64,000 nt of DNA, taken from positions 1,927,001 through 1,991,000 of the forward strand of contig CP029803.1 of the NCBI GenBank assembly GCA_003226295.1. The letters run 5' to 3'. This DNA is from Candidatus Moanabacter tarae (GTDB lineage: Bacteria; Verrucomicrobiota; Verrucomicrobiia; Opitutales; UBA2987). A program made the translations under genes and the position numbers. The notes under the pieces were generated by a model. The model was not told the DNA's origin. It saw nothing but the letters and a program-made list of their open reading frames with translations, and did not search any database. Shown piece by piece: positions 1-64,000 of the stretch. Numbering within the stretch: position 1 is the first letter of the stretch; the number at the start of each line of letters is the position of its first letter.

Positions 1-211
1 GTAACATCAAATTATGGCACCCCTTACAAGATAAAAGAGCGTTTATTTATGCTACAACTGACCTACACTATTATAGTATCCTAGTCATGGTTCTTTCAAA
101 CTCCTAGTGTATTTCGATTGACTGCAACGGTCCACACGTCGACAAGCCTTTACTAGTTTTCTTTAAGTGAATGAAATCTTGGACCAAGTCTGTAATGCAT
201 TCTTGTAAGGA

Positions 212-2767
212 ATGAACGTTTCGATTATACGGGTTATCAGCTATTCACTAATTGTGCTGATCTTAACCGCAGTCTCTATCGAGCTGGGTGGAGTATTCAT
301 GGGGGCTGGTTTCGAGAATGGAAGGGAACTCGGGTCCAGCGCTCTATCAGTTCCAGCATTCTGGGCTTTCCTTGTTCTACTTTTTCTCACTGTTCTGTTC
401 AGAATTCTTGCACGATACCAATTGCTGTCTCGAGCTGAGCTGCTCTGTGTCCTTTTTGTCGCACTTATGGGTTCACCGATCATGACTGTTGGTTTCTGGC
501 GCTATCTCGTCCCTGGTGTAGCAACATTCCCGCGAGGTGAGAGTTTTGATCACCTCGATGCAATGAACACTAATCTCTGGCCCCATGGCCCCAACCTGAC
601 CGAGGATATCCTCACCCATCCGGAGAAACCCACAGTGGGGAAAGAGGGCCAAGTTCGATGGGAAATCCTCGCGCTATCCGATGAACAGGCTGAGCAGGCA
701 CCAATTATTGAGCAATACGCCAGATCAGAGGTTTCCCATATTCGAGTGAGCTTGCCAGTTTGGCCGGGAAAAGAAGAGGGGGTCATACTCGGACAGCCCT
801 ACCTGCTCACAGTGCTTGCGAAAGCGGAAAGTCTTGGCGCAGAATCCTACTACTATTGTCGTGTCTACCACGATACTGAGATGCATTTCCTCGAAGAGGC
901 ATTCGCCTCAACTGAAGAGGCGGAGAAAACATTTTCGCGCCCTGACGGTTTTCGTCGGGTGGGTACGTATGGGCTCGTGTTCCCGACAACGGTCGAGAAC
1001 TCCATCATCCTTGAAATCGGTCTGCACGGAGAAGGTCGGGTTGTCTTTCGCGATCTACAGTTGCTCAATGTAGCTGCAATCGAGAGTTCGTTTAGGGGCC
1101 GTATGGTAATCAGTGAGAGCGATTTCGCCAAATTATCGAAAAAAGAGCAAACTGGGCTCCTAGTTAAACCGGATCACTTATTTAGTCTAGCTGGAGTACG
1201 CTATTTGCTCACGGCTTATATTCCCTGGAAGGATTGGCTTCGACCCTTGACCTCGTGGGGCGCTTTTTTGGTTTTGATCCTCATAGCAACATTTGCTATT
1301 GCGGTGATTATGCGACGCGAATGGGTAGATAACCAGCGTCTTCCCCTTTCCTTCGCACAGATTCCTCTCTTCTTCCTTGGCGACAAGCGAGGACAAACTT
1401 TCACTGATAGCTTATTACCAGAGGGATGGCAAAACCGTTTTATGTGGGTAGGTTTTGTGGTGGCCTTCATCTGGTGTTTCCTCCGTGGCCTTCACGACAT
1501 TAATTCCGCTATACCCAATTTGGATATCAACTTACGGCTCAACGCTTACATCGACAATCCCTACTTCCAGCGGATGCTAGCCGGGTGCCGTCTCGAAGTC
1601 CTGGCGCTGTACTTGGGATTAGCTATGTTCCTCGAAGTTAATGTCCTATTGAGTCTCATCTTGGGGTTTTTTCTATACAGAGCCCAGTTCCTAGTCGGAG
1701 AATTTTATGGCCTGACATATCATGCAGGCTATCCCTACGTGACTGAGCAGAGACTTTCGGGATATTTAGTTTATTCTGTTTTAATTCTGTTTTTTTCGAG
1801 AAAGTACCTATTCCGCGTTTTCCGATCTGCAATCCGCAGCACAGAAAGGGGCGACGAGGTTCTCTCAAGCAGAAGCGCTCTTCTCCTATTCTTTTTCGCC
1901 GTTTTCGGGATCGCCCTGTGGGCACATATGATTGGTATGCCTCTGGGCGGAGCACTAGTGGTAACTTTGGCTCTCTTAAGCTTCGGTCTTGTCGCTATGA
2001 AGCTTCGCGCTGATTGCGGCGTCCCCTCGAGTGTAATGTTCCCACACCTGATGGTAATTGTAGCGTACACTGGCGGTATGACTGTTTCTGGCACCCAAGG
2101 CGTGATGTTCGCTACTCTCGTCTCCATGATTATCGCATACCACGGATTCCTTTTGATCCCCGGCATACAACTCGAGTTTCTCGAACTTAGCCGTCGTTTT
2201 CGTATCAAGCGCAGCGCCATTCTGACGGTAAATATTGTTGGCGTTCTTGGAGGTTTCCTTATTGGCGGCTGGATCGTCCTTTCCGGTGTCTACGCCAAGG
2301 GAATGGACAGTTTTCCAGATTCGACGGATTATGCGGGAGTCACTGCATGGACTACCCAATACAATAAATATCATTCTGAAGCCACTTTGGAAACTACCCT
2401 GGCAACCGCAGGGAAAGGCGAAGGAACAATTGATCCCGGAACCTGGGCGTTCGCTTATGCTGGAACACTCACTTTTATTGTTACTTTGCTTCGTCAAACA
2501 TTCACCGGCTTCTGGTTCCATCCCGGTGGGATTGTTCTAGGGCCCACTTGGGTCATGTATCATGTTTGGGCCAGTCTATTTGTTGCCTGCGTAATCCGGT
2601 ACGCGGTATTGAAACTTGGTGGCGCTGCCACTGTTCGCGAAAAGCTACTGCCCTTTTCGGCAGGTGTTTTTCTCGCCGCCATAGTCGCCCAAGGTGTTTT
2701 CTTCATCATTAACGTCTTCCTTTTCTACATAGCCGACAGCACCCAGTTGCAATTTGGATTGTTGTAG
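212..2767 (+). CDS. DUF6785/DUF6784-type polytopic membrane protein with extracytoplasmic beta-domain insert
   Basis: 851 residues. Hydrophobic segments lie near 7-30, 48-66, 75-100, 348-366 and then about ten more to the C-terminus, so this is a polytopic inner-membrane protein. The order and character of the helices (for example GFFLYRAQFLVGEFYGL, ADCGVPSSVMFPHL) match the DUF6785/DUF6784 membrane proteins common in Verrucomicrobiota and Planctomycetota, which resemble oligopeptide-transporter folds; no substrate is known. A soluble stretch of roughly 240 residues (105-345) interrupts the first helices; 178-287 reads as alternating beta strands ending in an FRDLQLL motif like CBM4/9-type jelly-roll domains. 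Start ATG 212 directly abuts AAGGA; it is kept because it supplies the first membrane segment. The 211 bases upstream hold no other gene. Function unassigned. Confidence 0.8.
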   Translation: MNVSIIRVISYSLIVLILTAVSIELGGVFMGAGFENGRELGSSALSVPAFWAFLVLLFLTVLFRILARYQLLSRAELLCVLFVALMGSPIMTVGFWRYLVPGVATFPRGESFDHLDAMNTNLWPHGPNLTEDILTHPEKPTVGKEGQVRWEILALSDEQAEQAPIIEQYARSEVSHIRVSLPVWPGKEEGVILGQPYLLTVLAKAESLGAESYYYCRVYHDTEMHFLEEAFASTEEAEKTFSRPDGFRRVGTYGLVFPTTVENSIILEIGLHGEGRVVFRDLQLLNVAAIESSFRGRMVISESDFAKLSKKEQTGLLVKPDHLFSLAGVRYLLTAYIPWKDWLRPLTSWGAFLVLILIATFAIAVIMRREWVDNQRLPLSFAQIPLFFLGDKRGQTFTDSLLPEGWQNRFMWVGFVVAFIWCFLRGLHDINSAIPNLDINLRLNAYIDNPYFQRMLAGCRLEVLALYLGLAMFLEVNVLLSLILGFFLYRAQFLVGEFYGLTYHAGYPYVTEQRLSGYLVYSVLILFFSRKYLFRVFRSAIRSTERGDEVLSSRSALLLFFFAVFGIALWAHMIGMPLGGALVVTLALLSFGLVAMKLRADCGVPSSVMFPHLMVIVAYTGGMTVSGTQGVMFATLVSMIIAYHGFLLIPGIQLEFLELSRRFRIKRSAILTVNIVGVLGGFLIGGWIVLSGVYAKGMDSFPDSTDYAGVTAWTTQYNKYHSEATLETTLATAGKGEGTIDPGTWAFAYAGTLTFIVTLLRQTFTGFWFHPGGIVLGPTWVMYHVWASLFVACVIRYAVLKLGGAATVREKLLPFSAGVFLAAIVAQGVFFIINVFLFYIADSTQLQFGLL

Positions 2768-2845
2768 CCAGCATTCTCTTCTCCCTCTTCTCTATGCTCG
2801 TCGATTTTCAATGCCGAACATCCAGTGCAATCCAAGTGTCAATGA

Positions 2846-4231
2846 ATGCCGAAAGGGACCACTCTTTTTTTGCAATTTAAGTTAAGAATGAGGATGAGAA
2901 GAATTCTGGAAAGACATAATCCCGTTTGCATTCTCGGAGCCGGAATGACTGGGCTGGCGGCTGGGCTGGCTTCTGGATTTCCAGTCTTTGAGGCAGAAAA
3001 GACGACGGGGGGGATCTGTTCTTCGTACTATATGCGTCCCAGAGGGAAGAAACGCCTTCAAGCTAAACCTAAGGATGAAGTTGCCTATCGGTTTGAAATC
3101 GGAGGTGGTCATTGGATTTTTGGAGCAGACCCTCTGGTTCTTCGTCTCATTCGCTCCATCAGCCCGATAAAATCCTATTCCCGAAAGGCCTCCATCTATC
3201 TTCCGGATCAAGGGCTATTAGTGCCTTATCCACTTCAGAATCACTTGGGTTATCTTGGTTCAAAATTAGCCTCCAAAGCACTCCAGGAGATGGAAAGAAC
3301 TTCTCCCTGCAATAACCAGAAAGTGGAAACTATGGCAGATTGGTTGCATCTGAACTTGGGGCCAACTCTATGCGAGCTATTCTTTGATCCATTCCACTAT
3401 CTCTACACAGCCGGACTGTGTAAAAAGATCGCTCCTCAGGATGCCTACAAGTCCCCGGTGGACATCCGGCTCGTCCGGCAGGGCGCATCTGCTCAAGTCC
3501 CGCCCGTCGGATATAACGCTACTTATATTTACCCCAAAGGAGGCCTTGACGTATTAGCCCGAGAGATGGCCGCCAGAAGTGAGATTTACTACAACCATCG
3601 AGTTGAGAGTATTGATCTAGAGCGCAAGGAAGTGCATTTTACAGAATCTCGCCCGATCAGCTATGGTCGATTGCTTTCAACTCTTCCCCTAAATAGGATG
3701 CTCCAGTTAACTGGTCTTAAGACAGAACAAAAACCCAATCCTTCCCCATCTGTTCTCGTCCTCAATATAGGAGCCACAAAAGGTCCAGAAACCCCACAGG
3801 ACCACTGGGTTTATATCCCCAAAAGCCAAGCCCAATTTCATCGGGTTGGGTTTTACAGTAATGTGGATAGCTCGTTTCTTCCAGCCCCAGATCGTACAAC
3901 CAAAAATAAAGTCAGTGTCTACGTCGAAAAGGCTTTTCCCCAGGGTCAAAAACCAACGGAATTCGAGATCGAGGTTTTGGGCCACGCTGTCGTTAAGGAA
4001 CTCCAGGATTGGGGTTGGATTTCAGATGTAGAAGTGTTGGACCCCACCTGGATTGATGTGGCCTATACCTGGTCCTGGCCGAACTCAAAGTGGAAAGAGG
4101 AAGCATTAGAAATCCTCGATCAGCATAACATCCTCCAGGTAGGCCGTTATGCCCGATGGGTGTTCCAGGGTATTGCAGATTCTATTCGGGATGGTCTTAT
4201 TGCCGGAACAACGTTACGAGTGGAGGTATGA
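2846..4231 (+). CDS. FAD-dependent oxidoreductase, UDP-galactopyranose-mutase/protoporphyrinogen-oxidase-like
   Basis: 461 residues if ATG 2846 is used; ATGs at 2888 and 2894 (MRMRRILER) are as likely, since the first 14 residues look like non-conserved leader. The N-terminus carries the dinucleotide-binding turn ILGAGMTGLAAG, followed by an acidic residue and the GGICSS motif typical of amine-oxidase-like and UDP-galactopyranose-mutase flavoproteins. GGGHWIFGAD and LVPYPLQN recall the substrate region of mutase-like members. The C-terminus (GRYARWVFQGIADSIRDG) has the usual second FAD contact. It sits 45 bp before a GlfT-like glycosyltransferase, which favours a role in making a sugar nucleotide for surface glycan. 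Which sugar cannot be told from sequence. Confidence 0.75.
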   Translation: MPKGTTLFLQFKLRMRMRRILERHNPVCILGAGMTGLAAGLASGFPVFEAEKTTGGICSSYYMRPRGKKRLQAKPKDEVAYRFEIGGGHWIFGADPLVLRLIRSISPIKSYSRKASIYLPDQGLLVPYPLQNHLGYLGSKLASKALQEMERTSPCNNQKVETMADWLHLNLGPTLCELFFDPFHYLYTAGLCKKIAPQDAYKSPVDIRLVRQGASAQVPPVGYNATYIYPKGGLDVLAREMAARSEIYYNHRVESIDLERKEVHFTESRPISYGRLLSTLPLNRMLQLTGLKTEQKPNPSPSVLVLNIGATKGPETPQDHWVYIPKSQAQFHRVGFYSNVDSSFLPAPDRTTKNKVSVYVEKAFPQGQKPTEFEIEVLGHAVVKELQDWGWISDVEVLDPTWIDVAYTWSWPNSKWKEEALEILDQHNILQVGRYARWVFQGIADSIRDGLIAGTTLRVEV

Positions 4232-4276
4232 AATCTTGTCACTTCTTCGAAATAACCCCGAAAGTAAATCGTAGTA

Positions 4277-5197
4277 ATGAACCCTCGCCAACTCCACATT
4301 GCAGCGGTCGTCGTCACCTATAATCGCAAAAACCTCCTACGCGAATGCCTGAACGCATTGTGTTGCCAAACCAGGTCATTGGAAAGGATCATTGTCGTCG
4401 ACAATGCGAGCACGGATGGTACGGGAGAGATGGCCCCTTCGGAATTTCCTTTCGCGCGGCACGTTTTACTTCCGGAAAACATCGGGGGAGCTGGCGGTTT
4501 TCATGAAGGCATGAAGTTAGCCAACGACCTAGGGTATGATTGGGTCTGGCTCATGGATGATGACGCCAAACCCGATTCCGACGCTCTAAACGCATTGCTT
4601 CAGCCCGATCTTTTGCAGGACCCAAGCATCTATGCCCTGACCTCTACCGTGTTAAATCCCGACAGGAGCATAAGTCTCATCGACAGGCGCTTGCTCCGAC
4701 CCCCAATGCAAACCCCAAAACCAATTGCCCAAAACTTCTACACAAAAAATAAGGAATTCGAGCTTGATCTCGCCACTTTTGTGGGAGTGCTTGTAAGCCG
4801 CCGCGCCATCGTTAAGGTCGGGCTCCCCCTGAAGGAATTCTTTATATATAGCGACGATTTCGAGTATTCACTACGAATCCGAGCAAACGGTGGAAGAATC
4901 CTTAACATCCCAACAAGCCGGATTGTGCATAATAGTGGGCAAAAACACGACAAGAGCCTATTCACAGCCCCTCTCTCTTGGAGATCCTACTATCTGCGAA
5001 GAAATCTTATTTTCACATACAAAAAATACGGATTTTTCGGTTTAATGTCCTATATCAGACTAATCCTGAAAACAGCTCGAACACAAATTGGTATTCTACT
5101 GTGGCGTAAACAGAAATTGGGAAGCACCAAACTCCTTTGGTCCGCAATTATTCACGGTCTAACGGGCAGGTTGGGGAAGTCAGTCACCCCACCGTAG
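4277..5197 (+). CDS. Family 2 glycosyltransferase, galactofuranosyltransferase (GlfT)-like
   Basis: 306 residues. The GT-A fold is clear: VVVTYNRKNLL near the N-terminus, IIVVDNASTDGT at 38-49, GGAGGFHEG at 70-78 and the metal-binding triplet DDD at 94-96 within WLMDDDAKP. The NRK, GGAGGF and WLMDDDA signatures are those of GlfT/rhamnosyltransferase-like GT2 enzymes, which transfer a sugar from a nucleotide donor to a growing glycan on the cytoplasmic side. A basic, aromatic C-terminal tail (YYLRRNLIFTYKKYG) may touch the membrane. It follows the mutase-like flavoprotein by 45 bp and probably shares its transcript. Donor is inferred, not shown. Confidence 0.85.
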   Translation: MNPRQLHIAAVVVTYNRKNLLRECLNALCCQTRSLERIIVVDNASTDGTGEMAPSEFPFARHVLLPENIGGAGGFHEGMKLANDLGYDWVWLMDDDAKPDSDALNALLQPDLLQDPSIYALTSTVLNPDRSISLIDRRLLRPPMQTPKPIAQNFYTKNKEFELDLATFVGVLVSRRAIVKVGLPLKEFFIYSDDFEYSLRIRANGGRILNIPTSRIVHNSGQKHDKSLFTAPLSWRSYYLRRNLIFTYKKYGFFGLMSYIRLILKTARTQIGILLWRKQKLGSTKLLWSAIIHGLTGRLGKSVTPP

Positions 5198-5412
5198 TCT
5201 ATGGATCTGTCGATTCAGATTGTCTGCTCGCGATCTTCAAACAATTTATTCGGTGTACGTTCTTGCCCGAACGCTAGATTTAGTAATAAGCAACCCTTCA
5301 GCAACAAATCAGCGGAGGACCGTATCAGTCCCCAAAGAACATCCAAACTAATAGATCCACTGGTTGACCCTCCAGGGCATTCCTACTAGTCACAACCGTT
5401 TAGAGAAATAAA

Positions 5413-5435
5413 TCTCGATGCTTTTATCATCGAGA
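5413..5435 (+). promoter_or_regulatory. Perfect 8-bp stem-loop in the leader of the sulfotransferase-like gene
   Basis: TCTCGATG (5413-5420) pairs perfectly with CATCGAGA (5428-5435) around a seven-base loop, CTTTTAT. It ends 25 bp before ATG 5461 and lies 215 bp past the upstream glycosyltransferase. No T tract follows, so a classical intrinsic terminator is unlikely. It may be a leader hairpin or an operator dyad. The rest of 5198-5460 shows no gene. Confidence 0.4.
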
Positions 5436-5460
5436 CACCGCGATTGGCAGACACCACACA

Positions 5461-6294
5461 ATGCTAAGCCGATTATATAGCCGTCTCCGGAACAGCTCGT
5501 CCAAATTTATTGAGTCCGATTTAGACTATAATCGATTTCGTAATGGCAAGCACATATTCATCTTTGGAGTCTTGGGAAGGTGTTCAACAACAGCTCTCCA
5601 ACGCATTCTCAATTCTAGCGAAGAGATTACAGTCTCGGGGGAAAGCAAAGGAATCGTTGCACAGCTCCTTTATACTTTGAAATCTTTAAGCCTTTTCCAT
5701 GACCAGTTTCGAGACAACTATGAAAGATTCGAGAAATGCTTCGCGAAAAAAAAACACACCCGGATCTACCCAATGGCCCTAAACACCGAGGAATGTTCAG
5801 ATTCGGTAAAACATTCCATAGTCGCCCTATTGAAACCTTTGCATGGAGGATTGCGATTCGGATTTAAGGACATCGAGGTCGGCTCAGAAGATACTCTTGA
5901 ATCTCTATTACAGTTATTCCCAAAAAGTAAGTTTGTGTTCCTGTTTCGCGAACCGGGATCGCAATTCCAATCGGTCCAAGCTCAGGCTTACTGGGACTAT
6001 TCTAAATCGATTGTTTCATTCATTGAAAAATATGTCTCTCTCTCCGATCTATATATCCAGTTTCACAAGAAAAACAGAACCGGGATCTTTCTTGAAAACA
6101 CAAGCCTACATGATCCGAAAAAGGTCGACCTTCTGCTAAGGAAACTGTCGATCTCAAGTTACGACAAGACCCTAATTGGAGACAACCTATTCTCCACTAA
6201 AAACAAGATCGTCGACGTTCGGAGAGACTCCGAAATCGGGAATTCTGAAGCGTTCAAAGCCTATCTTCGCCTGAGAGAACTCTCAAGTTGTTGA
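5461..6294 (+). CDS. Sulfotransferase-like protein (PAPS-type P-loop fold)
   Basis: 277 residues. The region HIFIFGVLGRCSTTALQRIL (31-50) has the form of the 5'-phosphosulfate loop of PAPS sulfotransferases, with CSTT in place of the more usual SGTT. FVFLFREPGSQFQSV around 160-175 matches the 3'-phosphate-binding RxPxxxxxS element. No signal peptide is visible, so it should act in the cytoplasm, moving sulfate from PAPS to a glycan or other acceptor. It follows the mutase-like and GlfT-like genes on the same strand after 263 bp, which suggests a sulfated surface sugar. The acceptor is unknown and the C-terminal third is not conserved in a way I recognise. Confidence 0.65.
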   Translation: MLSRLYSRLRNSSSKFIESDLDYNRFRNGKHIFIFGVLGRCSTTALQRILNSSEEITVSGESKGIVAQLLYTLKSLSLFHDQFRDNYERFEKCFAKKKHTRIYPMALNTEECSDSVKHSIVALLKPLHGGLRFGFKDIEVGSEDTLESLLQLFPKSKFVFLFREPGSQFQSVQAQAYWDYSKSIVSFIEKYVSLSDLYIQFHKKNRTGIFLENTSLHDPKKVDLLLRKLSISSYDKTLIGDNLFSTKNKIVDVRRDSEIGNSEAFKAYLRLRELSSC

Positions 6295-6582
6295 TATCTG
6301 AAAATGGCCCTCTGATCGGGTAATTATCACACTCCCAAAGGGATAATCTCTAATCCCTATCCGAAAACTACCTCCGAAGGTCATACAACACCTTACGGCT
6401 ATCACTTCCCCTACGACTGCTCCATTTTTTCTTTTTAATCCCCGATCGCATCGAATCTGGGTCTCTTCTAGACAACCCTTATTCATTCTTATCTCCAACC
6501 ATATTTGTCCGTGTCGAAGAGTTATGGCCCTACACTTTTAATGGGTATTGTAATTTTCTGATAATAGAACAACCATGCTGAC

Positions 6583-9500
6583 ATGGCGATAATAGAGCAG
6601 GAGCCTAGGTATTTCTGTCGGACGATCGGTAAAAAAGGTGGATCACTTGGACCGGTCCTCCGCCAGTTATGTTTCCTAGTGATTCTTTTCATGGTCGGAC
6701 ATGTAGCATTCGCCCGAGACGATACGCCGGGCGGCCAACCAAACGAGCCACCACCAGTACCTGAGACAGACGATCCGACAATAGACGGATGGGATTCAGA
6801 AGTCTTTGCCGAACTCGCAAATAAGCAGTTAAAGCGTATTGGAGAACTGATACTTGACCCATCAAAAATAGGCCAGTCGGATTTTAAGACTCTCGCAGCA
6901 CCTGGATTCTCATCCACAAACCTGCTCCCACAGAATCTTGAGACAGGATTTGAAGATCGCGCCATCACAGTAAAGTTCTGGTTAGGCTCTGCGGAAAATG
7001 TTCAAGACAACAAACCTCATCAAGGTGCTGAGGGCCTGGCTAATGTCCTTGCAGATCTTGTGACCCCTTTCGAAGGGGCTTCTGACATCCGCTTCGAGGT
7101 AAAGATCTTTCGGGTCCAAAAGCACGATAACGGGGAAACAACCACCGAACAATACTTTACGCTTAGCGGACTTCGTGAGACAGGCTCTCTCGAACAACAC
7201 TCGACTTGGATATGCCGATGGACGCAGGGCAAAGAATCCCAACCACCACTCCTAAAATCCATCACTCTGACAGAGTATGAGCAGACACAAGTCGATTCCA
7301 ATATGCAGGTTTTATTTTCCGACTGTACCGCGTCCGTGGTGGGCCAGAATGACGACTTTAACTCCCAAATGTCACGTGGTACATTCGACTGGTCAGCTCT
7401 TATTGAAGCTACGATGGCGATCGATATTCCCGCCTACCAAGGGCTTGCTGTCGGTGATGTCAACGGAGATGGATTGGATGATGTGTATTTCTGTCAAAAC
7501 GGTGGACTTCCGAATCGACTGTTGATACAAAACGTCGACGGCACAGCCAGCGACCGATCGAAGTGGGCGGGCGTCGACTGGTTGGATCGAACTCGTTGTG
7601 CTCTCTTCGTCGACCTGGACAATGATGGCGACGAAGACCTCGTCTTGGGTATGCGCTCCGGTCTGATGTTTTTATCCAACAACGGGCATGGGCGTTTTGA
7701 ACGGAAAACAATGATTAAGGAGGCGGAGCAAGCATTTGGATTAGCAGCCGCCGACTACGACCTTGATGGAGATCTCGACGTCTACGTTAGCCGCTATATG
7801 CGGCCCGGTCTAACCTGGGATGTACCAAATCCCGTCCCGTACCACGACGCTAACAATGGACCTAGAAACTTGTTGTTGCGAAATGATGACGATTGGGAAT
7901 TTACAAATGCCACGGTTGAGACTGGGCTAGATGTTGACAATCAAAGATGGACTCTCGCCTCCAGCTGGGAGGACTATGACCAAGATGGAGATCCCGACCT
8001 TTACGTAGCCAATGATTTTGGCCGCAACTGTCTCTATCGCAACGACGGGGGACAATTTAAAAATGTCGCGGCTGAGTCCGGAATCGAAGACATGGCTTCA
8101 GGTATGTCGACTGATTGGGGTGATTTTAACCGCGACGGATGGATGGATCTTTATATCGGAAATATGTGGTCTTCCGCCGGCGGACGGATCACCTTTCACC
8201 CCCAATTCCAGCCAGGATCCAACCGATCGACTAAGGTTAAACTCCAGCGTCTCGCCCGAGGAAACAGTCTTTTTTCCAACAATGGGGACGGTACTTTTTC
8301 CGATGTCAGCGTCGCTTATGGAGTTACCATGGGGCGTTGGGCTTGGAGTTCCGTATTTTCAGATGTCAATAATGACGGATGGGAGGATCTTATTATTGCC
8401 AATGGCTTTGTTAGTGCTCCAGATAGTGGAGATTTGTGAAGTTTCTTTTGGCGGCAGGTCGTGTCGCGGTCACCACCTACACCAGTCGGAATAGATTCAG
8501 CAAGTGATTATGTCGAGGCATTCCAAACGCTCTACCGCATGCTGGCAGAAGGTCGCTCATTTAGCGGTTACGAGCGAAATTGTGTCTTCCTTAATACAGA
8601 GGGACGGAAGTTCGCAAACATCTCGGCGACGAGCGGGTTAGACTTCATTGACGACGGGCGCGGTGTAGCAACCGTTGATTGGGACTCTGATGGAGACTTG
8701 GACCTCTGGATTTCCAATCGTACGGCTCCACTGGTGCGTTTTGTACGCAACGACACACCGTCGACGAATCACTATCTGGCCGTTCGTCTAATCGGTAAAC
8801 ACGTTAACCGTGATGCGATCGGCGCACGCGTCGCAATTCATATGGACAACGAGCAAAAAGAGCCCACCAGGCTCGTTAAGACTCTTTCCGCAGGTAGCGG
8901 ATTTGTCGCCCAATCTAGTAAATGGTTGCATTTCGGTCTGGGCTCGAGATCCGATATCGACCGTTTGGTAGTCCACTGGCCGGGCGGGTTAGAAGAAACT
9001 TTCACTTCCATCGAAGCAGATCGGCGCTACACAATTGTGGAAGGAAGCAGCCGGGCAGAATTATTATCTGCGCCAGCTAGAAGGGTAAATCTAACTGCTT
9101 CCAGCATTGATCCCTCAGCCCCCAGCACCGTAGGCCGTATCTTCCTCCCAATGGGGCCTGATGCACCAATATTATCTTATCAAGATTGGAATGGGAACAA
9201 TTATTCGATTGGGAAGACCTTCAACAGCCCTTTGCTGATAAACCTTTGGGCAAGCTGGTGTGTGCCCTGCCACGCGGAACTTAACGATCTAACCGAAAAT
9301 GAAGACCGACTTAGAAAGGCTGGATTAGAAATACTTGCTTTGAGTGTGGACGGTCTGGATGAAAACAAAGCTACAAAACCCTCGGACGCCCGAAAACATC
9401 TAGAGCGGATTGGATTCCCGTTTCCCAGAGGGCTCGCTACACCAAGCATGTTAAACAAGTTTCAAATCCTCCTCGACACGATTTTCTATCGAGTAATCCC

Positions 9501-10680
9501 TCTGGCCGTTCCCACGAGTTTTCTCGTCGACACCGAGGGTAGGATTCGGGCTGTCTATCGGGGGCCCGTTGACATCACCTCTTTACTAGCAGACGTGGAC
9601 CATCTCGAGGCGGACACAGATGTGCAATTAGCCCGGGCCGTCCCATTCCCCGGACGTTGGGAAGAGAAACCCCGCCCTATCGGCGCAATCTCGTTAGCGC
9701 GACAGTTCGAAAAGGGCGAATTTACCCGGGATGTTGTTAAGTACCTCCGGAAGGCAATTGTTGAAATGCCCGACAATGCGTATATTGAACTGTTTCTGGG
9801 ACAGAGCCTGGATAGTATCGGCTCATTTGATGAAGCAATCTTACACTATCGCCGGACTCTGGACCTAGATCCGCACCAACCAAAGGCGAGAAATAACCTT
9901 GGGGTTGCCCTCCAAACAACGGGGAAAACTGAAGAAGCTATAAACCAGTTTAGAAAGGCCCTCGAGTCCGAACCCGACTATATTGACGCGCACTTTAACC
10001 TGGGTTTAGTTCTCAGCAGCAAACAGCATTTTAATGATGCGATAAGTCACTTTCGAAAAGTCTTAAGACACGATCCCGGAAGGGCCGAAGCTCAACTACA
10101 CCTTGGTCAAGCCCTGCAAAGCCAAGGCCTGTTCGAAAAAGCGGAGGATCGTTATCGCCAGGCGCTCTCCGTAAATCCAAAACTGGCTAAAGCGAATGTC
10201 CTTTTGGGCCGCCTGATGCAACAACAGGGCAGGTTAGTCGAAGCCATTGGCCAATATCGCAGAGCGGTGCGTACCCAGCCCGATTTGGCTATCGCACATT
10301 ACAACCTTGGAATCGCTTTAATCGCCATCGATCTGCAATCTGAGGCCTTGAAAGCCTTACAGGAAGCAGGACGCATTGATCCCAACTGGCCGGCCCCCTT
10401 AGGCGTGGCCGCATGGGTCTATGCCACAACAAACGACACCAATCTGCGAGCACCTGAAAAGGCAATAGCTCTCGCCAAGCAAGCGGCCCTGCTCAACAGC
10501 GAACCAGATCCTGTCATATTCGAAACTTTGGCAGCAGCCTACGCCTCTCAGGGGGAGTATATTAAGGCCGCGGAATATCTTCAACTCGCGATTGAGTTAC
10601 TACCGCCAGGAACGCAAACTGAGGCACTAAGAAGCCTCCTTAATGGCTACCGGCACAAAGAAGAGCCAAAGGATCAATAA
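6583..10680 (+). CDS. Exported FG-GAP/UnbV/thioredoxin-like/TPR fusion protein with in-frame TGA at codon 619 (candidate selenoprotein)
   Basis: Read through TGA 8437-8439, the frame is open for 1,365 residues. Order: signal peptide (hydrophobic core about 28-42, AFA cleavage near 44); FG-GAP/VCBS calcium-type repeats starting at D292, D344, D391, D465, D514, D594 and D699; ASPIC/UnbV domain about 730-822; thioredoxin-like domain about 850-1010 with CVPC at 893-896; then about seven TPR units, 1040-1350. The TGA falls inside the propeller region, and SFFWRQVVS follows at once in the same frame. The part after TGA has no signal peptide and no convincing start: GTG 8461 lacks a good ribosome site. 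The family (CRTAC1-like) is exported. Selenocysteine is the preferred reading. A nonsense mutation, sequencing error or two-part gene are the alternatives. TGA is an ordinary stop elsewhere here (rplU, rpmA). Confidence 0.75.
8437..8439 (+). other. In-frame UGA, candidate selenocysteine codon 619
   Basis: The TGA lies between GDL and SFFWRQVVS in one unbroken frame; 8461 minus 6583 is divisible by three, and no other in-frame stop occurs between 6583 and 10680. It is followed by A, a context used at bacterial UGA-Sec codons as well as at stops. Recoding is inferred from frame and domain continuity plus the hairpin at 8456-8478, not proven. Confidence 0.6.
8456..8478 (+). promoter_or_regulatory. 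Candidate bacterial SECIS-like hairpin downstream of UGA 8437
   Basis: AGGT (8456-8459) pairs with ACCT (8475-8478), one C-C mismatch follows (8460/8474), then GTG (8461-8463) pairs with CAC (8471-8473), closing a seven-base loop TCGCGGT that contains a GG. The loop begins 24 bases after the UGA, within the window described for bacterial SECIS elements, which sit in the coding sequence just 3' of the codon. The loop lacks a G in its first two bases, a departure from the common consensus. Short hairpins also arise by chance. Confidence 0.45.
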
Positions 10681-10981
10681 GTTAAGACGATACGGGTAGC
10701 AGAGCAGAAGGGGCGATCACACCTATATTTTGTAGTATCCGAACCTCTGAGTATTCACCCCGGAGCCAAAAATTCGGGTAAATCAATAAAGGCAGGCAGG
10801 TTGCGGAAATCGAGATCCCTCCCTTTCGCTAAGTATTCAATTTTAAGCACTTCTTCACAGCCCCGATTCCCAAGTCTCATAATCGGGACTTATGCCTTTG
10901 GAGGTTGACCGAACCCGGGGCAAATTTCATCCTAAGCCCCGTGTGGGTGGATCCAGTTGCATTTTCATCACAGAAATCCCC
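10681..10981. other. Intergenic stretch, no gene seen
   Basis: About 300 bp between the candidate selenoprotein gene and the first Gfo/Idh/MocA gene. An open frame from ATG 10892 joins the next gene in frame but its residues look non-conserved. No clear terminator or promoter was identified. Confidence 0.4.
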
Positions 10982-12145
10982 ATGCCCGTTAGCATGAATC
11001 CGTTTTGGTTAAGCATCCGCCAAGCTCCATATAAGCTTCGCCTCCACACGGTTGATTTTTTGGAGAGAGCTCGTTTTGCTCTGCGCTCAGACACTGCGAC
11101 AGTTAAGAACCGTCCTCGCCTAGCGCTTGTTGGCTGCGGCTGGTTCGCTCAGTTGGCTCACTTACCAGCCTTGCGCCGATTGGAGAACCAGGGGCTTCTT
11201 GAAATCGTCGCTCTCTGCAGCCGTTCGGAAGACTCTTTAAAACGAACGGCAAGGCAACTAGGAAGACCAAGAATCCGCCAATCCAAGGAAATGGAGGAAA
11301 TTTTCTCTGATAGAGAGATCGACGCTGTTGACTTGGTTCTTCCCATCCCTACTACGCCCAAGGCCATAGGCGCAGGATTACACGCAGGGAAACACGTCAT
11401 TAGCGAAAAGCCCTGTGCCACGAACGTGGATGAGGGACTCCGGCTTCTTGATTTCTGCCAGAATCTGTCGATCCCTCGGATTTGGGCTGTAGGTGAGAAT
11501 TGGCGCTTCAAGACAAGCGTAAGCCAATTAGAAAAGATTGTAAGGGGAGGAGATATTGGCGAGCCTCAGCTCGTACAATTCCGTAAACTTTTCTTTTTCC
11601 CTCCTGAAACTACCCAGAGCTGGAGAGGTCAACCGAACTACCAGGGCGGCCATCTTCTAGATGTAGGGGTACATTTCGCGGCGTTATTGCGGAAGGTTAT
11701 TGGCGAGGTTGAAGAAGTTCGTGCCGTAGCCAACCAACGACAATCACATCTGCCACCGGCTGATACTCTTCAAGCCCTGCTTAACTTCGACAATGGAGTA
11801 GAAGGTAGTTTTATCCTTTCTCTTGCCGCCCAGGAACTTGATAAAAAGCAGCCAGATCTGAGCGTTGTGGGATCTCGCGGAACCGTACATGCCCATTTCA
11901 TGGCCGGATATATGCAGCTGTTCCAAAGGTCCGGAAAGAAGACCTACTACTTTCCAAATGATCCCTGGAACGAAGGGGGTGTCTATGAGAGTCTGAAGCA
12001 CTTTGTCAAATTGCTGTGCTCAGATGGGACTTTCCCGACACAGAACACACCTCAAGAAGGATTACGTGACATCGCGTTAATCGAGGCCATGTTTATTTCT
12101 TCGCACCAAGGGATTGCGGTTCGTCCCAGGAAAATTCTCAGCTAA
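10982..12145 (+). CDS. Gfo/Idh/MocA-family oxidoreductase
   Basis: An N-terminal Rossmann fold (LALVGCGWFAQLAHLPAL) is followed by the family's conserved EKP motif in HVISEKPCATN, where the lysine is catalytic, and by the C-terminal beta-sheet substrate domain (QGGHLLDVGVHFAALLRKVIGEV, with the typical D...H pair). Such enzymes oxidise or reduce sugars and cyclitols with NAD(P). The frame opens at ATG 10892, giving 417 residues; the start at 10982 (MPVSMNPFW, 387 residues) is preferred because about 50 residues before the Rossmann fold are already more than usual. No signal peptide. It converges with a second family member at 12310, and sequence between the two is only partly alike, so they are not a recent duplication. 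Confidence 0.85.
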   Translation: MPVSMNPFWLSIRQAPYKLRLHTVDFLERARFALRSDTATVKNRPRLALVGCGWFAQLAHLPALRRLENQGLLEIVALCSRSEDSLKRTARQLGRPRIRQSKEMEEIFSDREIDAVDLVLPIPTTPKAIGAGLHAGKHVISEKPCATNVDEGLRLLDFCQNLSIPRIWAVGENWRFKTSVSQLEKIVRGGDIGEPQLVQFRKLFFFPPETTQSWRGQPNYQGGHLLDVGVHFAALLRKVIGEVEEVRAVANQRQSHLPPADTLQALLNFDNGVEGSFILSLAAQELDKKQPDLSVVGSRGTVHAHFMAGYMQLFQRSGKKTYYFPNDPWNEGGVYESLKHFVKLLCSDGTFPTQNTPQEGLRDIALIEAMFISSHQGIAVRPRKILS

Positions 12146-12212
12146 TCTGAATTACATAATATCGAATCATGGCTAACAGGTGTGTTTTTCAGAATTGGTG
12201 AAGTCGGTCTCG

Positions 12213-12226
12213 TCCGGCGTACCGGA
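12213..12226. terminator. Short GC-rich hairpin between convergent oxidoreductase genes
   Basis: TCCGG and CCGGA pair around a four-base CGTA loop. It lies midway in the 164-bp gap between two convergent genes, a natural place for a bidirectional terminator, but no T tract flanks it on either side. Confidence 0.3.
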
Positions 12227-12309
12227 GCTAGTGAGATGAAGTTGACTGGAGACACATGAACCAAATTCGGATCCGAACAAAATCTACTCTTAAGGATGAT
12301 TAGCTCCCT

Positions 12310-13338
12310 TTATTCGATAATTTGGGCCTCTCCTGTTCGAGTCGAGATATCGAGAAGGTTAGCCACTCGCAAATCGTAAAAAGCCTCTGGCGGCGAAACC
12401 AGGAGGGGCGATTCAAAGAGCACGGCATTGACGAAATTTGATACAATACAGTCAAAAGGGAGTTGGCCTCCAAACAGGAATTGCTTCGGTCTCAGCGAAT
12501 GTTTTACGGATACAAAAGCTCTCCTTAAATAGGACGTAACTCCCATTCTATGGTTTATCCCATGGGTTGTGAGCTGTAGAGTTCTGAAGTCGATATTTGC
12601 ACTTCCCTTGGAGCCAACAATTTCAAGTAGATGCTCTATCCGCGGATGACAGAAACAAACCTGTAACTTTGAACTGACACCGCTTGAGTGCTCAATAAGA
12701 GAAGTAAGGGCATGAGTAGCCCCAGCCTCAGTGCACTCAGGATATGCCTGGACTTTACGGACTTCCCCGAGAAGCGAGATACAGAGATCAATGTCGTGTA
12801 TCCCTGTCTCATAGAGAATACCGTTGGGGTACTCCTCCTTGAACTGATCCTGATAGTCCGGTTTCTTCCAGCCAAACTGAACCCGAAGCGACTCGACTTC
12901 ACCCAACACTCCCTCGCACAATAGCCTCCTGAGGGCAATTACTGGGGGTGAGAATCGATAATTGAAAACAACCGTGTACATTTTTGGACATGATTGAATT
13001 ACCTCAAAGAGCTCTCGCCCCGACTCATAAGTCATGGCCATCGGCTTTTCAGACATAACATGAACTCCCAGATTCAAACAAATCTTTGCCACTGAAACGT
13101 GAGTCCCGGAACGCGTACAGATGTCACAGATGTCGAGCTCTTCCTTAGCGATCATTTCCCTGTAATCCTCGTAAACTCGCTTTATACCAAAACGTGCCGC
13201 AACTCTCTTGGCCCGCTCTATATCCACATCAGAAATCGACACCACTTCAGCACGCTTTTCCTTCCCCCAAGCCGGGAGGTGGCGGCGGGATGCTATGCTT
13301 CCAACTCCTATTAACCCAACTTGGAGAACCTTTTCCAT
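12310..13338 (-). CDS. Gfo/Idh/MocA-family oxidoreductase
   Basis: 342 residues from ATG 13338, a normal length. The N-terminus VGLIGVGSIASRRHLPAW is the NAD(P)-binding turn, and HVMSEKPMAMTYESG holds the catalytic EKP lysine. The C-terminal domain includes YETGIHDIDLCISLLGEV, the usual D...H-type active-site helix. Predicted cytoplasmic sugar or cyclitol dehydrogenase. It converges with another family member upstream on the opposite strand; both may act on one substrate, but nothing here identifies it. Confidence 0.85.
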   Translation of the reverse strand: MEKVLQVGLIGVGSIASRRHLPAWGKEKRAEVVSISDVDIERAKRVAARFGIKRVYEDYREMIAKEELDICDICTRSGTHVSVAKICLNLGVHVMSEKPMAMTYESGRELFEVIQSCPKMYTVVFNYRFSPPVIALRRLLCEGVLGEVESLRVQFGWKKPDYQDQFKEEYPNGILYETGIHDIDLCISLLGEVRKVQAYPECTEAGATHALTSLIEHSSGVSSKLQVCFCHPRIEHLLEIVGSKGSANIDFRTLQLTTHGINHRMGVTSYLRRAFVSVKHSLRPKQFLFGGQLPFDCIVSNFVNAVLFESPLLVSPPEAFYDLRVANLLDISTRTGEAQIIE

Positions 13339-13798
13339 TACTCTTCTTAAACCCTCTGTGAGGCCGACCGTCCAAAGGATCGCTTAAGTCTGACCAGGTT
13401 GCTCATATGCGAAGATGTCGCTGTTTGAAAAGACAAAAGTTCTTCCCTAAATTCGGGATGATTTGACCTGATGGTCATTGAAACAGATGCCTAAAAACAA
13501 CTAAGGATTCCAACACCCTATATGGTACAAATTCAGAACCTCAGACAAGACGATTTCGAAATTGATTCTTAAAATTCCATTAAGTAGCTTCTGCGTGGCT
13601 AATAAAACCCAATTGCAATTCGGGCTATCACAGATAGTAACCTCATTCCCCCAAATCCATTATCACTGAAAATCAATTAAAGAACAAAATTCCCTAAACT
13701 GTTTTTATATCTTTCAATTGTACTCTGATGTCGTTCTTTAGTTGCAGCTTCAGCGTAATAGGTTATAACAAGGCGAACACAATCAGTATATACTGAAA
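13339..13798. other. AT-rich divergent intergenic region
   Basis: 460 bp separating divergently transcribed genes. No coding sequence or RNA gene recognised. The right end holds a plausible promoter for the large permease-like gene (13742-13769). Confidence 0.5.
13742..13769 (+). promoter_or_regulatory. Candidate sigma70-type promoter for the 1,740-residue protein
   Basis: TTGCAG (13742-13747) and TATAAC (13764-13769) are spaced by 16 bp, and the -10 box ends 29 bp before the TTG start at 13799. Both boxes match the consensus at four or more positions. Prediction only. Confidence 0.35.
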
Positions 13799-16700
13799 TT
13801 GTCGGACAAAACTCCATATTCTCATGACCAGACCTATTCGGGTCGAATCAGTGCCGCGCTTCTTGGATTAGCTCTCTTTCTGGTCCTAGCTCTGGTTTAC
13901 TTTTATCTTGCCTCACCCGATCAGATCTTCCAGCGCTTTGATCCTTTCGAGGACTACCCTATGACCCCGATGCAGGATGCGGTGGAGGTAGAAAAGGTAA
14001 AAAATGAGCACCAGGCTATCCTTGATCTCGGATCTCGATTCACAGGCCAACCTGGTTATCACCAAACCGCCAATCACATCCGAAATGCTTATGAGCAGGC
14101 CGGCCTAGAAATTTATACCCAGGAATTTCAATCTGTTGCTCCCAAAACTGCCTATCGTGAGATCAGCCAGGTGCATCGGAACATCGATGGGGGCCCGTGG
14201 CATCTAGAGCCAATTGATAACGTCTCGATTTACCCTTTCTTTCCGAATTTCTTACAAGCCGTTGCGACTCCACCCGGGGGAATGGTGGGAGAGGTTGTTC
14301 TTATAAACGAGAAGACTCTTAATACTCGACAAAGTTTTGACGGGTGCATTGGCCTTATTGATAGTCGAGAAGAAAACGTTCCCCAGGGGTATGGCTTTGA
14401 CTGGACCCGCTACGCCAATCTCGGGATCGAGGCCCTTATTATCTCCCATTCAGAAGGTCTTCACAGTGCCCCATGGATGAAATTCTCCCCTAGTGACGAC
14501 ACCTGGGCAATGGTCTCGAGTGTTCCGATCAACTACGTTCGGTTGGCTGCCACCAAGGAGATTTTTAACTATATTGGTAAGGAAATTCATCTCCGGGTTC
14601 GAGTTGACTATAAGCGCGTCGACGATCTCAACCTCTTCGGAGTATTAAGGTCCGCCCAACCATCCAAAGAAGCCATCCTATTTGTGGCCCCCTATGATGC
14701 TCCATCGATTATCCCAGATCTAGCGCCCGGCATCCTGCCGGCTATCTCGCCAGCATTTCAGCTTCGTCTCCTACAAGGGCTGCTTCCCTACGCTAAAACT
14801 CTGCAGCGCGATATTATCTTTGCTAGCATGGGGTCCAGCTCCATGGGCGAAGAGGGGCACAACAACTTAATGCGTGTTATTGGTAGAAGGAATCGAAACT
14901 TTAAGCCGGACCGATCGCTTAATCTAGGGGAGGCTGCCTCAAACCGAGATCAGTTTGACAGTGTGGAGCTGGACGACGGCGATCCCCGACAGGTACTCCT
15001 CGCTGCTAGTTGGGAGGAAAATGAGCGTCAGGGCTTACTGGTAGAAGAGGTTCTCAGATTGCTCGAGATAGAGAATTTTGCGAGGGACCCTGAATCGACA
15101 AAGCAGATGCTCCGCGAGCTTGATCGGACCGTCCGTAAATTTGCTGAAGAACAATTTGGATACGTAGTTAAAACTCTGGCATTCGAGTTAAGTGAGCCGC
15201 TCATGGCAACCAAGCTCGAGGTTGAACGCGAGGGCGGTACTGCCAATGTCGACAGCAAAGCTTTTCACAATTATCTCGAGGCGCGAAAAGAATACAACGA
15301 TGCTTATGTTGCCAGCGGTTACCAAATGAGCAGCTTGCTCCGGAATAAGCCAGAAACGGTGGAGCAATACTCTATCCGCAATCGATTTCTCCACCGGATG
15401 AAGGATCTTAAACGCCTTCACGATCGCCGGCGCCGTGAGTTAAAGCAGGAGGAAAACCTTCTGAACCTATTCAGTCAATATGAGCGTATAGGGTTGTTCT
15501 CCACTAGACTGGCTCCGGCCCCACCTCAAAGCAATCAGGAAACGGAGTACGTGAGTAGCGGATCTGGTGTCGCAAATATCCAATCCACTATCCATACGAT
15601 TCCCCTTCGAATAATGAATCGTGCCAAACGACGCCTAGCGATTGGGGTTGATCTGGAGGTACCTCCTGCGGGAGAGAGGCAGGACCAGTTGATCGGTCGA
15701 CATACTGGCTATTTTGTCTCTCGCAATGTTTCGACATACTGGGGAAATCTCGGATTTCCCACATTCTACATCTACAACCTCGAGAGAATAAAAAGCTTCT
15801 CTCACTACGCATCACCGGTCGATCTCCCTTTCATGCGAGATCTAGAAACTCTTTCCAATACATTTAAGATTGTCGGCGAAACTCTCCTTTCCCTGGCTCA
15901 TGCAAACGGCAGCCTTGAAGCCCATCATATTTCAGTTAACCAAGTAAGTAGAGAATTCGGAGGACGTGTCCTGGCTGCCGAGATCGGTCAGTCCTTGATA
16001 CCCAATTATCCCGTCAAAGACGCCCTCGTAGCCTGTCGCTCTCCCACCAACAAGAATGTCTGGGCGTTCCCTGGCCACTATCGTCACCCCATTCTCATGA
16101 CCGATGATTACGGTCGCTATCGGGTTTCCCGAACCTACAACGTATTCCCCGTCTATTCTAGCGTGGGTAGAGATTCAGGCCTAATCGCACCCCTCGCTGT
16201 GAGGATCGGAGAAGACGGTATAATCTCCCACATTAAGGACGAAGGAAATGTTACCCAACGATCCTTCAAGTCCACCAAAGTGCCATGGTGGAAAGCACAG
16301 GATCTCACCCTCATAATTTTCCCTGCCGCCCCCATTACGGTTCTAGATCTCATCAACCCGCAGACCCTCCGCGAGTATGCTGGGGTTAAGATGATCCGGA
16401 GTAAAGGAATGGCAACTCCAGATCGATTCTGCTTCTTTGAAAACCGGGGACTCGTTGCCACATTTCTAGAGCCTGACCAGCGTTGTTTCGTAGAGCTGCA
16501 ATCAGGAGCCCAAGAACACGAACGCGCGAAGGTCACCCGTGCCTTCCTAACGAATGTCGATGAAATGCCGCTCAGTGACCGCAAGGAAGAGATTGATGGC
16601 GAAGGCTATCTGGTCGGTGATCACCCTTTTGTGCGCAATCTTCCCGCCGAAGTGGCCCATTCCATGGCCTACGTTAACGGTCGACGCCTCGACCTACAGA

Positions 16701-19021
16701 ACTCTTACGGGATGGCCGACGAGAGAACCAACCGGTACCATGAAAAGGTAACGACCCATATCGATCAGAGTCAGACAATCAATTTGAGTAAGAAGGATTC
16801 GATCCGTGAGGCTCGCCAGGCCGTAACCTACGCAACCCTTAACCATCCTGTACTGCGCGAATCTATTATGGAAGCCGTTGTAGGGATTCTTTGGTATCTC
16901 GCCTTGCTCGTGCCCTTTGTCTTCTTCTTCGAAAAACTCATGTTTTGTTTCCCTGATGTCCGTAAGCAAATAATCGCCCAGGCAATCATCTTTCTGGTCG
17001 TTTTTGCACTCTTACGCATCCTCCATCCAGCTTTCGCGATGGTTCGATCCTCTCTCATGATTCTGCTGGGGTTTATTATCATTCTTATTTCCACGGGAAT
17101 AACGATTCTCTTCACGGGCAAATACAAAGAGAGCTTCAACGAGCTCATGAAAAAACGAGGGAAAGTTGATGCGGCTGAGGTCAATAAATTAGGAGTAATT
17201 GCTTCTGCCTTCATGTTAGGCTTGAATAATATGAACCGACGGAAGGCCCGCACCGGACTTACGTGTGCCACTCTTTCGATGATTACTTTTGTCATCATTT
17301 GCTTTGCTTCCATTCAAGATGACCTTGTTGAGGATAACGTCGCCACTGGGAAAGCAATTTATAATGGGTTTCTTTTAAAGCAGGAAGAAATGGCTGCCTT
17401 CCGACCCAGTGAGATCCAGGCAATAGAAGAGAAATATGGGGACCGTTACGAAGTTTGTCCTCGGTTTATGCGGACCGGTCACGAAGACTTCCGGCTCCGG
17501 CGCCGTAACCCAGATCTCGAAATCAGTTACAAAAAAGGTCTTCAAACCCGACAAGTCGGGTTTGATTCAGTCATTCGTCTCAAACACAACGATCCGATTC
17601 GAAACCAAATCCGCATCCTAACTGATACTGAATGGTTCACGGAGCAAGATGAAATTAGTTCCGCCAATCTTATTCCTGTATTCATTCCGGATGCTATGGC
17701 TGAGCGGTTAAGCATATCAGTCCATCAGGTAAACACTCAAGATGTGATAGTCTGGATAAACGGTGAAGAATGTGAAGTCCGTGGTATATTTGATTCTGAA
17801 GCTTACAACAATATGGCTGATCTCGACGGCTATCGCGTGCTGCCATTCGATGTTACTGCTATCGAGGTATTGACTAAAACGGCAAACGGGGTCGTAGCCA
17901 GCGAAGACGAGCCGAAAATTCCAGCTGACAAAATTATTCTACTCCCCTACAGCGATCACAGATTTGTCGTCAATGAAGGAGATGAAAGAATCATCTCGGT
18001 AGCCATCTCGATGCCCGGGGCTGGGCGCAAAGAAATCAAAACGGTGATTAACGGATATTTGGAACAAACCACTAAACCCCTTTCCTATGGTCTTGAAGGT
18101 GTGGCCTACTGGGGACGTCACACCCGAGAAGCAAAAATCGGTGATTTCCTCGATCTGATAATCCCTTTGTTCATTGCTGCCTTTACTGTTCTCAACACTA
18201 TGCGTGGATCAGTCTATGAGAGACGAGACGAGATCTATGTCTACAATTCCGTCGGGATCGCCCCCCGAAATATCTTCTTCATGTTCCTCACTGAAGCTTT
18301 CGTATACGCAGTAGTAGGTTCAGTGCTGGGATATATCTTAAGTCAGGGCACGGGTCGTATTCTCACCGCACTCGATATGACCGGCGGCCTGAACATGACC
18401 TTCACTTCACTTACTACAATATACGCTTCTGTGGTCCTCTTTGGTGCCGTCCTGTTTTCGACCTACTTCCCTGCCAAATCAGCTATGGAGATCGCCGCAC
18501 CGGCCGAAGATGCCGGCTGGTCCCTTCCGGAACCTCAAGGAAATTTTCTGCACTTTCACCTCCCCTTTACTTTCAACCGGGAAGGCCGTGTAGGTATCCT
18601 TGCGTTTTTTGATCGAAAACTTCTCGATCATGGGGAAGGAGGTTCAGGACGTTTTTTCTCTAATCAACCCAAATTCTTCGTCGCACCGGAAAAACATCCC
18701 CTCGTAGATAAAACCTATGTTCCAGCAATAAGTGCCACCGTTTGGCTAAAACCATTCGACCAAGCAGTCTCCCAGAATCTCACTATTGCTATGCCGCCTG
18801 ACGAAGAAGCACGAGAATACAAAGTCCGAATCGAGATAGAACGACTTTCCGGTACCCGGGATTCCTGGCTCCGCCTCAATAGAGACTTTGTCTCACAGCT
18901 CCGGCAACATTTCCTCCACTGGCGCGCGCTTAGCCCCGAAGATCGAGAAGAGCTTTTCTCTGAAGCTAAAGAGGAATTGGAAAAATCCTTCTCCCATGAG
19001 CTGACCTCTGCGGTTACTTAA
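13799..19021 (+). CDS. Fusion of degenerate M28-peptidase-like ectodomain and FtsX-type permease
   Basis: 1,740 residues from TTG 13799; an early membrane segment (about 20-38) supports this start. A PA-like segment (about 155-235) and an M28-peptidase-like fold (about 240-400) follow. The expected zinc and base residues look lost: the HxD motif reads APYDA (P298, D300) and the GGEE motif reads MGSSSMG (345-350). A carboxypeptidase-regulatory-like stretch follows near 770. Membrane helices at about 1030-1048, 1058-1078, 1087-1107, 1150-1172, 1447-1467, 1492-1515 and 1540-1560 frame an FtsX/MacB-type permease, whose last helices show the usual VYERRDEIYVYNSVG-type loop. A soluble C-terminal domain ends the protein. 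FtsX permeases normally pair with an ABC ATPase; none lies nearby. Substrate unknown. Confidence 0.75.
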   Translation: MSDKTPYSHDQTYSGRISAALLGLALFLVLALVYFYLASPDQIFQRFDPFEDYPMTPMQDAVEVEKVKNEHQAILDLGSRFTGQPGYHQTANHIRNAYEQAGLEIYTQEFQSVAPKTAYREISQVHRNIDGGPWHLEPIDNVSIYPFFPNFLQAVATPPGGMVGEVVLINEKTLNTRQSFDGCIGLIDSREENVPQGYGFDWTRYANLGIEALIISHSEGLHSAPWMKFSPSDDTWAMVSSVPINYVRLAATKEIFNYIGKEIHLRVRVDYKRVDDLNLFGVLRSAQPSKEAILFVAPYDAPSIIPDLAPGILPAISPAFQLRLLQGLLPYAKTLQRDIIFASMGSSSMGEEGHNNLMRVIGRRNRNFKPDRSLNLGEAASNRDQFDSVELDDGDPRQVLLAASWEENERQGLLVEEVLRLLEIENFARDPESTKQMLRELDRTVRKFAEEQFGYVVKTLAFELSEPLMATKLEVEREGGTANVDSKAFHNYLEARKEYNDAYVASGYQMSSLLRNKPETVEQYSIRNRFLHRMKDLKRLHDRRRRELKQEENLLNLFSQYERIGLFSTRLAPAPPQSNQETEYVSSGSGVANIQSTIHTIPLRIMNRAKRRLAIGVDLEVPPAGERQDQLIGRHTGYFVSRNVSTYWGNLGFPTFYIYNLERIKSFSHYASPVDLPFMRDLETLSNTFKIVGETLLSLAHANGSLEAHHISVNQVSREFGGRVLAAEIGQSLIPNYPVKDALVACRSPTNKNVWAFPGHYRHPILMTDDYGRYRVSRTYNVFPVYSSVGRDSGLIAPLAVRIGEDGIISHIKDEGNVTQRSFKSTKVPWWKAQDLTLIIFPAAPITVLDLINPQTLREYAGVKMIRSKGMATPDRFCFFENRGLVATFLEPDQRCFVELQSGAQEHERAKVTRAFLTNVDEMPLSDRKEEIDGEGYLVGDHPFVRNLPAEVAHSMAYVNGRRLDLQNSYGMADERTNRYHEKVTTHIDQSQTINLSKKDSIREARQAVTYATLNHPVLRESIMEAVVGILWYLALLVPFVFFFEKLMFCFPDVRKQIIAQAIIFLVVFALLRILHPAFAMVRSSLMILLGFIIILISTGITILFTGKYKESFNELMKKRGKVDAAEVNKLGVIASAFMLGLNNMNRRKARTGLTCATLSMITFVIICFASIQDDLVEDNVATGKAIYNGFLLKQEEMAAFRPSEIQAIEEKYGDRYEVCPRFMRTGHEDFRLRRRNPDLEISYKKGLQTRQVGFDSVIRLKHNDPIRNQIRILTDTEWFTEQDEISSANLIPVFIPDAMAERLSISVHQVNTQDVIVWINGEECEVRGIFDSEAYNNMADLDGYRVLPFDVTAIEVLTKTANGVVASEDEPKIPADKIILLPYSDHRFVVNEGDERIISVAISMPGAGRKEIKTVINGYLEQTTKPLSYGLEGVAYWGRHTREAKIGDFLDLIIPLFIAAFTVLNTMRGSVYERRDEIYVYNSVGIAPRNIFFMFLTEAFVYAVVGSVLGYILSQGTGRILTALDMTGGLNMTFTSLTTIYASVVLFGAVLFSTYFPAKSAMEIAAPAEDAGWSLPEPQGNFLHFHLPFTFNREGRVGILAFFDRKLLDHGEGGSGRFFSNQPKFFVAPEKHPLVDKTYVPAISATVWLKPFDQAVSQNLTIAMPPDEEAREYKVRIEIERLSGTRDSWLRLNRDFVSQLRQHFLHWRALSPEDREELFSEAKEELEKSFSHELTSAVT

Positions 19022-19023
19022 GT

Positions 19024-19041
19024 AAGTAGCGGATCCTACTT
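19024..19041 (+). terminator. Weak hairpin after the permease fusion gene
   Basis: AAGTAG and CTACTT pair around CGGATC, starting two bases after the TAA stop. There is no T tract, so termination is uncertain. The remaining 270 bp to sppA show no gene. Confidence 0.25.
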
Positions 19042-19313
19042 GAAAGCAGTTCAAAGTATTTCAGTAGTTTCACAATACCTTCTTTCAACAACTCACGGGT
19101 AGGAAGAGTGCGGGACCCGAGGAAGCGCTTCTCCGGTCGTGAGCCGGAGCCTATGATAGTTGGTGCGACTTATTATTGAACCCAAGCATAAGTCAGCGGA
19201 GCCAGCTTGTCCCTAATGAGCCCGGGGGCGAAACCCAATTCAACAAAGGGCCGAATCAGCCAACCTAAGGACGAAGTTAAAAGGTCTTGAAGCGAAAGAA
19301 ATTAATTCTCGAA

Positions 19314-21131
19314 TCAATCCATAGTCACAAGGAATGGCATCCTAGCATAGATCCCCAAGGGATCGTTGAGGTCCTGGAGTACCATGAATCCGGACAAAAG
19401 TTTACCAATACTATGCGGCAACATCTTGTAATTGGATAGAAGAGGCTCCCCATCTCTTCGCTTGATCCAATTTTCCAAGATACTAGAGAAATCCTTGCGT
19501 CTAGGAATCTCTACAAGCCGCCATGAACCAGCAGCTAGGCCACCCAAATGAACGGCCTCATCGATCGCTGCTTCTAGGCCACCGATCCGGTCGACTAACC
19601 CAAGCTTAATCGCGTCCGCTCCAGTCCAAACGCGTCCTTGTGCGATAGCTTCTACTTCCTCTCGGCGCATGCCTCTACCACCTTCCACTTTCTCTAAGAA
19701 CGCTTCATAAATAGATTCAGTGAATTCGTCGATAACGGCGATTTCCTCTTTCGATCTGGCTCGCGTTATATCAAAAATTTCGGCGAAAGGAGAAGTCTTC
19801 ACTCCGTCGAAAGTAACCCCATGTCGATTCGCAACTTCCGACAGATTTAGAAACAAACTAAAGACTCCAATCGATCCGGTGATGGTGGAAGGGTTAGCAA
19901 AAATAATATCAGCGCTGGTTGATATCCAGTAGCCTCCGGAAGCAGCATAGCCGCCCATTGATACTACTACTGGTTTCTCTCTCCCCAAAAGTTGCACTTC
20001 ACGCTCAATGATCTCAGTAGCCAAGGCACTTCCGCCAGGTGAGTTGACTCTCAGAACCACCGCCTTCACTCCCTCATCCTGCCGTAACTTTCGAAGTTCC
20101 CGCGCTATCCTATCACCTCCGAATCGAACACCATCCCCTTCCCCACTCACAATTTCGCCCTCTACATAGACAACTGCAATTCGATCGTCTTGATCAAATT
20201 GCGGAGCCAGTTGAACTCGTCCCTCTTCGATATAATGCGGAAGCCTTACCTGGGCGAAACTCTCGATCGAATCATCGAAAGCAGCGATTTCCCCCATCTC
20301 CTCCAAGACAACATCGTAGTAATGAACAGCATCCACTAGCCCCTCTCCCAATGCATCTGCTGGCAAAAACAATCCCCTCTCACTGGAGAGGCGACGCAGT
20401 GCATCAATAGAAATTCCACGTTCTTCAGAAATTGCATCGAGAATGAAATCCCAAATACCATGAACCCATCTTTCGGTCTGCTCCCTATTTTCTTCACTCA
20501 TTCCATCTCGCGTAAAGGCCTCAGATGCCGATTTAAACCGGCCTGCTTTCGAGATTTGAATCCCGATACCATACTCCTCAAAAGCGTTGCCCAAAAACGC
20601 CATCCTCGCGGAAAGACCGTTCAATTTCAAATACCCAAACGGGTTGATGATGATCCTCTCAGCTGCAGTTGCCAGATAGTAGTCACGAATCGAGGGTTCA
20701 ATGAGATAGGCAAGAACCGGTTTTCCCGCCTCGCTAAATTTTTTGATAGCCCTACGAATCTCCGCCAAATTCGGATAATTGGATCCAGATTCTCCAGGAT
20801 TCCGACTCCCGAAAAGGAGAAGCCCTGCAATCCGATCGTCCTTCGCTGCTCGCTTAATCGCGTCAAGTGTATCTTTAAGTGTGACCTCAAGAGTTGGGGG
20901 ACCTTGCAGCGATTCAGCAAAGGAAGCAAATATGGTCTGAGATCGGGGTGCATCCTTGATATTGACGTTTAGATCAAAGATCAGGATCGATTGATCACGG
21001 ATTGCGACTCCTTTGCCATCGATCAGGAAGCCAAGCACGACAAAAAAGAATACAAGAAAGAGACAGAAGACAGTATAGGCGAGGAGAAGCGCCCCAACCT
21101 GTCTAAGAATGGACTTCAAAAATTCTCTCAT
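19314..21131 (-). CDS. sppA: Signal peptide peptidase SppA, 67-kDa type
   Basis: 605 residues from ATG 21131 (a TTG three codons upstream is possible). One N-terminal membrane anchor (about 10-38) precedes two tandem S49/ClpP-like domains, as in the long E. coli type. The general-base lysine lies in GRFKSASEAF (K200) and the nucleophilic serine in GGYAASGGYW (S398), matching the Lys/Ser split across the two domains of 67-kDa SppA. It degrades cleaved signal peptides at the periplasmic face of the inner membrane. It is divergent from a coiled-coil membrane protein, with about 140 bp between starts. Confidence 0.92.
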   Translation of the reverse strand: MREFLKSILRQVGALLLAYTVFCLFLVFFFVVLGFLIDGKGVAIRDQSILIFDLNVNIKDAPRSQTIFASFAESLQGPPTLEVTLKDTLDAIKRAAKDDRIAGLLLFGSRNPGESGSNYPNLAEIRRAIKKFSEAGKPVLAYLIEPSIRDYYLATAAERIIINPFGYLKLNGLSARMAFLGNAFEEYGIGIQISKAGRFKSASEAFTRDGMSEENREQTERWVHGIWDFILDAISEERGISIDALRRLSSERGLFLPADALGEGLVDAVHYYDVVLEEMGEIAAFDDSIESFAQVRLPHYIEEGRVQLAPQFDQDDRIAVVYVEGEIVSGEGDGVRFGGDRIARELRKLRQDEGVKAVVLRVNSPGGSALATEIIEREVQLLGREKPVVVSMGGYAASGGYWISTSADIIFANPSTITGSIGVFSLFLNLSEVANRHGVTFDGVKTSPFAEIFDITRARSKEEIAVIDEFTESIYEAFLEKVEGGRGMRREEVEAIAQGRVWTGADAIKLGLVDRIGGLEAAIDEAVHLGGLAAGSWRLVEIPRRKDFSSILENWIKRRDGEPLLSNYKMLPHSIGKLLSGFMVLQDLNDPLGIYARMPFLVTMD

Positions 21132-21269
21132 AAGAACCAACGGATCTACCAGATTCTTTCACTTTCTGCCATGATTTTTAGATTAATCTCACGCGAGACA
21201 CCTAAAATCCTTTCTCTCGGTATTCGAAGCTTGCAGATTACAGAAGTAGAGATTTCCTTTTGATTGGAG

Positions 21270-21980
21270 ATGAACAAGAATATTATTCTGATTTTGATCC
21301 TGGTCGTTCTTCTTGGGGGCAGCTGGATACTCTACGTAAAGCAGGCTGACATGCATCAAGAGGCGATTGAGAAGGAGAGAGCTCAATCTAAAGAATGGGA
21401 ACGAAATCTGGAACAGGCGGAAATCGAGAACGCTGAATTAAGGAAACAGGCGGAACAGACTGCTCAACAGGAAGCAAAAGCTAGAAAACAGGCTGAGGAA
21501 GCGGAACGGATGGCCAAACTTAAGGCTGAGGAAGAACAAGAGGAGAGGGAACTGCGAGTTGCCGAGTTGAATGAACGGCTTATCCAGGAAGCAGACGAAC
21601 GCCGGCTAGCCGAAGCCGCATTGAGGGATCTGGCGAATCGAATGAAAAAACTGTCTGCTTCCTACGCTGAAGCTCAGGCAAAACTCGAAGAACTGGAAAA
21701 AGCACGAGCCAACATCGGATCGGATATCGAAAAAATCGATGAATTGGAAACTCTGAAAGGTGTTTTAGCAAAGAAGGATGAAGAGTTGGCCAATATGAAG
21801 CGGAAGCAAGAGGATCTTCAACTTCAGTACGAGGAAGCGCTGGAACGGCAAATCGCGACCGGAGAGGAAATTATTCGTGAAAGCAGCAAAAGCGATAAGC
21901 CAGGCGATTTGCTAACGCTAATCGGAGCCCTCCTTGAGGCATTGGGGCTAAAGCCTTCCAAAGCCAAAGAGGCCCCGTGA
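21270..21980 (+). CDS. Single-pass membrane protein with long coiled coil
   Basis: 236 residues from ATG 21270 (TTG 21264 is also in frame). A hydrophobic anchor at about 4-22 (IILILILVVLLGGSWILYV) is followed by about 180 charged residues rich in E, K, A, Q and R with heptad spacing, predicting a long coiled coil outside the membrane. The last 25 residues (GDLLTLIGALLEALGLKPS) form a short amphipathic segment. It is divergent from sppA. No family is recognised; a structural or scaffolding role in the envelope is only a guess. Low-complexity composition can create false similarity to other coiled coils. Confidence 0.7.
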   Translation: MNKNIILILILVVLLGGSWILYVKQADMHQEAIEKERAQSKEWERNLEQAEIENAELRKQAEQTAQQEAKARKQAEEAERMAKLKAEEEQEERELRVAELNERLIQEADERRLAEAALRDLANRMKKLSASYAEAQAKLEELEKARANIGSDIEKIDELETLKGVLAKKDEELANMKRKQEDLQLQYEEALERQIATGEEIIRESSKSDKPGDLLTLIGALLEALGLKPSKAKEAP

Positions 21981-22334
21981 CCTCTTAGCCCTTATTCTGG
22001 TCTCTTTCATTGCCTTTCTCGATATGGACACCCGTGTGAAAGAAGCACTCGGCACTCCTCAACCGCATAGACAAAGTGGTAGTTAGACCTCCCCTGAAAA
22101 GGATCAGTGATGCAGAACGGCAATATGTATTCGTAATGCTCTCGTGGAATCCGGGCTCCCATAGTCTGGGAGGAAAGAGCCATGATAGAAAGGCTAAACG
22201 GTAAAGACGCAAGCCTTCCTTAACTACGAATCGTCTGGCCTCTACTAGAATAGCTATTTCGGTTTAGTCTTCAAATGCGGGGATACGGAATACATTAGCA
22301 TTTTTCCCGAACATGGAATTACTTCCTTCAGATT
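21981..22334. other. Convergent intergenic region, nothing recognised
   Basis: 354 bp between the ends of two convergent genes. A minus-strand open frame (21985-22212) has no family resemblance and is treated as chance. No clear terminator with a T tract is visible. Confidence 0.4.
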
Positions 22335-24104
22335 TTATTGTTGCTTTACCAATAACGTCCGCAACCTATTTAGTGCTGCCGCGATCTCATGGCGTCGTGG
22401 CCGCGCAAAATTTCCGGGGTGAGAGAGATCTCGTTCAGATCTCTGACTGCGGCCTTGCCTAAGAGCATCTAGTCCTTCACATTCAAAGAATTCGTCAATT
22501 TTGTCCAGGACCTCACTTAGTGTCGCTTCGCGACTCATGAAGCGCTGAGAGGCAAGGTAAAGCGCATAGCCTATCGCCCTCGTCTGGCTACAGTCCACAA
22601 CCTGCTCGACGCAACGAAGATCAATGGTTGTTTCACCGTATTTAATCACGTCTACCTTAAAAGCATCGATCTTCACCGGCCACCGGCCTCGCGCTGGGTT
22701 GAGAGAATGAGCCAACGGGATACGCTGGACAACTTGAGGGAAAGGAGCCTTTGTCTCAAAGGCCCGAAGATTAGGCATTTCCATAGCAACCTTTTTGGCC
22801 TCAACAGTGCTATCGATGGCTCGATATTCTTGTACGGTGATAATTGTGTCGGCAATATCAAAGTAGTCTCCCGAACCTCCAATCGCTAACACAGTAGATA
22901 CTTCCGCTTCTTCATAAATCCCTCTAATCCGGTCCGTTAGAGGTGTAATAGGTTCGTTCTGCTTCTTCACCAGTGCCTGCATTCGGGCATCACGCATCAT
23001 CAGATTGGTTGCCGAGGTATCCTCATCCATCAAGAGAACTCTGGCCCCCACCTCGATCGCCTCCAAAATTGCTGCTGCCTGACTTGTACTCCCTGAGGCT
23101 TCCTCTGTGGAGAATGTCTCTGTAGACTGCCCATTCGGTAATTCACCGATAAATGGCGATACGTCCACCTTTTCAACTCTCCTGCGATCCTCAGACCGAA
23201 TCTTAATTGCATCCGGATGAGTGACTACGTACTCACGTCCATCACCCGGGATGTGCGCATAAACTCCGCGTTCCAGCGCTCTCAATAAAGTCGATTTCCC
23301 ATGATACCCCCCTCCAACTATCAGAGTCACTCCTCGAGGAATTCCCATGCCTGAAATGGTTTTTATCCCATTGCCGAAAGCACCAATGGGATTAGGTAAA
23401 TTCAAGGTAACGCGAAGAGAATCCGGCGATCTGAAGAGGACGACTTCTTCTCTCCCCATCGGTCGATCGCTCACCCCGCTTTGCCGCGGGAGAATCGAAC
23501 CTTCACCTACGAATGCAACTAATCGACGCTCCTCCAATTGCTGTCGGAGTGCCTCTTGGTTCTCGACGCATAGGACAAAATTGCGACCTTGAGAATCAAC
23601 TGATGGGGTCCAAGTCAGCGCCTTCTCCCCTAAGGCAGGCAAAGCATTGCAAAGCATCTCTTCTGCCTTACGCCCCAGAACTCGTCGCCCTGTCGCAGGC
23701 AGACCGATTTCCATTCGAACCTCTACCCACAATCTAGTAACCACTGCAGCTGTCCGCTCAAGCACTTCCTGCCTTCCACTATCAATGGAAAAGAGACCGC
23801 CTTTCCCCTTTTCCCGTCGTTCAGGTCTCGCCCATCGGATCGTCTCATCCATACGGCGGGCAAGGAAATCTTCCAGTGCGGTACGGCGTATTCTAGATTC
23901 CCAAAGGTCTTCCGGAATCTGCGACTGATCTTGATTCAACCGGAATCTGACCTTCGATGGAGCTGCAAATGGATCAGCCTGCACATGATCAATGAAAATC
24001 CAGCCTGCACCAACCCGATACGTCCCAGTAATGTCGCGGTAAGCTTTATAACTCCTACCATCGATCCGGCGCAAAATTCCAACGAGTTCTGACATTTCGT
24101 TCAT
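22335..24104 (-). CDS. ABC-ATPase-domain protein of the PF09818 type
   Basis: 589 residues from ATG 24104. The central P-loop is GGGYHGKSTLLRALERGVY, an unusual Walker A (GxxxxGKST) shared by the PF09818 predicted ATPases; the Walker B is VLLMDEDTSATNLMM. The N-terminal third (about 1-150) and the C-terminal helical part are characteristic of this family. There is no membrane segment and no canonical LSGGQ signature, so it is not a transporter ATPase. Biological role is unknown. The upstream methyltransferase gene ends 14 bp before this start, implying one transcript. Confidence 0.85.
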   Translation of the reverse strand: MNEMSELVGILRRIDGRSYKAYRDITGTYRVGAGWIFIDHVQADPFAAPSKVRFRLNQDQSQIPEDLWESRIRRTALEDFLARRMDETIRWARPERREKGKGGLFSIDSGRQEVLERTAAVVTRLWVEVRMEIGLPATGRRVLGRKAEEMLCNALPALGEKALTWTPSVDSQGRNFVLCVENQEALRQQLEERRLVAFVGEGSILPRQSGVSDRPMGREEVVLFRSPDSLRVTLNLPNPIGAFGNGIKTISGMGIPRGVTLIVGGGYHGKSTLLRALERGVYAHIPGDGREYVVTHPDAIKIRSEDRRRVEKVDVSPFIGELPNGQSTETFSTEEASGSTSQAAAILEAIEVGARVLLMDEDTSATNLMMRDARMQALVKKQNEPITPLTDRIRGIYEEAEVSTVLAIGGSGDYFDIADTIITVQEYRAIDSTVEAKKVAMEMPNLRAFETKAPFPQVVQRIPLAHSLNPARGRWPVKIDAFKVDVIKYGETTIDLRCVEQVVDCSQTRAIGYALYLASQRFMSREATLSEVLDKIDEFFECEGLDALRQGRSQRSERDLSHPGNFARPRRHEIAAALNRLRTLLVKQQ

Positions 24105-24118
24105 AAAAATCGAAAGAA

Positions 24119-24862
24119 TTATGAATGACCTGGCTTCTGGACAATCCAGAATCTACAGTCGTCGGAAAATTCTCGAACCGCCGAAGACTCGTTTGCGATC
24201 TGCGATCGCCGAAAGTCAGCTTCGATCTTGAACCCTCTGGCTTTCAGATCTTGCCTAATCTCTTCAGCACTGGGAACATGGATAAAAAGGTCCCCCAGTG
24301 GTGTAGATTCGAATCGATCACCAAAATCATCCAGTTCCTTCTTCTGTTTCCCACTTCTCCACATCATTTTTTCCCGGCGCCAGAACTTACGGAAATTCGC
24401 TGTCGCACGATCGTGGGTTGTGAATACAAACATCCCGCCATGGCGCAGGATACGAAATACTTCACTAATGGCCTGCCGTCGCCCCTCCCGTCGGGGGATG
24501 TGCATGAGCCCGTTAAACCCAAAGATCACTCCATCAAGTTCTAAATTAGATATTTTTAGTTGGGTCGCATCTCCAACCCGAAAAGGGACTTGAAGGCAAC
24601 GAGCACGGGCCACTCGTCGGGCTTCCGCTATCATCGCATTTGAATAGTCGATTCCAATGACATCCTTGTAGCCCTCAGCGCAAAGGGCGAGAGCAATTCG
24701 TCCTGCCCCGCATCCCAAGTCAAGCAGGCGATCAGTATGCTTAAAAAGTTTGTGGAAGACCATCTTTTCTGAGGTCCACAATCCCAGGCTATTTGCTGCC
24801 TTTGCGTAGAGATCCACCACCTCCCCCCTAGTAAAATACTTTTTTACCGTATCCAAATCCAC
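24119..24862 (-). CDS. Class I SAM-dependent methyltransferase
   Basis: 247 residues from GTG 24862. LLDLGCGAGRIALALCAEG is SAM-binding motif I, IGIDYSNAMI the following acidic loop and LRHGGMFVFTTHD the post-III strand. It resembles small-molecule methyltransferases of the UbiE/Methyltransf_11 and 25 type, but the substrate cannot be named. It is first in a two-gene minus-strand unit with the PF09818-type ATPase. Confidence 0.85.
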   Translation of the reverse strand: MDLDTVKKYFTRGEVVDLYAKAANSLGLWTSEKMVFHKLFKHTDRLLDLGCGAGRIALALCAEGYKDVIGIDYSNAMIAEARRVARARCLQVPFRVGDATQLKISNLELDGVIFGFNGLMHIPRREGRRQAISEVFRILRHGGMFVFTTHDRATANFRKFWRREKMMWRSGKQKKELDDFGDRFESTPLGDLFIHVPSAEEIRQDLKARGFKIEADFRRSQIANESSAVREFSDDCRFWIVQKPGHS

Positions 24863-25200
24863 AAATAGGAAATCTCCGCAGAAAGATGATGTTCGTATAT
24901 CAAATCATCCCGCCTCCGACACAGTACATTCCACCGCGTAGTGAGGTAGGTAACACTACTCGAGAATGGTCGCAACAAGAACATCTCAAATGCGTCCTGC
25001 TAGCACACACGTGCGCAAAACCAATCTTAAGCCATTGATTTGATTGTCAAACTAGACACTCTCTGTATATCCGTCAGATCTTCAAGAAAATTTCAGCAAT
25101 CGTCACATAAACCCATCCGCTGAGAACTAGGCCCCATCAGCATCCTCCTTTTGGTATTGCTTTTTCGTGCGTCGACGATTTATCTGGGCGGCTTTTCCTA
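24863..25200. other. Divergent intergenic region upstream of rplU
   Basis: 338 bp without a gene. It holds a candidate promoter at 25044-25071 and about 130 nt of rplU leader. I could not assign the leader to a known ribosomal-protein leader motif. Confidence 0.5.
25044..25071 (+). promoter_or_regulatory. Candidate promoter of rplU-rpmA
   Basis: TTGTCA (25044-25049) and TATATC (25066-25071) are separated by 16 bp, about 130 bp before the rplU start. The -35 box matches consensus at five of six positions. Prediction only. Confidence 0.4.
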
Positions 25201-25515
25201 ATGAAAGCGACAATCAAAACCCAAGGCCAGCAATATAATGTGACAGAGGGCGATGTCCTTACGGTCGACCGATTCATGGGCTCGAAAGAAGGCGATTCGG
25301 TAAAAATCGAACACGTCCTCATGTTGGGTGAAGGAGAAAATGCTATCATTGGAACCCCGCTGGTCGAAGGGGCTTCGGTAAGCGCTAAGATCCTGGAGAA
25401 TAAACGGGCATCTAAAATTATAGTTTTCAAAAAGAAACGGCGTAAAGGATACCGCCGCAAACAAGGTCACCGACAAGAAATTTCAGTAATTCGGATTGAA
25501 TCCATCGACTCGTGA
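25201..25515 (+). CDS. rplU: 50S ribosomal protein bL21
   Basis: 104 residues, the normal length. The family features are clear: N-terminal [18 protein letters not shown], the central HVLMLGEGE strand and the basic [17 protein letters not shown] segment that binds 23S rRNA. It precedes rpmA by 26 bp, the conserved bacterial pairing. The usual third gene of this unit, obg, is not next to it. Confidence 0.97.
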
Positions 25516-25541
25516 GAAATAGATAACCGGAGGGATCAGAG

Positions 25542-25784
25542 ATGGCACACAAGAAGGGACAGGGAACTTCAAGAAATGGGCGCGACAGCGCTGGCAAACG
25601 TCTTGGCATAAAGAAGTATGATGGAGAATCTGTACTCGCAGGGAACATCATTATGCGTCAAAGGGGGACGAAGGTTCATCCAGGAAGAAATGTCGGGCTA
25701 GGAAGAGATTTCACTCTGTTCGCGCTTTCTGACGGTAGGGTCAAGTGGGATGGGATCCATCGCCGAGTATCAGTGGAAGCGTGA
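25542..25784 (+). CDS. rpmA: 50S ribosomal protein bL27
   Basis: 80 residues, slightly shorter than the E. coli protein. [16 protein letters not shown] is the classic N-terminal tail that reaches the peptidyl-transferase centre; it starts directly at MAHKK with no Firmicutes-type cleavable extension. A GGAGG ribosome site lies eight bases before ATG. Co-transcribed with rplU. Confidence 0.97.
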
Positions 25785-26261
25785 AGATCATCCTTCGTCA
25801 GCTTATCGAGCATAAAACACTTTTCTAAAAACACCTGGGACTAATTTCCCGAAACATCAGAAGACTTCCCTGCGAAACGGTGGCGAAAATCGGCTCTGCG
25901 GTCTCTGAATTTGATCAAAGTGGGGTAGCATCTGTAACCTCAGCTTTCCAAGGAACAAGTCTAGGCCGTAGTCTTAGATTTCAGTTTAGAGATTTAAGGG
26001 AAGCTGAAAGCGCGTAGATAACCAGGATTGGTGATGCAGGAGCCCTGTGAGAATTCAAGCTCTAAGCACAGTCACTGCATCCCAGCAAGGGCACCTCCAT
26101 TATAACTACAGGCGGAGCCGCAATCACCGTCATTGTTGGTATTCTGGTCTTGTTTTTACCTTGGATTGAATAAAGACTAATTTCCCAGGGACTCCTAGAG
26201 TCTACACCAGGTAAAAAAAGCAACCAATAGCCTGAACCCTTCGTAAGACACCAATCTCGAC
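25785..26261. other. Intergenic region after rpmA, no gene supported
   Basis: 477 bp. Near 26103-26172 a short frame encodes a hydrophobic string ending in LFLPWIE and a stop, but it has no ATG, GTG or TTG start after the preceding stop. It could be a remnant of a small membrane protein or chance. No clear terminator or RNA gene was recognised. Confidence 0.4.
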
Positions 26262-27215
26262 ATGAATGTCTTAATCACGGGTGGAATGGGAAATCTAGGC
26301 TCTCGCCTACTTATCCCACTGGTCCGCCGAAAATATCAAGTCGTTCTTTTCGACGGGAGACCGGATCCCCTGATCTCATCTCCCGAATTCGAGAAGACCC
26401 TCTATTTCGAAGGAGACGTAACTAATCTGGAAAGCATTATCCAAGCGGTACACCAGCACGAGATCGACGTTATTTTTCATCTTGCTTCACTTCTCTCAGC
26501 CCAGTCGGAACGGGAAAGCAACCTGGCCTGGGAGATTAACATGACTGGGACCCGCAATGTTTTAGAGGCAGCGAGGCTAGGAGGTGTCTCTCGGGTCACT
26601 TTTTCAAGTTCGTTAGCAACCTACGGCCCTGGCATTAAGGAACCCCTTGAAATCGACGCTCCAATGTGGCCTGCCTCTCTCTATGGCGTCACAAAGGTTG
26701 CGAGTGAATGTCTAGGAAACTATTACCACCTGCGCTTTGGAATGGACTTTCGTTCCATCCGATTCCCAACTCTGGTAGCGCCGCGCGGTGCCAGTGGCGC
26801 CGCCAGTGCTTTCTGTTCAGCTATATTCGTCGAGGCTTTTGAAAAAGGTGCATTCAATTTTGAAGTAGGGCCTGATGCTACTTTCCCAGCTATCTATATT
26901 GGTGACGCGATCAGAGCCTTTCTTTTGCTTTTCGATGCTCCCAATGAGAGACTATCACGAAGGGTTTACAATGTACATGGCCTGGGGCTTTCAGCCAGGG
27001 AACTGGCTAACGCTGTCTTACGAATATTACCTGAAACGAATATTACCTACACTCCAAATCCAACTTTGTCTGTCATTGTTGACAGCTGGCCCCAGTTTAT
27101 CGATGACTCAATGGCAAGGATTGACTGGGATTGGGAAGCGGACTATGACCTCGACAGAATGGCTATCGAGATTATCACTCAATTGCGAAATAGGAGTTAC
27201 AATGAAAACCCATGA
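26262..27215 (+). CDS. NAD-dependent epimerase-fold dehydrogenase, L-threonine 3-dehydrogenase-like
   Basis: 317 residues. The extended SDR fold shows GGMGNLG at 7-13, a serine-rich FSSSLATYG strand and the YGVTK catalytic pair. The C-terminal signature DSWPQFIDDSMARIDWDWEADYDLD closely follows the epimerase-type L-threonine dehydrogenases, which oxidise threonine to 2-amino-3-ketobutyrate. The middle motif (RSIRFPTLVAPRGASGAAS) departs from the usual RYPG form, so the substrate may differ. Its end overlaps the next gene by 14 bp, so the two are translationally coupled. Confidence 0.8.
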   Translation: MNVLITGGMGNLGSRLLIPLVRRKYQVVLFDGRPDPLISSPEFEKTLYFEGDVTNLESIIQAVHQHEIDVIFHLASLLSAQSERESNLAWEINMTGTRNVLEAARLGGVSRVTFSSSLATYGPGIKEPLEIDAPMWPASLYGVTKVASECLGNYYHLRFGMDFRSIRFPTLVAPRGASGAASAFCSAIFVEAFEKGAFNFEVGPDATFPAIYIGDAIRAFLLLFDAPNERLSRRVYNVHGLGLSARELANAVLRILPETNITYTPNPTLSVIVDSWPQFIDDSMARIDWDWEADYDLDRMAIEIITQLRNRSYNENP

Positions 27216-28395
27216 GAATTACCGTAGTCTAATCGAGAAGGCTGAGACTTGTCATCAAGACCTTCGAAGCATATTTCATATTGACGATAACGATGTCGCG
27301 CTTGCTAGACTCTACGCCTACGCTTATCGCTCTCAAACGATCGGGGCGTTCCATGGCTGTCAAGAAGCGCTAACCCAGTCTCTGGAGGGCAAAGGGCACG
27401 ATTCCGTAAATAGTGCGGAGATCCTGGGCCTTCTTAAAGATCTTCAGAATCTCGGAACCATTCCAATACCTGATAACTTCCGAGCCCTCACATATACCCT
27501 TTATAGTTACGACAAGTGGTCACGCGCTGTGCAGGAAAGATTGGAGCGGCTAATAGACTCGGATATTCTCCAGAAAACTGGTAGGTGTTTCCGTGAGAAT
27601 ATCGAACGAATCACAACTTGTAACGGAATCTATACAGCTCGAGACGATGTTCTCCCAGAGCAAAGCACCTTCCTGGTTCCCAATCTTGGAATCGAGATCG
27701 CCTCTTTAATCTACGGTGAAAATTTTTCGTGGAATTCGGCATACCTACCCGGGAAATGCATTGGGGCTACAAACCACTTCCATAAAGAAGGAATCGAGAT
27801 TCATCTAGGCTACTCACCCATGCATGGCGCAACCATGCTGGGCGACTGTGCCACCACCATGACAGAAGGCTATGCAATGGCCATCCCGGCAAAGATGGAG
27901 CACGGAATGGATAATCTCGACAATAATATACACTGGGTACCTTTCATCTTCGGGTCCATGACCTTGGCCGGATGGGGTGTCTTCTTTGACGTAGAGGCTA
28001 GAGCAGCTAAAGCATCGGATCTTAATCAGGTACCACTTGAATCGGACAAAATGAACAACAGCGTCTACCTAGAACGCGAGATTGACCGCATCGCACAATT
28101 GCCGGGTAGTTGCAGAGAAGTTCTCTTTCCCCCTTCTGCTACCGCCTCAGGAAAATGCGGTGCCCTCGAGTTGGGAATTGCAAAGGTTGGCCTAGAAGGT
28201 CTCTCACTCCCAGATGACACCTACCGAATCTTCTCCGTTGTCAGAGGGAGGGCTAAGTTCTCAATTGGTACGGTGAGTTCTAATCTTAAAGTCCATGATC
28301 ATACTGGAATCCCAGCTGGGATGAGTGCACGCATATATCCTGCTGAAGATGATCCTCTCGTGATTTTGGATGCGGTGATACGACCTTGTAGTTGA
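27202..28395 (+). CDS. Cupin-domain protein, function unknown, coupled to the epimerase
   Basis: 397 residues from ATG 27202, chosen because AGGAG lies five bases upstream and because it overlaps the preceding gene by only 14 bp; the longer open frame from 26875 runs inside that gene and is discarded. The middle carries a full cupin metal site: HFHKEGIE (HxH and E) in motif 1 and GYAMAIPAKMEHGMDN (H) in motif 2. A second cupin-like half without metal residues may lie near the C-terminus (IFSVVRGRAKFSIG). The N-terminal 170 residues are helical and unassigned. Likely a metal-dependent isomerase or dioxygenase acting with the epimerase-like enzyme on the same substrate; this is inference. Confidence 0.75.
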   Translation: MKTHENYRSLIEKAETCHQDLRSIFHIDDNDVALARLYAYAYRSQTIGAFHGCQEALTQSLEGKGHDSVNSAEILGLLKDLQNLGTIPIPDNFRALTYTLYSYDKWSRAVQERLERLIDSDILQKTGRCFRENIERITTCNGIYTARDDVLPEQSTFLVPNLGIEIASLIYGENFSWNSAYLPGKCIGATNHFHKEGIEIHLGYSPMHGATMLGDCATTMTEGYAMAIPAKMEHGMDNLDNNIHWVPFIFGSMTLAGWGVFFDVEARAAKASDLNQVPLESDKMNNSVYLEREIDRIAQLPGSCREVLFPPSATASGKCGALELGIAKVGLEGLSLPDDTYRIFSVVRGRAKFSIGTVSSNLKVHDHTGIPAGMSARIYPAEDDPLVILDAVIRPCS

Positions 28396-28499
28396 AAAGA
28401 TGCTCCCGGCCAAATTTTTTCTTTATCGTCGGTGAGCTCGAGGTAGGGAGGGTTGCTGCCAAAGGTTAGGAGTATAAAACCGATTCACCCTGTCTCCCT

Positions 28500-28991
28500 C
28501 TAACCCCATCTCCTCACTCTACTCTTATACTCTATATATTCTTCGCCAAATTTTTTTTCGAGATAGCGTTCCTCCCGTTGGATCACACCCCAAGTCAGAA
28601 GGCCTGCTGAAATAATCGCCAAGCCGACAAACCAGAGACTGTTAACCCAGAAGCCGATACCGATCTGCAGGTAGATCATGGACAAGCATATCGGGTTGCG
28701 TGAGCGACGGAAGGGACCATCTGTGATGATCGAATCGGCTGGGCCGTTATCTGAAATCAACTTACCAGCCTTAACTAACGTTAATGCGGCCCACAGAAAG
28801 ATGGCAATCGAGCTTGTAACGACGAAGATGCCCGCAAATAGAGAAACTCCCTGAGGCAGAAATGGAAGTGGGATCACCAAGCGGCCAACAAAACCAACTG
28901 CGATAAAGACAGCGAGTAAAACAGGTGGGCGAAAAGCAACATCAGCGCAATCCGTTGATCCATTTCGTTCGTTTTGATCAAATGTTGCCAT
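28500..28991 (-). CDS. Isoprenylcysteine carboxyl methyltransferase-like membrane protein
   Basis: 163 residues from ATG 28991; the frame also opens at TTG 29036. Four hydrophobic helices surround the family signature GPFRRSRNPICLSM and the C-terminal EERYLEKKFGEEYIEYKSRVRRW, as in ICMT/PEMT-like bacterial proteins that methylate small or lipid substrates with SAM. The true substrate in bacteria is generally unknown. It converges with the cupin gene. No terminator with a T run is visible between them. Confidence 0.8.
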   Translation of the reverse strand: MATFDQNERNGSTDCADVAFRPPVLLAVFIAVGFVGRLVIPLPFLPQGVSLFAGIFVVTSSIAIFLWAALTLVKAGKLISDNGPADSIITDGPFRRSRNPICLSMIYLQIGIGFWVNSLWFVGLAIISAGLLTWGVIQREERYLEKKFGEEYIEYKSRVRRWG

Positions 28992-29288
28992 TAAATTAAA
29001 AAACTCAACGGTGTTTGTAATACTCAGTAGCCACAATCAAAGAGATTCGTCCGGAAGAACCGATGATCAGATGTGTTTGTTACCCATTTTACAAACCAGA
29101 ATCGGGCGGTACTGGAAACCTCCATCTGAGAAAGTAAGGCTCCGTACCGCCACCGTCAACAACGACTAGAGCGTCTCAGATATCCCGGAGAAAATGGGTT
29201 CCCCGCCCTTAGGGAAAACTGTTAAAACGATTGAAACGATGCGAACCCACAACTCCTCAGCCTAATCGAAAATTTATTTGAACCTTTT

Positions 29289-30374
29289 CTAAAAAGAACT
29301 GTTGGGATAACTTCCAAGCCACTTTACCATGGGACAATTCTGTTTAAGTTCGACTACAGCATCGACTATCTCAGGGTCATCTCGGTGGCCAATAACGTCG
29401 ACGAAGAAGTAGTAGTCCCACAACTTCCGGCGGCTGGGCCGGGACTCAATTTTTGAAAGATTTAGATTTCTGCTGCTAAACGCTTCAAGCATTTTCTGCA
29501 GCGCACCAGGTTCGTCTTTCAAAGAAAAGACATAGCTGCTCTTGTCGTTTCCCTTTCCTAATCGCCCAGAGGAAGACTTCCCGATAGTTAGAAAACGAGT
29601 GTAATTATTCGCTCTATCCTGGATGCCTTCAGCCACGATAGGCATATGATGGGTTTCAGCAGCGATACGACTTGCAATCGCTGCTACCTCCGATCTTTCT
29701 CCTGCCAGTTGAACCGCCTTAACGGTGCTGGCCGACTCTAATTGCTCGACGCCAGGGAGCATTCGATTGAGCCAGTTCCTGCATTGCCCTAGAGCACTAT
29801 CTTTGGAATGAACCGCTTTTATCTCGGGGAGGGATGAGTGGGAAATTAGACAGAGAGAAATTTCAAGATAGACTTGGGCAATAATCTTTAAATCTGTTTC
29901 TGCTAACAAATCGAGGGAATGAGAAATCGCTCCTTCGGTCGAATTCTCAATGGGAATCACGCCGTAGTCGACTTCTCCTAGTTCAACCGAGGAGAAGACA
30001 TCCGAAATTGTTCCCATTGCCATATAGTTTACACTATTTCCAAAATTTTTGACTGCCGCCTGATGAGTGAAAGTCGATTCTGGCCCAAGATAAGCCACAG
30101 TGATTCCCTTTTCCATTGAGAGAGAAGCTGAGATCACTTCCCGGAAGATAGCGCGAAGGCTCTCATCGCTCAGGGGTCCTTTGTTAAGATCCGTTAGCTT
30201 CTGGAAAACTATCATTTCTCGAGAGGGAGCATAGACTTCCTGTCCAGATTTTTCCTTGAGCTTGCCGATCTGAGCAGCGAGATTCACTCTAGCATTCAAC
30301 CGCTCGACAATTTCACGATCGATGTTATCGATCTGTTCTCTTAGCCCACCAAGGTCTAGGTTACTAGTGTCCAT
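29289..30374 (-). CDS. pheA: Bifunctional chorismate mutase/prephenate dehydratase
   Basis: 361 residues, the normal P-protein length. Order: AroQ-type chorismate mutase (about 8-90), prephenate dehydratase (about 95-275, with AYLGPESTFTHQAAVKNFG and the PIENSTEGAI motif), and a C-terminal ACT domain (about 280-355, SLKDEPGALQKML and the ESRPSRR phenylalanine-binding motif). It converts chorismate to phenylpyruvate, with feedback inhibition by phenylalanine expected through ESRP. It follows scpB by 67 bp on the same strand. Confidence 0.95.
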   Translation of the reverse strand: MDTSNLDLGGLREQIDNIDREIVERLNARVNLAAQIGKLKEKSGQEVYAPSREMIVFQKLTDLNKGPLSDESLRAIFREVISASLSMEKGITVAYLGPESTFTHQAAVKNFGNSVNYMAMGTISDVFSSVELGEVDYGVIPIENSTEGAISHSLDLLAETDLKIIAQVYLEISLCLISHSSLPEIKAVHSKDSALGQCRNWLNRMLPGVEQLESASTVKAVQLAGERSEVAAIASRIAAETHHMPIVAEGIQDRANNYTRFLTIGKSSSGRLGKGNDKSSYVFSLKDEPGALQKMLEAFSSRNLNLSKIESRPSRRKLWDYYFFVDVIGHRDDPEIVDAVVELKQNCPMVKWLGSYPNSSF

Positions 30375-30441
30375 CAGAGTTTATTTTCTACTACCCGTTT
30401 CTTCTCGTATCAGTTCCTCGACTAAGGAGGTTTTTGCCAGA

Positions 30442-31173
30442 CTACTCATCTTCGTCAGAAAGACCCATATCGGCATCAGTCAATTCGACACTACTTGTGG
30501 AAGAACGTCGAATCCAATCGCTAATTTCATTAGGCGATAGTTCGTCCGAAGCGGGAAGTTCTTCGATCGATCCGAGTCCGAATGTCTCTAGAAATTTCAA
30601 AGTCGTAGCATATTGCAGCGGGCGGCCTGGTAAATCAGCGCGTCCGGTGACTCGGATAAGTTCGTGTTCGAGCAAGGTGCTCAAAGCACTATCCGAAGAC
30701 ACCCCTCGGATCGATTCAATCTCTGCACGAGTGATCGGTTGGCGATAGCCAACAATAGCCACTGCCTCCATTGCTGCCGCACTCAACTTTTGCGGTTTCG
30801 GTTCCTCTCTCAAAAGACGAACCCACTCTGCATAATCGGGATGGACAACGATACGATACCCACTGGGTCCCTGGAGAAGTTTAAAAACTTCATTTTTCTC
30901 TGTCAACTCTTGTGCAATCCCGTCCATAGCGTTACGGATCTGGGTAGCAGTTAGCAGAGTAGGAACCTGATCGATCAAATCCTGCATAACGCTTTGCCCA
31001 CCTCCTGCCCGAGACGGGAGAGACAAACTATCCTTAGTTCCAGATTTGCTATCTCCGGCATTGCCCAACCCCTCATGGTATCGAGTTATAACCGCTTGGA
31101 CATCCTTTATAGAAAGAGGCTCAGAAGTGGAAAAGAGTAATGCGCGAAGGATATTCTTGAGAATAAATTCCAT
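30442..31173 (-). CDS. scpB: Segregation and condensation protein B
   Basis: 243 residues. The two winged-helix domains are visible: the first around LLFSTSEPLSIKDVQAVI and the second around LSAAAMEAVAIVGYRQPITRAEIESIRGV, the best-conserved ScpB motif. A poorly conserved insert (50-70) and an acidic C-terminal tail flank them. ScpB dimers bind ScpA in the SMC complex that compacts chromosomes. scpA, often adjacent, is not in this window; pheA follows. Confidence 0.93.
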   Translation of the reverse strand: MEFILKNILRALLFSTSEPLSIKDVQAVITRYHEGLGNAGDSKSGTKDSLSLPSRAGGGQSVMQDLIDQVPTLLTATQIRNAMDGIAQELTEKNEVFKLLQGPSGYRIVVHPDYAEWVRLLREEPKPQKLSAAAMEAVAIVGYRQPITRAEIESIRGVSSDSALSTLLEHELIRVTGRADLPGRPLQYATTLKFLETFGLGSIEELPASDELSPNEISDWIRRSSTSSVELTDADMGLSDEDE

Positions 31174-31258
31174 GAGTTTCCTAGGAAGAAAAAGAGTTTG
31201 TCTTCGGAATCGGAACAGGCAAGCTCACATTCTATCCTAGAAAAACCATACTCGTACA

Positions 31259-32965
31259 ATGCAAACAGTTGAGAACAAGACAAATATTGATCAGAGAAAA
31301 CACTCCGCAATCTTAGTAGATGGAGACGATCGAGCGCCCAACCGATCCATGCTGCGTGCAGTAGGATTCAAGGACGAGGACTTTTCGAAGCCGATAATCG
31401 GAGTTGCGTCAACCTGGAGCATGGTGACTCCCTGTAATATGCATATCGATGAACTGGCAAGTGAGGTCAGAGAGGGCATCGACAAAGCGGGAGGGAAAGG
31501 CGTTGTATTCGGTACTATCACGGTGTCTGACGCCATTTCAATGGGCACGGTAGGGATGCGCTACTCACTCGTTTCTAGAGAAGTAATCGCTGATTCTATC
31601 GAAACGGTGGCAGGCGCGGAGGGTTTTGATGGATATGTTGCTATAGGTGGATGCGATAAGAATATGCCCGCCTGCCTTATGGCGATGGGGAGAATGAACC
31701 GCCCGGCCGTTTTTGTATACGGCGGAACAATCCTTCCTGGAATCCATCGTGACAAACCGGTTGACATTGTATCTGTATTCGAGGCTGTTGGGAAGCATGC
31801 AGGAGGCGAGATTGACAATGCCGAGCTAACAGAAATCGAAAAATGTTCGGTCCCGGGACCCGGTTCCTGCGGCGGTATGTACACCGCTAATACAATGGCT
31901 TCAGCAATCGAGGCGATGGGAATGAGTCTTCCGGACAGTTCCGCTCAGACTGCGGTTTCAAATGAGAAGCGGCAGGATAGTAGAGATGCCGGCAAGGCGG
32001 TCCTAAATCTAGTTAAAAAAGGAATACGACCTCGCGACATTATGACCCTGGAGGCTTTTGAGAATGCTATTACGGTAGCGATATCTCTGGGTGGTTCGAC
32101 CAATTCAGTTCTCCATCTCCTTGCTATTGCTCACTCCGCTGAGGTTCCCCTTTCCCTTGATGATTTTACCCGGATAGGAGAGAGGGTGCCGGTTCTAGCT
32201 GATCTTAAACCGAGCGGGAAATACAATATGGCGCATCTTGTACGAATTGGGGGACTGCAGCCTCTAATGAAAATACTACTGGACCATGGTCTCCTCCACG
32301 GAGACTGTTTGACAGTGACTGGGCGGACCTTGGGAGAGAATCTCGAGAAGGTGGGCCGTTATCCCGAAGATCAAGACATTGTCCGATCGTTCGACAACCC
32401 AATCAAACCGAACAGCCACCTTCGCATACTCTATGGCAACCTTTCCCCAGAAGGAGCAGTAGCCAAAATATCGGGAAAGGAGGGACTGCGATTTACCGGA
32501 AACGCAGTTATCTTTGAGGGAGAGGAACAAGCCCTCAAAGCTATTTTGGATGGGAAGGTCAAAGCTGGAAACGTTGTCGTGATTCGCAGCGAGGGACCTA
32601 AAGGGGCTCCCGGGATGCGAGAAATGCTTGCACCTACTTCAGCGATTATGGGCAGGGGGTTGGGTGGCAAAGTCGCTTTGATTACGGATGGCCGCTTTTC
32701 GGGGGGCAGTCACGGTTTTGTGGTTGGTCATATTACTCCAGAGGCCGCAGTTGGTGGCCCAATCGGAATAATCGAACCCGGTGACAAAATCACGATTGAT
32801 GCGGAAAAAAATGAATTGATTCTCGAAATTCCAGAAGATCTCATGAAGCAGCGTCTAGCCGCTTGGAAAGCTCCATCCCCATCAGCTACTCGAGGCGTCC
32901 TCGCCAAATACGCGAAACTGGTTTCCTCCGCTAGCACTGGAGCTGTTACTGACAGAGACTTATAA
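31259..32965 (+). CDS. ilvD: Dihydroxy-acid dehydratase
   Basis: 568 residues, normal. The three iron-sulfur ligand cysteines lie in [15 protein letters not shown] and [14 protein letters not shown], and the Mg/substrate region [16 protein letters not shown]-like motif ([10 protein letters not shown]) is intact. It converts dihydroxy-acids to 2-keto acids in isoleucine and valine synthesis. Divergent from scpB with 85 bp between starts. A 6-bp dyad (AAAGCC/GGCTTT, 32964-32988) overlaps its stop and may weakly terminate it before pgi. Confidence 0.96.
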
Positions 32966-33003
32966 AGCCTTAATATCCTGCGGGCTTTCAGACTCCACCA
33001 GTT

Positions 33004-34602
33004 ATGTCTGATCCAGCAAATTCCTGGGCACGATTCAAGGGTAGCTATCTTGCTTTGCCCGAACTAGGGATGGCGCTAGATATCAGCCTTATGAACTATC
33101 CCGTCTCTTTCCTCAGCAAAATGGAGCCGGCCATTCAACGAGCTCTTCAATCTATGGCGGACTTGGAAAGAGGTGATATTGTAAATCCAGATGAAAACCA
33201 AATGGCCGGACATTACTGGTTAAGAGAACCGAGTTTAGCACCAAATTATGAAATCACTGCACAGGTGAATGAAACATTGGGCAGGATTAAAGGATTTAGT
33301 GAGGCGGTTCACCGAGGGGAGATCTCCGGGGAAACCGGCCCGTTTCGAAAAATGCTGATTATTGGGATCGGAGGATCCGTCCTGGGCCCACAATTCGTCA
33401 GCCAGGCTCTGGTTCAGCCAGAAAGTAATCCTCTCCAAGCAGAATACTTCGATAACACAGATCCTGATGGGATCGACCTCGTTCTCTCCCGGCTAAGAGA
33501 CTCCCTGGGCGAAACATTGGTGATCGTCATTTCGAAATCGGGAGACACACCCGAAACCCGCAACGGTATGATCGAAGCAAAACATGCTTTCGAAACATCG
33601 GGACTTTCTTTTGCCAAACACGCAGTCGCCATTACCGGTAAAAACAGCCAACTCCAACGTTACGCCGATTCTCACGGTTGGCTTCTCACATTGCCGATGT
33701 GGGACTGGGTAGGAGGGAGAACGAGCGAGACAGGTCCTGTAGGTCTCCTCCCGGCTAGCCTCGAGGGGATTTCGATCGATGATTTTCTAAGAGGCGCTGC
33801 GAGTATGGATGAAATAACCCGACGTTCTGAAACAATTAGTAATCCAGCAGCCATGATCGCTCTGATGTGGTATTATGCCACCGAAGGAATCGGCGCTAAG
33901 GAAATGATTGTTGTCCCCTACAAAGATCGGCTCAGGCTACTCCCAATCTACCTCCAGCAGCTAGTAATGGAATCGCTGGGCAAGGAACTTGATCTCGACG
34001 GAAAGTTAGTAAACCAGGGAATCACTGTATACGGAAACAAGGGCTCCTCCGATCAGCATTCCTATATTCAACAATTGCGTGATGGACTATCCAATTTTTT
34101 CGTTACATTCATCGAAGTCCTAAAATACAGAGACTCAGACTCAATCGAGGTCGAACCTGGTTCAACCTCTGGGGATTTCCTCGCGGGCTTCCTTCTCGGG
34201 ACTCGATCGGCCCTTTACGAGAAGAATCGTGAATCGATCACTGTGTCCATAGAGGAATTAAACCCTTCCAGTGTCGGTGCACTAATCGCACTTTTTGAAC
34301 GAGCCGTTGGCCTCTACGCTGTACTCATCAACGTCAATGCTTACAATCAGCCGGGAGTTGAGGCCGGGAAGAAAGCAGCGGCCACATTCTTGGATTTAAA
34401 TAGGCGTATTCATGATTTCCTAAAGAATTCTCCAGGAAAACATCTTACGGCGGAGTCGATTGCCTATGCTCTCAATTCCACAGGAGAGGTTGAAATCGTT
34501 TTCAAAATCCTTGAACATCTCGTCGCCAATCGTGCAAAAGGAATCAATAAAATAGATTCAAGTAATATCTGCCTAAGGAAATACTATTTCCAGAAGAAAT
34601 GA
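33004..34602 (+). CDS. pgi: Glucose-6-phosphate isomerase
   Basis: 532 residues. Sugar-isomerase motifs are clear: IGIGGSVLGPQFVSQAL, VISKSGDTPETRNG for phosphate binding, MWDWVGGRTSETGPVGLLPA, and the catalytic-region YGNKGSSDQHSYIQQL. It interconverts glucose-6-phosphate and fructose-6-phosphate in glycolysis. The sequence follows the bacterial/cyanobacterial subtype rather than the E. coli type. It lies 38 bp after ilvD on the same strand. Confidence 0.95.
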   Translation: MSDPANSWARFKGSYLALPELGMALDISLMNYPVSFLSKMEPAIQRALQSMADLERGDIVNPDENQMAGHYWLREPSLAPNYEITAQVNETLGRIKGFSEAVHRGEISGETGPFRKMLIIGIGGSVLGPQFVSQALVQPESNPLQAEYFDNTDPDGIDLVLSRLRDSLGETLVIVISKSGDTPETRNGMIEAKHAFETSGLSFAKHAVAITGKNSQLQRYADSHGWLLTLPMWDWVGGRTSETGPVGLLPASLEGISIDDFLRGAASMDEITRRSETISNPAAMIALMWYYATEGIGAKEMIVVPYKDRLRLLPIYLQQLVMESLGKELDLDGKLVNQGITVYGNKGSSDQHSYIQQLRDGLSNFFVTFIEVLKYRDSDSIEVEPGSTSGDFLAGFLLGTRSALYEKNRESITVSIEELNPSSVGALIALFERAVGLYAVLINVNAYNQPGVEAGKKAAATFLDLNRRIHDFLKNSPGKHLTAESIAYALNSTGEVEIVFKILEHLVANRAKGINKIDSSNICLRKYYFQKK

Positions 34603-34910
34603 ACTACGTGTGTGAAACGATCCTTTTGGGGAATATAAAGAATCTGCTCCAATGAACATCGACGAAACATCACAACTGAGAGCTTCGCCCAAAAAGGCAA
34701 ACCAGTTCCATCTGGCATCGTTTTCTCGATATACGGCAATCATCTTTACCACCTCTAAAAGCAATAATTCGTGACATAATACTGAATGCCGGATCCCTCT
34801 TTTACCAATTTCGCTATCGACAAGATGGTCCGCTTTCCAAATCGTCGGTTAGACCAGTCCAAGCACCTCGGCAGGGAATGAGAATCGCTATAGTAACCTT
34901 CTAAATAAAA
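34603..34910. other. Intergenic region before the small lipoprotein, no gene seen
   Basis: 308 bp. A TATAGT hexamer near 34889-34894 could be the -10 box of the lipoprotein promoter, without a good -35 box. Nothing else recognised. Confidence 0.35.
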
Positions 34911-35075
34911 ATGAACCTTACAAATAAAGTTAGTCTCATCCTAATTGCAGTTTTTGCCGTTTTTATTCTAACCAGTTGTGCAAAGCTCGGAGAGGATGAT
35001 ACAGCAATACCATGGTCTCGACCAGCCGATTGGGAAGGCAGGGTCCCCGGAATGGGGGGATCCAAGGGCATATAG
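34911..35075 (+). CDS. Small lipoprotein, 54 residues
   Basis: A short frame from ATG 34911 to TAG 35073-35075. It has a lysine-bearing N-terminus, a hydrophobic core of about 16 residues and a lipobox LTSC with cysteine 23, so it should be lipidated and anchored in the inner or outer membrane. The mature part is only 32 residues: an acidic stretch, then IPWSRPADWEGRVPGMG, rich in W, P and G. No catalytic domain fits. Its location between pgi and rsmI may be incidental. Coding status rests on the complete signal/lipobox and regular frame; no ribosome site is strong. Confidence 0.7.
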   Translation: MNLTNKVSLILIAVFAVFILTSCAKLGEDDTAIPWSRPADWEGRVPGMGGSKGI

Positions 35076-35249
35076 TCGAATCCAAAGTAGACGCTCCTTC
35101 AATTTATGTGTTAGCTTTCAGCCTGCCATGAATTCCCGCGTTGCAGAATTAGTGCAGAATTCTGGAAAAAACATTCTAACTTTTTCAGAACTAATTTTTC
35201 GGAAACCAGCTATTTCGAAAGTGAAGTGGTTCCATCCTAGATAATCGTA

Positions 35250-35984
35250 TTGGCCAATCCAGAGACAGAAAGCCAATCTTTGGCTATACAAGCAGCTCAG
35301 CCCGGTCATCTCTATATCGTTGCAACTCCAATAGGCAATCTGTTAGACTTAACGGAGAGAGCGGTGGGTATTCTGTCTTCAAGTGATTTGATAGCATGTG
35401 AAAATGTCAGAAAGACTATAAGGTTGCTTGAACATTGGGGATTAAATCGAAGGGTAGTCAAATACGGAGAACATAATGAGTCGAGGCAGGCAATCCGGCT
35501 AGCTGAGGCTCTTTCTAACGGTAAAGCAGTTTCGCTCGTCTCCGAGGCGGGCACTCCTTGCGTCAGTGATCCTGGATTTCGGATCGTTAGAGAGTGTCGC
35601 AGAAGGTCCTTGCCTGTTGTTCCCTTACCCGGCCCTTCCGCCCCTATCGCCGCACTTTCTGCCTCCGGCCTGCCCTCCGATGGATTTCTTTTTCTTGGGT
35701 TTCTCTCGTCAAAACAAAAAGCTCGAAAAAGGATTTTCGAGCAATTCAGGGATTTCCAGTATACTTTGATCTTGCTCGAATCAAGTCACCGTATCATCGA
35801 CAGCCTGAAAGATCTAGTCGAGGTGATGGGTAAAACCCGAACTATTTGCGTCGCTCGCGAGATGACTAAAATCCACGAAACATTCCACGTCGGCCATGCG
35901 GAATCGGTGACCCAAGAGGTGGCTGGAGGCAAGACGAAGGGAGAGTTCGTTATTCTGATTGCGAAGGAGGGATACGAGTTGTAG
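35250..35984 (+). CDS. rsmI: 16S rRNA (cytidine1402-2'-O)-methyltransferase
   Basis: 244 residues from TTG 35250; no ATG precedes the first conserved motif. GHLYIVATPIGNLLDLTERA is the RsmI N-terminus, SEAGTPCVSDPG and PLPGPSAPIAALSASGLPSDGFLFLGF the SAM-binding and substrate loops of this tetrapyrrole-methylase-fold family. It modifies C1402 in the decoding centre. The 3' end is close to, or overlaps, the following ppx frame. Confidence 0.93.
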   Translation: MANPETESQSLAIQAAQPGHLYIVATPIGNLLDLTERAVGILSSSDLIACENVRKTIRLLEHWGLNRRVVKYGEHNESRQAIRLAEALSNGKAVSLVSEAGTPCVSDPGFRIVRECRRRSLPVVPLPGPSAPIAALSASGLPSDGFLFLGFLSSKQKARKRIFEQFRDFQYTLILLESSHRIIDSLKDLVEVMGKTRTICVAREMTKIHETFHVGHAESVTQEVAGGKTKGEFVILIAKEGYEL

Positions 35985-36015
35985 AGGGACTACCATTAAG
36001 CACTTCTCTGAAATT

Positions 36016-36987
36016 GTGTCACAACAATTTAAATCCTCTCCCGTAACCTCTCCCACCGTCGCCGTTATTGATGTAGGGAGTAATACCATAAAACTCTTGG
36101 TTGCCAAAGGTGGAGCCCAAACAGTTGCAGTTCATCAGAAAGTATTAGAAACTAGAATCAGTCGGGGCATTGGAAGAGGACGTCCGAAGCTCTCCAAAGA
36201 GGGAATCGAAGCTGGTCTGTTAGGAATCGAATCACTCCTCGAAGAAGCAGCTTATTTCAAACCCCTTAAAACATCCATTGCGGCCACCAGTGCAGTTCGT
36301 GATGCGGAGAATCGGTATGAGTTCGCTGATCGAGTCTTTTCCAAAACTAACATTCAACTAAGAATCCTCAGTGGTGAAGACGAAGCCCGAACAGCAGCAA
36401 TAGGGATTCAGCAGGATCCTCACATAAAGAACTATAAAGAATTCTACTTCCTTGATATCGGAGGAGGCAGTGCTGAAATTGCCCACTGCCATGATGGCAT
36501 AATCATTCAGATTGCCAGCTTGCCATTAGGTGCCGTTCGTCTGACTGAAAGATTCGTGAGTGATCCTGCAAAACCATTGCCTGTCCGTGAAGCCCAGTCC
36601 ATTGCAAGATTTACCGAAAAGGAAATAAAAAAGAGCTCGCTCATATTCGGGGAAAGCGAATTACCGTTTATCGGAATAGGAGGCACTTTCGCCTACATCC
36701 GAGCTCTCCTAAGCAAAGGAATTAAACCCCAATCTACAGAATTTTTGCCAATAATCCCGGTAAACCTCCTACGTAACCTCTTTACCGATCTCTCACGGGT
36801 GAGTCTCGAGAAGAGAAAAGAGGTGCCTCATCTTCCCAAATCGAGAGCAGATATTTTTCCTACCGCCCTAAGAGTTATCCTGAGCATTGCAGAATATAGC
36901 AGAGTAACTTCGTTCCACCAATCTTACTACAATCTACAATTTGGGCTAGCTATCGAATTGCTTTCTCAAGTCGCTGACAGCAACTGA
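36016..36987 (+). CDS. ppx: Exopolyphosphatase/guanosine pentaphosphatase family protein
   Basis: 323 residues from GTG 36016; the frame opens at TTG 35959 inside rsmI. The ASKHA-fold motifs are present: VAVIDVGSNTIKLLVA (phosphate 1), ATSAVRDAENRYEF, ILSGEDEARTAAIG with its catalytic glutamate, FLDIGGGSAEIA (phosphate 2) and GIGGTFAYIRAL. It lacks the C-terminal HD-like domain, so it belongs to the short two-domain Ppx/GppA group. Acts on polyphosphate or pppGpp; which cannot be decided. Its 3' end overlaps rluD, on the other strand, by 42 bp. Confidence 0.88.
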   Translation: MSQQFKSSPVTSPTVAVIDVGSNTIKLLVAKGGAQTVAVHQKVLETRISRGIGRGRPKLSKEGIEAGLLGIESLLEEAAYFKPLKTSIAATSAVRDAENRYEFADRVFSKTNIQLRILSGEDEARTAAIGIQQDPHIKNYKEFYFLDIGGGSAEIAHCHDGIIIQIASLPLGAVRLTERFVSDPAKPLPVREAQSIARFTEKEIKKSSLIFGESELPFIGIGGTFAYIRALLSKGIKPQSTEFLPIIPVNLLRNLFTDLSRVSLEKRKEVPHLPKSRADIFPTALRVILSIAEYSRVTSFHQSYYNLQFGLAIELLSQVADSN

Positions 36988-37875
36988 AAAATCAGTAGGC
37001 AGCTCAGCTTCCAATGTTAACCTACAATCCTTCACCGGATGATTGAATATGATTCGTTGGGCATGAAGCATTGTCCGGGGAAATGCTTTCGCCACCCGAT
37101 ACCCGTAGGTGGAATCGCCTGCCACGGGATGACCAATCCAAGACAAATGGACTCGAATTTGGTGCGTCCTTCCAGTTTGTATTGAGATTTCAAGCAAAGA
37201 ATATCGATCCCCAAAAACTCTGACTCGTCGCCATTCACTGTAAGCCGGTCTACCTGTCGTAACTACGGCCATCTTCGTTCGAACCCGCGGGTGGCGACCA
37301 ATCGGCTCACGAATGACTCCGCAATCTGGAACCGGAACACCCGAACAGATCGCAGTGTATTTCTTCTCAATCGATCTCTTAGAGAACTGGGCACTCAGGC
37401 TTCTAAAGGCCACATCCGTTTTTGCTACGACAATGGCACCCGAAGTATCCTTATCCAGACGGTGTACAATTCCTGGTCTTTCTTTCCCCGGAAGACTACT
37501 CAATCTCCCCTTGCAATAGTGAAGGAGGGCATGAACAAGAGTGTCTTCTCCAGTAGAATTACCTGGATGCACGATCATTCCGCAACTCTTGTTCACAACA
37601 AGAACATGATCGTCTTCGAAGAGGATCTCCAAGGGAATTGCCCTGGGCCGCAAAACACTCGAAGAGGAGCGAGGAAATGAGAACGAAAGAAAATCACCAG
37701 TAGAAACTTTTCTGCTTTTACTAATCGCTTCATTGTCCAGCCAGACCTGGCCTTCATCGAAAAGACGCTGCAAGCGTGAACGACTCCACCTAGGGAAAGC
37801 ATCAGCCAGTACTCGATCTGCACGCTGGTGATTATTCTCCTCTGGCACTTCGAAATCAATTGGCTTATCTATCAT
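36946..37875 (-). CDS. rluD: RluD-type 23S rRNA pseudouridine synthase
   Basis: 309 residues. An N-terminal S4 RNA-binding domain (about 15-75) precedes the RluA-type catalytic domain with GIVHRLDKDTSGAIVVAK, whose aspartate in RLD is the nucleophile, and TGRTHQIRVHLSWIGHPVAGDSTYG. The S4-plus-RluA architecture is that of RluD/RluC proteins; RluD is preferred by overall form. Convergent with ppx, with overlapping 3' ends. Confidence 0.88.
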   Translation of the reverse strand: MIDKPIDFEVPEENNHQRADRVLADAFPRWSRSRLQRLFDEGQVWLDNEAISKSRKVSTGDFLSFSFPRSSSSVLRPRAIPLEILFEDDHVLVVNKSCGMIVHPGNSTGEDTLVHALLHYCKGRLSSLPGKERPGIVHRLDKDTSGAIVVAKTDVAFRSLSAQFSKRSIEKKYTAICSGVPVPDCGVIREPIGRHPRVRTKMAVVTTGRPAYSEWRRVRVFGDRYSLLEISIQTGRTHQIRVHLSWIGHPVAGDSTYGYRVAKAFPRTMLHAQRIIFNHPVKDCRLTLEAELPTDFSVAVSDLRKQFDS

Positions 37876-37937
37876 GTGAATATTGGAAATCTCCGTGATC
37901 CGTCTCGTGTGTCATTTCATCTGATCTTGGGCCAATG

Positions 37938-38936
37938 TCAGTCCTCCAAGGCAATGATCCCATCGAGATTTTTGAGGAAACTCGACTGCTTCTCTTCTTC
38001 CAGCAATGCAATCTCAAACCCATTTCGCGCTAATAGGGCCAATTCCTTTCGATTGAAAGACGATGACAGGGCCACGTATTCATCGGTTAGCTGATTCCCA
38101 AAAGAGAGAGGATCATCCGTACTGACAGTACATCGAACTCCGGCATCGTGGAGCCTCCGAATGGGATGTTGCGCAATAGATGGCGTCACACCGAGTTTGA
38201 TATTGCTGATTGGGCAAATATCAAGAGTAACGTCGAGTTGAACCAGTTTCCGTACTACATTAGGATCTTCGACCGCACGAACTCCATGCTCAATACGTCT
38301 GACACCGAGACGGTGCATGGCATCTTCTACATAATCGGCGCCTCCAAATTCGCCAGCATGCGCTTTCGTTTTAAGACCGACTCTACGTGCTTCTCCCCAA
38401 AGTTCTTCCGCCCAAGGCTCGATCGGCAATACCTCAACCCCGTGTAAATCTATCCCAGACAACCCCTTCCAATTTATACAATCACTGAGAATCGGAGCCA
38501 TTTTCTCATTGTAATGATTACGCAGCATCCCAAGAAATACCCTAACTTCTAGACCCTTAGGAACCGCTTCAATTATCGCTGCCATTATCTCGGGACCAGG
38601 AATACCGAGCGTTTCAATCACCCCTGCATGAAAGCTGGTTTCAAGGTATTTGACGTTCTGCGAAACTAAGTTATCGAAGATTACCCGAGCTGCTTCCTGG
38701 TATCGTTCAGGACTGGTGTACCACGAAAGAGCCATAGCCAGTAGTTCATCTTCAAACTGTTGGAAACTCTCGAACTTGAAATCTGAATCCCACGACCGAG
38801 GAGGTGTCGCAAATCTCTGTGAGTCCAATCTTTGCAACAACTCAAACGGCAACGCTCCCTCAATGTGAAGGTGTGTCTCTGTTTTGGGCAACCGCTGAAT
38901 AAATGAAATTAGATCAAAATCTGGATTTTCAGGCAT
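37938..38936 (-). CDS. add: Adenosine deaminase-family amidohydrolase
   Basis: 332 residues. Metal ligands are recognisable: HLHIEG near the N-terminus, HAGEFGG with the central histidine, the catalytic RIEHGVRA and the C-terminal STDDPLSFG pair of aspartates. This is the adenosine/adenine deaminase fold; it hydrolyses the purine amino group for salvage. The family also includes adenine deaminases of similar length, so exact substrate is not certain. It lies 62 bp upstream of rluD on the same strand. Confidence 0.88.
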   Translation of the reverse strand: MPENPDFDLISFIQRLPKTETHLHIEGALPFELLQRLDSQRFATPPRSWDSDFKFESFQQFEDELLAMALSWYTSPERYQEAARVIFDNLVSQNVKYLETSFHAGVIETLGIPGPEIMAAIIEAVPKGLEVRVFLGMLRNHYNEKMAPILSDCINWKGLSGIDLHGVEVLPIEPWAEELWGEARRVGLKTKAHAGEFGGADYVEDAMHRLGVRRIEHGVRAVEDPNVVRKLVQLDVTLDICPISNIKLGVTPSIAQHPIRRLHDAGVRCTVSTDDPLSFGNQLTDEYVALSSSFNRKELALLARNGFEIALLEEEKQSSFLKNLDGIIALED

Positions 38937-39076
38937 CTATGAGTGAATGTTCGTTTTAGATAGGAAATAATATATCTTCCGCTTAAATCCCAATCCAAAA
39001 CCACTTCCATCGCCAACGATTGCACGTGGCAAAGGGAATTTGCCCTTTATACTGTGCTGGCACGAACTTCAAGGAA

Positions 39077-39868
39077 CTATGGGTTGCTAAATTCTTTAAC
39101 AATGCGGGATTGGACTTCCTCTACAGTTCCCTGGGCGTCAATACAATGATAAGGGAATCGCTCGCAAAGAGACATTAGCGGTTTGTAAGTAACCTCCTCA
39201 AAAACCTGATACCTTTTGAATGCTGCATCTCGGTTCAAATCAGTCTTCCGTACTTCCGACAACTCCCCTATTCCGGATCGCCGAACTTGATTGTTTGCTT
39301 CCAGAGCTTGCTGGCCTCGATGAAGTTGACGCCGAATACTTTCCGCTTTGTTAACAAAGAGAACTACGATTAAAAACGCCGACCGCGGACAGGCAACAGC
39401 ACCAGGAGTATCAAACTGTTTTCGTTGAAGCTCCAGAATTTTGTCGTAGAGCAGGTCGAGGCATTTCATTTGGATCGCTGTCCTCGGATAACCATCAACC
39501 ACTACCCCACTCTGATATTCTGAACTCAACAGTTTTCGAAGCACAAGTGCAGTTACCTCCTGATCCCCAACCATTAATCCAGCATCTTTCAGACGAGCAC
39601 CCTCTGGACTATCGAGAAGATCGCTAACAAGGATAGGGGGAGCCGTGTAATTTCGAGACTCCATAATAAAGCGAGTCTGAGTTCCTTTCCCAGCCCCAGG
39701 AGCTCCGTTAAGCCAACAGATTTCCCTGGGAAACCGTAGCTGTTCCCACCCGAGTTCCGCCTCAATTTCCGCCCATACTGAATCAAATACCACACTTGTA
39801 TTCTCCATATCCATTTTCAAAGTTCTCGGCCGTAACCAGCTTCCATGAGTAGAGGATCGGGCACTCAT
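39077..39868 (-). CDS. Adenylate kinase-like nucleoside monophosphate kinase
   Basis: 263 residues from ATG 39868; starts at the later methionines (MDMENTSVV) are plausible. WLNGAPGAGKGTQTRFI is the P-loop, and VVVDGYPRTAIQ is the DGFPR-like substrate motif with phenylalanine replaced by tyrosine. The first 55 residues before the P-loop are unusual: adenylate kinases normally begin at the P-loop. The LID region is short and has no zinc cysteines. It probably phosphorylates AMP or a related nucleotide, but may be a second, divergent copy beside a standard adk elsewhere. Confidence 0.7.
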   Translation of the reverse strand: MSARSSTHGSWLRPRTLKMDMENTSVVFDSVWAEIEAELGWEQLRFPREICWLNGAPGAGKGTQTRFIMESRNYTAPPILVSDLLDSPEGARLKDAGLMVGDQEVTALVLRKLLSSEYQSGVVVDGYPRTAIQMKCLDLLYDKILELQRKQFDTPGAVACPRSAFLIVVLFVNKAESIRRQLHRGQQALEANNQVRRSGIGELSEVRKTDLNRDAAFKRYQVFEEVTYKPLMSLCERFPYHCIDAQGTVEEVQSRIVKEFSNP

Positions 39869-39975
39869 GTCTCAGCTTCTATCCCTTTAACGTCAAGCAG
39901 CTTTTATCAAGGTCGAAATCATATAGAGTCCATTTGCTAAGCTACTGAATTAGTGAATGACGGTTAGGAAGCTTA

Positions 39976-41226
39976 CTAAGCTCCGTTCCCGCTGGCAAAA
40001 GGATGTCGAGTACTGCGCATTTTCTTTTTGGGAAAACAAATTTTAGAAACAGCTTCCTGGAAATCCTGCCCTCCGCTTAGTATTTCGATCTCCAGTCTTA
40101 AGTAGTAAAACGGAATCCCAGGCCTGAATTCCTGAGGTATGCGAACTGCGTCCTTTTCCGTAGTCACTACCATTTCGCATCCAGCTTCCCGAAAACTACC
40201 GAAAAGTCTCTCGAGCTCCTTTATCTCATATCGATGATGATCAAGAAATCGCCGATTCAATTCAATTTCAGCACCCAACTCCCGAAGAAAACCTTCGAAA
40301 CTCTCAGGCACCGCGATAGCGCTGAAAGATCCAATCTTTCTACCCTCCAATGCCGTCAGTTCTAATTTCTCCATCCCACTTATTTCTTCTAGGCTTTGCG
40401 GTTTGTGTGCACACTCTATGATTTCCGCCTCAGGATTATGAGACCTGATTATTGCCTCCAATTTACGGTCAGGTTCTCCATCTGATTTAGTAAGAAGAAC
40501 GTATGAAGCTCGGCGAATACTTTCGATGGGCTCACGAAGAACGCCACGAGGCAGCAAATAACCATTCCCAAATGGATCTCCTTTATCGATCAAAAGCAGA
40601 TTGAGACGACCTTTCAAGGCCAGGTACTGATAGCCATCGTCAAGCACCAGGGTATCTGCACCAAATTTCCGGATCGCGTAGGCCCCCGCCTTAACACGAT
40701 CTTTGTCTACAATGACAGCCACACCCGGTAAATTTTTCGCTAACATGTAGGGTTCATCGCCTGCTCGATCAGGATCGAGCAGGACTCGCTTGCCATCGCT
40801 AACCACTTTTGGTGGGGGCGCTTCCCCCTGAGTTACTGTACGCCACCATCTTTTCAGTATTGACTCCCTTTTGCTTTTGTAGCCCCTACTCAATATCGCG
40901 ACCTTGCGGCCCCTTTCCGCCAAGGAGCGAGCCAATTTTTCGACCACAGGCGTCTTGCCTGTACCTCCAACGGTAAGATTCCCAACCACGACTACCAAAC
41001 ACCCTAAAGCCTGATTACGAAAGATTCTCTGACGGTAAAGGAAAAGCCGAATTTGGGCTAGGAAACTGAAAACAAATGACAGTGTTTTAAGCACGTGGGA
41101 ATAGACGTTAACCCACCAACCCTTCCTCCTGCCACAAACAATATCAATTGTGAAATGCTCAAAGTTCTCAATCCAACGAGAAAAGCCCCCACTACGCCTA
41201 TGGAAGTCTCCTTCTATAGGCCTCAC
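39976..41226 (-). CDS. lpxK: Tetraacyldisaccharide 4'-kinase
   Basis: 416 residues from GTG 41226, longer than the E. coli enzyme because of about 50 extra N-terminal residues and a longer C-terminus. Membrane-associated helix near 40-75, then [21 protein letters not shown], the family P-loop, [10 protein letters not shown], and [12 protein letters not shown], the conserved DDGxQ motif. It phosphorylates the 4' position of the lipid A disaccharide precursor at the inner membrane, so the organism should make lipid A. Confidence 0.93.
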
Positions 41227-41643
41227 ATATTTACTCTGTTTCTCAATGACAGTTCTTATACTCCCCGGTTTAGAATCATGGGGGGGTATAAGTTTCTCCT
41301 CCGCACAGAGGTCCTCGTGGCTGAAATCGTAACTCTTTTCTGTCTCTCTTCCTTCGATAAACCCCTCAATAAATGATAATACATTACAAGAGCAACCTCC
41401 TTGTTCATCCGAAAATTTCGTGATTTTCCAACCTGATACCCAGCGTTTATGTAAATCTTAGTATTGACGTATAATCAGACAATGCCCATCTCAGGGATTA
41501 TTGCAAAGGGTGAATGCCCTTTTCAGTCCCTAAACCTTTTCTATTGGATATTCATTTGTATACGCCGTGAACGACTTCTTAGGCTTATTCAGAGGCCGCC
41601 TGGCCTGCAGTCGGATACCTTCGCTTCCCAAAATTAAATAGCC
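41227..41643. other. Divergent intergenic region between lpxK and topB
   Basis: 417 bp without a supported gene. A TATAAT hexamer lies at 41471-41476 and could be a -10 box for topB, but the -35 region (TTTATG, 18 bp upstream) is poor and the leader would be about 165 nt. Confidence 0.4.
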
Positions 41644-44181
41644 GTGTCAAAATCCCTAATTATAGCGGAAAAACCGAGCGTCGCAGGAGACCTCGCCGCA
41701 GCACTTGGCCGGGTTGGGAAAAAGGGAAGTTGGTATGAGGATGACTCTTATATAATTTCTTCGGCCATCGGTCATCTCGTAGAACTCTACATGCCAGAAG
41801 ACTTCGATAAGAAGTTGCGTTTCTGGCGCCTTCAATCTCTGCCCATAATTCCCGAGCAGTTTAGCTTGAAGGTTATCGATAGGACGAAGTCGAAGTACCA
41901 GGAATTAGAGAAACTATTACAACGTAAGGACGTGTCGGAAGTCATCAATGCCTGTGACGCGGGCCGTGAAGGAGAACTCATTTTCACCTATGTTTACGAA
42001 GCGGCCGAGTGTCATAAGCCGGTGAAACGTCTTTGGATGCAGTCCATGACCAAGAAAGCAATTCGCGAAGCATTTGAAAAGCTTCGCACCGGTGGGGAAA
42101 TGCGTAATCTTCAAGATGCGGCCCGCTGTCGTTCCGAAGCAGATTGGTTAATCGGGATCAATGGGACACGTGCGATAACAGCTAGAGTGTCCGGACGAGC
42201 ACGGGGTAATACCGCTACTGTTGGACGAGTCCAAACACCGACTCTTAAACTCGTTGTAGAACGGGAAAATCAAATTCGGAAATTTAGTCCTCGCCCATAC
42301 TGGTGTATCGTTGGACTCTTCTCGATTGCCGAAGGAGATTATGCAGGTGTCTACCAAAAACCCGACTTCAAAGCTAGGGGGAAGGATAAAAAAGGAACGA
42401 ATGAATCAAGCCTATTAGAGGATCGAGTAGATAGAGTCTGGACCAAGGACGATGCGGACCAAGTCTGTGGTGATATCGAAAAAGCAAAGTCTGCTGTGGT
42501 TCTAGAAGAAAAAAGGCGGAGCAGGCAAATCTCTCCTCGACTCTATGATCTTACTACCCTACAGCGAGAGGCAAACAGTCGCCATGGTTTATCGGCTCGT
42601 CATACCCTTCAAATCGCTCAATCCCTCTACGAAGAGCACAAACTCATAACTTACCCTAGGACTAGTTCTCAAGCCTTACCCGAGGACTACCAACAGACCT
42701 GCCGGAGGATCCTGGAAACGATAGGAGGAGACTTCGAGCCTCACGCAGAGGAGATCCTAAACAAAGGCTGGGTTCGCCCCAACCGCCGCATATTTAATAA
42801 TGAGCAAATTAGCGATCACTTCGCTATTATCCCAACCGGCGAAGGGAAGAAGGCTTTGGACGGTCCTAAAGAAAAGATTTTTGACATGATAACCCGTCGA
42901 TTCGTGTCGGTTTTTTACCCACCTGCGGAGTTTGATGTGACGACAAGGTTTAGCGAGGTGGCCGAGCATACTTTCAAATCAGAAGGGAAAGTCCTTATAA
43001 ATCCGGGTTGGATGAGTTGCTACGGTAAAGAAGCGGAAGAAGAAGAAACTCTTCCTCCTCTCTCCCCATCCGATGGTTCTCCGCCACAAGCAGACATCTC
43101 GAAAGTCGAGATTGAAGAACTAGAAACCAAACCACCTTCACGCTACACGGAATCAACCCTTCTCTCTGCAATGGAAAGCGCTGGGAAGCTAGTCGATGAC
43201 GAAGAACTTGCCTTAGCTATCAAAGAGAAAGGACTGGGAACACCAGCTACTCGCGCTCAAATTATTGAGCAGCTAATCAATCAACTATATGTGCAGAGAG
43301 AACGCCGGAACCTCATTCCTACTGCCAAAGCAGACTTTCTGCTGAGCTTTCTTGAGCTTGTCAAAGCCGATGTCCTTACAAGTCCCTCCATGACGGGAGA
43401 ATGGGAACACAAGCTCCACCAAATCGAGAAGGGTCAATTGACTCGGACCCAATTCATGGAAGGAATAATTGATCTTACGCGCTCAATCGTCGAGCAAACA
43501 AGATCCTTCAAGGAAGACGAAACTGGAGGGAATGAGACGTCTGTGATATCGCCATCGGACGGCAAGCCTTTTCTTGAGACCTTTCGCACTTACCGTTCCC
43601 AAGATGACACCTACCGGATCTACAAAATCGTGGCGAATCGCAAACTAGAAGAAGTCGAGGTAGGAGAGCTCGTCTCCAGGGGACAGATTGGACCACTCGA
43701 TGGGTTTAGGTCTAAGGCTGGAAAACCCTTCTCAGCAATCCTCCGACTCAATAATGACAAGAAGGTTGAATTCGTTTTTGATAACCACGACGAAGGATCG
43801 AACGACGGCGAGGGAGAGACCCTGGACCTGTCGAAGTGTCCAGTCACGGGACAATGCCCTAAGGACGGGAAACCCGTGTACTCCACTCCGAGAGCATTCG
43901 CTTGTGAGCATTCCTTGAACGGAAAGCAAGATTGTACATTTCGAATCAGCCGTCAAATCCTCGGACAAACCCTTCCCGAAGAACAAATCCGAAAGCTACT
44001 CGAAAACGGCAAGACTGATCTCATAGAGAACTTTCGTTCTAATCGCACTAAAAGATATTTCTCTGCTTACCTAGTACTTAAGAAAAACCATGATATTGGC
44101 TTCGAATTCCTACCAAGAGCGAAGAAAAAAATGACAAAGAAATCCACTATTAAGAAGCCTGATACAAGAAAGTCAGGCTAA
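41644..44181 (+). CDS. topB: DNA topoisomerase III-type IA enzyme with extended C-terminus
   Basis: 845 residues from GTG 41644. SLIIAEKPSVAGDLAAALG opens the Toprim domain, DAGREGELIF supplies its acidic residues, RSEADWLIGINGTRA and GRVQTPTLKLVVERE are core type IA motifs, and the active-site tyrosine is Y337 in LITYPRTSS. This is TopB-like by motif form. E. coli TopB has 653 residues; the surplus is a C-terminal region with DGFRSKAGKPFSAILRLNN-type repeats and a cysteine/histidine-poor zinc-ribbon remnant, as found in long TopB proteins. Relaxes and decatenates DNA. Confidence 0.92.
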   Translation: MSKSLIIAEKPSVAGDLAAALGRVGKKGSWYEDDSYIISSAIGHLVELYMPEDFDKKLRFWRLQSLPIIPEQFSLKVIDRTKSKYQELEKLLQRKDVSEVINACDAGREGELIFTYVYEAAECHKPVKRLWMQSMTKKAIREAFEKLRTGGEMRNLQDAARCRSEADWLIGINGTRAITARVSGRARGNTATVGRVQTPTLKLVVERENQIRKFSPRPYWCIVGLFSIAEGDYAGVYQKPDFKARGKDKKGTNESSLLEDRVDRVWTKDDADQVCGDIEKAKSAVVLEEKRRSRQISPRLYDLTTLQREANSRHGLSARHTLQIAQSLYEEHKLITYPRTSSQALPEDYQQTCRRILETIGGDFEPHAEEILNKGWVRPNRRIFNNEQISDHFAIIPTGEGKKALDGPKEKIFDMITRRFVSVFYPPAEFDVTTRFSEVAEHTFKSEGKVLINPGWMSCYGKEAEEEETLPPLSPSDGSPPQADISKVEIEELETKPPSRYTESTLLSAMESAGKLVDDEELALAIKEKGLGTPATRAQIIEQLINQLYVQRERRNLIPTAKADFLLSFLELVKADVLTSPSMTGEWEHKLHQIEKGQLTRTQFMEGIIDLTRSIVEQTRSFKEDETGGNETSVISPSDGKPFLETFRTYRSQDDTYRIYKIVANRKLEEVEVGELVSRGQIGPLDGFRSKAGKPFSAILRLNNDKKVEFVFDNHDEGSNDGEGETLDLSKCPVTGQCPKDGKPVYSTPRAFACEHSLNGKQDCTFRISRQILGQTLPEEQIRKLLENGKTDLIENFRSNRTKRYFSAYLVLKKNHDIGFEFLPRAKKKMTKKSTIKKPDTRKSG

Positions 44182-44469
44182 ACGAATTTGGAAATTCCAT
44201 GCTCCGAATATAGGACTGAAAAGTGAAAGAACTTTCCTGAATGGGCATGGCCGTCTTGGCCGAACATTCTAACCCCGTCGACGGTTGTACCCGATTATGC
44301 ACCACAGCCAAGAATTTTTTCAGCCGCACTTTAACAAGAAATGCTCTGAGGCAAATAAGTCGTGCCCCATGAAAAATCGAAGGGCCAGCTTCAGACTATG
44401 ATTCCCTATTAGGATTTCTCTTCCCAACAAGTCCTAATTCTCCTTGGCTATTAGTTTAATTAGTAAAGC

Positions 44470-45285
44470 ATGAGAAAAAAAGAAACTACTAATACCAAGT
44501 TCAGTCTACAAAATCGCACCATTGCCGTCATCGGAGCAGCATCAGGTATCGGAGAAGCGGTAGCAATAGCCTGCGCCGAGTGCGGAGGAAATGTGATCAT
44601 CGCGGATCTTGACAATGAAGGTCTTTTTAGGGTTGCAGCTGAGATTTCAAGCTCAGAAGGGGAATGCGAATCCCATGATCTCGATATCTGTGACGAAAAT
44701 GGAGTCGGGGAGTTTCTAAGAGATATTGATAGCCGATTTGGACTAGATGCGGTGGTGGCCACCCCCGCTCTCAACATTCGACAGCCGATCACAGCCTACT
44801 CTAGCGCTGAGGTGGATCGTATTATAGATGTAAACCTGAAGGGAGGATTCTATGTCTTAAATATAGCAGGCAATTTGATGTCCAATCGTGGAAAAGGAAG
44901 CATAGTTCTCTTTTCCTCAATTCGTGGCAAGGTAGTCGAAGCCGGTCAGGGAATTTATGCCGCAACCAAGGGTGCCATCGAACAGCTGGTCCGAGCTTCT
45001 TCGGCAGAATTAGGGCCTTCAGGTGTCCGAGTAAACGCACTTGCTCCAGGAATTGTTACTACTCCCCTGACCCAACAGATCCAATCCAACCCTGACTGGC
45101 ATAAGGCCTACGCGTCCCACTCGGTTTTTAACCGTTGGGCAACTCCTGAAGAAATAGCTTGGCCCACCGTCTTTCTCCTATCTGAAGCCGCTTCCTTCAT
45201 CACGGGATCGGTGCTTTATGTTGATGGTGGTTGGACAGCCATCGATGGTCGCTTCAATCCACCAAGTATGGAAACCAGTCGATGA
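44470..45285 (+). CDS. Short-chain dehydrogenase/reductase
   Basis: 271 residues. Classical SDR: IGAASGIGEAVA (cofactor turn, with GAASGIG in place of TGxxxGIG), SIVLFSSIRG (catalytic serine), YAATKGAIEQL (YxxxK) and VNALAPGIVTTPLT. The C-terminal FITGSVLYVDGGWTA is standard. It acts on a sugar, polyol or hydroxy-acid with NAD(P), substrate unknown. The upstream 288 bp contain no gene. Confidence 0.88.
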   Translation: MRKKETTNTKFSLQNRTIAVIGAASGIGEAVAIACAECGGNVIIADLDNEGLFRVAAEISSSEGECESHDLDICDENGVGEFLRDIDSRFGLDAVVATPALNIRQPITAYSSAEVDRIIDVNLKGGFYVLNIAGNLMSNRGKGSIVLFSSIRGKVVEAGQGIYAATKGAIEQLVRASSAELGPSGVRVNALAPGIVTTPLTQQIQSNPDWHKAYASHSVFNRWATPEEIAWPTVFLLSEAASFITGSVLYVDGGWTAIDGRFNPPSMETSR

Positions 45286-45554
45286 CCGATAAAGTTTGAT
45301 TGGAACCACGACTTGATGCCAAGAAACTCTCCTTTCATCTTAGACCGTATCTGATTACAGCAAAGGGAATCAGGCTGGACTAAGTTTTGCAGAGATCTTT
45401 TGAAAACTTTTTTTATGGAGTGATCTCGCTTCGACGCACCCATCAACACGAGGATTCTCGAAAAGCTTAAAACGAGACTTACCACCAAGAGATCGATCAT
45501 GTATTTCACGCATAACTTGTCGAAGGGTATGCCTCATTTTTTAGAATCTTCACC

Positions 45555-46445
45555 ATGCCCTACCATAACAGACCTCTCACGTTAGGCGCTATTGTCTGGG
45601 CTTTGGTCGCTTCCTTCCTTTGGTCGGGAAACTCTGTTTCTATAAAATTTGCCTTGGCAGGAGTTCCCCCTCTGGCGCTAGCAGGTGTGCGATTCATTTT
45701 GGGACTGGCAGTGGTAAGCATCTGGATAGTGAGTAGTCGAATCTCTCTAAGAATGACAGGGGGAGAATGGCGATTGCTCGTCCAGTTGACTTTGATCTTT
45801 TCTCTCCAGATTCTTTTCCTTAATATCGGTACGGATGGCACCACGGGAAGTCGCTCCTCGATTCTAATCTCCTGTCATCCCTTTTTTGTAGCACTTTTCG
45901 CACATCTATTTATCCCCGGAGATCGTTTCAGCTTGCTGAAATTAATCGGGATGGCCCTGTCCTTCATTGGCATCTGTTCCATATTCTGGGAAGGTCTCTT
46001 CCTCGGCAATAGACTTGTGTTGGTAGGGGACCTCCTGGTTTTTGCCAGCAGCCTTCTCCTTGGAGCTCGTCAAGTCTATGTGAAGCATCTCACGATGAAT
46101 ATCCATCCGGGAAAGATTCTCTTTTGGCAGGCGGTACTCAGTATTCCTGTTTTCTTTATTCTTAGTGCAGTATACGAGCCGCTAGATAATATAACTCTGA
46201 CAACTGGAATTGTCTTAGCAATCCTCTACCAAGGAGTGGTCATCGCAGGAATATGTTTCATTATCTGGACAATACTCATGCGTGACTTTAAAGCCAGTCG
46301 CTTGGGTGTCTTTTCATTCACAATTCCACCTTTTGGGGTTCTCTTGAGTTCTATCTTTCTAAAGGAAGCACCAACTCCAGGAATTTGGATCAGCATGCTC
46401 CTAGTTGGTGCCGGAGTAGCATTGGTCAACTCTGAAAAAGGATGA
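45555..46445 (+). CDS. EamA/DMT-family transporter
   Basis: 296 residues with about ten hydrophobic helices in two repeats, each an EamA domain (for example ALVASFLWSGNSVSIKFALAGVPPLALAGVRF in the first). Such inner-membrane proteins export or import metabolites such as amino acids or nucleosides; substrate not predictable. Its stop overlaps the start of the next gene in an ATGA, so both are co-translated. Confidence 0.88.
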   Translation: MPYHNRPLTLGAIVWALVASFLWSGNSVSIKFALAGVPPLALAGVRFILGLAVVSIWIVSSRISLRMTGGEWRLLVQLTLIFSLQILFLNIGTDGTTGSRSSILISCHPFFVALFAHLFIPGDRFSLLKLIGMALSFIGICSIFWEGLFLGNRLVLVGDLLVFASSLLLGARQVYVKHLTMNIHPGKILFWQAVLSIPVFFILSAVYEPLDNITLTTGIVLAILYQGVVIAGICFIIWTILMRDFKASRLGVFSFTIPPFGVLLSSIFLKEAPTPGIWISMLLVGAGVALVNSEKG

Positions 46446-47632
46446 AATACTGTATTCTAATACTAACCTGGATCCTAGCCGTACCCCTTTACGCACAAGA
46501 CGATTACGAGCGGGCAACCAGGTCCCGACGTCACACAGAAAAAGGAAAAGAATTGACTCGGATAGGAGACATAGAAGGGGCTATTATGGACTTTGACGAG
46601 GCCATTCGGCTCGATGCGGATAACGCTGAAGCCTACCTATATCGGGGCAGAGCCAAAGCCAAACGAAAGGACTTTGACGGCGCCCATGACGACTATTCGC
46701 AAGCGATTGAAACGAATCCAGGACATCCACTTGCCTATTATGAGCGAAGTCAATCTCACCTTGAAAAAGCAGACTGGGAAAGTGCCCTTGGAGATCTCAC
46801 TGAGGCAATTAAATTAGACAGCTCGAATCCCAACTACTACCGCTCGCGGGCCGCGATCAGACTAAAACGCCATCAGCATACTGAATCAGTGGAAGATTTT
46901 GAACGTCTCGCTAATCTTGAAAAAAACGACCTGCGGCATCTCCGATCACTAGGTGACGCAAAGTATGCCGCCGGAGATTTAGAGGGTGCCCTTGAAGTCT
47001 GTAACAACTTACTCAGGAAAAATCGGCGTTCAGCCTTAGGTTACGTCCTTAGGGCCAGATTGAAGACTATTAAGGGATTGGAAAAAGGGGCCCATGCCGA
47101 TTATGATAAAGCGGTAAAATATTCACCTCAAAGCTCAGAACCTTATTTTTCTCGCGGCCTTTTTTTTTATGCCAGAAACCAATTCTCGAAGGCGAGAAAT
47201 GACCTCTCCGCCGGACTAGAACTGGCAACTCAAAGGGAGAGTTTGGATTATGCAAATCTCTGGCTCTGGATGACCGATGCGCGAATGGGAAAAGTCGCAC
47301 ACGCCAACGAAACGCTGCGAAGATATCGAGACGAACGCGAGGAAGAGAAGACCTTTGATTGGCCAGATACAATCACCCGTTTTGTACTAGGAGAGATATC
47401 AGAAGAAGAGTTGCTCGTGCTTGCTAAAGACACTGATTTGATAAAAGAAAAGGAACAACTGACCGAAGCGACTTACTATGCCGCCCAAGCACACATCCTG
47501 AAAAATCGTCGAGAAGAAGCTTTAAAGAGCCTGAAGACCTGTGTCGCGGCAAACATCCTCCTCTTCTACGAGCATACTGCGGCATTTTTGCAGATCAGCC
47601 ACGAAGATGATATCCAAAGGAAAACTCCCTAA
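46442..47632 (+). CDS. Exported TPR-repeat protein
   Basis: 396 residues. A signal peptide (ILILTWILAVPLYAQ, cleavage after YAQ or LYA about residue 18) is followed by six or more TPR units from about 32 to 270 (for example GDIEGAIMDFDEAIRLDADNAEAYLYRG-type helical pairs), then a helical C-terminus. It probably acts as a periplasmic protein-binding scaffold. Its ATG overlaps the transporter stop by four bases. No enzymatic motif. Confidence 0.85.
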   Translation: MKYCILILTWILAVPLYAQDDYERATRSRRHTEKGKELTRIGDIEGAIMDFDEAIRLDADNAEAYLYRGRAKAKRKDFDGAHDDYSQAIETNPGHPLAYYERSQSHLEKADWESALGDLTEAIKLDSSNPNYYRSRAAIRLKRHQHTESVEDFERLANLEKNDLRHLRSLGDAKYAAGDLEGALEVCNNLLRKNRRSALGYVLRARLKTIKGLEKGAHADYDKAVKYSPQSSEPYFSRGLFFYARNQFSKARNDLSAGLELATQRESLDYANLWLWMTDARMGKVAHANETLRRYRDEREEEKTFDWPDTITRFVLGEISEEELLVLAKDTDLIKEKEQLTEATYYAAQAHILKNRREEALKSLKTCVAANILLFYEHTAAFLQISHEDDIQRKTP

Positions 47633-47697
47633 GACAGGGGACCAAACTAAACTAGGATATGAGTAGGCGATCGTCGCACCGACCTGGAAGCCAACTA

Positions 47698-48504
47698 TTA
47701 GCCTCCAGCAACAACAGGATTTGTAAGGGCTCCGATTTTGTCAATGATTATGGTAACACTGTCTCCATCCTTAAGGTAGACGGGAGGATTTTGTGCCATT
47801 CCCACACCCTGAGGAGTTCCCGTCATGATCACGGTCCCAGGTAAGAGAGTTGTGCTCTTGCTAAGGAATGAGATCAGCTCAGGAACATCGAAGATCATAT
47901 CGCTGGTATTCGAATCCTGCATAGTTTCGCCATTGAGCACTGTCCGAATCCTTAAAGAATTTGGATCAGGGATATCCTCGGCGGTTACGAGACACGGTCC
48001 CAATGGAGCAAAGGTATCAAATCCTTTCCCTCGACACCATTGGCCCCCTCCCCATTTCAACTGCCAATCTCGGGCGCTAACATCGTTCGCACAGGTATAC
48101 CCAAGGACGTAGTCTAACGCCTCTTCGCGCCCGACATTACGGCATGCTCTACCAATTACAACCCCCAATTCGCATTCGTAATCTACCTCTTCACTCTTGC
48201 TCTCCCCGCCCGGAAGAATAATCGGGTCGTCCGGATTTTGTACCGAATTTGCGCCCTTCACAAAAAGAATCGGGAATTCTGGTCGAGCCATTCCAGTCTC
48301 TTCCGCGTGCTGTCCGTAGTTTAACCCAATACAGAGAATGATCGGTGGTGTTACAGGAGCCAACTGTTTCCCAATTATTGCCTCTCGATCCGTAAGGTGA
48401 TGCTCTCCATAAATGTCCCCTGACAACTCGAAGAATTTATGGTCCCCCCGTGCTCCAGCGAACTTTTCCGCTCCTTCCCTACTCAAATATCGCATTATGA
48501 TCAT
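47698..48504 (-). CDS. Fumarylacetoacetate hydrolase-family protein
   Basis: 268 residues from ATG 48504, supported by AAGGAG seven bases upstream. Family motifs: CIGLNYGQHAEE, the metal-binding EVDYECELGVVIGR glutamates, GYTCANDVSARDWQ, and GTVIMTGTPQGVG. Members hydrolyse or decarboxylate acylpyruvates and ring-cleavage products in aromatic or sugar-acid breakdown. It is divergent from a Rieske-domain gene, which may point to a shared pathway; this is inference. Confidence 0.92.
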   Translation of the reverse strand: MIIMRYLSREGAEKFAGARGDHKFFELSGDIYGEHHLTDREAIIGKQLAPVTPPIILCIGLNYGQHAEETGMARPEFPILFVKGANSVQNPDDPIILPGGESKSEEVDYECELGVVIGRACRNVGREEALDYVLGYTCANDVSARDWQLKWGGGQWCRGKGFDTFAPLGPCLVTAEDIPDPNSLRIRTVLNGETMQDSNTSDMIFDVPELISFLSKSTTLLPGTVIMTGTPQGVGMAQNPPVYLKDGDSVTIIIDKIGALTNPVVAGG

Positions 48505-48637
48505 GATTTCGCTCCTTCCCTTTTCAAACTATTGAGAATCGATAGACGAATTTGAAAAGAGTCAAGCCGTAGAGCTGTGAAATAAGACTCGAAAATTTAT
48601 TCCCATCTCCGGGAAATCCCTTCTTGATAAGCATACT

Positions 48638-48659
48638 AATTGCTCCTTTTAGAGCAAAT
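48638..48659. promoter_or_regulatory. Inverted repeat in divergent FAH/Rieske promoter region
   Basis: TTGCTC (48640-48645) and GAGCAA (48652-48657) form a perfect 6-bp dyad around CTTTTA, with AT-rich flanks. It lies between divergent starts at 48504 and 48729, where an operator for a shared regulator is plausible. No regulator gene is adjacent. Confidence 0.3.
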
Positions 48660-48728
48660 TCCTCTTTATGCATAACAGGTTTAAAGTCGCTTTTACAAAA
48701 AGGAATCTTAAGAAGATGAAGATGTGCG

Positions 48729-50483
48729 ATGAAAGAGACAAGTGGATATCAAGCAGTAGCATCCCAAGCGGAAATTCTAGTTGGGAGAGCGAAGGTGGTA
48801 CGATTGGGTGCCCACTCAATCGCCTTATTTCGGCTGGGAGATGAGATCATAGCGCTCGATAACCGGTGTCCCCACATGGGATTTCCTCTTGACCGAGGAA
48901 CGGTAAAAGACGGCATTCTCACCTGTCACTGGCACCACGCACGCTTTGATATTGGCAGTGGGTGCGCCTTCGATCTTTTCGCGGATGATATTCCTGTCTT
49001 TGATACCTTCTGTGAGGATGGGAGGGTGTTCGTATCAAAAACCCCTAAGGCAGTTCCGGGCGAATCCTACTATGGCCAACGTCTGAAAAAGGGATTGGAG
49101 CAGAACATTGGGCTTGTTCAATCGAAGAGCGTTATTGGACTTCTCGAATCACAAACCGAATTCAAAGAGATTGTCAGGCAGATTGCCCGGTTTGGGGGTG
49201 CCAACCATGAGAATTGGAATGACGGGATGACTAGCCTCGCTGTAGTAACGAATCTGTGGCCTGATCTCAGTGACCGCACTCGAATTTTTGCTCTTTCTTA
49301 TGCAGCTCGGCGGCTGGCCGATAACTGTGCAGATCGACCGTCTCGCCGAGATCGGAACCAATTAGCCGGCTCCACGTCTTCCCTATTGCAATTGAAACGA
49401 TGGTTCCGCGATTGGCTGGTCGTAAGGCAAAGGGATGGTGCAGAACGAACTGTCCTCACGGCGGCAGCGATTTCTCCCGGTTCGATGAAGCTTAACGATC
49501 TCCTATTTGCTGGAGTTAGTGATCGGATTTTCTCGAACACGGGTCATACTCTCGATTTCTTCAACAAGGCTTTTGAATTACTAGATTTTATTGGCTGGGA
49601 AGAAGCCGAAGGAATTCTTCCAACCCTGATGCCCCAAGCATCCGGAGCTCGCGGTGGAGAAGAACAGAGTTCCTGGAGGTCTCCAGTCGACCTGATTGAA
49701 ATCATCCGCTCTGTCGAAGCAGAACTTCCGTCGATTCTTTCTAACAGAGGAAAAAGTGAAGCGCCCTTAGATCCAGATCTAGAAGGAATCCTCTGGGGAG
49801 ATAACCCCGCAACGATCACCGAATTGATCGCTGGCGAAATTGCTAGAGGAGTCGATGTGTTGGCAATTGCGAAACAAGTCTGCTACACAGCTGCAATGCG
49901 ATTGGCTCGTTTCCCCGAATCCAACGACATCGCAGATTGGTTTAATCCGGTTCATACATTTAATTTCTCTAACGCGGTCTACCAAAGCCTCAAGCGAGGT
50001 GTGACCCCAGATACCGTCAAAGCCATTTTCCATGCAGCTATGGCCACCTATAAGGACCGGTTTCTAAATATTCCTGAAGCCCCTCTACCAGGTGAACTCA
50101 ATGATTTTGAAAATTTACCTGAAGAACCTGAATTACTGCGGGAGCAGATAACAGGACTGCTCGACCATCGCCAGAATCTGAACGCCGTAACCGGTGCTGT
50201 GGCCAAATATGTGCGCCTACGCCACCCGCTCGGCGACTTAATCGATACTCTTGCCATTGCAACTCTCAGAGAAGACCTAGATTTTCATAAGATTCAAGTG
50301 CTAGAGGCAGGCGTAAGTCAGGCTCGTCTGTGGCAGGGCGGCCCGGAAGAAGAGAACATATTTGTTGGGATCACTCGTCACCTTGCTGCCCATTGCCCAA
50401 CTCGAAGAGGGGAATCCCGCATGACTCAAATTGCCGTCCGCCTCCAGCGGGACGAAGTGATCTACGATAATGCGGGCAAATAG
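48729..50483 (+). CDS. Rieske [2Fe-2S] protein with large helical C-terminal domain
   Basis: 584 residues. A Rieske domain fills about 10-105: ligands C47 and H49 in CPHMG, C66 and H69 in CHWHHARFD. The remaining 480 residues are alpha-helical, with several histidine/acid pairs (NHENWNDGM, GHTLDFFNKAFE, RHPLGDLIDTL, RHLAAHCPTRRG) that could form a second metal or substrate site, but it lacks the mononuclear-iron domain fold of ring-hydroxylating oxygenases as far as I can see. No signal peptide. Probably an oxidoreductase of a little-known two-domain family. Divergent from a fumarylacetoacetate-hydrolase-like gene. Confidence 0.8.
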   Translation: MKETSGYQAVASQAEILVGRAKVVRLGAHSIALFRLGDEIIALDNRCPHMGFPLDRGTVKDGILTCHWHHARFDIGSGCAFDLFADDIPVFDTFCEDGRVFVSKTPKAVPGESYYGQRLKKGLEQNIGLVQSKSVIGLLESQTEFKEIVRQIARFGGANHENWNDGMTSLAVVTNLWPDLSDRTRIFALSYAARRLADNCADRPSRRDRNQLAGSTSSLLQLKRWFRDWLVVRQRDGAERTVLTAAAISPGSMKLNDLLFAGVSDRIFSNTGHTLDFFNKAFELLDFIGWEEAEGILPTLMPQASGARGGEEQSSWRSPVDLIEIIRSVEAELPSILSNRGKSEAPLDPDLEGILWGDNPATITELIAGEIARGVDVLAIAKQVCYTAAMRLARFPESNDIADWFNPVHTFNFSNAVYQSLKRGVTPDTVKAIFHAAMATYKDRFLNIPEAPLPGELNDFENLPEEPELLREQITGLLDHRQNLNAVTGAVAKYVRLRHPLGDLIDTLAIATLREDLDFHKIQVLEAGVSQARLWQGGPEEENIFVGITRHLAAHCPTRRGESRMTQIAVRLQRDEVIYDNAGK

Positions 50484-50601
50484 TGGATGAAAAATTCAAA
50501 TGCCGCGCCGCATTTTTAGAGTGTTAGGCAAATCAAATTATTCGGGCAGTCCAACACCGAATCCGAAGGCAGAAACCTGCCCCCAAGCCATTCTTACACC
50601 T

Positions 50602-51960
50602 ATGGGCAATAAAAAAATGCTCGGGACGGTTATTTTATCTATACTGTCGCTTTTGCTCTTTATTTGGGGCTCGAAGCGCCAAGCATCCCTGGTTAACACT
50701 GACTTCAATCTCACTGATCAGTTCGCCTACATGCAGTACGCAAGAGAACTGGCCAAAAGCGACTTCACTTTCGTTGGCGGCAGAAACCGGATGCCAGTGT
50801 ATCCTGCCTTGATGTCCTTCTTCTACTGTGAAGGAATGTCCGACAAAGAGTTCTTCGAGAAAGGGAAGTGGGTAGGTATTGCTTTGGGAATTGTAGTTAT
50901 CGCATCTGCCTTTCTTATATTCTGTTTGGGTGGGCACACCGATGACGCACTTACCGCTACACTTGTAGCAATGTTCACCGTATTCGTTTTCAAAGCTCCT
51001 TATTTTCAAGCCGAAGTACTCTACTATGGAATCGGTCTCGTCCTGTTTTGCGTCCTCCTGAATCTAGTCCACCGTCCCAGTCTAAAAATGGCCCTACTGG
51101 CAGGCTGTTTAGGCGGCATAGCTCACCTTACCAAAGCATCGGTGCTCCCGACCATACTCCTGGCAGCTACGTGTCTAATCGTAAAAGCGGTTAACGGCCT
51201 CTTCAGGCAGAGAACGGAATCCCAAGAAAACAAAGAAACCGTCTATTCGTCCATCGTACTTCCGTCTTGCTGCCTTACTCTTTTGCTCTTCGGATTTCTT
51301 ATCGTCGTTTATCCTTACATTCAAACCAGCAAGGAGCAATTCGGGTCCTACTTCTACAATGTAAATTCCACGTTTTACATGTGGTACGATTCGTGGCAGG
51401 AGGCTAAAGAGGGTACGAGAGCCCATGGCGATCGTTTTGGCTGGCCTAATATGCCAGAGGAAGAGATCCCCAGCCTAGGCCGTTACCTTCAAACGCATAG
51501 CATAGCCGACATCACGAAGCGCTTAACTCTTGGGTTTGCCACCGTGTCCGGGATTAGCCTCGTTCTCTCATTCGGAGCTGGGCCCATTCTCCTCTACTAT
51601 CTTTCGGTTGTAGTAGGATTTTTTCATCAAAACCGTCATGCACCAGAGCTCCGTCGAATGTGGAAAGAACGCTGCCATACTATTGTATTCATCGCCGCAT
51701 ATTTTATTGGATACATAATCCTCTACGCATGGTATACCCCCATAGCCAGTGGAAATCGTTTTAATCATTCTCTTTTCTTGCCTGCCATGCTCATCTGCCT
51801 CCAGAGCTTTTCTCTTTTCAGACGCTATGGTATGTCCATTTGTCTTTTCGGAAAAATCGCGAACCCCACCGCGATTAACAAGACCATACTCCTCTTGCTC
51901 GGCACATACTTATTAATTGGATTTCCATGGCTTGTCTCGACGGTCTACGGAGGTTGGTAG
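50602..51960 (+). CDS. Polytopic membrane protein, GT-C glycosyltransferase-like
   Basis: 452 residues from ATG 50602; the frame opens at ATG 50500, but those 34 residues are polar and precede a normal membrane-start MGNKKMLGTVILSILSLLLF. About ten helices follow. After helix 1 the loop DFNLTDQFAYMQYAREL and RNRMPVYPALMSFFY has the acidic-then-RxPxYP form of GT-C enzymes of the PMT/ArnT type, which take sugars from lipid carriers at the periplasmic face. A large loop near 260-310 (SWQEAKEGTRAHGDRFGWP) lies outside. Acceptor unknown. Confidence 0.65.
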   Translation: MGNKKMLGTVILSILSLLLFIWGSKRQASLVNTDFNLTDQFAYMQYARELAKSDFTFVGGRNRMPVYPALMSFFYCEGMSDKEFFEKGKWVGIALGIVVIASAFLIFCLGGHTDDALTATLVAMFTVFVFKAPYFQAEVLYYGIGLVLFCVLLNLVHRPSLKMALLAGCLGGIAHLTKASVLPTILLAATCLIVKAVNGLFRQRTESQENKETVYSSIVLPSCCLTLLLFGFLIVVYPYIQTSKEQFGSYFYNVNSTFYMWYDSWQEAKEGTRAHGDRFGWPNMPEEEIPSLGRYLQTHSIADITKRLTLGFATVSGISLVLSFGAGPILLYYLSVVVGFFHQNRHAPELRRMWKERCHTIVFIAAYFIGYIILYAWYTPIASGNRFNHSLFLPAMLICLQSFSLFRRYGMSICLFGKIANPTAINKTILLLLGTYLLIGFPWLVSTVYGGW

Positions 51961-52095
51961 GGCTTTGCCTACGCATTTGCGAATGCCTTGGCTTGAGTCT
52001 CAATAGAAACTACCGATAAATCCGGATCTAAGCCCTTCCCGTTTTTCTGCATCCTCTCATTCGTCTTCCCACCTAGTAATTCCCTAAATCCTCCT

Positions 52096-53631
52096 ATGAA
52101 CCAGCCAAGTAATATCAATAGGACCGAATCCCTGATTGCCCAAAGCCTAAAATTAGATAAATTGTTGCGAAACGATCATCACCGTCCGACCTATCATTTC
52201 CTACCGCCTTCAAGCTGGATGAATGATATCAATGGGGCAATTTATTGGAAAGGACGCTACCACATTTTTTATCAACACAATCCGGATGGTGGATACTGGA
52301 AATGGATGCAGTGGGGTCATGCTTCCAGCGTTGACTTAGTACATTGGGTTCATCACCCCATTGCTCTCACTCCCACCCTCGATGGGCCGGATCGCAACGG
52401 CTGTTACAGCGGCAGCGCATTTATAAGCAAGGAAGGTAGACCAACTCTGATCTACTATGGCGTGCCCGATGGCGAGTGCATCGCAACCAGCTGTGATGAC
52501 CTACTAATTCGCTGGACCAAACATCCGGGTAATCCCGTGATCCCCCAACCCAGCAGTGGTGGCCCCGACTATCAAGTCTGTGATCATGTTCATGATCCAT
52601 GCGCGTGGCTCGAAGGAGGCACATACTTTGCTCTGACTAATCGCAGACAATCAAATGGGAGTGGCGACGGTGCATACCTCTTCAAATCGATTGACTTATT
52701 AAATTGGCAGTATTCAGGACTGTTCTACACCTCGGAGCGACGCTGGACTGAAGCCGACGAAGACTGTGCGGTTCCTGATTTCTTTCCTTTAGGGGATAGA
52801 CACATGCTCCTGTTTGTCAGCCATTTACAATCCACACAGTACTATCTTGGGAAACTGGAAAACGACCGTTACATCCCTGAAACACACGCTAGGATGAGTT
52901 GGCCCGGAGGCCAACTTGGTGGTTCACGCACTCTCTTGGACAATCGAAGGCGACGCATCTATTTCGACTGGGTACGCGAGTCGCGTGGAGTAGAGCGAGA
53001 AAGAGGTTCGGGCTGGTCTGGCGTGATGACCCTCCCTAGAGTACTTTCTCTTTCCGAGGACCGAACCCTTCGCATCGATCCGGTGCCCGAGCTAAAAGTT
53101 CTTCGTTTCAATCTCAGAATTCGTGAACACATTCACCTCCTTTCGAATTCGGAGATCCTACTGGATGATGTTCGGGGGGATTGTCTTGAGCTCGAAGCAG
53201 AAATAGCGGTGGAAGCAGGATCTACAATTGGTTTCAAGGTCCGATGCTCTCCGGGAGGCGAAGAACAGACAATGATTATGTACGATGATTTAGCTCGAAT
53301 GTTGAGAATCGATTTTGGCCAATCAACACTCGATGAGGGTATCCGGTACCCGTACTACCGAAACGTGGATGCGACCAGTCGGCTACCCAAGAAAAAACAA
53401 CTGGTAAATGTCCAGGAAGCCCCCTTCGAACTGGACGAGAGGGAAAAACTCCACATACGGATTTTTATCGACCGTTCGCTACTAGAAGTATTTGCAAATC
53501 GCCGTCAATGTATTACTCAGCGCATCTACCCAAGTCGCTCAGACAGCAATCGAATCGCTCTTTTCTCTAAGGGCGGATCCGCCTATTTCTCTCAACTCAA
53601 AGTCTGGGACATGGCTCCCTGTCATATGTGA
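52096..53631 (+). CDS. GH32-family glycoside hydrolase (beta-fructofuranosidase-like)
   Basis: 511 residues, no signal peptide seen. The five-bladed catalytic part has WMNDING with nucleophile D44 (usual form WMNDPNG), HDPCAW with D167 replacing the common RDP arginine by histidine, and DEDCAVPDFF, where E222 would be the acid/base in place of the compact ECPD. The C-terminal beta-sandwich ends in IFIDRSLLEVFANRRQCITQRIYP, the typical GH32 signature. It should cleave fructosides such as sucrose, levan or inulin in the cytoplasm, though the changed arginine makes specificity uncertain. Confidence 0.88.
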   Translation: MNQPSNINRTESLIAQSLKLDKLLRNDHHRPTYHFLPPSSWMNDINGAIYWKGRYHIFYQHNPDGGYWKWMQWGHASSVDLVHWVHHPIALTPTLDGPDRNGCYSGSAFISKEGRPTLIYYGVPDGECIATSCDDLLIRWTKHPGNPVIPQPSSGGPDYQVCDHVHDPCAWLEGGTYFALTNRRQSNGSGDGAYLFKSIDLLNWQYSGLFYTSERRWTEADEDCAVPDFFPLGDRHMLLFVSHLQSTQYYLGKLENDRYIPETHARMSWPGGQLGGSRTLLDNRRRRIYFDWVRESRGVERERGSGWSGVMTLPRVLSLSEDRTLRIDPVPELKVLRFNLRIREHIHLLSNSEILLDDVRGDCLELEAEIAVEAGSTIGFKVRCSPGGEEQTMIMYDDLARMLRIDFGQSTLDEGIRYPYYRNVDATSRLPKKKQLVNVQEAPFELDEREKLHIRIFIDRSLLEVFANRRQCITQRIYPSRSDSNRIALFSKGGSAYFSQLKVWDMAPCHM

Positions 53632-54008
53632 GGGTAGTAAAGAAACTCCCCAGTGGTAAAATTAGTGACTTCCTGGTCGAGAGGATCTCGTAGGCCATTT
53701 TGATCATTCATTGTCTCAAGAACTTAATCACGTACACTCGAATTGAAATTTTTGTTTAACTTCCATAAGCGGATCTAGTTACCGACTCCCTTTGGTCGAA
53801 TTTCTTATAAAACAATGGCGATAAAGAGACACGAAACTTCCCCATTTAAACCGTGAAAACAACCCTACAGCAATATCGTTCTCCACTAGCCAAGCCCGAA
53901 GAAATCATGGACGGTTCAGTCCCTATCATAACTTAACCAATAGTCCGCCTGCCAGGCCAGGGTTCCCGTATCTTGGAGCCTGCTATGAGATTTTAGAAAC
54001 TTTCCAGA
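53632..54008. other. Convergent intergenic region after GH32, nothing recognised
   Basis: 377 bp between convergent genes. Open frames are short and biased against coding. No T-tailed hairpin or RNA gene was seen. Confidence 0.4.
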
Positions 54009-54836
54009 CTAGGGCAGCCAAGGGAATTTCGAGAACTCAGGCTTTCTCTTCTTGAGATAGGCCTGGTGCCCTTCCCTACCTTCCTCTGACAGGTAATAGA
54101 GAAGAGTGGCATTACCAGCTAGCTCCTGGATTCCCGCTTGCCCATCGCAATCTGCATTGAAAGCAGATTTGAGACATCGAATCGCCAGGGGGCTTTTTTC
54201 AAGAATCTCACGGGCCCATTTTATCCCCTCGACTTCCAGCTCCTCGACGGCGACAACCGCATTGACCAAGCCCATTTCGAGAGCCTCATAAGCGTCGTAA
54301 CGACGACAAAGATACCATATCTCCCGCGCTTTTTTCTGCCCTACAATTCGAGCTAAGTAGCTTGATCCGAATCCACCATCAAAGCTACCTACCCGAGGGC
54401 CGGTCTGGCCGAAAATAGCATTCTCACCAGCAATGGTAAGATCGCAGACAACATGGAGAACATGTCCCCCTCCAATGGAATAGCCAGCCACCAATGCAAT
54501 TATTACTTTTGGCATGGACCGAATTAGACGCTGTAGATCGAGGACATTGAGTCTTGGCATACCCGCCTCATCTATATAACCAGCCTCCCCTCGAATGGCT
54601 TGATCGCCCCCTGAGCAAAATGCATACTTCCCGTCAGTGTGAGGACCGGCTCCAGTCAAGAGCACTACCCCTATATTCGTATCATCCCGAGCATCCGAAA
54701 ATGCCTCGATCATCTCACGGACCGTTTCTGGTCTAAACGCATTCCGCTTCTCCGGCCGATTAATCGTTACTTTTGCAATACCCTCTATTTTTTCGTAGAG
54801 AATGTCACTAAATTCCCCTGATTTCTCCCATTTCAT
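54009..54836 (-). CDS. menB: 1,4-dihydroxy-2-naphthoyl-CoA synthase
   Basis: 275 residues. Crotonase fold with MenB-specific features: [31 protein letters not shown], the [30 protein letters not shown] segment and a C-terminal [15 protein letters not shown]. It cyclises o-succinylbenzoyl-CoA for menaquinone. The order on this strand is menF, menD, menB, each separated by 140-215 bp. menC, menE and menA are not in the window. Confidence 0.96.
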
Positions 54837-54977
54837 CGAGTTACCTCACTAATTCAAATGCTTGGCAATACCCCTTGGCAGAACTTAGAGACCGCAAAGC
54901 ACCTTCCTATTGTTAAAATACCGTTCTATGCACCATTCTCAAGGAATCCTTTCAACACTCTGCCAATAATTTGTGTT

Positions 54978-56750
54978 CTAAGACACCTGGGGGTTTCCCA
55001 ACTCTTCTGCAATTTCCTCCAATAGTTCCCGCCGAAATTTTGTGTCTCGCTTCCGATCCGTCTTCATCTCGAGAATTCGAATTTTGGATTGAGACTTCTT
55101 AATCAAAAGTCCAGGCAGGCTCTTCATGGACTTCACACGTTCGTATCCGATTCCAAAGGCGATTGCAATCTTACTGAAATCGACATTTTGAGGCATAGCG
55201 AAATGATCCTCAAATGGAGGATCGTAGGCTGCTATCGGAAGATTCTCGAATATCCCCCCCCCTAAGTTGTTTACTAATACGATAGTAAGCCAACCCTTGA
55301 AACTTTCAGTAAGGAGGAGCGCGTTGATGTCATGAAGAAAAGCGAGATCTCCAGTCAGTAGAAAACATCTACCCCCTTCATGGGCTATACCTATGGCTGT
55401 TGAGAGCGTTCCGTCGATTCCGTTCGCACCACGGTTACAGTAAACCTTAATTCGCGAATTGTTAGGTTGCCAGAAGTACTCCATATCCCTCACTGACATG
55501 CTGTTTGCTACGATCAGAACTGCCCTTCGGGGAAGGGATTTGGAGAGCGTGTAAGCGACTCTCCCTTCGAAGTTGAAGGCACAATTCTGCATTCTTTGGA
55601 TAATTTTTCGTCGCGTTGTTTTTTCGAATCCCATCCAAGTTCGGAGAAACTCGCGATTCCTATTGGGTCCCCTGTTAAAAGAACGAGCGAATGTCTCGAC
55701 AGTAACCCGAAGAGGAATCGTCCTACGATGCAGAGAATCAACATTGTCCGGCCCACAGTCCAAGAGCCATGTCTTGGCATCGCCCCTACCTAACCAGGTC
55801 CTCAAGACTTTACTGGTAGGTAGAGGTCCGACGCTCAAAACACACTCTGGCGATAAGAGTTTAGCGTACCCTTCGTTTCTCAAAATGGAATCATAGTTTG
55901 AAATAAGAAAAGGATTGAATTTAGCGAAATTCCGAAGCGGTCCCAGAGCATCAACTATCACAGGCCAATTAAGGAATCGTGAGATCCTTCCTATGGAGTC
56001 TGCAAATTCCTCGGCATCACCAGGATAATGCGGCCCTACAACGATCAGTCCTTTCTTCGCCTCCTTTAAGTCCGAGATTGTCTGTTCGATCTCCGTTTTC
56101 GGAAACTCGACAACCACTTTCCTCAGTGATTGAACCTGAGAAAAGAAGGCCTTATGTTTAACCTCGTCGTTAATTTCAATTTTTGCATCGTTTGTTTCAG
56201 GAGACAAAGGCTCACGAAATGGAAAGTTCAGATGAACTGGCCCCCGGAACGGAAATTGTGTTCTTTCCCATGCGTAAACGAGGGTCTGCCTCAGATGTCT
56301 AAGATGCCCAAGAGTTCCACTTGGCATTGCTAATTCAGCCTGGAAACTTGGATACTTCCCATAAATCTTCACCTGGTCGATAGTTTGGCCTTCCCGGCAG
56401 TGTCGCACTTCTGGCGGACGATCAGCCGTTAGAACCAGGAGCGGAATCCGACTTTCATGAGCTTCGATCACGGCAGGGAAGAAATTCGCCACCGCTGTAC
56501 CAGAGGTACTAACCAAGGCAACCGGAATGTTGGATCTTCGCGCGAGTCCTAAGGCAAAAAACGAAGCTGATCGTTCATCCAGGACAGGGACTGTCTCGAT
56601 TTTAGAATGCCTGGCTAATGCAAAAGTCAGTGGTGTGGAACGGGAACCAGGTGAAATAATGACGACGCGAAGACCGAGTCGCTGCAATACTTCGGCCACA
56701 ACAGCTCCCCACAGCGAATTAGCGTTTGAGCATGCAATCTTATCGAACAT
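54978..56750 (-). CDS. menD: 2-succinyl-5-enolpyruvyl-6-hydroxy-3-cyclohexene-1-carboxylate synthase
   Basis: 590 residues. N-terminal ThDP PYR domain with VVISPGSRSTPLTFAL and the activating glutamate in DERSASFFALG; C-terminal PP domain with NRGANGIDGTLSTAIG and the GDLAFLHDINALLL...NNLGGGIF ThDP/metal motif. It joins 2-oxoglutarate to isochorismate. Upstream menF makes its substrate and downstream menB works later in the pathway. Confidence 0.96.
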   Translation of the reverse strand: MFDKIACSNANSLWGAVVAEVLQRLGLRVVIISPGSRSTPLTFALARHSKIETVPVLDERSASFFALGLARRSNIPVALVSTSGTAVANFFPAVIEAHESRIPLLVLTADRPPEVRHCREGQTIDQVKIYGKYPSFQAELAMPSGTLGHLRHLRQTLVYAWERTQFPFRGPVHLNFPFREPLSPETNDAKIEINDEVKHKAFFSQVQSLRKVVVEFPKTEIEQTISDLKEAKKGLIVVGPHYPGDAEEFADSIGRISRFLNWPVIVDALGPLRNFAKFNPFLISNYDSILRNEGYAKLLSPECVLSVGPLPTSKVLRTWLGRGDAKTWLLDCGPDNVDSLHRRTIPLRVTVETFARSFNRGPNRNREFLRTWMGFEKTTRRKIIQRMQNCAFNFEGRVAYTLSKSLPRRAVLIVANSMSVRDMEYFWQPNNSRIKVYCNRGANGIDGTLSTAIGIAHEGGRCFLLTGDLAFLHDINALLLTESFKGWLTIVLVNNLGGGIFENLPIAAYDPPFEDHFAMPQNVDFSKIAIAFGIGYERVKSMKSLPGLLIKKSQSKIRILEMKTDRKRDTKFRRELLEEIAEELGNPQVS

Positions 56751-56963
56751 TGAAAACTTCCTTAAAGTGCTGCCTCCTACATTTGCAATTCAAATGCCCC
56801 CATAAACGGAGCCTCTATACCCCCCCATCCTTTTCCCTGTGTCAATCTAGGATCCTTGTTAAGGCAATCTCAATGCTTCATCTTAACAACATAGGCTCGC
56901 CCAAGATAGGTTTCTCCTATTTATAACTCATCTGTTCTGCAACCATTTCCAAACAGAAGAACC

Positions 56964-58388
56964 TTAGTGGAGCGCTTGCAAGAGCGCTTGCAATTTGAGA
57001 TCCACTTCAATCCCTTCTTCCTCAGGGCTTGAGTTTACTAAAATTCCGTTCCCTGCATAGGCTCGCGCGGTATTGCCTTCAATCAGGGCAGAACGAATTG
57101 CAACCACCATCTCTCCATTACCTCCATGATCAAACCATCCCAGCGTTCCAGCATACAGTCCTCGACTGAATGGCTCTATCCTTCTGATATCCGCAAGAGC
57201 AGGTTCTTGTGGAACGCCACCAACCGCAGGCGTTGGATGTAATACCTTGACGGTATCCAGCAAATGCAAGCCTTCCGGTTTTCGCGCCTTAATTGGAGTG
57301 CGCAAATGTTGTACATTAGGCAACTGCAGCAGATTCGGTTTCGCTGAGAATTCGACTTCCATTCCAATCGATTCCAGGCAATCCTTGATAAAATCTACGA
57401 CGAATCGGTGTTCATCGACATTCTTGGCGCTTTCAAGCAAAGCCTGGGCAAAACTAGCGTCGACCGCAGCTGTTGCTCCTCTCGAGATCGAACCTGCCAG
57501 CGCTTCCGTGTAAACAAAATCTCCTTCCACTCGAACTAGGCGTTCTGGCGTAGCGCCGATAAAGCTCTTTTCAGATCCACCAGAAAAAGAAAATGCGTAG
57601 CACCCAGGATACTTGTTTCTTAGACTATTCAATGAGACTAGAGGCTTCAGCTCATTAGGCCCAATTAGCTCGATGCACTTCGCTATGACGATTTTCTCAT
57701 ATCGCCCCAATGCAATCCCTTGGCAAGCCTGTTTAACAGAATGGAGGAATGCTCCATCCCCCCCTAACTCTCTGATTTTATGCTCCTTTTTTTGAGCAAG
57801 TTTTGGGGCTGATTCAACCGAAGAGTAGTCAAAGGCTGCAAATTTCTTATGTGCTGCCCACGTTCTCTCTGCGAGCTCAACTGGATCCGAGGTCGGGTAG
57901 ACTACGATATTTGCTACTGCTCCATAAATCCCCTCTTTTCTACCCACCTGCCATCTGGGCAGAAATACTGTAGCAGGAGAAAAAGATGTATCTTTCCCCG
58001 ATTTATCATAAAACGTGAACGCAGTGAAGAAATGCGGTCCCCAAAACGGGACATGCAAGTCCCCCACTGCAAAAGTGTGATTGAGTATTTCATTTGAGAA
58101 CTGCAATACTTGTTGGAACCTACCCGGACCGTGGAAGGTTTTCTCCAAAATCGCATCCGCACCTGCTATAGCCTCTTCTTTAATTGGATGCTCCATGTAA
58201 AAATGAAGTTCATCCGATTCGTAAATCGATTCCAGGACCGCAAGCGAGTCGAGATGTTTTACCTCCAGTGAAATGCTTGCCACCTTGTAGTGATTGTCCC
58301 TAAGAGCTGAATCCCGACAATCGGTCAGAAAACGAAGCAATCCTTCGAAGTCACGCTCAACATAAAGTCCCGGGGAGATTTTTATCAC
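56964..58388 (-). CDS. menF: Isochorismate synthase
   Basis: 474 residues from GTG 58388. Chorismate-binding domain in the C-terminal half: SFIGATPERLVRVEG, TEALAGSISRG, HPTPAVGGVP and AYAGNGILVNSSPEEE are hallmark motifs of isochorismate synthases. The N-terminal 200 residues are the family's variable beta-rich half. Mg-dependent conversion of chorismate to isochorismate, first step of menaquinone synthesis, supplying menD immediately downstream. It follows metG by 64 bp. Confidence 0.95.
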   Translation of the reverse strand: MIKISPGLYVERDFEGLLRFLTDCRDSALRDNHYKVASISLEVKHLDSLAVLESIYESDELHFYMEHPIKEEAIAGADAILEKTFHGPGRFQQVLQFSNEILNHTFAVGDLHVPFWGPHFFTAFTFYDKSGKDTSFSPATVFLPRWQVGRKEGIYGAVANIVVYPTSDPVELAERTWAAHKKFAAFDYSSVESAPKLAQKKEHKIRELGGDGAFLHSVKQACQGIALGRYEKIVIAKCIELIGPNELKPLVSLNSLRNKYPGCYAFSFSGGSEKSFIGATPERLVRVEGDFVYTEALAGSISRGATAAVDASFAQALLESAKNVDEHRFVVDFIKDCLESIGMEVEFSAKPNLLQLPNVQHLRTPIKARKPEGLHLLDTVKVLHPTPAVGGVPQEPALADIRRIEPFSRGLYAGTLGWFDHGGNGEMVVAIRSALIEGNTARAYAGNGILVNSSPEEEGIEVDLKLQALLQALH

Positions 58389-58452
58389 GGGATCTTGCTA
58401 CTATCGAGTCATCCGAAACTCAAGTCCGCCAATGAAAAATTTTTCCAATTTC

Positions 58453-59976
58453 CTAAATCCGGGGAAATAGAATTGTCTTTTTTTTAACCCTTTTACCCTC
58501 AAGTCTATTGGACCAATCGAGCCCTTCTTGCCATGAAGATACCTCGGGTTGTCCCAAGAGTGCCAGGATTTTGGCCGAAGTAACCGGCATTACAGGTGCC
58601 AGCAAACAAACCGCAAGACGAAGACCTTCCGCCATGTGTGCCAGCGTAGTATCAACAGAGCCAACATCACCGGACTTGCTAGATTTGGCTAACTTCCAAG
58701 GAGCTCGAATTTCGGCGTAACGATTAATCGACCTGATAAAATTGAAAGTTTCTGCCAGTCCATTATTGAATCTAAATTCTTCGAAAAGACTAACAACATT
58801 CCAATTCGTTTTCTTCCAGCTCTCTCTCAAGTTCTCTTCAGGTTGCTCCGTGAACCTACCTGATGGTAGCACTCCATCCCGGTACTGATGGACCATATTA
58901 AGAAGCCTACTTACAAGATTACCTAAATCATTTGCCAAATCACTCGTGTAGCGCGTGACAAAAAGCTCCAAAGAGAATTCGCTGTCCTGCCCTACCGTCA
59001 TTTCACGTGTTACGAAATACCGAAATACATCTGCTCCGTACTGATTAATGAGGTCGAGAGGATCCACTGTCTCCCCTGTGCTTTTTGACATTTTTTTCCC
59101 GGCAGTTGTCCAGAACCCGTGAACAAGAAACCCGCGGGGAGGTTCGTAGCCTGCAGCTTTGAGCATAATCGGCCAATAGATGGCATGGGGAGGCACCAGA
59201 ATATCCTTCCCAATAACGTGAAAATTAGCCGGCCAGAAGTCGCGAAGGTGGGATGCACTAGAATCAACCGCTGAAAGATAGTTAATCAAAGCATCGAACC
59301 AGACGTAAGCGACATATTCGTCATCAAAGGGAAGGGGGATACCCCATCCGAGTCGCTCCTTAGGTCGGGAAATGCACAGGTCATTAATCGGCTCCTTGAG
59401 AAACTCAAGGACTTGTTTAGCACGAAATCTAGGGTAGATAAGGTCTTCATGATCTTGGATATATTCGATTAGCCAAGCGCGGTATTTACTCAACCGAAAG
59501 AAATAATTCGCCTCCGTAATTTTTATGACCTCTCCATAATCCTCTGGCCACTTATTGCCTTCCTTTTCCGTTTCCTGCACAAATTGTTCTGCACGTACGC
59601 TATAAAAACCACTGTATTCGCCCTTATAGATCTCTCCTTCGTCAAAGAGTCGCTGCAAAATGTCGCGAACCACCGTTTTATGTCGCTCCTCTGTTGTGCG
59701 AATATAGTCGTCATTTGATATATTAAGATCGATTAACAGCTTCTGGAACTTTTCAGCAATCGAGTCGACAAACACCTTAGGATCGATTCCTTCCTTTTTT
59801 GCGCTTTGTTGTACCTTTTGCCCATGCTCATCCAGCCCAGTTAAAAAGCGAACCTGATCGCCCTTTAAGCGTCGCAATCGCGCTACCACATCAGCTAGGA
59901 CCTTTTCGTAAGCATGTCCCAGATGCGGCGGGCCATTAGCATAATCAATCGCCGTAGTTATGTAGAACTTCCCCAT
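58453..59976 (-). CDS. metG: Methionyl-tRNA synthetase
   Basis: 507 residues. Class I signatures PPHLGHAYEKVLADV (HIGH) and KKMSKSTGETVDP (KMSKS), with LTGLDEHGQKVQQSAKKEG and the YVWFDALINYLSAV segment. The connective peptide lacks an obvious set of four zinc cysteines (region YSVRAEQFVQETEKEGN), matching the short bacterial MetG2-like type, and no C-terminal tRNA-binding domain is present. Charges initiator and elongator tRNA with methionine. Confidence 0.96.
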   Translation of the reverse strand: MGKFYITTAIDYANGPPHLGHAYEKVLADVVARLRRLKGDQVRFLTGLDEHGQKVQQSAKKEGIDPKVFVDSIAEKFQKLLIDLNISNDDYIRTTEERHKTVVRDILQRLFDEGEIYKGEYSGFYSVRAEQFVQETEKEGNKWPEDYGEVIKITEANYFFRLSKYRAWLIEYIQDHEDLIYPRFRAKQVLEFLKEPINDLCISRPKERLGWGIPLPFDDEYVAYVWFDALINYLSAVDSSASHLRDFWPANFHVIGKDILVPPHAIYWPIMLKAAGYEPPRGFLVHGFWTTAGKKMSKSTGETVDPLDLINQYGADVFRYFVTREMTVGQDSEFSLELFVTRYTSDLANDLGNLVSRLLNMVHQYRDGVLPSGRFTEQPEENLRESWKKTNWNVVSLFEEFRFNNGLAETFNFIRSINRYAEIRAPWKLAKSSKSGDVGSVDTTLAHMAEGLRLAVCLLAPVMPVTSAKILALLGQPEVSSWQEGLDWSNRLEGKRVKKKTILFPRI

Positions 59977-60376
59977 TGATTATGCACTCTGAACTGAAGT
60001 CTTCCCCTTTGTCGACAAGGTTTGAAACGTATTAAAGGAGAATTGTCCGAACATATACCCATCGTGATGTCGCTCTGAATCGACTCCCGTGGCCGAATTG
60101 AAGCGGAAATCATAGTGCTCAACAGCGGTCTACAATCACCCCTCAGCTTTAAAAGATCTCTGGGTATAAAATACAACCCCTCCCGATAAAACCAGAAAAG
60201 AAAAAGATGCAATTGCCCCTACCCCTTTTGTTAGCTGTATGCGGATAAATACTACTTGGCATTAGTCTTTCTGCTGGGAGCAGAGGGAACCCTCCGCTTC
60301 TATCCTAGCTTCTTCCCGATTCAGCGTGGTCTGGGACAAACATAGATTGACGATAGGTTCTCAATTTATTAGGGCC
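59977..60376. other. Intergenic region upstream of metG
   Basis: 400 bp. It should carry the metG promoter and the end of the rdgB transcript. Hairpin-forming sequence at 60271-60297 is the only structure noted; no small gene or tRNA-like element was recognised. Confidence 0.4.
60280..60297. terminator. Hairpin in the rdgB-metG gap
   Basis: GCAGAGGG and CCCTCCGC can pair with one mismatch around a short loop, and an overlapping dyad CTGCT-GGG-AGCAG at 60271-60283 competes with it. No T tract follows on the minus strand, so termination of rdgB is uncertain. Confidence 0.25.
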
Positions 60377-60979
60377 TCATTGGTTACCAATCCAATCCAG
60401 CAAACTCTCGATCGCCCGCGCCCGATGACTGATCGCGTCCTTTTGCTTCGGATCCATCTCCGCAAAAGTCTCAACGCAACCGGCCGGCACAAAGAGTGGA
60501 TCGTAGCCGAATCCATTTTCGCCACGAGCGCTCATAGAAATTGCACCCTGACACATACCACGAAAAACATGTTCACTCCCACAAGGGCCATGCAGCACCA
60601 GGCAGCAAACAAATCGAGCCGATCGATTCTCCTTTGCTACTCCTTCCAGATCGCTCAATAGTTTTCTGTTGTTCTCCTCATAAGTAGCCGAATCCCCCGC
60701 ATAGCGAGCAGAAAGCACACCGGGTTTCCCATTAAGGATATCTACTTCTAATCCGCTGTCGTCTGCCAATACCCAAACATCTTCGGGAACATTCTTCCTC
60801 AACGCTCTTACCTTCAGTCGGGCGTTACCTTCAAAACTATCCTCCGTCTCATCCACAAAACCCATACCACCGATTGCATCCAGAAACTTCAGCGTAACAT
60901 CTTGGTCCCCTTCTCTCAATATCGCTTTAAACTCCTTAACCTTGTGCTCGCTGGAAGTAGCAATATAGATAACCATCAT
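60377..60979 (-). CDS. rdgB: dITP/XTP pyrophosphatase (RdgB/HAM1 family)
   Basis: 200 residues. YIATSSEHKVKEFKAIL at the N-terminus, FEGNARLKVRAL, the ADDSGLEVD metal motif, GVLSARYAG and GFGYDPLFVP are all intact. It removes non-canonical purine triphosphates such as dITP and XTP. Standing alone between metG and ribD. Confidence 0.96.
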   Translation of the reverse strand: MMVIYIATSSEHKVKEFKAILREGDQDVTLKFLDAIGGMGFVDETEDSFEGNARLKVRALRKNVPEDVWVLADDSGLEVDILNGKPGVLSARYAGDSATYEENNRKLLSDLEGVAKENRSARFVCCLVLHGPCGSEHVFRGMCQGAISMSARGENGFGYDPLFVPAGCVETFAEMDPKQKDAISHRARAIESLLDWIGNQ

Positions 60980-61146
60980 GGGAAGTGTATTTACTTAAGG
61001 GCAAAATAATATCTCAACCACCTGTACTTCTCTACTCCGAAGCCAAATAAATTTGCATGCACCCATGTGGTATCTGTTTTGACCATCACCAGAAGAGAAG
61101 CACTAATCCGAACTCGCCGATCTGTCCGCGAGTGATCACTTTCAGA

Positions 61147-62268
61147 TTAAGCATTAGGATAAACTATTTTCCCTCTCATAAGCTCGTCGTCACCAAAAAC
61201 ACAATGGCGAATTTGTTCAAGTCTCAAGCCCTCTCCAATCGTCATCGGACTAGCACCTGAAAAAGCTGGAGCCGAACACTCATCCGCTAGGATAGTTGAC
61301 GACCGGTAACAGAAAAGGTATTCTAGCTCGCTATTCAACAACAGCGAGCTGATCAGACGTGACCCTCCTTCAAAGAGAACGCCTACTATTTCCTTTTCCC
61401 CGCAGCGTCTGCGAAAATCCGAGGCCCAACCACCTTGTCCTTCTTCCCCTACTATCCATTCTTCTATGCCGACTTCCTGCAACCGACGCCTCGCAGAATC
61501 GTCACCTTCTCCTCGCGTTACGATAGTTGTCTTTTCTCGGTGGCTATCGGTATACACCTTTGGTAGAGGATCCGTAAGTGTCCGCAGTCGGCGATCAAAG
61601 ATGAATCGAATGGGAGACCACTCACTTTCTTTTCGACGGCTGGTTAGTCTAGGATCATCCTTCAATACAGTTTCGGATCCAACTGCGATAGCAGGGAAGA
61701 GCCGGCGCCACTGCATTACATCTTTGCGAGCATTTTCTCCTGTAATCCAACGGGAATGTCCCGTTCTCGTTGCAATTCTCCCATCAAGCGTAGTCGCAAG
61801 TTTCCCAGCGAAAAAGGGTTTCCCACGAGTTATCCAGTGATTAAAGATTAAGTTTAGATCCTCACATTCAAATTTCAGAACTCCAACATCGACTTCGACT
61901 CCAGCAGCCCGAAGGATCCTCAATCCCTTCCCCTGATTCACAGGATTCGGGTCGGCCATTCCGACAACAACCCGTCCAATCCCTGCGTCTATAATTGCCT
62001 CTGTACAAGGCGGCATTCGCCCTTGTGTGCTACACGGTTCCAAATTCACATACAGCGTCGCGTCACGAGAGAGCGAGCTGTTGACAGATTTCAGTGCTAC
62101 AATTTCGGCATGATCCGATCCCGCCTGAGCATGGTAGCCCTCCCCTACAATCTTACTGTGGTCAACAATAACGGCACCAACCATGGGATTGGGATGGGTT
62201 GTTCCCCATCCTCTACGCGCTAATTCAATTGCGCGTTGCATAAATTGGGTGTCCTGTTCTGAAGCCAT
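61147..62268 (-). CDS. ribD: Bifunctional diaminohydroxyphosphoribosylaminopyrimidine deaminase/reductase
   Basis: 373 residues from ATG 62268 (the frame opens at TTG 62292). N-terminal deaminase (about 1-145) with HPNPMVGAVIV, the zinc/glutamate HAEIVAL and PCSTQGRMPPC cysteines; C-terminal reductase (about 150-370) with KLATTLDGRIATRTGHSRWITG and FEGGSRLISSLL. Second and third steps of riboflavin synthesis. Other rib genes are absent from the window. Confidence 0.95.
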   Translation of the reverse strand: MASEQDTQFMQRAIELARRGWGTTHPNPMVGAVIVDHSKIVGEGYHAQAGSDHAEIVALKSVNSSLSRDATLYVNLEPCSTQGRMPPCTEAIIDAGIGRVVVGMADPNPVNQGKGLRILRAAGVEVDVGVLKFECEDLNLIFNHWITRGKPFFAGKLATTLDGRIATRTGHSRWITGENARKDVMQWRRLFPAIAVGSETVLKDDPRLTSRRKESEWSPIRFIFDRRLRTLTDPLPKVYTDSHREKTTIVTRGEGDDSARRRLQEVGIEEWIVGEEGQGGWASDFRRRCGEKEIVGVLFEGGSRLISSLLLNSELEYLFCYRSSTILADECSAPAFSGASPMTIGEGLRLEQIRHCVFGDDELMRGKIVYPNA

Positions 62269-62436
62269 TGAGCGCCGATCGCTGTTATTCAATCACCGTA
62301 ATCTCATTAAACACTGACTATATGAAAATAAAGATCGAGGGTTACAGCTCACTTATTTTCTTCACCCCGTTTAACCAAAATAAGAAATCTATATATTTCC
62401 CTCTCCATTTCTCTTCATACCACTGTTGTTTTCGAG

Positions 62437-63075
62437 CTACCCCCTCAGGAACGGATTGTTCCGTTTTTCCTCCCCCACTGTTGTCTCCGGCCCATGGCCC
62501 GGATAAATGATCGTCTCATCCGGCAAGGTGTAAATTTTCTCCCTGATTGACTTTGCCAAAAGCTCAAAACTACAACCAGGGAAATCCGTCCTTCCTATGC
62601 TCCCAGCAAAAATTGCGTCACCGGAGAAGGATACCCTTAAACCGGGAAGAAAAAAAAGAATACTTCCGGCACTATGCCCAGGCACATGACGCACCTCCGC
62701 CAGATTCCCTAGAATTTCAATTTGATCTCCGTCCTCAAGAAAGTGATCTACTCTTCCAGGAGAAATCTCAATACCCGGGACAGCAAAGTCAGCCATACGT
62801 GCCGGTGACCTAATCAGGCACTCATCTTCCCTATGTCCATAAATTTTAACTCCTTGCTTGGCAAACTTGGCCACATCCAATATATGGTCCCAATGACCAT
62901 GGGTAAGATAAAGTGCCTCAAGTTCGCATTTCTTATCCTTCAGAACCCGAGAGAATGTGCTCCAAGCCTCCAAAGGCGCATCGAATAGAACCGCCTTACG
63001 TGATGCTTCGTTAAGAAGGAGATACGCATTAGTGCCAATCGGAGGAAGTTCGAACTTTAGAATTTCCACGTTCAA
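62437..63075 (-). CDS. Metallo-beta-lactamase-fold hydrolase, glyoxalase II-like
   Basis: 212 residues from TTG 63075 (GTG 63069 also possible). Metal motif YLTHGHWDHILD (THxHxDH), VPGHSAGS, SFSGDAIFAGSIGRTDFPG and the closing YPGHGPET histidine identify the hydroxyacylglutathione hydrolase-like group of MBL proteins. Length matches the short bacterial thioesterase type rather than the full 250-residue GloB. Substrate not decided. Confidence 0.9.
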   Translation of the reverse strand: MNVEILKFELPPIGTNAYLLLNEASRKAVLFDAPLEAWSTFSRVLKDKKCELEALYLTHGHWDHILDVAKFAKQGVKIYGHREDECLIRSPARMADFAVPGIEISPGRVDHFLEDGDQIEILGNLAEVRHVPGHSAGSILFFLPGLRVSFSGDAIFAGSIGRTDFPGCSFELLAKSIREKIYTLPDETIIYPGHGPETTVGEEKRNNPFLRG

Positions 63076-63209
63076 GACCCTGGACCTCGGTATCCCAATC
63101 TGGCAATGAGATTCCGTTCTCTATTGCTGCGATTCTCCTCACTCTCCTGGATCAGCCTAACCACGTTCAAAACCATCTCCAAAGTCCAAATGTGCATTTG
63201 AGTCCCAGG

Positions 63210-64000
63210 TCAGGAACCGTAGACCTCTTGTATTAGACGCCGGATATACCCATTGGCGAAAGCTTTACCCACTCTCTCCGACTGACCGTTGGGAAACCGT
63301 GGAGTATGGTCCATCATAAACGGGCCATTAAATCCATGATCTCGATAGGCCTCCATAGCCTTCCTCATATCGATATCCCCTTCGTCGATAAAGACTTCCT
63401 CGAAATAGGGTAGTTGTCCCCTGACATTACGAAAATGAACATATGCCATTTTTTTTTTCGAAGCTATTTCACCAATGAATTCATACACACCCCCACCAAG
63501 CAGTTCCGTCATACAGCCCTGACAAAAAAGCATCCGGTGGGAATCACTCGAGATAACGCCGAGAATCCGCCGCCACTGATCAGTTGTCGAACAGATTTGC
63601 CAAACACCCCCGAGTGGTTCTGGGACCGGCGGATCATCCGGATGCAGCGCCATTGTTACTCCAGCCCTTTCCGCAACAGGAATCACAATCCGGAGAAATC
63701 TCTCCAAGCGCTCCCACATCTTTTTTTCCGATACCTCCGGGGTATGTAGTCCGGAGGAGTCGAGTTCCCTCTTGTAACGAGAATAATCGAAGGTACTGTA
63801 ATGTGCTCCGCCCCGGCCAACAGCCGACTTGGTCCGGAAATTTCCCATTGGTTTAAAGTTCCATCCCAGCATCGGAATACCCGCCGCCCCGAGACTCTCT
63901 AGCATCCTGCACCAAGATTCTGTACTCTTATCAGCACCCTCTAGACCCAGAGTTACCGTTCGCGGACAAGCATAGAAAAGGTTATTCAACTGCATACCAT
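63210..64000 (-). CDS. UxuA-like mannonate dehydratase, 5' end cut by the window edge
   Basis: At least 261 residues; the frame continues past 63995 with no stop, so the true start lies beyond base 64000. Family features are IPMLGWNFKPM, VTMALHPDDPPVP (the metal-binding HPDDPP motif), MLFCQGCMTEL with metal-site cysteine, YVHFRNVRG and the FNGPFMMDHTPRF strand. The enzyme dehydrates D-mannonate to 2-keto-3-deoxygluconate in hexuronate breakdown. Several family members in Verrucomicrobiota are paralogues of unclear substrate. Confidence 0.85.
   Translation of the reverse strand, partial: GMQLNNLFYACPRTVTLGLEGADKSTESWCRMLESLGAAGIPMLGWNFKPMGNFRTKSAVGRGGAHYSTFDYSRYKRELDSSGLHTPEVSEKKMWERLERFLRIVIPVAERAGVTMALHPDDPPVPEPLGGVWQICSTTDQWRRILGVISSDSHRMLFCQGCMTELLGGGVYEFIGEIASKKKMAYVHFRNVRGQLPYFEEVFIDEGDIDMRKAMEAYRDHGFNGPFMMDHTPRFPNGQSERVGKAFANGYIRRLIQEVYGS

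Follow-up and report, generated by a model that had tools for sequence, protein, structure and literature searches.

The locus at 6583–10680 of the window (the whole 64,000-nucleotide stretch of DNA that was analyzed) raises the question of whether a TGA codon in the middle of a long reading frame ends a gene or specifies selenocysteine (Sec). Translation bore out the description given in an earlier note on this DNA, in that the TGA at 8437–8439 is the sole internal stop of the frame, where it occupies codon 619 in the context GDL-U-SFFWRQ (U denotes the TGA in this and other motifs). The frame remains open for 746 codons after this TGA, an outcome with a chance of ~2e-17 at the local composition. 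TGA is the stop of 14 of the 40 window ORFs of at least 200 aa, a count that includes this gene, and for the other 13 TGA-ended ORFs the frame stays open for just 1 to 45 codons past the stop. The features of the gene are as follows.

6583–10680, + strand: selenoprotein gene, one 1,365-codon frame with UGA predicted to be read as Sec (translation; start codon putative)
6655–6717, + strand: predicted N-terminal export signal, VLRQLCFLVILFMVGHVAFA (read from the sequence by hydrophobicity)
7435–8742, + strand: FG-GAP beta-propeller of the CRTAC1 type (Pfam; AF2 model with pLDDT of 89; best Foldseek match 9etn, CRTAC1)
8437–8439, + strand: predicted Sec codon UGA, residue 619 (TGA in 77/77 close homologues, Cys in another clade)
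8451–8467, + strand: predicted SECIS hairpin, 6-bp stem 8451–8456/8462–8467 with loop GGUCG at 8457–8461 (covariation; fold of -8.9 kcal/mol; bSECIS constraints)
8815–9033, + strand: UnbV/ASPIC domain, residues 745–817 (Pfam)
9154–9552, + strand: TlpA/AhpC-TSA thioredoxin-like domain, residues 858–990 (Pfam PF00578 above cut-off; multi-domain AF2 pTM of 0.90)
9259–9270, + strand: CVPC redox motif, residues 893–896 (CxxC in 45/45 Sec members, lost in 12/13 non-Sec paralogues)
9724–10620, + strand: TPR repeats, residues about 1048–1346 (Pfam; vary between members)

Annotation pipelines would call two ORFs here, of 618 and 739 aa, as they would if the TGA were a normal stop that disrupted a pseudogene or separated two adjacent genes. 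The hydrophobic export signal is present only at the N-terminus of the full frame, and its absence from the second ORF argues against a split gene. FG-GAP repeats (Pfam) flank codon 619 on both sides, as had also been noted earlier. Lipobox-like signals were read from the N-terminal sequences of other family members. Elsewhere in the window, an FtsX-type protein of 1,740 aa is encoded from a TTG codon at 13799–19021, and its N-terminal part appears peptidase-like by eye.

Homologues were sought with only the part of the protein after the TGA as the query, the TGA itself being excluded, so that the search carried no bias toward homologues with TGA at the same codon. The first relatives found came from four MAGs (one of Planctomycetaceae, another of Planctomycetota, one of Verrucomicrobiales, and one of Latescibacterota), and all of them had TGA at the identical codon within the motif DL-U-SFFWRQVVS or a near-identical one. 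The aligned column contained TGA in 77 sequences, corresponding to every close homologue found (Planctomycetota, Verrucomicrobiota, and Latescibacterota), and Cys (TGC or TGT) in 8 distant homologues with the motif NGHxSG..DY-C-TxFW..D.Y.G, all from the window's own order. Paralogues had E, D, Q, A, N, H, R, or S at this position. The locus thus presents the pattern by which bacterial selenoproteins are recognized, namely an in-frame UGA with conserved flanks that aligns with TGA and Cys homologues. The proposal that codon 619 is Sec is well supported by this alignment, and decoding of UGA 8437–8439 as Sec is, on comparative sequence evidence, close to certain.

The same data bear on two simpler explanations. 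With TGA at the same codon across phyla, the frame kept on both sides of it, and a covarying SECIS element downstream, a nonsense mutation or split gene is very improbable, and we regard it as refuted by the conservation of the TGA. A sequencing or assembly error at 8437, a possibility that the earlier note had raised, has a negligible probability, with no evidence found in its favor, and is likewise refuted: many other genomes independently carry the identical TGA, which is shared by several paralogues within a genome, and it is therefore not a read error.

Family matches were detected in 107 of 392 Planctomycetota genomes (profile A3, threshold of E ≤ 1e-20), with most matches containing exactly one TGA and genomes often carrying several copies. 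Just one other sampled genome of the window's own phylum contained the family, in three copies, all with TGA. Searching the phylum to which the Verrucomicrobiales MAG belongs gave identical matches, which places the window in a Verrucomicrobiota genome. The Verrucomicrobiales MAG harbored at least 8 copies, again all with TGA, and the family was present in 1 of 80 Latescibacterota genomes. On the tree, the Cys sequences grouped as a single clade, and the Sec group contained several losses of Sec, with at least three non-Sec label changes being forced by well-supported branches. The Cys-form sequences (L035–L042) came from genomes without SelB, and those whose C-terminus was inspected showed no TlpA extension. 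One match (L150, G547) contained three in-frame TGAs, indicative of either extra Sec residues or a damaged gene, and the Latescibacterota homologue (L012, about 5165) showed a frame change past the Sec site, reflecting either an assembly error or a broken gene. A search of a plasmid collection returned only distant CRTAC1-family relatives. No conserved gene neighbors were found apart from sulfatases adjoining 5 loci, and sulfatases are common in these phyla.

The genome, assembled as a single contig of 2.63 Mb and 98% complete, carries the machinery for Sec insertion. All four genes that the earlier note had proposed to look for were found, with selA (505 bits), selB (300 bits), selD (267 bits), and selC, a tRNA-Sec with a UCA anticodon, all lying within 199.9–206.1 kb as one 6-kb cluster; the complete set is as expected for a selenoprotein-encoding genome. 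In the selD gene of this cluster (G000; L186, 10409–12715), the selD part follows a fused pyridine nucleotide-disulfide oxidoreductase domain (TIGR03169 and TIGR00476). Of 50 tested genomes encoding the TGA form, 44 had a SelB match over the cut-off, compared with 0 of 7 Cys-form genomes (Fisher p of 6e-6) and 11 of 20 Planctomycetota in which the family was not detected (Fisher p of 0.007), relatedness being ignored in both tests. Given that SelB is present in 11 of the 20 Planctomycetota lacking the family, its co-occurrence in that phylum provides weak support. The 6 of 50 TGA-form genomes without a SelB match over the cut-off are perhaps incomplete MAGs.

A genome-wide reassignment of UGA to Trp or another residue would also leave the frame open when TGA is read as a residue. 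However, TGA is an ordinary stop in the window's genome, ending the 13 other window ORFs, and it is the true end of many homologues, so that no code change is indicated. In addition, the other clade has Cys rather than Trp, and tRNA-Sec is present. We consider reassignment to be refuted by these observations, with scarcely any probability left to it.

The DNA downstream of the UGA, AGTTTCTTTTGGCGGCAGGTCGTGTCGC, is strongly conserved, and the SECIS element anticipated there was found as a hairpin with compensatory changes. Over 71 sequences, 99.3% of pair cells in the stem were paired, a value reached by 0 of 500 shuffles, and 4 of the 6 stem pairs showed two-sided changes. These changes included C-G to U-A at 16/30, C-G to G-C at 19/27, and A-U to G-C at 20/26, with pair 18/28 occurring as G-U, A-U, C-G, G-C, and U-A. 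When the partners were slid by one column as a control, pairing fell to 15–17%, and the stem was not kept at the equivalent positions in homologues without Sec. The window hairpin satisfies all of the four published constraints for bacterial SECIS elements (PMC13188914), with a 5-nt loop, two G residues at the beginning of that loop, a distance of 17 nt from the UGA, and a fold of -8.9 kcal/mol. The single-sequence fold of the window hairpin was no better than that of shuffles (z of -0.13), and an Rfam scan of the window returned no matches. In Escherichia coli fdhF, the SECIS likewise has a GG-U apical loop, and its spacing from the UGA is nearly the same, with the stem sequence and the protein differing from those of the window. 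A subfamily of three sequences (L155, L162, and L163) and the single sequences L144 and L158 fitted the hairpin register poorly; the 71-sequence set excluded L155, L162, L163, and L158 and included L144. Judged by eye, this subfamily's loop, GGUC, lies a few bases farther downstream. The members of the subfamily (in G673, G642, and G760, respectively) have TGA at the Sec column within the motif DL-U-PPFWKSVV, and G673 lacks SelB over the cut-off.

We obtained an AlphaFold model of residues 274–843 with 33 homologues as additional input. In this core model (pLDDT of 89, pTM of 0.92), Sec619 corresponds to model residue 346, at the start of helix 345–356. The nearest solved structure was that of murine CRTAC1 (PDB 9etn; profile E of 1.7e-26, Foldseek E of 1.6e-27, TM of 0.66). 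The FG-GAP repeats followed by UnbV_ASPIC, together with the predicted CRTAC1 fold, place the protein in the CRTAC1 and UnbV/ASPIC family. The CVPC site that had been described as thioredoxin-like indeed lies within the AhpC/TSA-type domain. A model with this domain added had a pTM of 0.90, which lends some confidence to the predicted position of the domain, and the CxxC was located at the start of helix 621–632. Pfam and AF2 together thus predict an AhpC/TSA-type thioredoxin fold in which a helix begins at the CxxC, as in a TlpA/ResA domain. The TPR repeats, present only in some members, probably serve protein contacts.

The CxxC pair was invariant in 45 of 45 Sec sequences, the sole selection criterion being that 400 or more residues follow the Sec. 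Among 13 paralogues that lack Sec and retain the TlpA-like domain, 12 have lost the CxxC (replaced, for example, by DPSS, LESL, or DAPS), and the remaining one, a Ser variant, retains it. Such paralogues (L208–L218 and L225) resemble pseudoenzymes. This pattern suggests, at the level of sequence, that Sec and CxxC work together. The tree contains just two or three independent events of co-loss, a number with which a sign test cannot reach significance. The earlier description of the protein as redox-linked is therefore supported by the co-loss, which falls short of proof.

Sec might instead be inserted without acting as a redox nucleophile, serving as a metal ligand or tuning a binding pocket in the propeller, with the TlpA-like domain performing an unrelated job. 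CRTAC1-type propellers bind metal ions. The propeller has no invariant Cys besides the Sec site that could partner Sec, and some members (L180 and L181) have Sec and no TlpA domain, so that a relay in these proteins would need a separate partner. Paralogues carry E, D, Q, N, or H in place of Sec, and replacement of Sec by E, Q, A, N, or H rather than by Cys also counts against the explanation favored below. On the other hand, the CxxC is invariant alongside Sec and lost along with it, and the alternative residue in another clade is Cys. We thus consider a non-redox Sec possible and rather unlikely.

The explanation that we favor overall, and consider highly likely, is that of an exported selenoprotein with a reactive Sec that is recharged by the fused CxxC module. 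UGA 8437–8439 would be read as Sec with the aid of the downstream hairpin and the genome's own selA, selB, selC, and selD, as comparative genomics indicates, and the full-length protein would be exported by virtue of its N-terminal signal. Sec would then lie where a helix of the predicted propeller begins, and the protein may be an oxidoreductase of the periplasm or cell surface in which Sec is the reactive residue. The fused TlpA-like domain may reduce or resolve oxidized Sec outside the cytoplasmic membrane, with electrons possibly being delivered to it as in other TlpA/ResA proteins. For the Sec-CxxC relay as such, the balance tips only slightly in favor.

The earlier note knew of no description of this protein as a selenoprotein family, and the sources searched agree. 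Among the 119 families of prokaryotic selenoproteins inventoried in 2026, there is no FG-GAP, UnbV, or propeller entry, and no NCBIfam model covers the Sec region. Literature searches found nothing that linked UnbV to selenocysteine or FG-GAP to selenoproteins, and no description of a Sec-containing CRTAC1 protein; selenoprotein with CRTAC1 yielded only unrelated human or animal studies, judging by titles and abstracts. A 2016 study (PMC4807772) reported selenoprotein candidates in two Planctomycetes, and a member of the family may be among those in its S9 Table. The family thus appears to be new among selenoprotein families, with a known superfamily as its basis, and apparently undescribed as such. 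We lean toward the view that it is a large, unrecognized selenoenzyme family of Planctomycetota and their relatives, and the first with a Sec-containing CRTAC1-type propeller, extracytoplasmic and equipped with its own fused thioredoxin-like reductase; with several copies per genome, it would be among the more numerous selenoprotein families. A Sec site in a beta-propeller is unusual in belonging neither to a thioredoxin motif nor to a molybdopterin enzyme, and standard annotation conceals it by splitting the gene. Our results imply that many Planctomycetota spend much selenium on exported proteins, and they suggest an enzymatic role for the CRTAC1/UnbV superfamily, most bacterial members of which have had no assigned function. 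In some bacteria, a CRTAC1-family FG-GAP gene adjoins genes for hydrazine-synthase-like subunits (PMC12758564), a further hint of redox partners for the superfamily.

In comparison with known systems, the protein shares with the CRTAC1 family, as represented by murine CRTAC1 (9etn), the domain order of FG-GAP propeller and UnbV/ASPIC as well as the predicted fold, whereas it differs in having Sec on a two-helix insert, followed by TlpA and TPR modules. With the TlpA-type selenoproteins that contain UGC (NF041054, WAxxUGC), it has in common the combination of Sec and a TlpA/ResA-like domain; in the window protein, however, Sec is located in the propeller, and the thioredoxin motif keeps both Cys residues (WCVPC).
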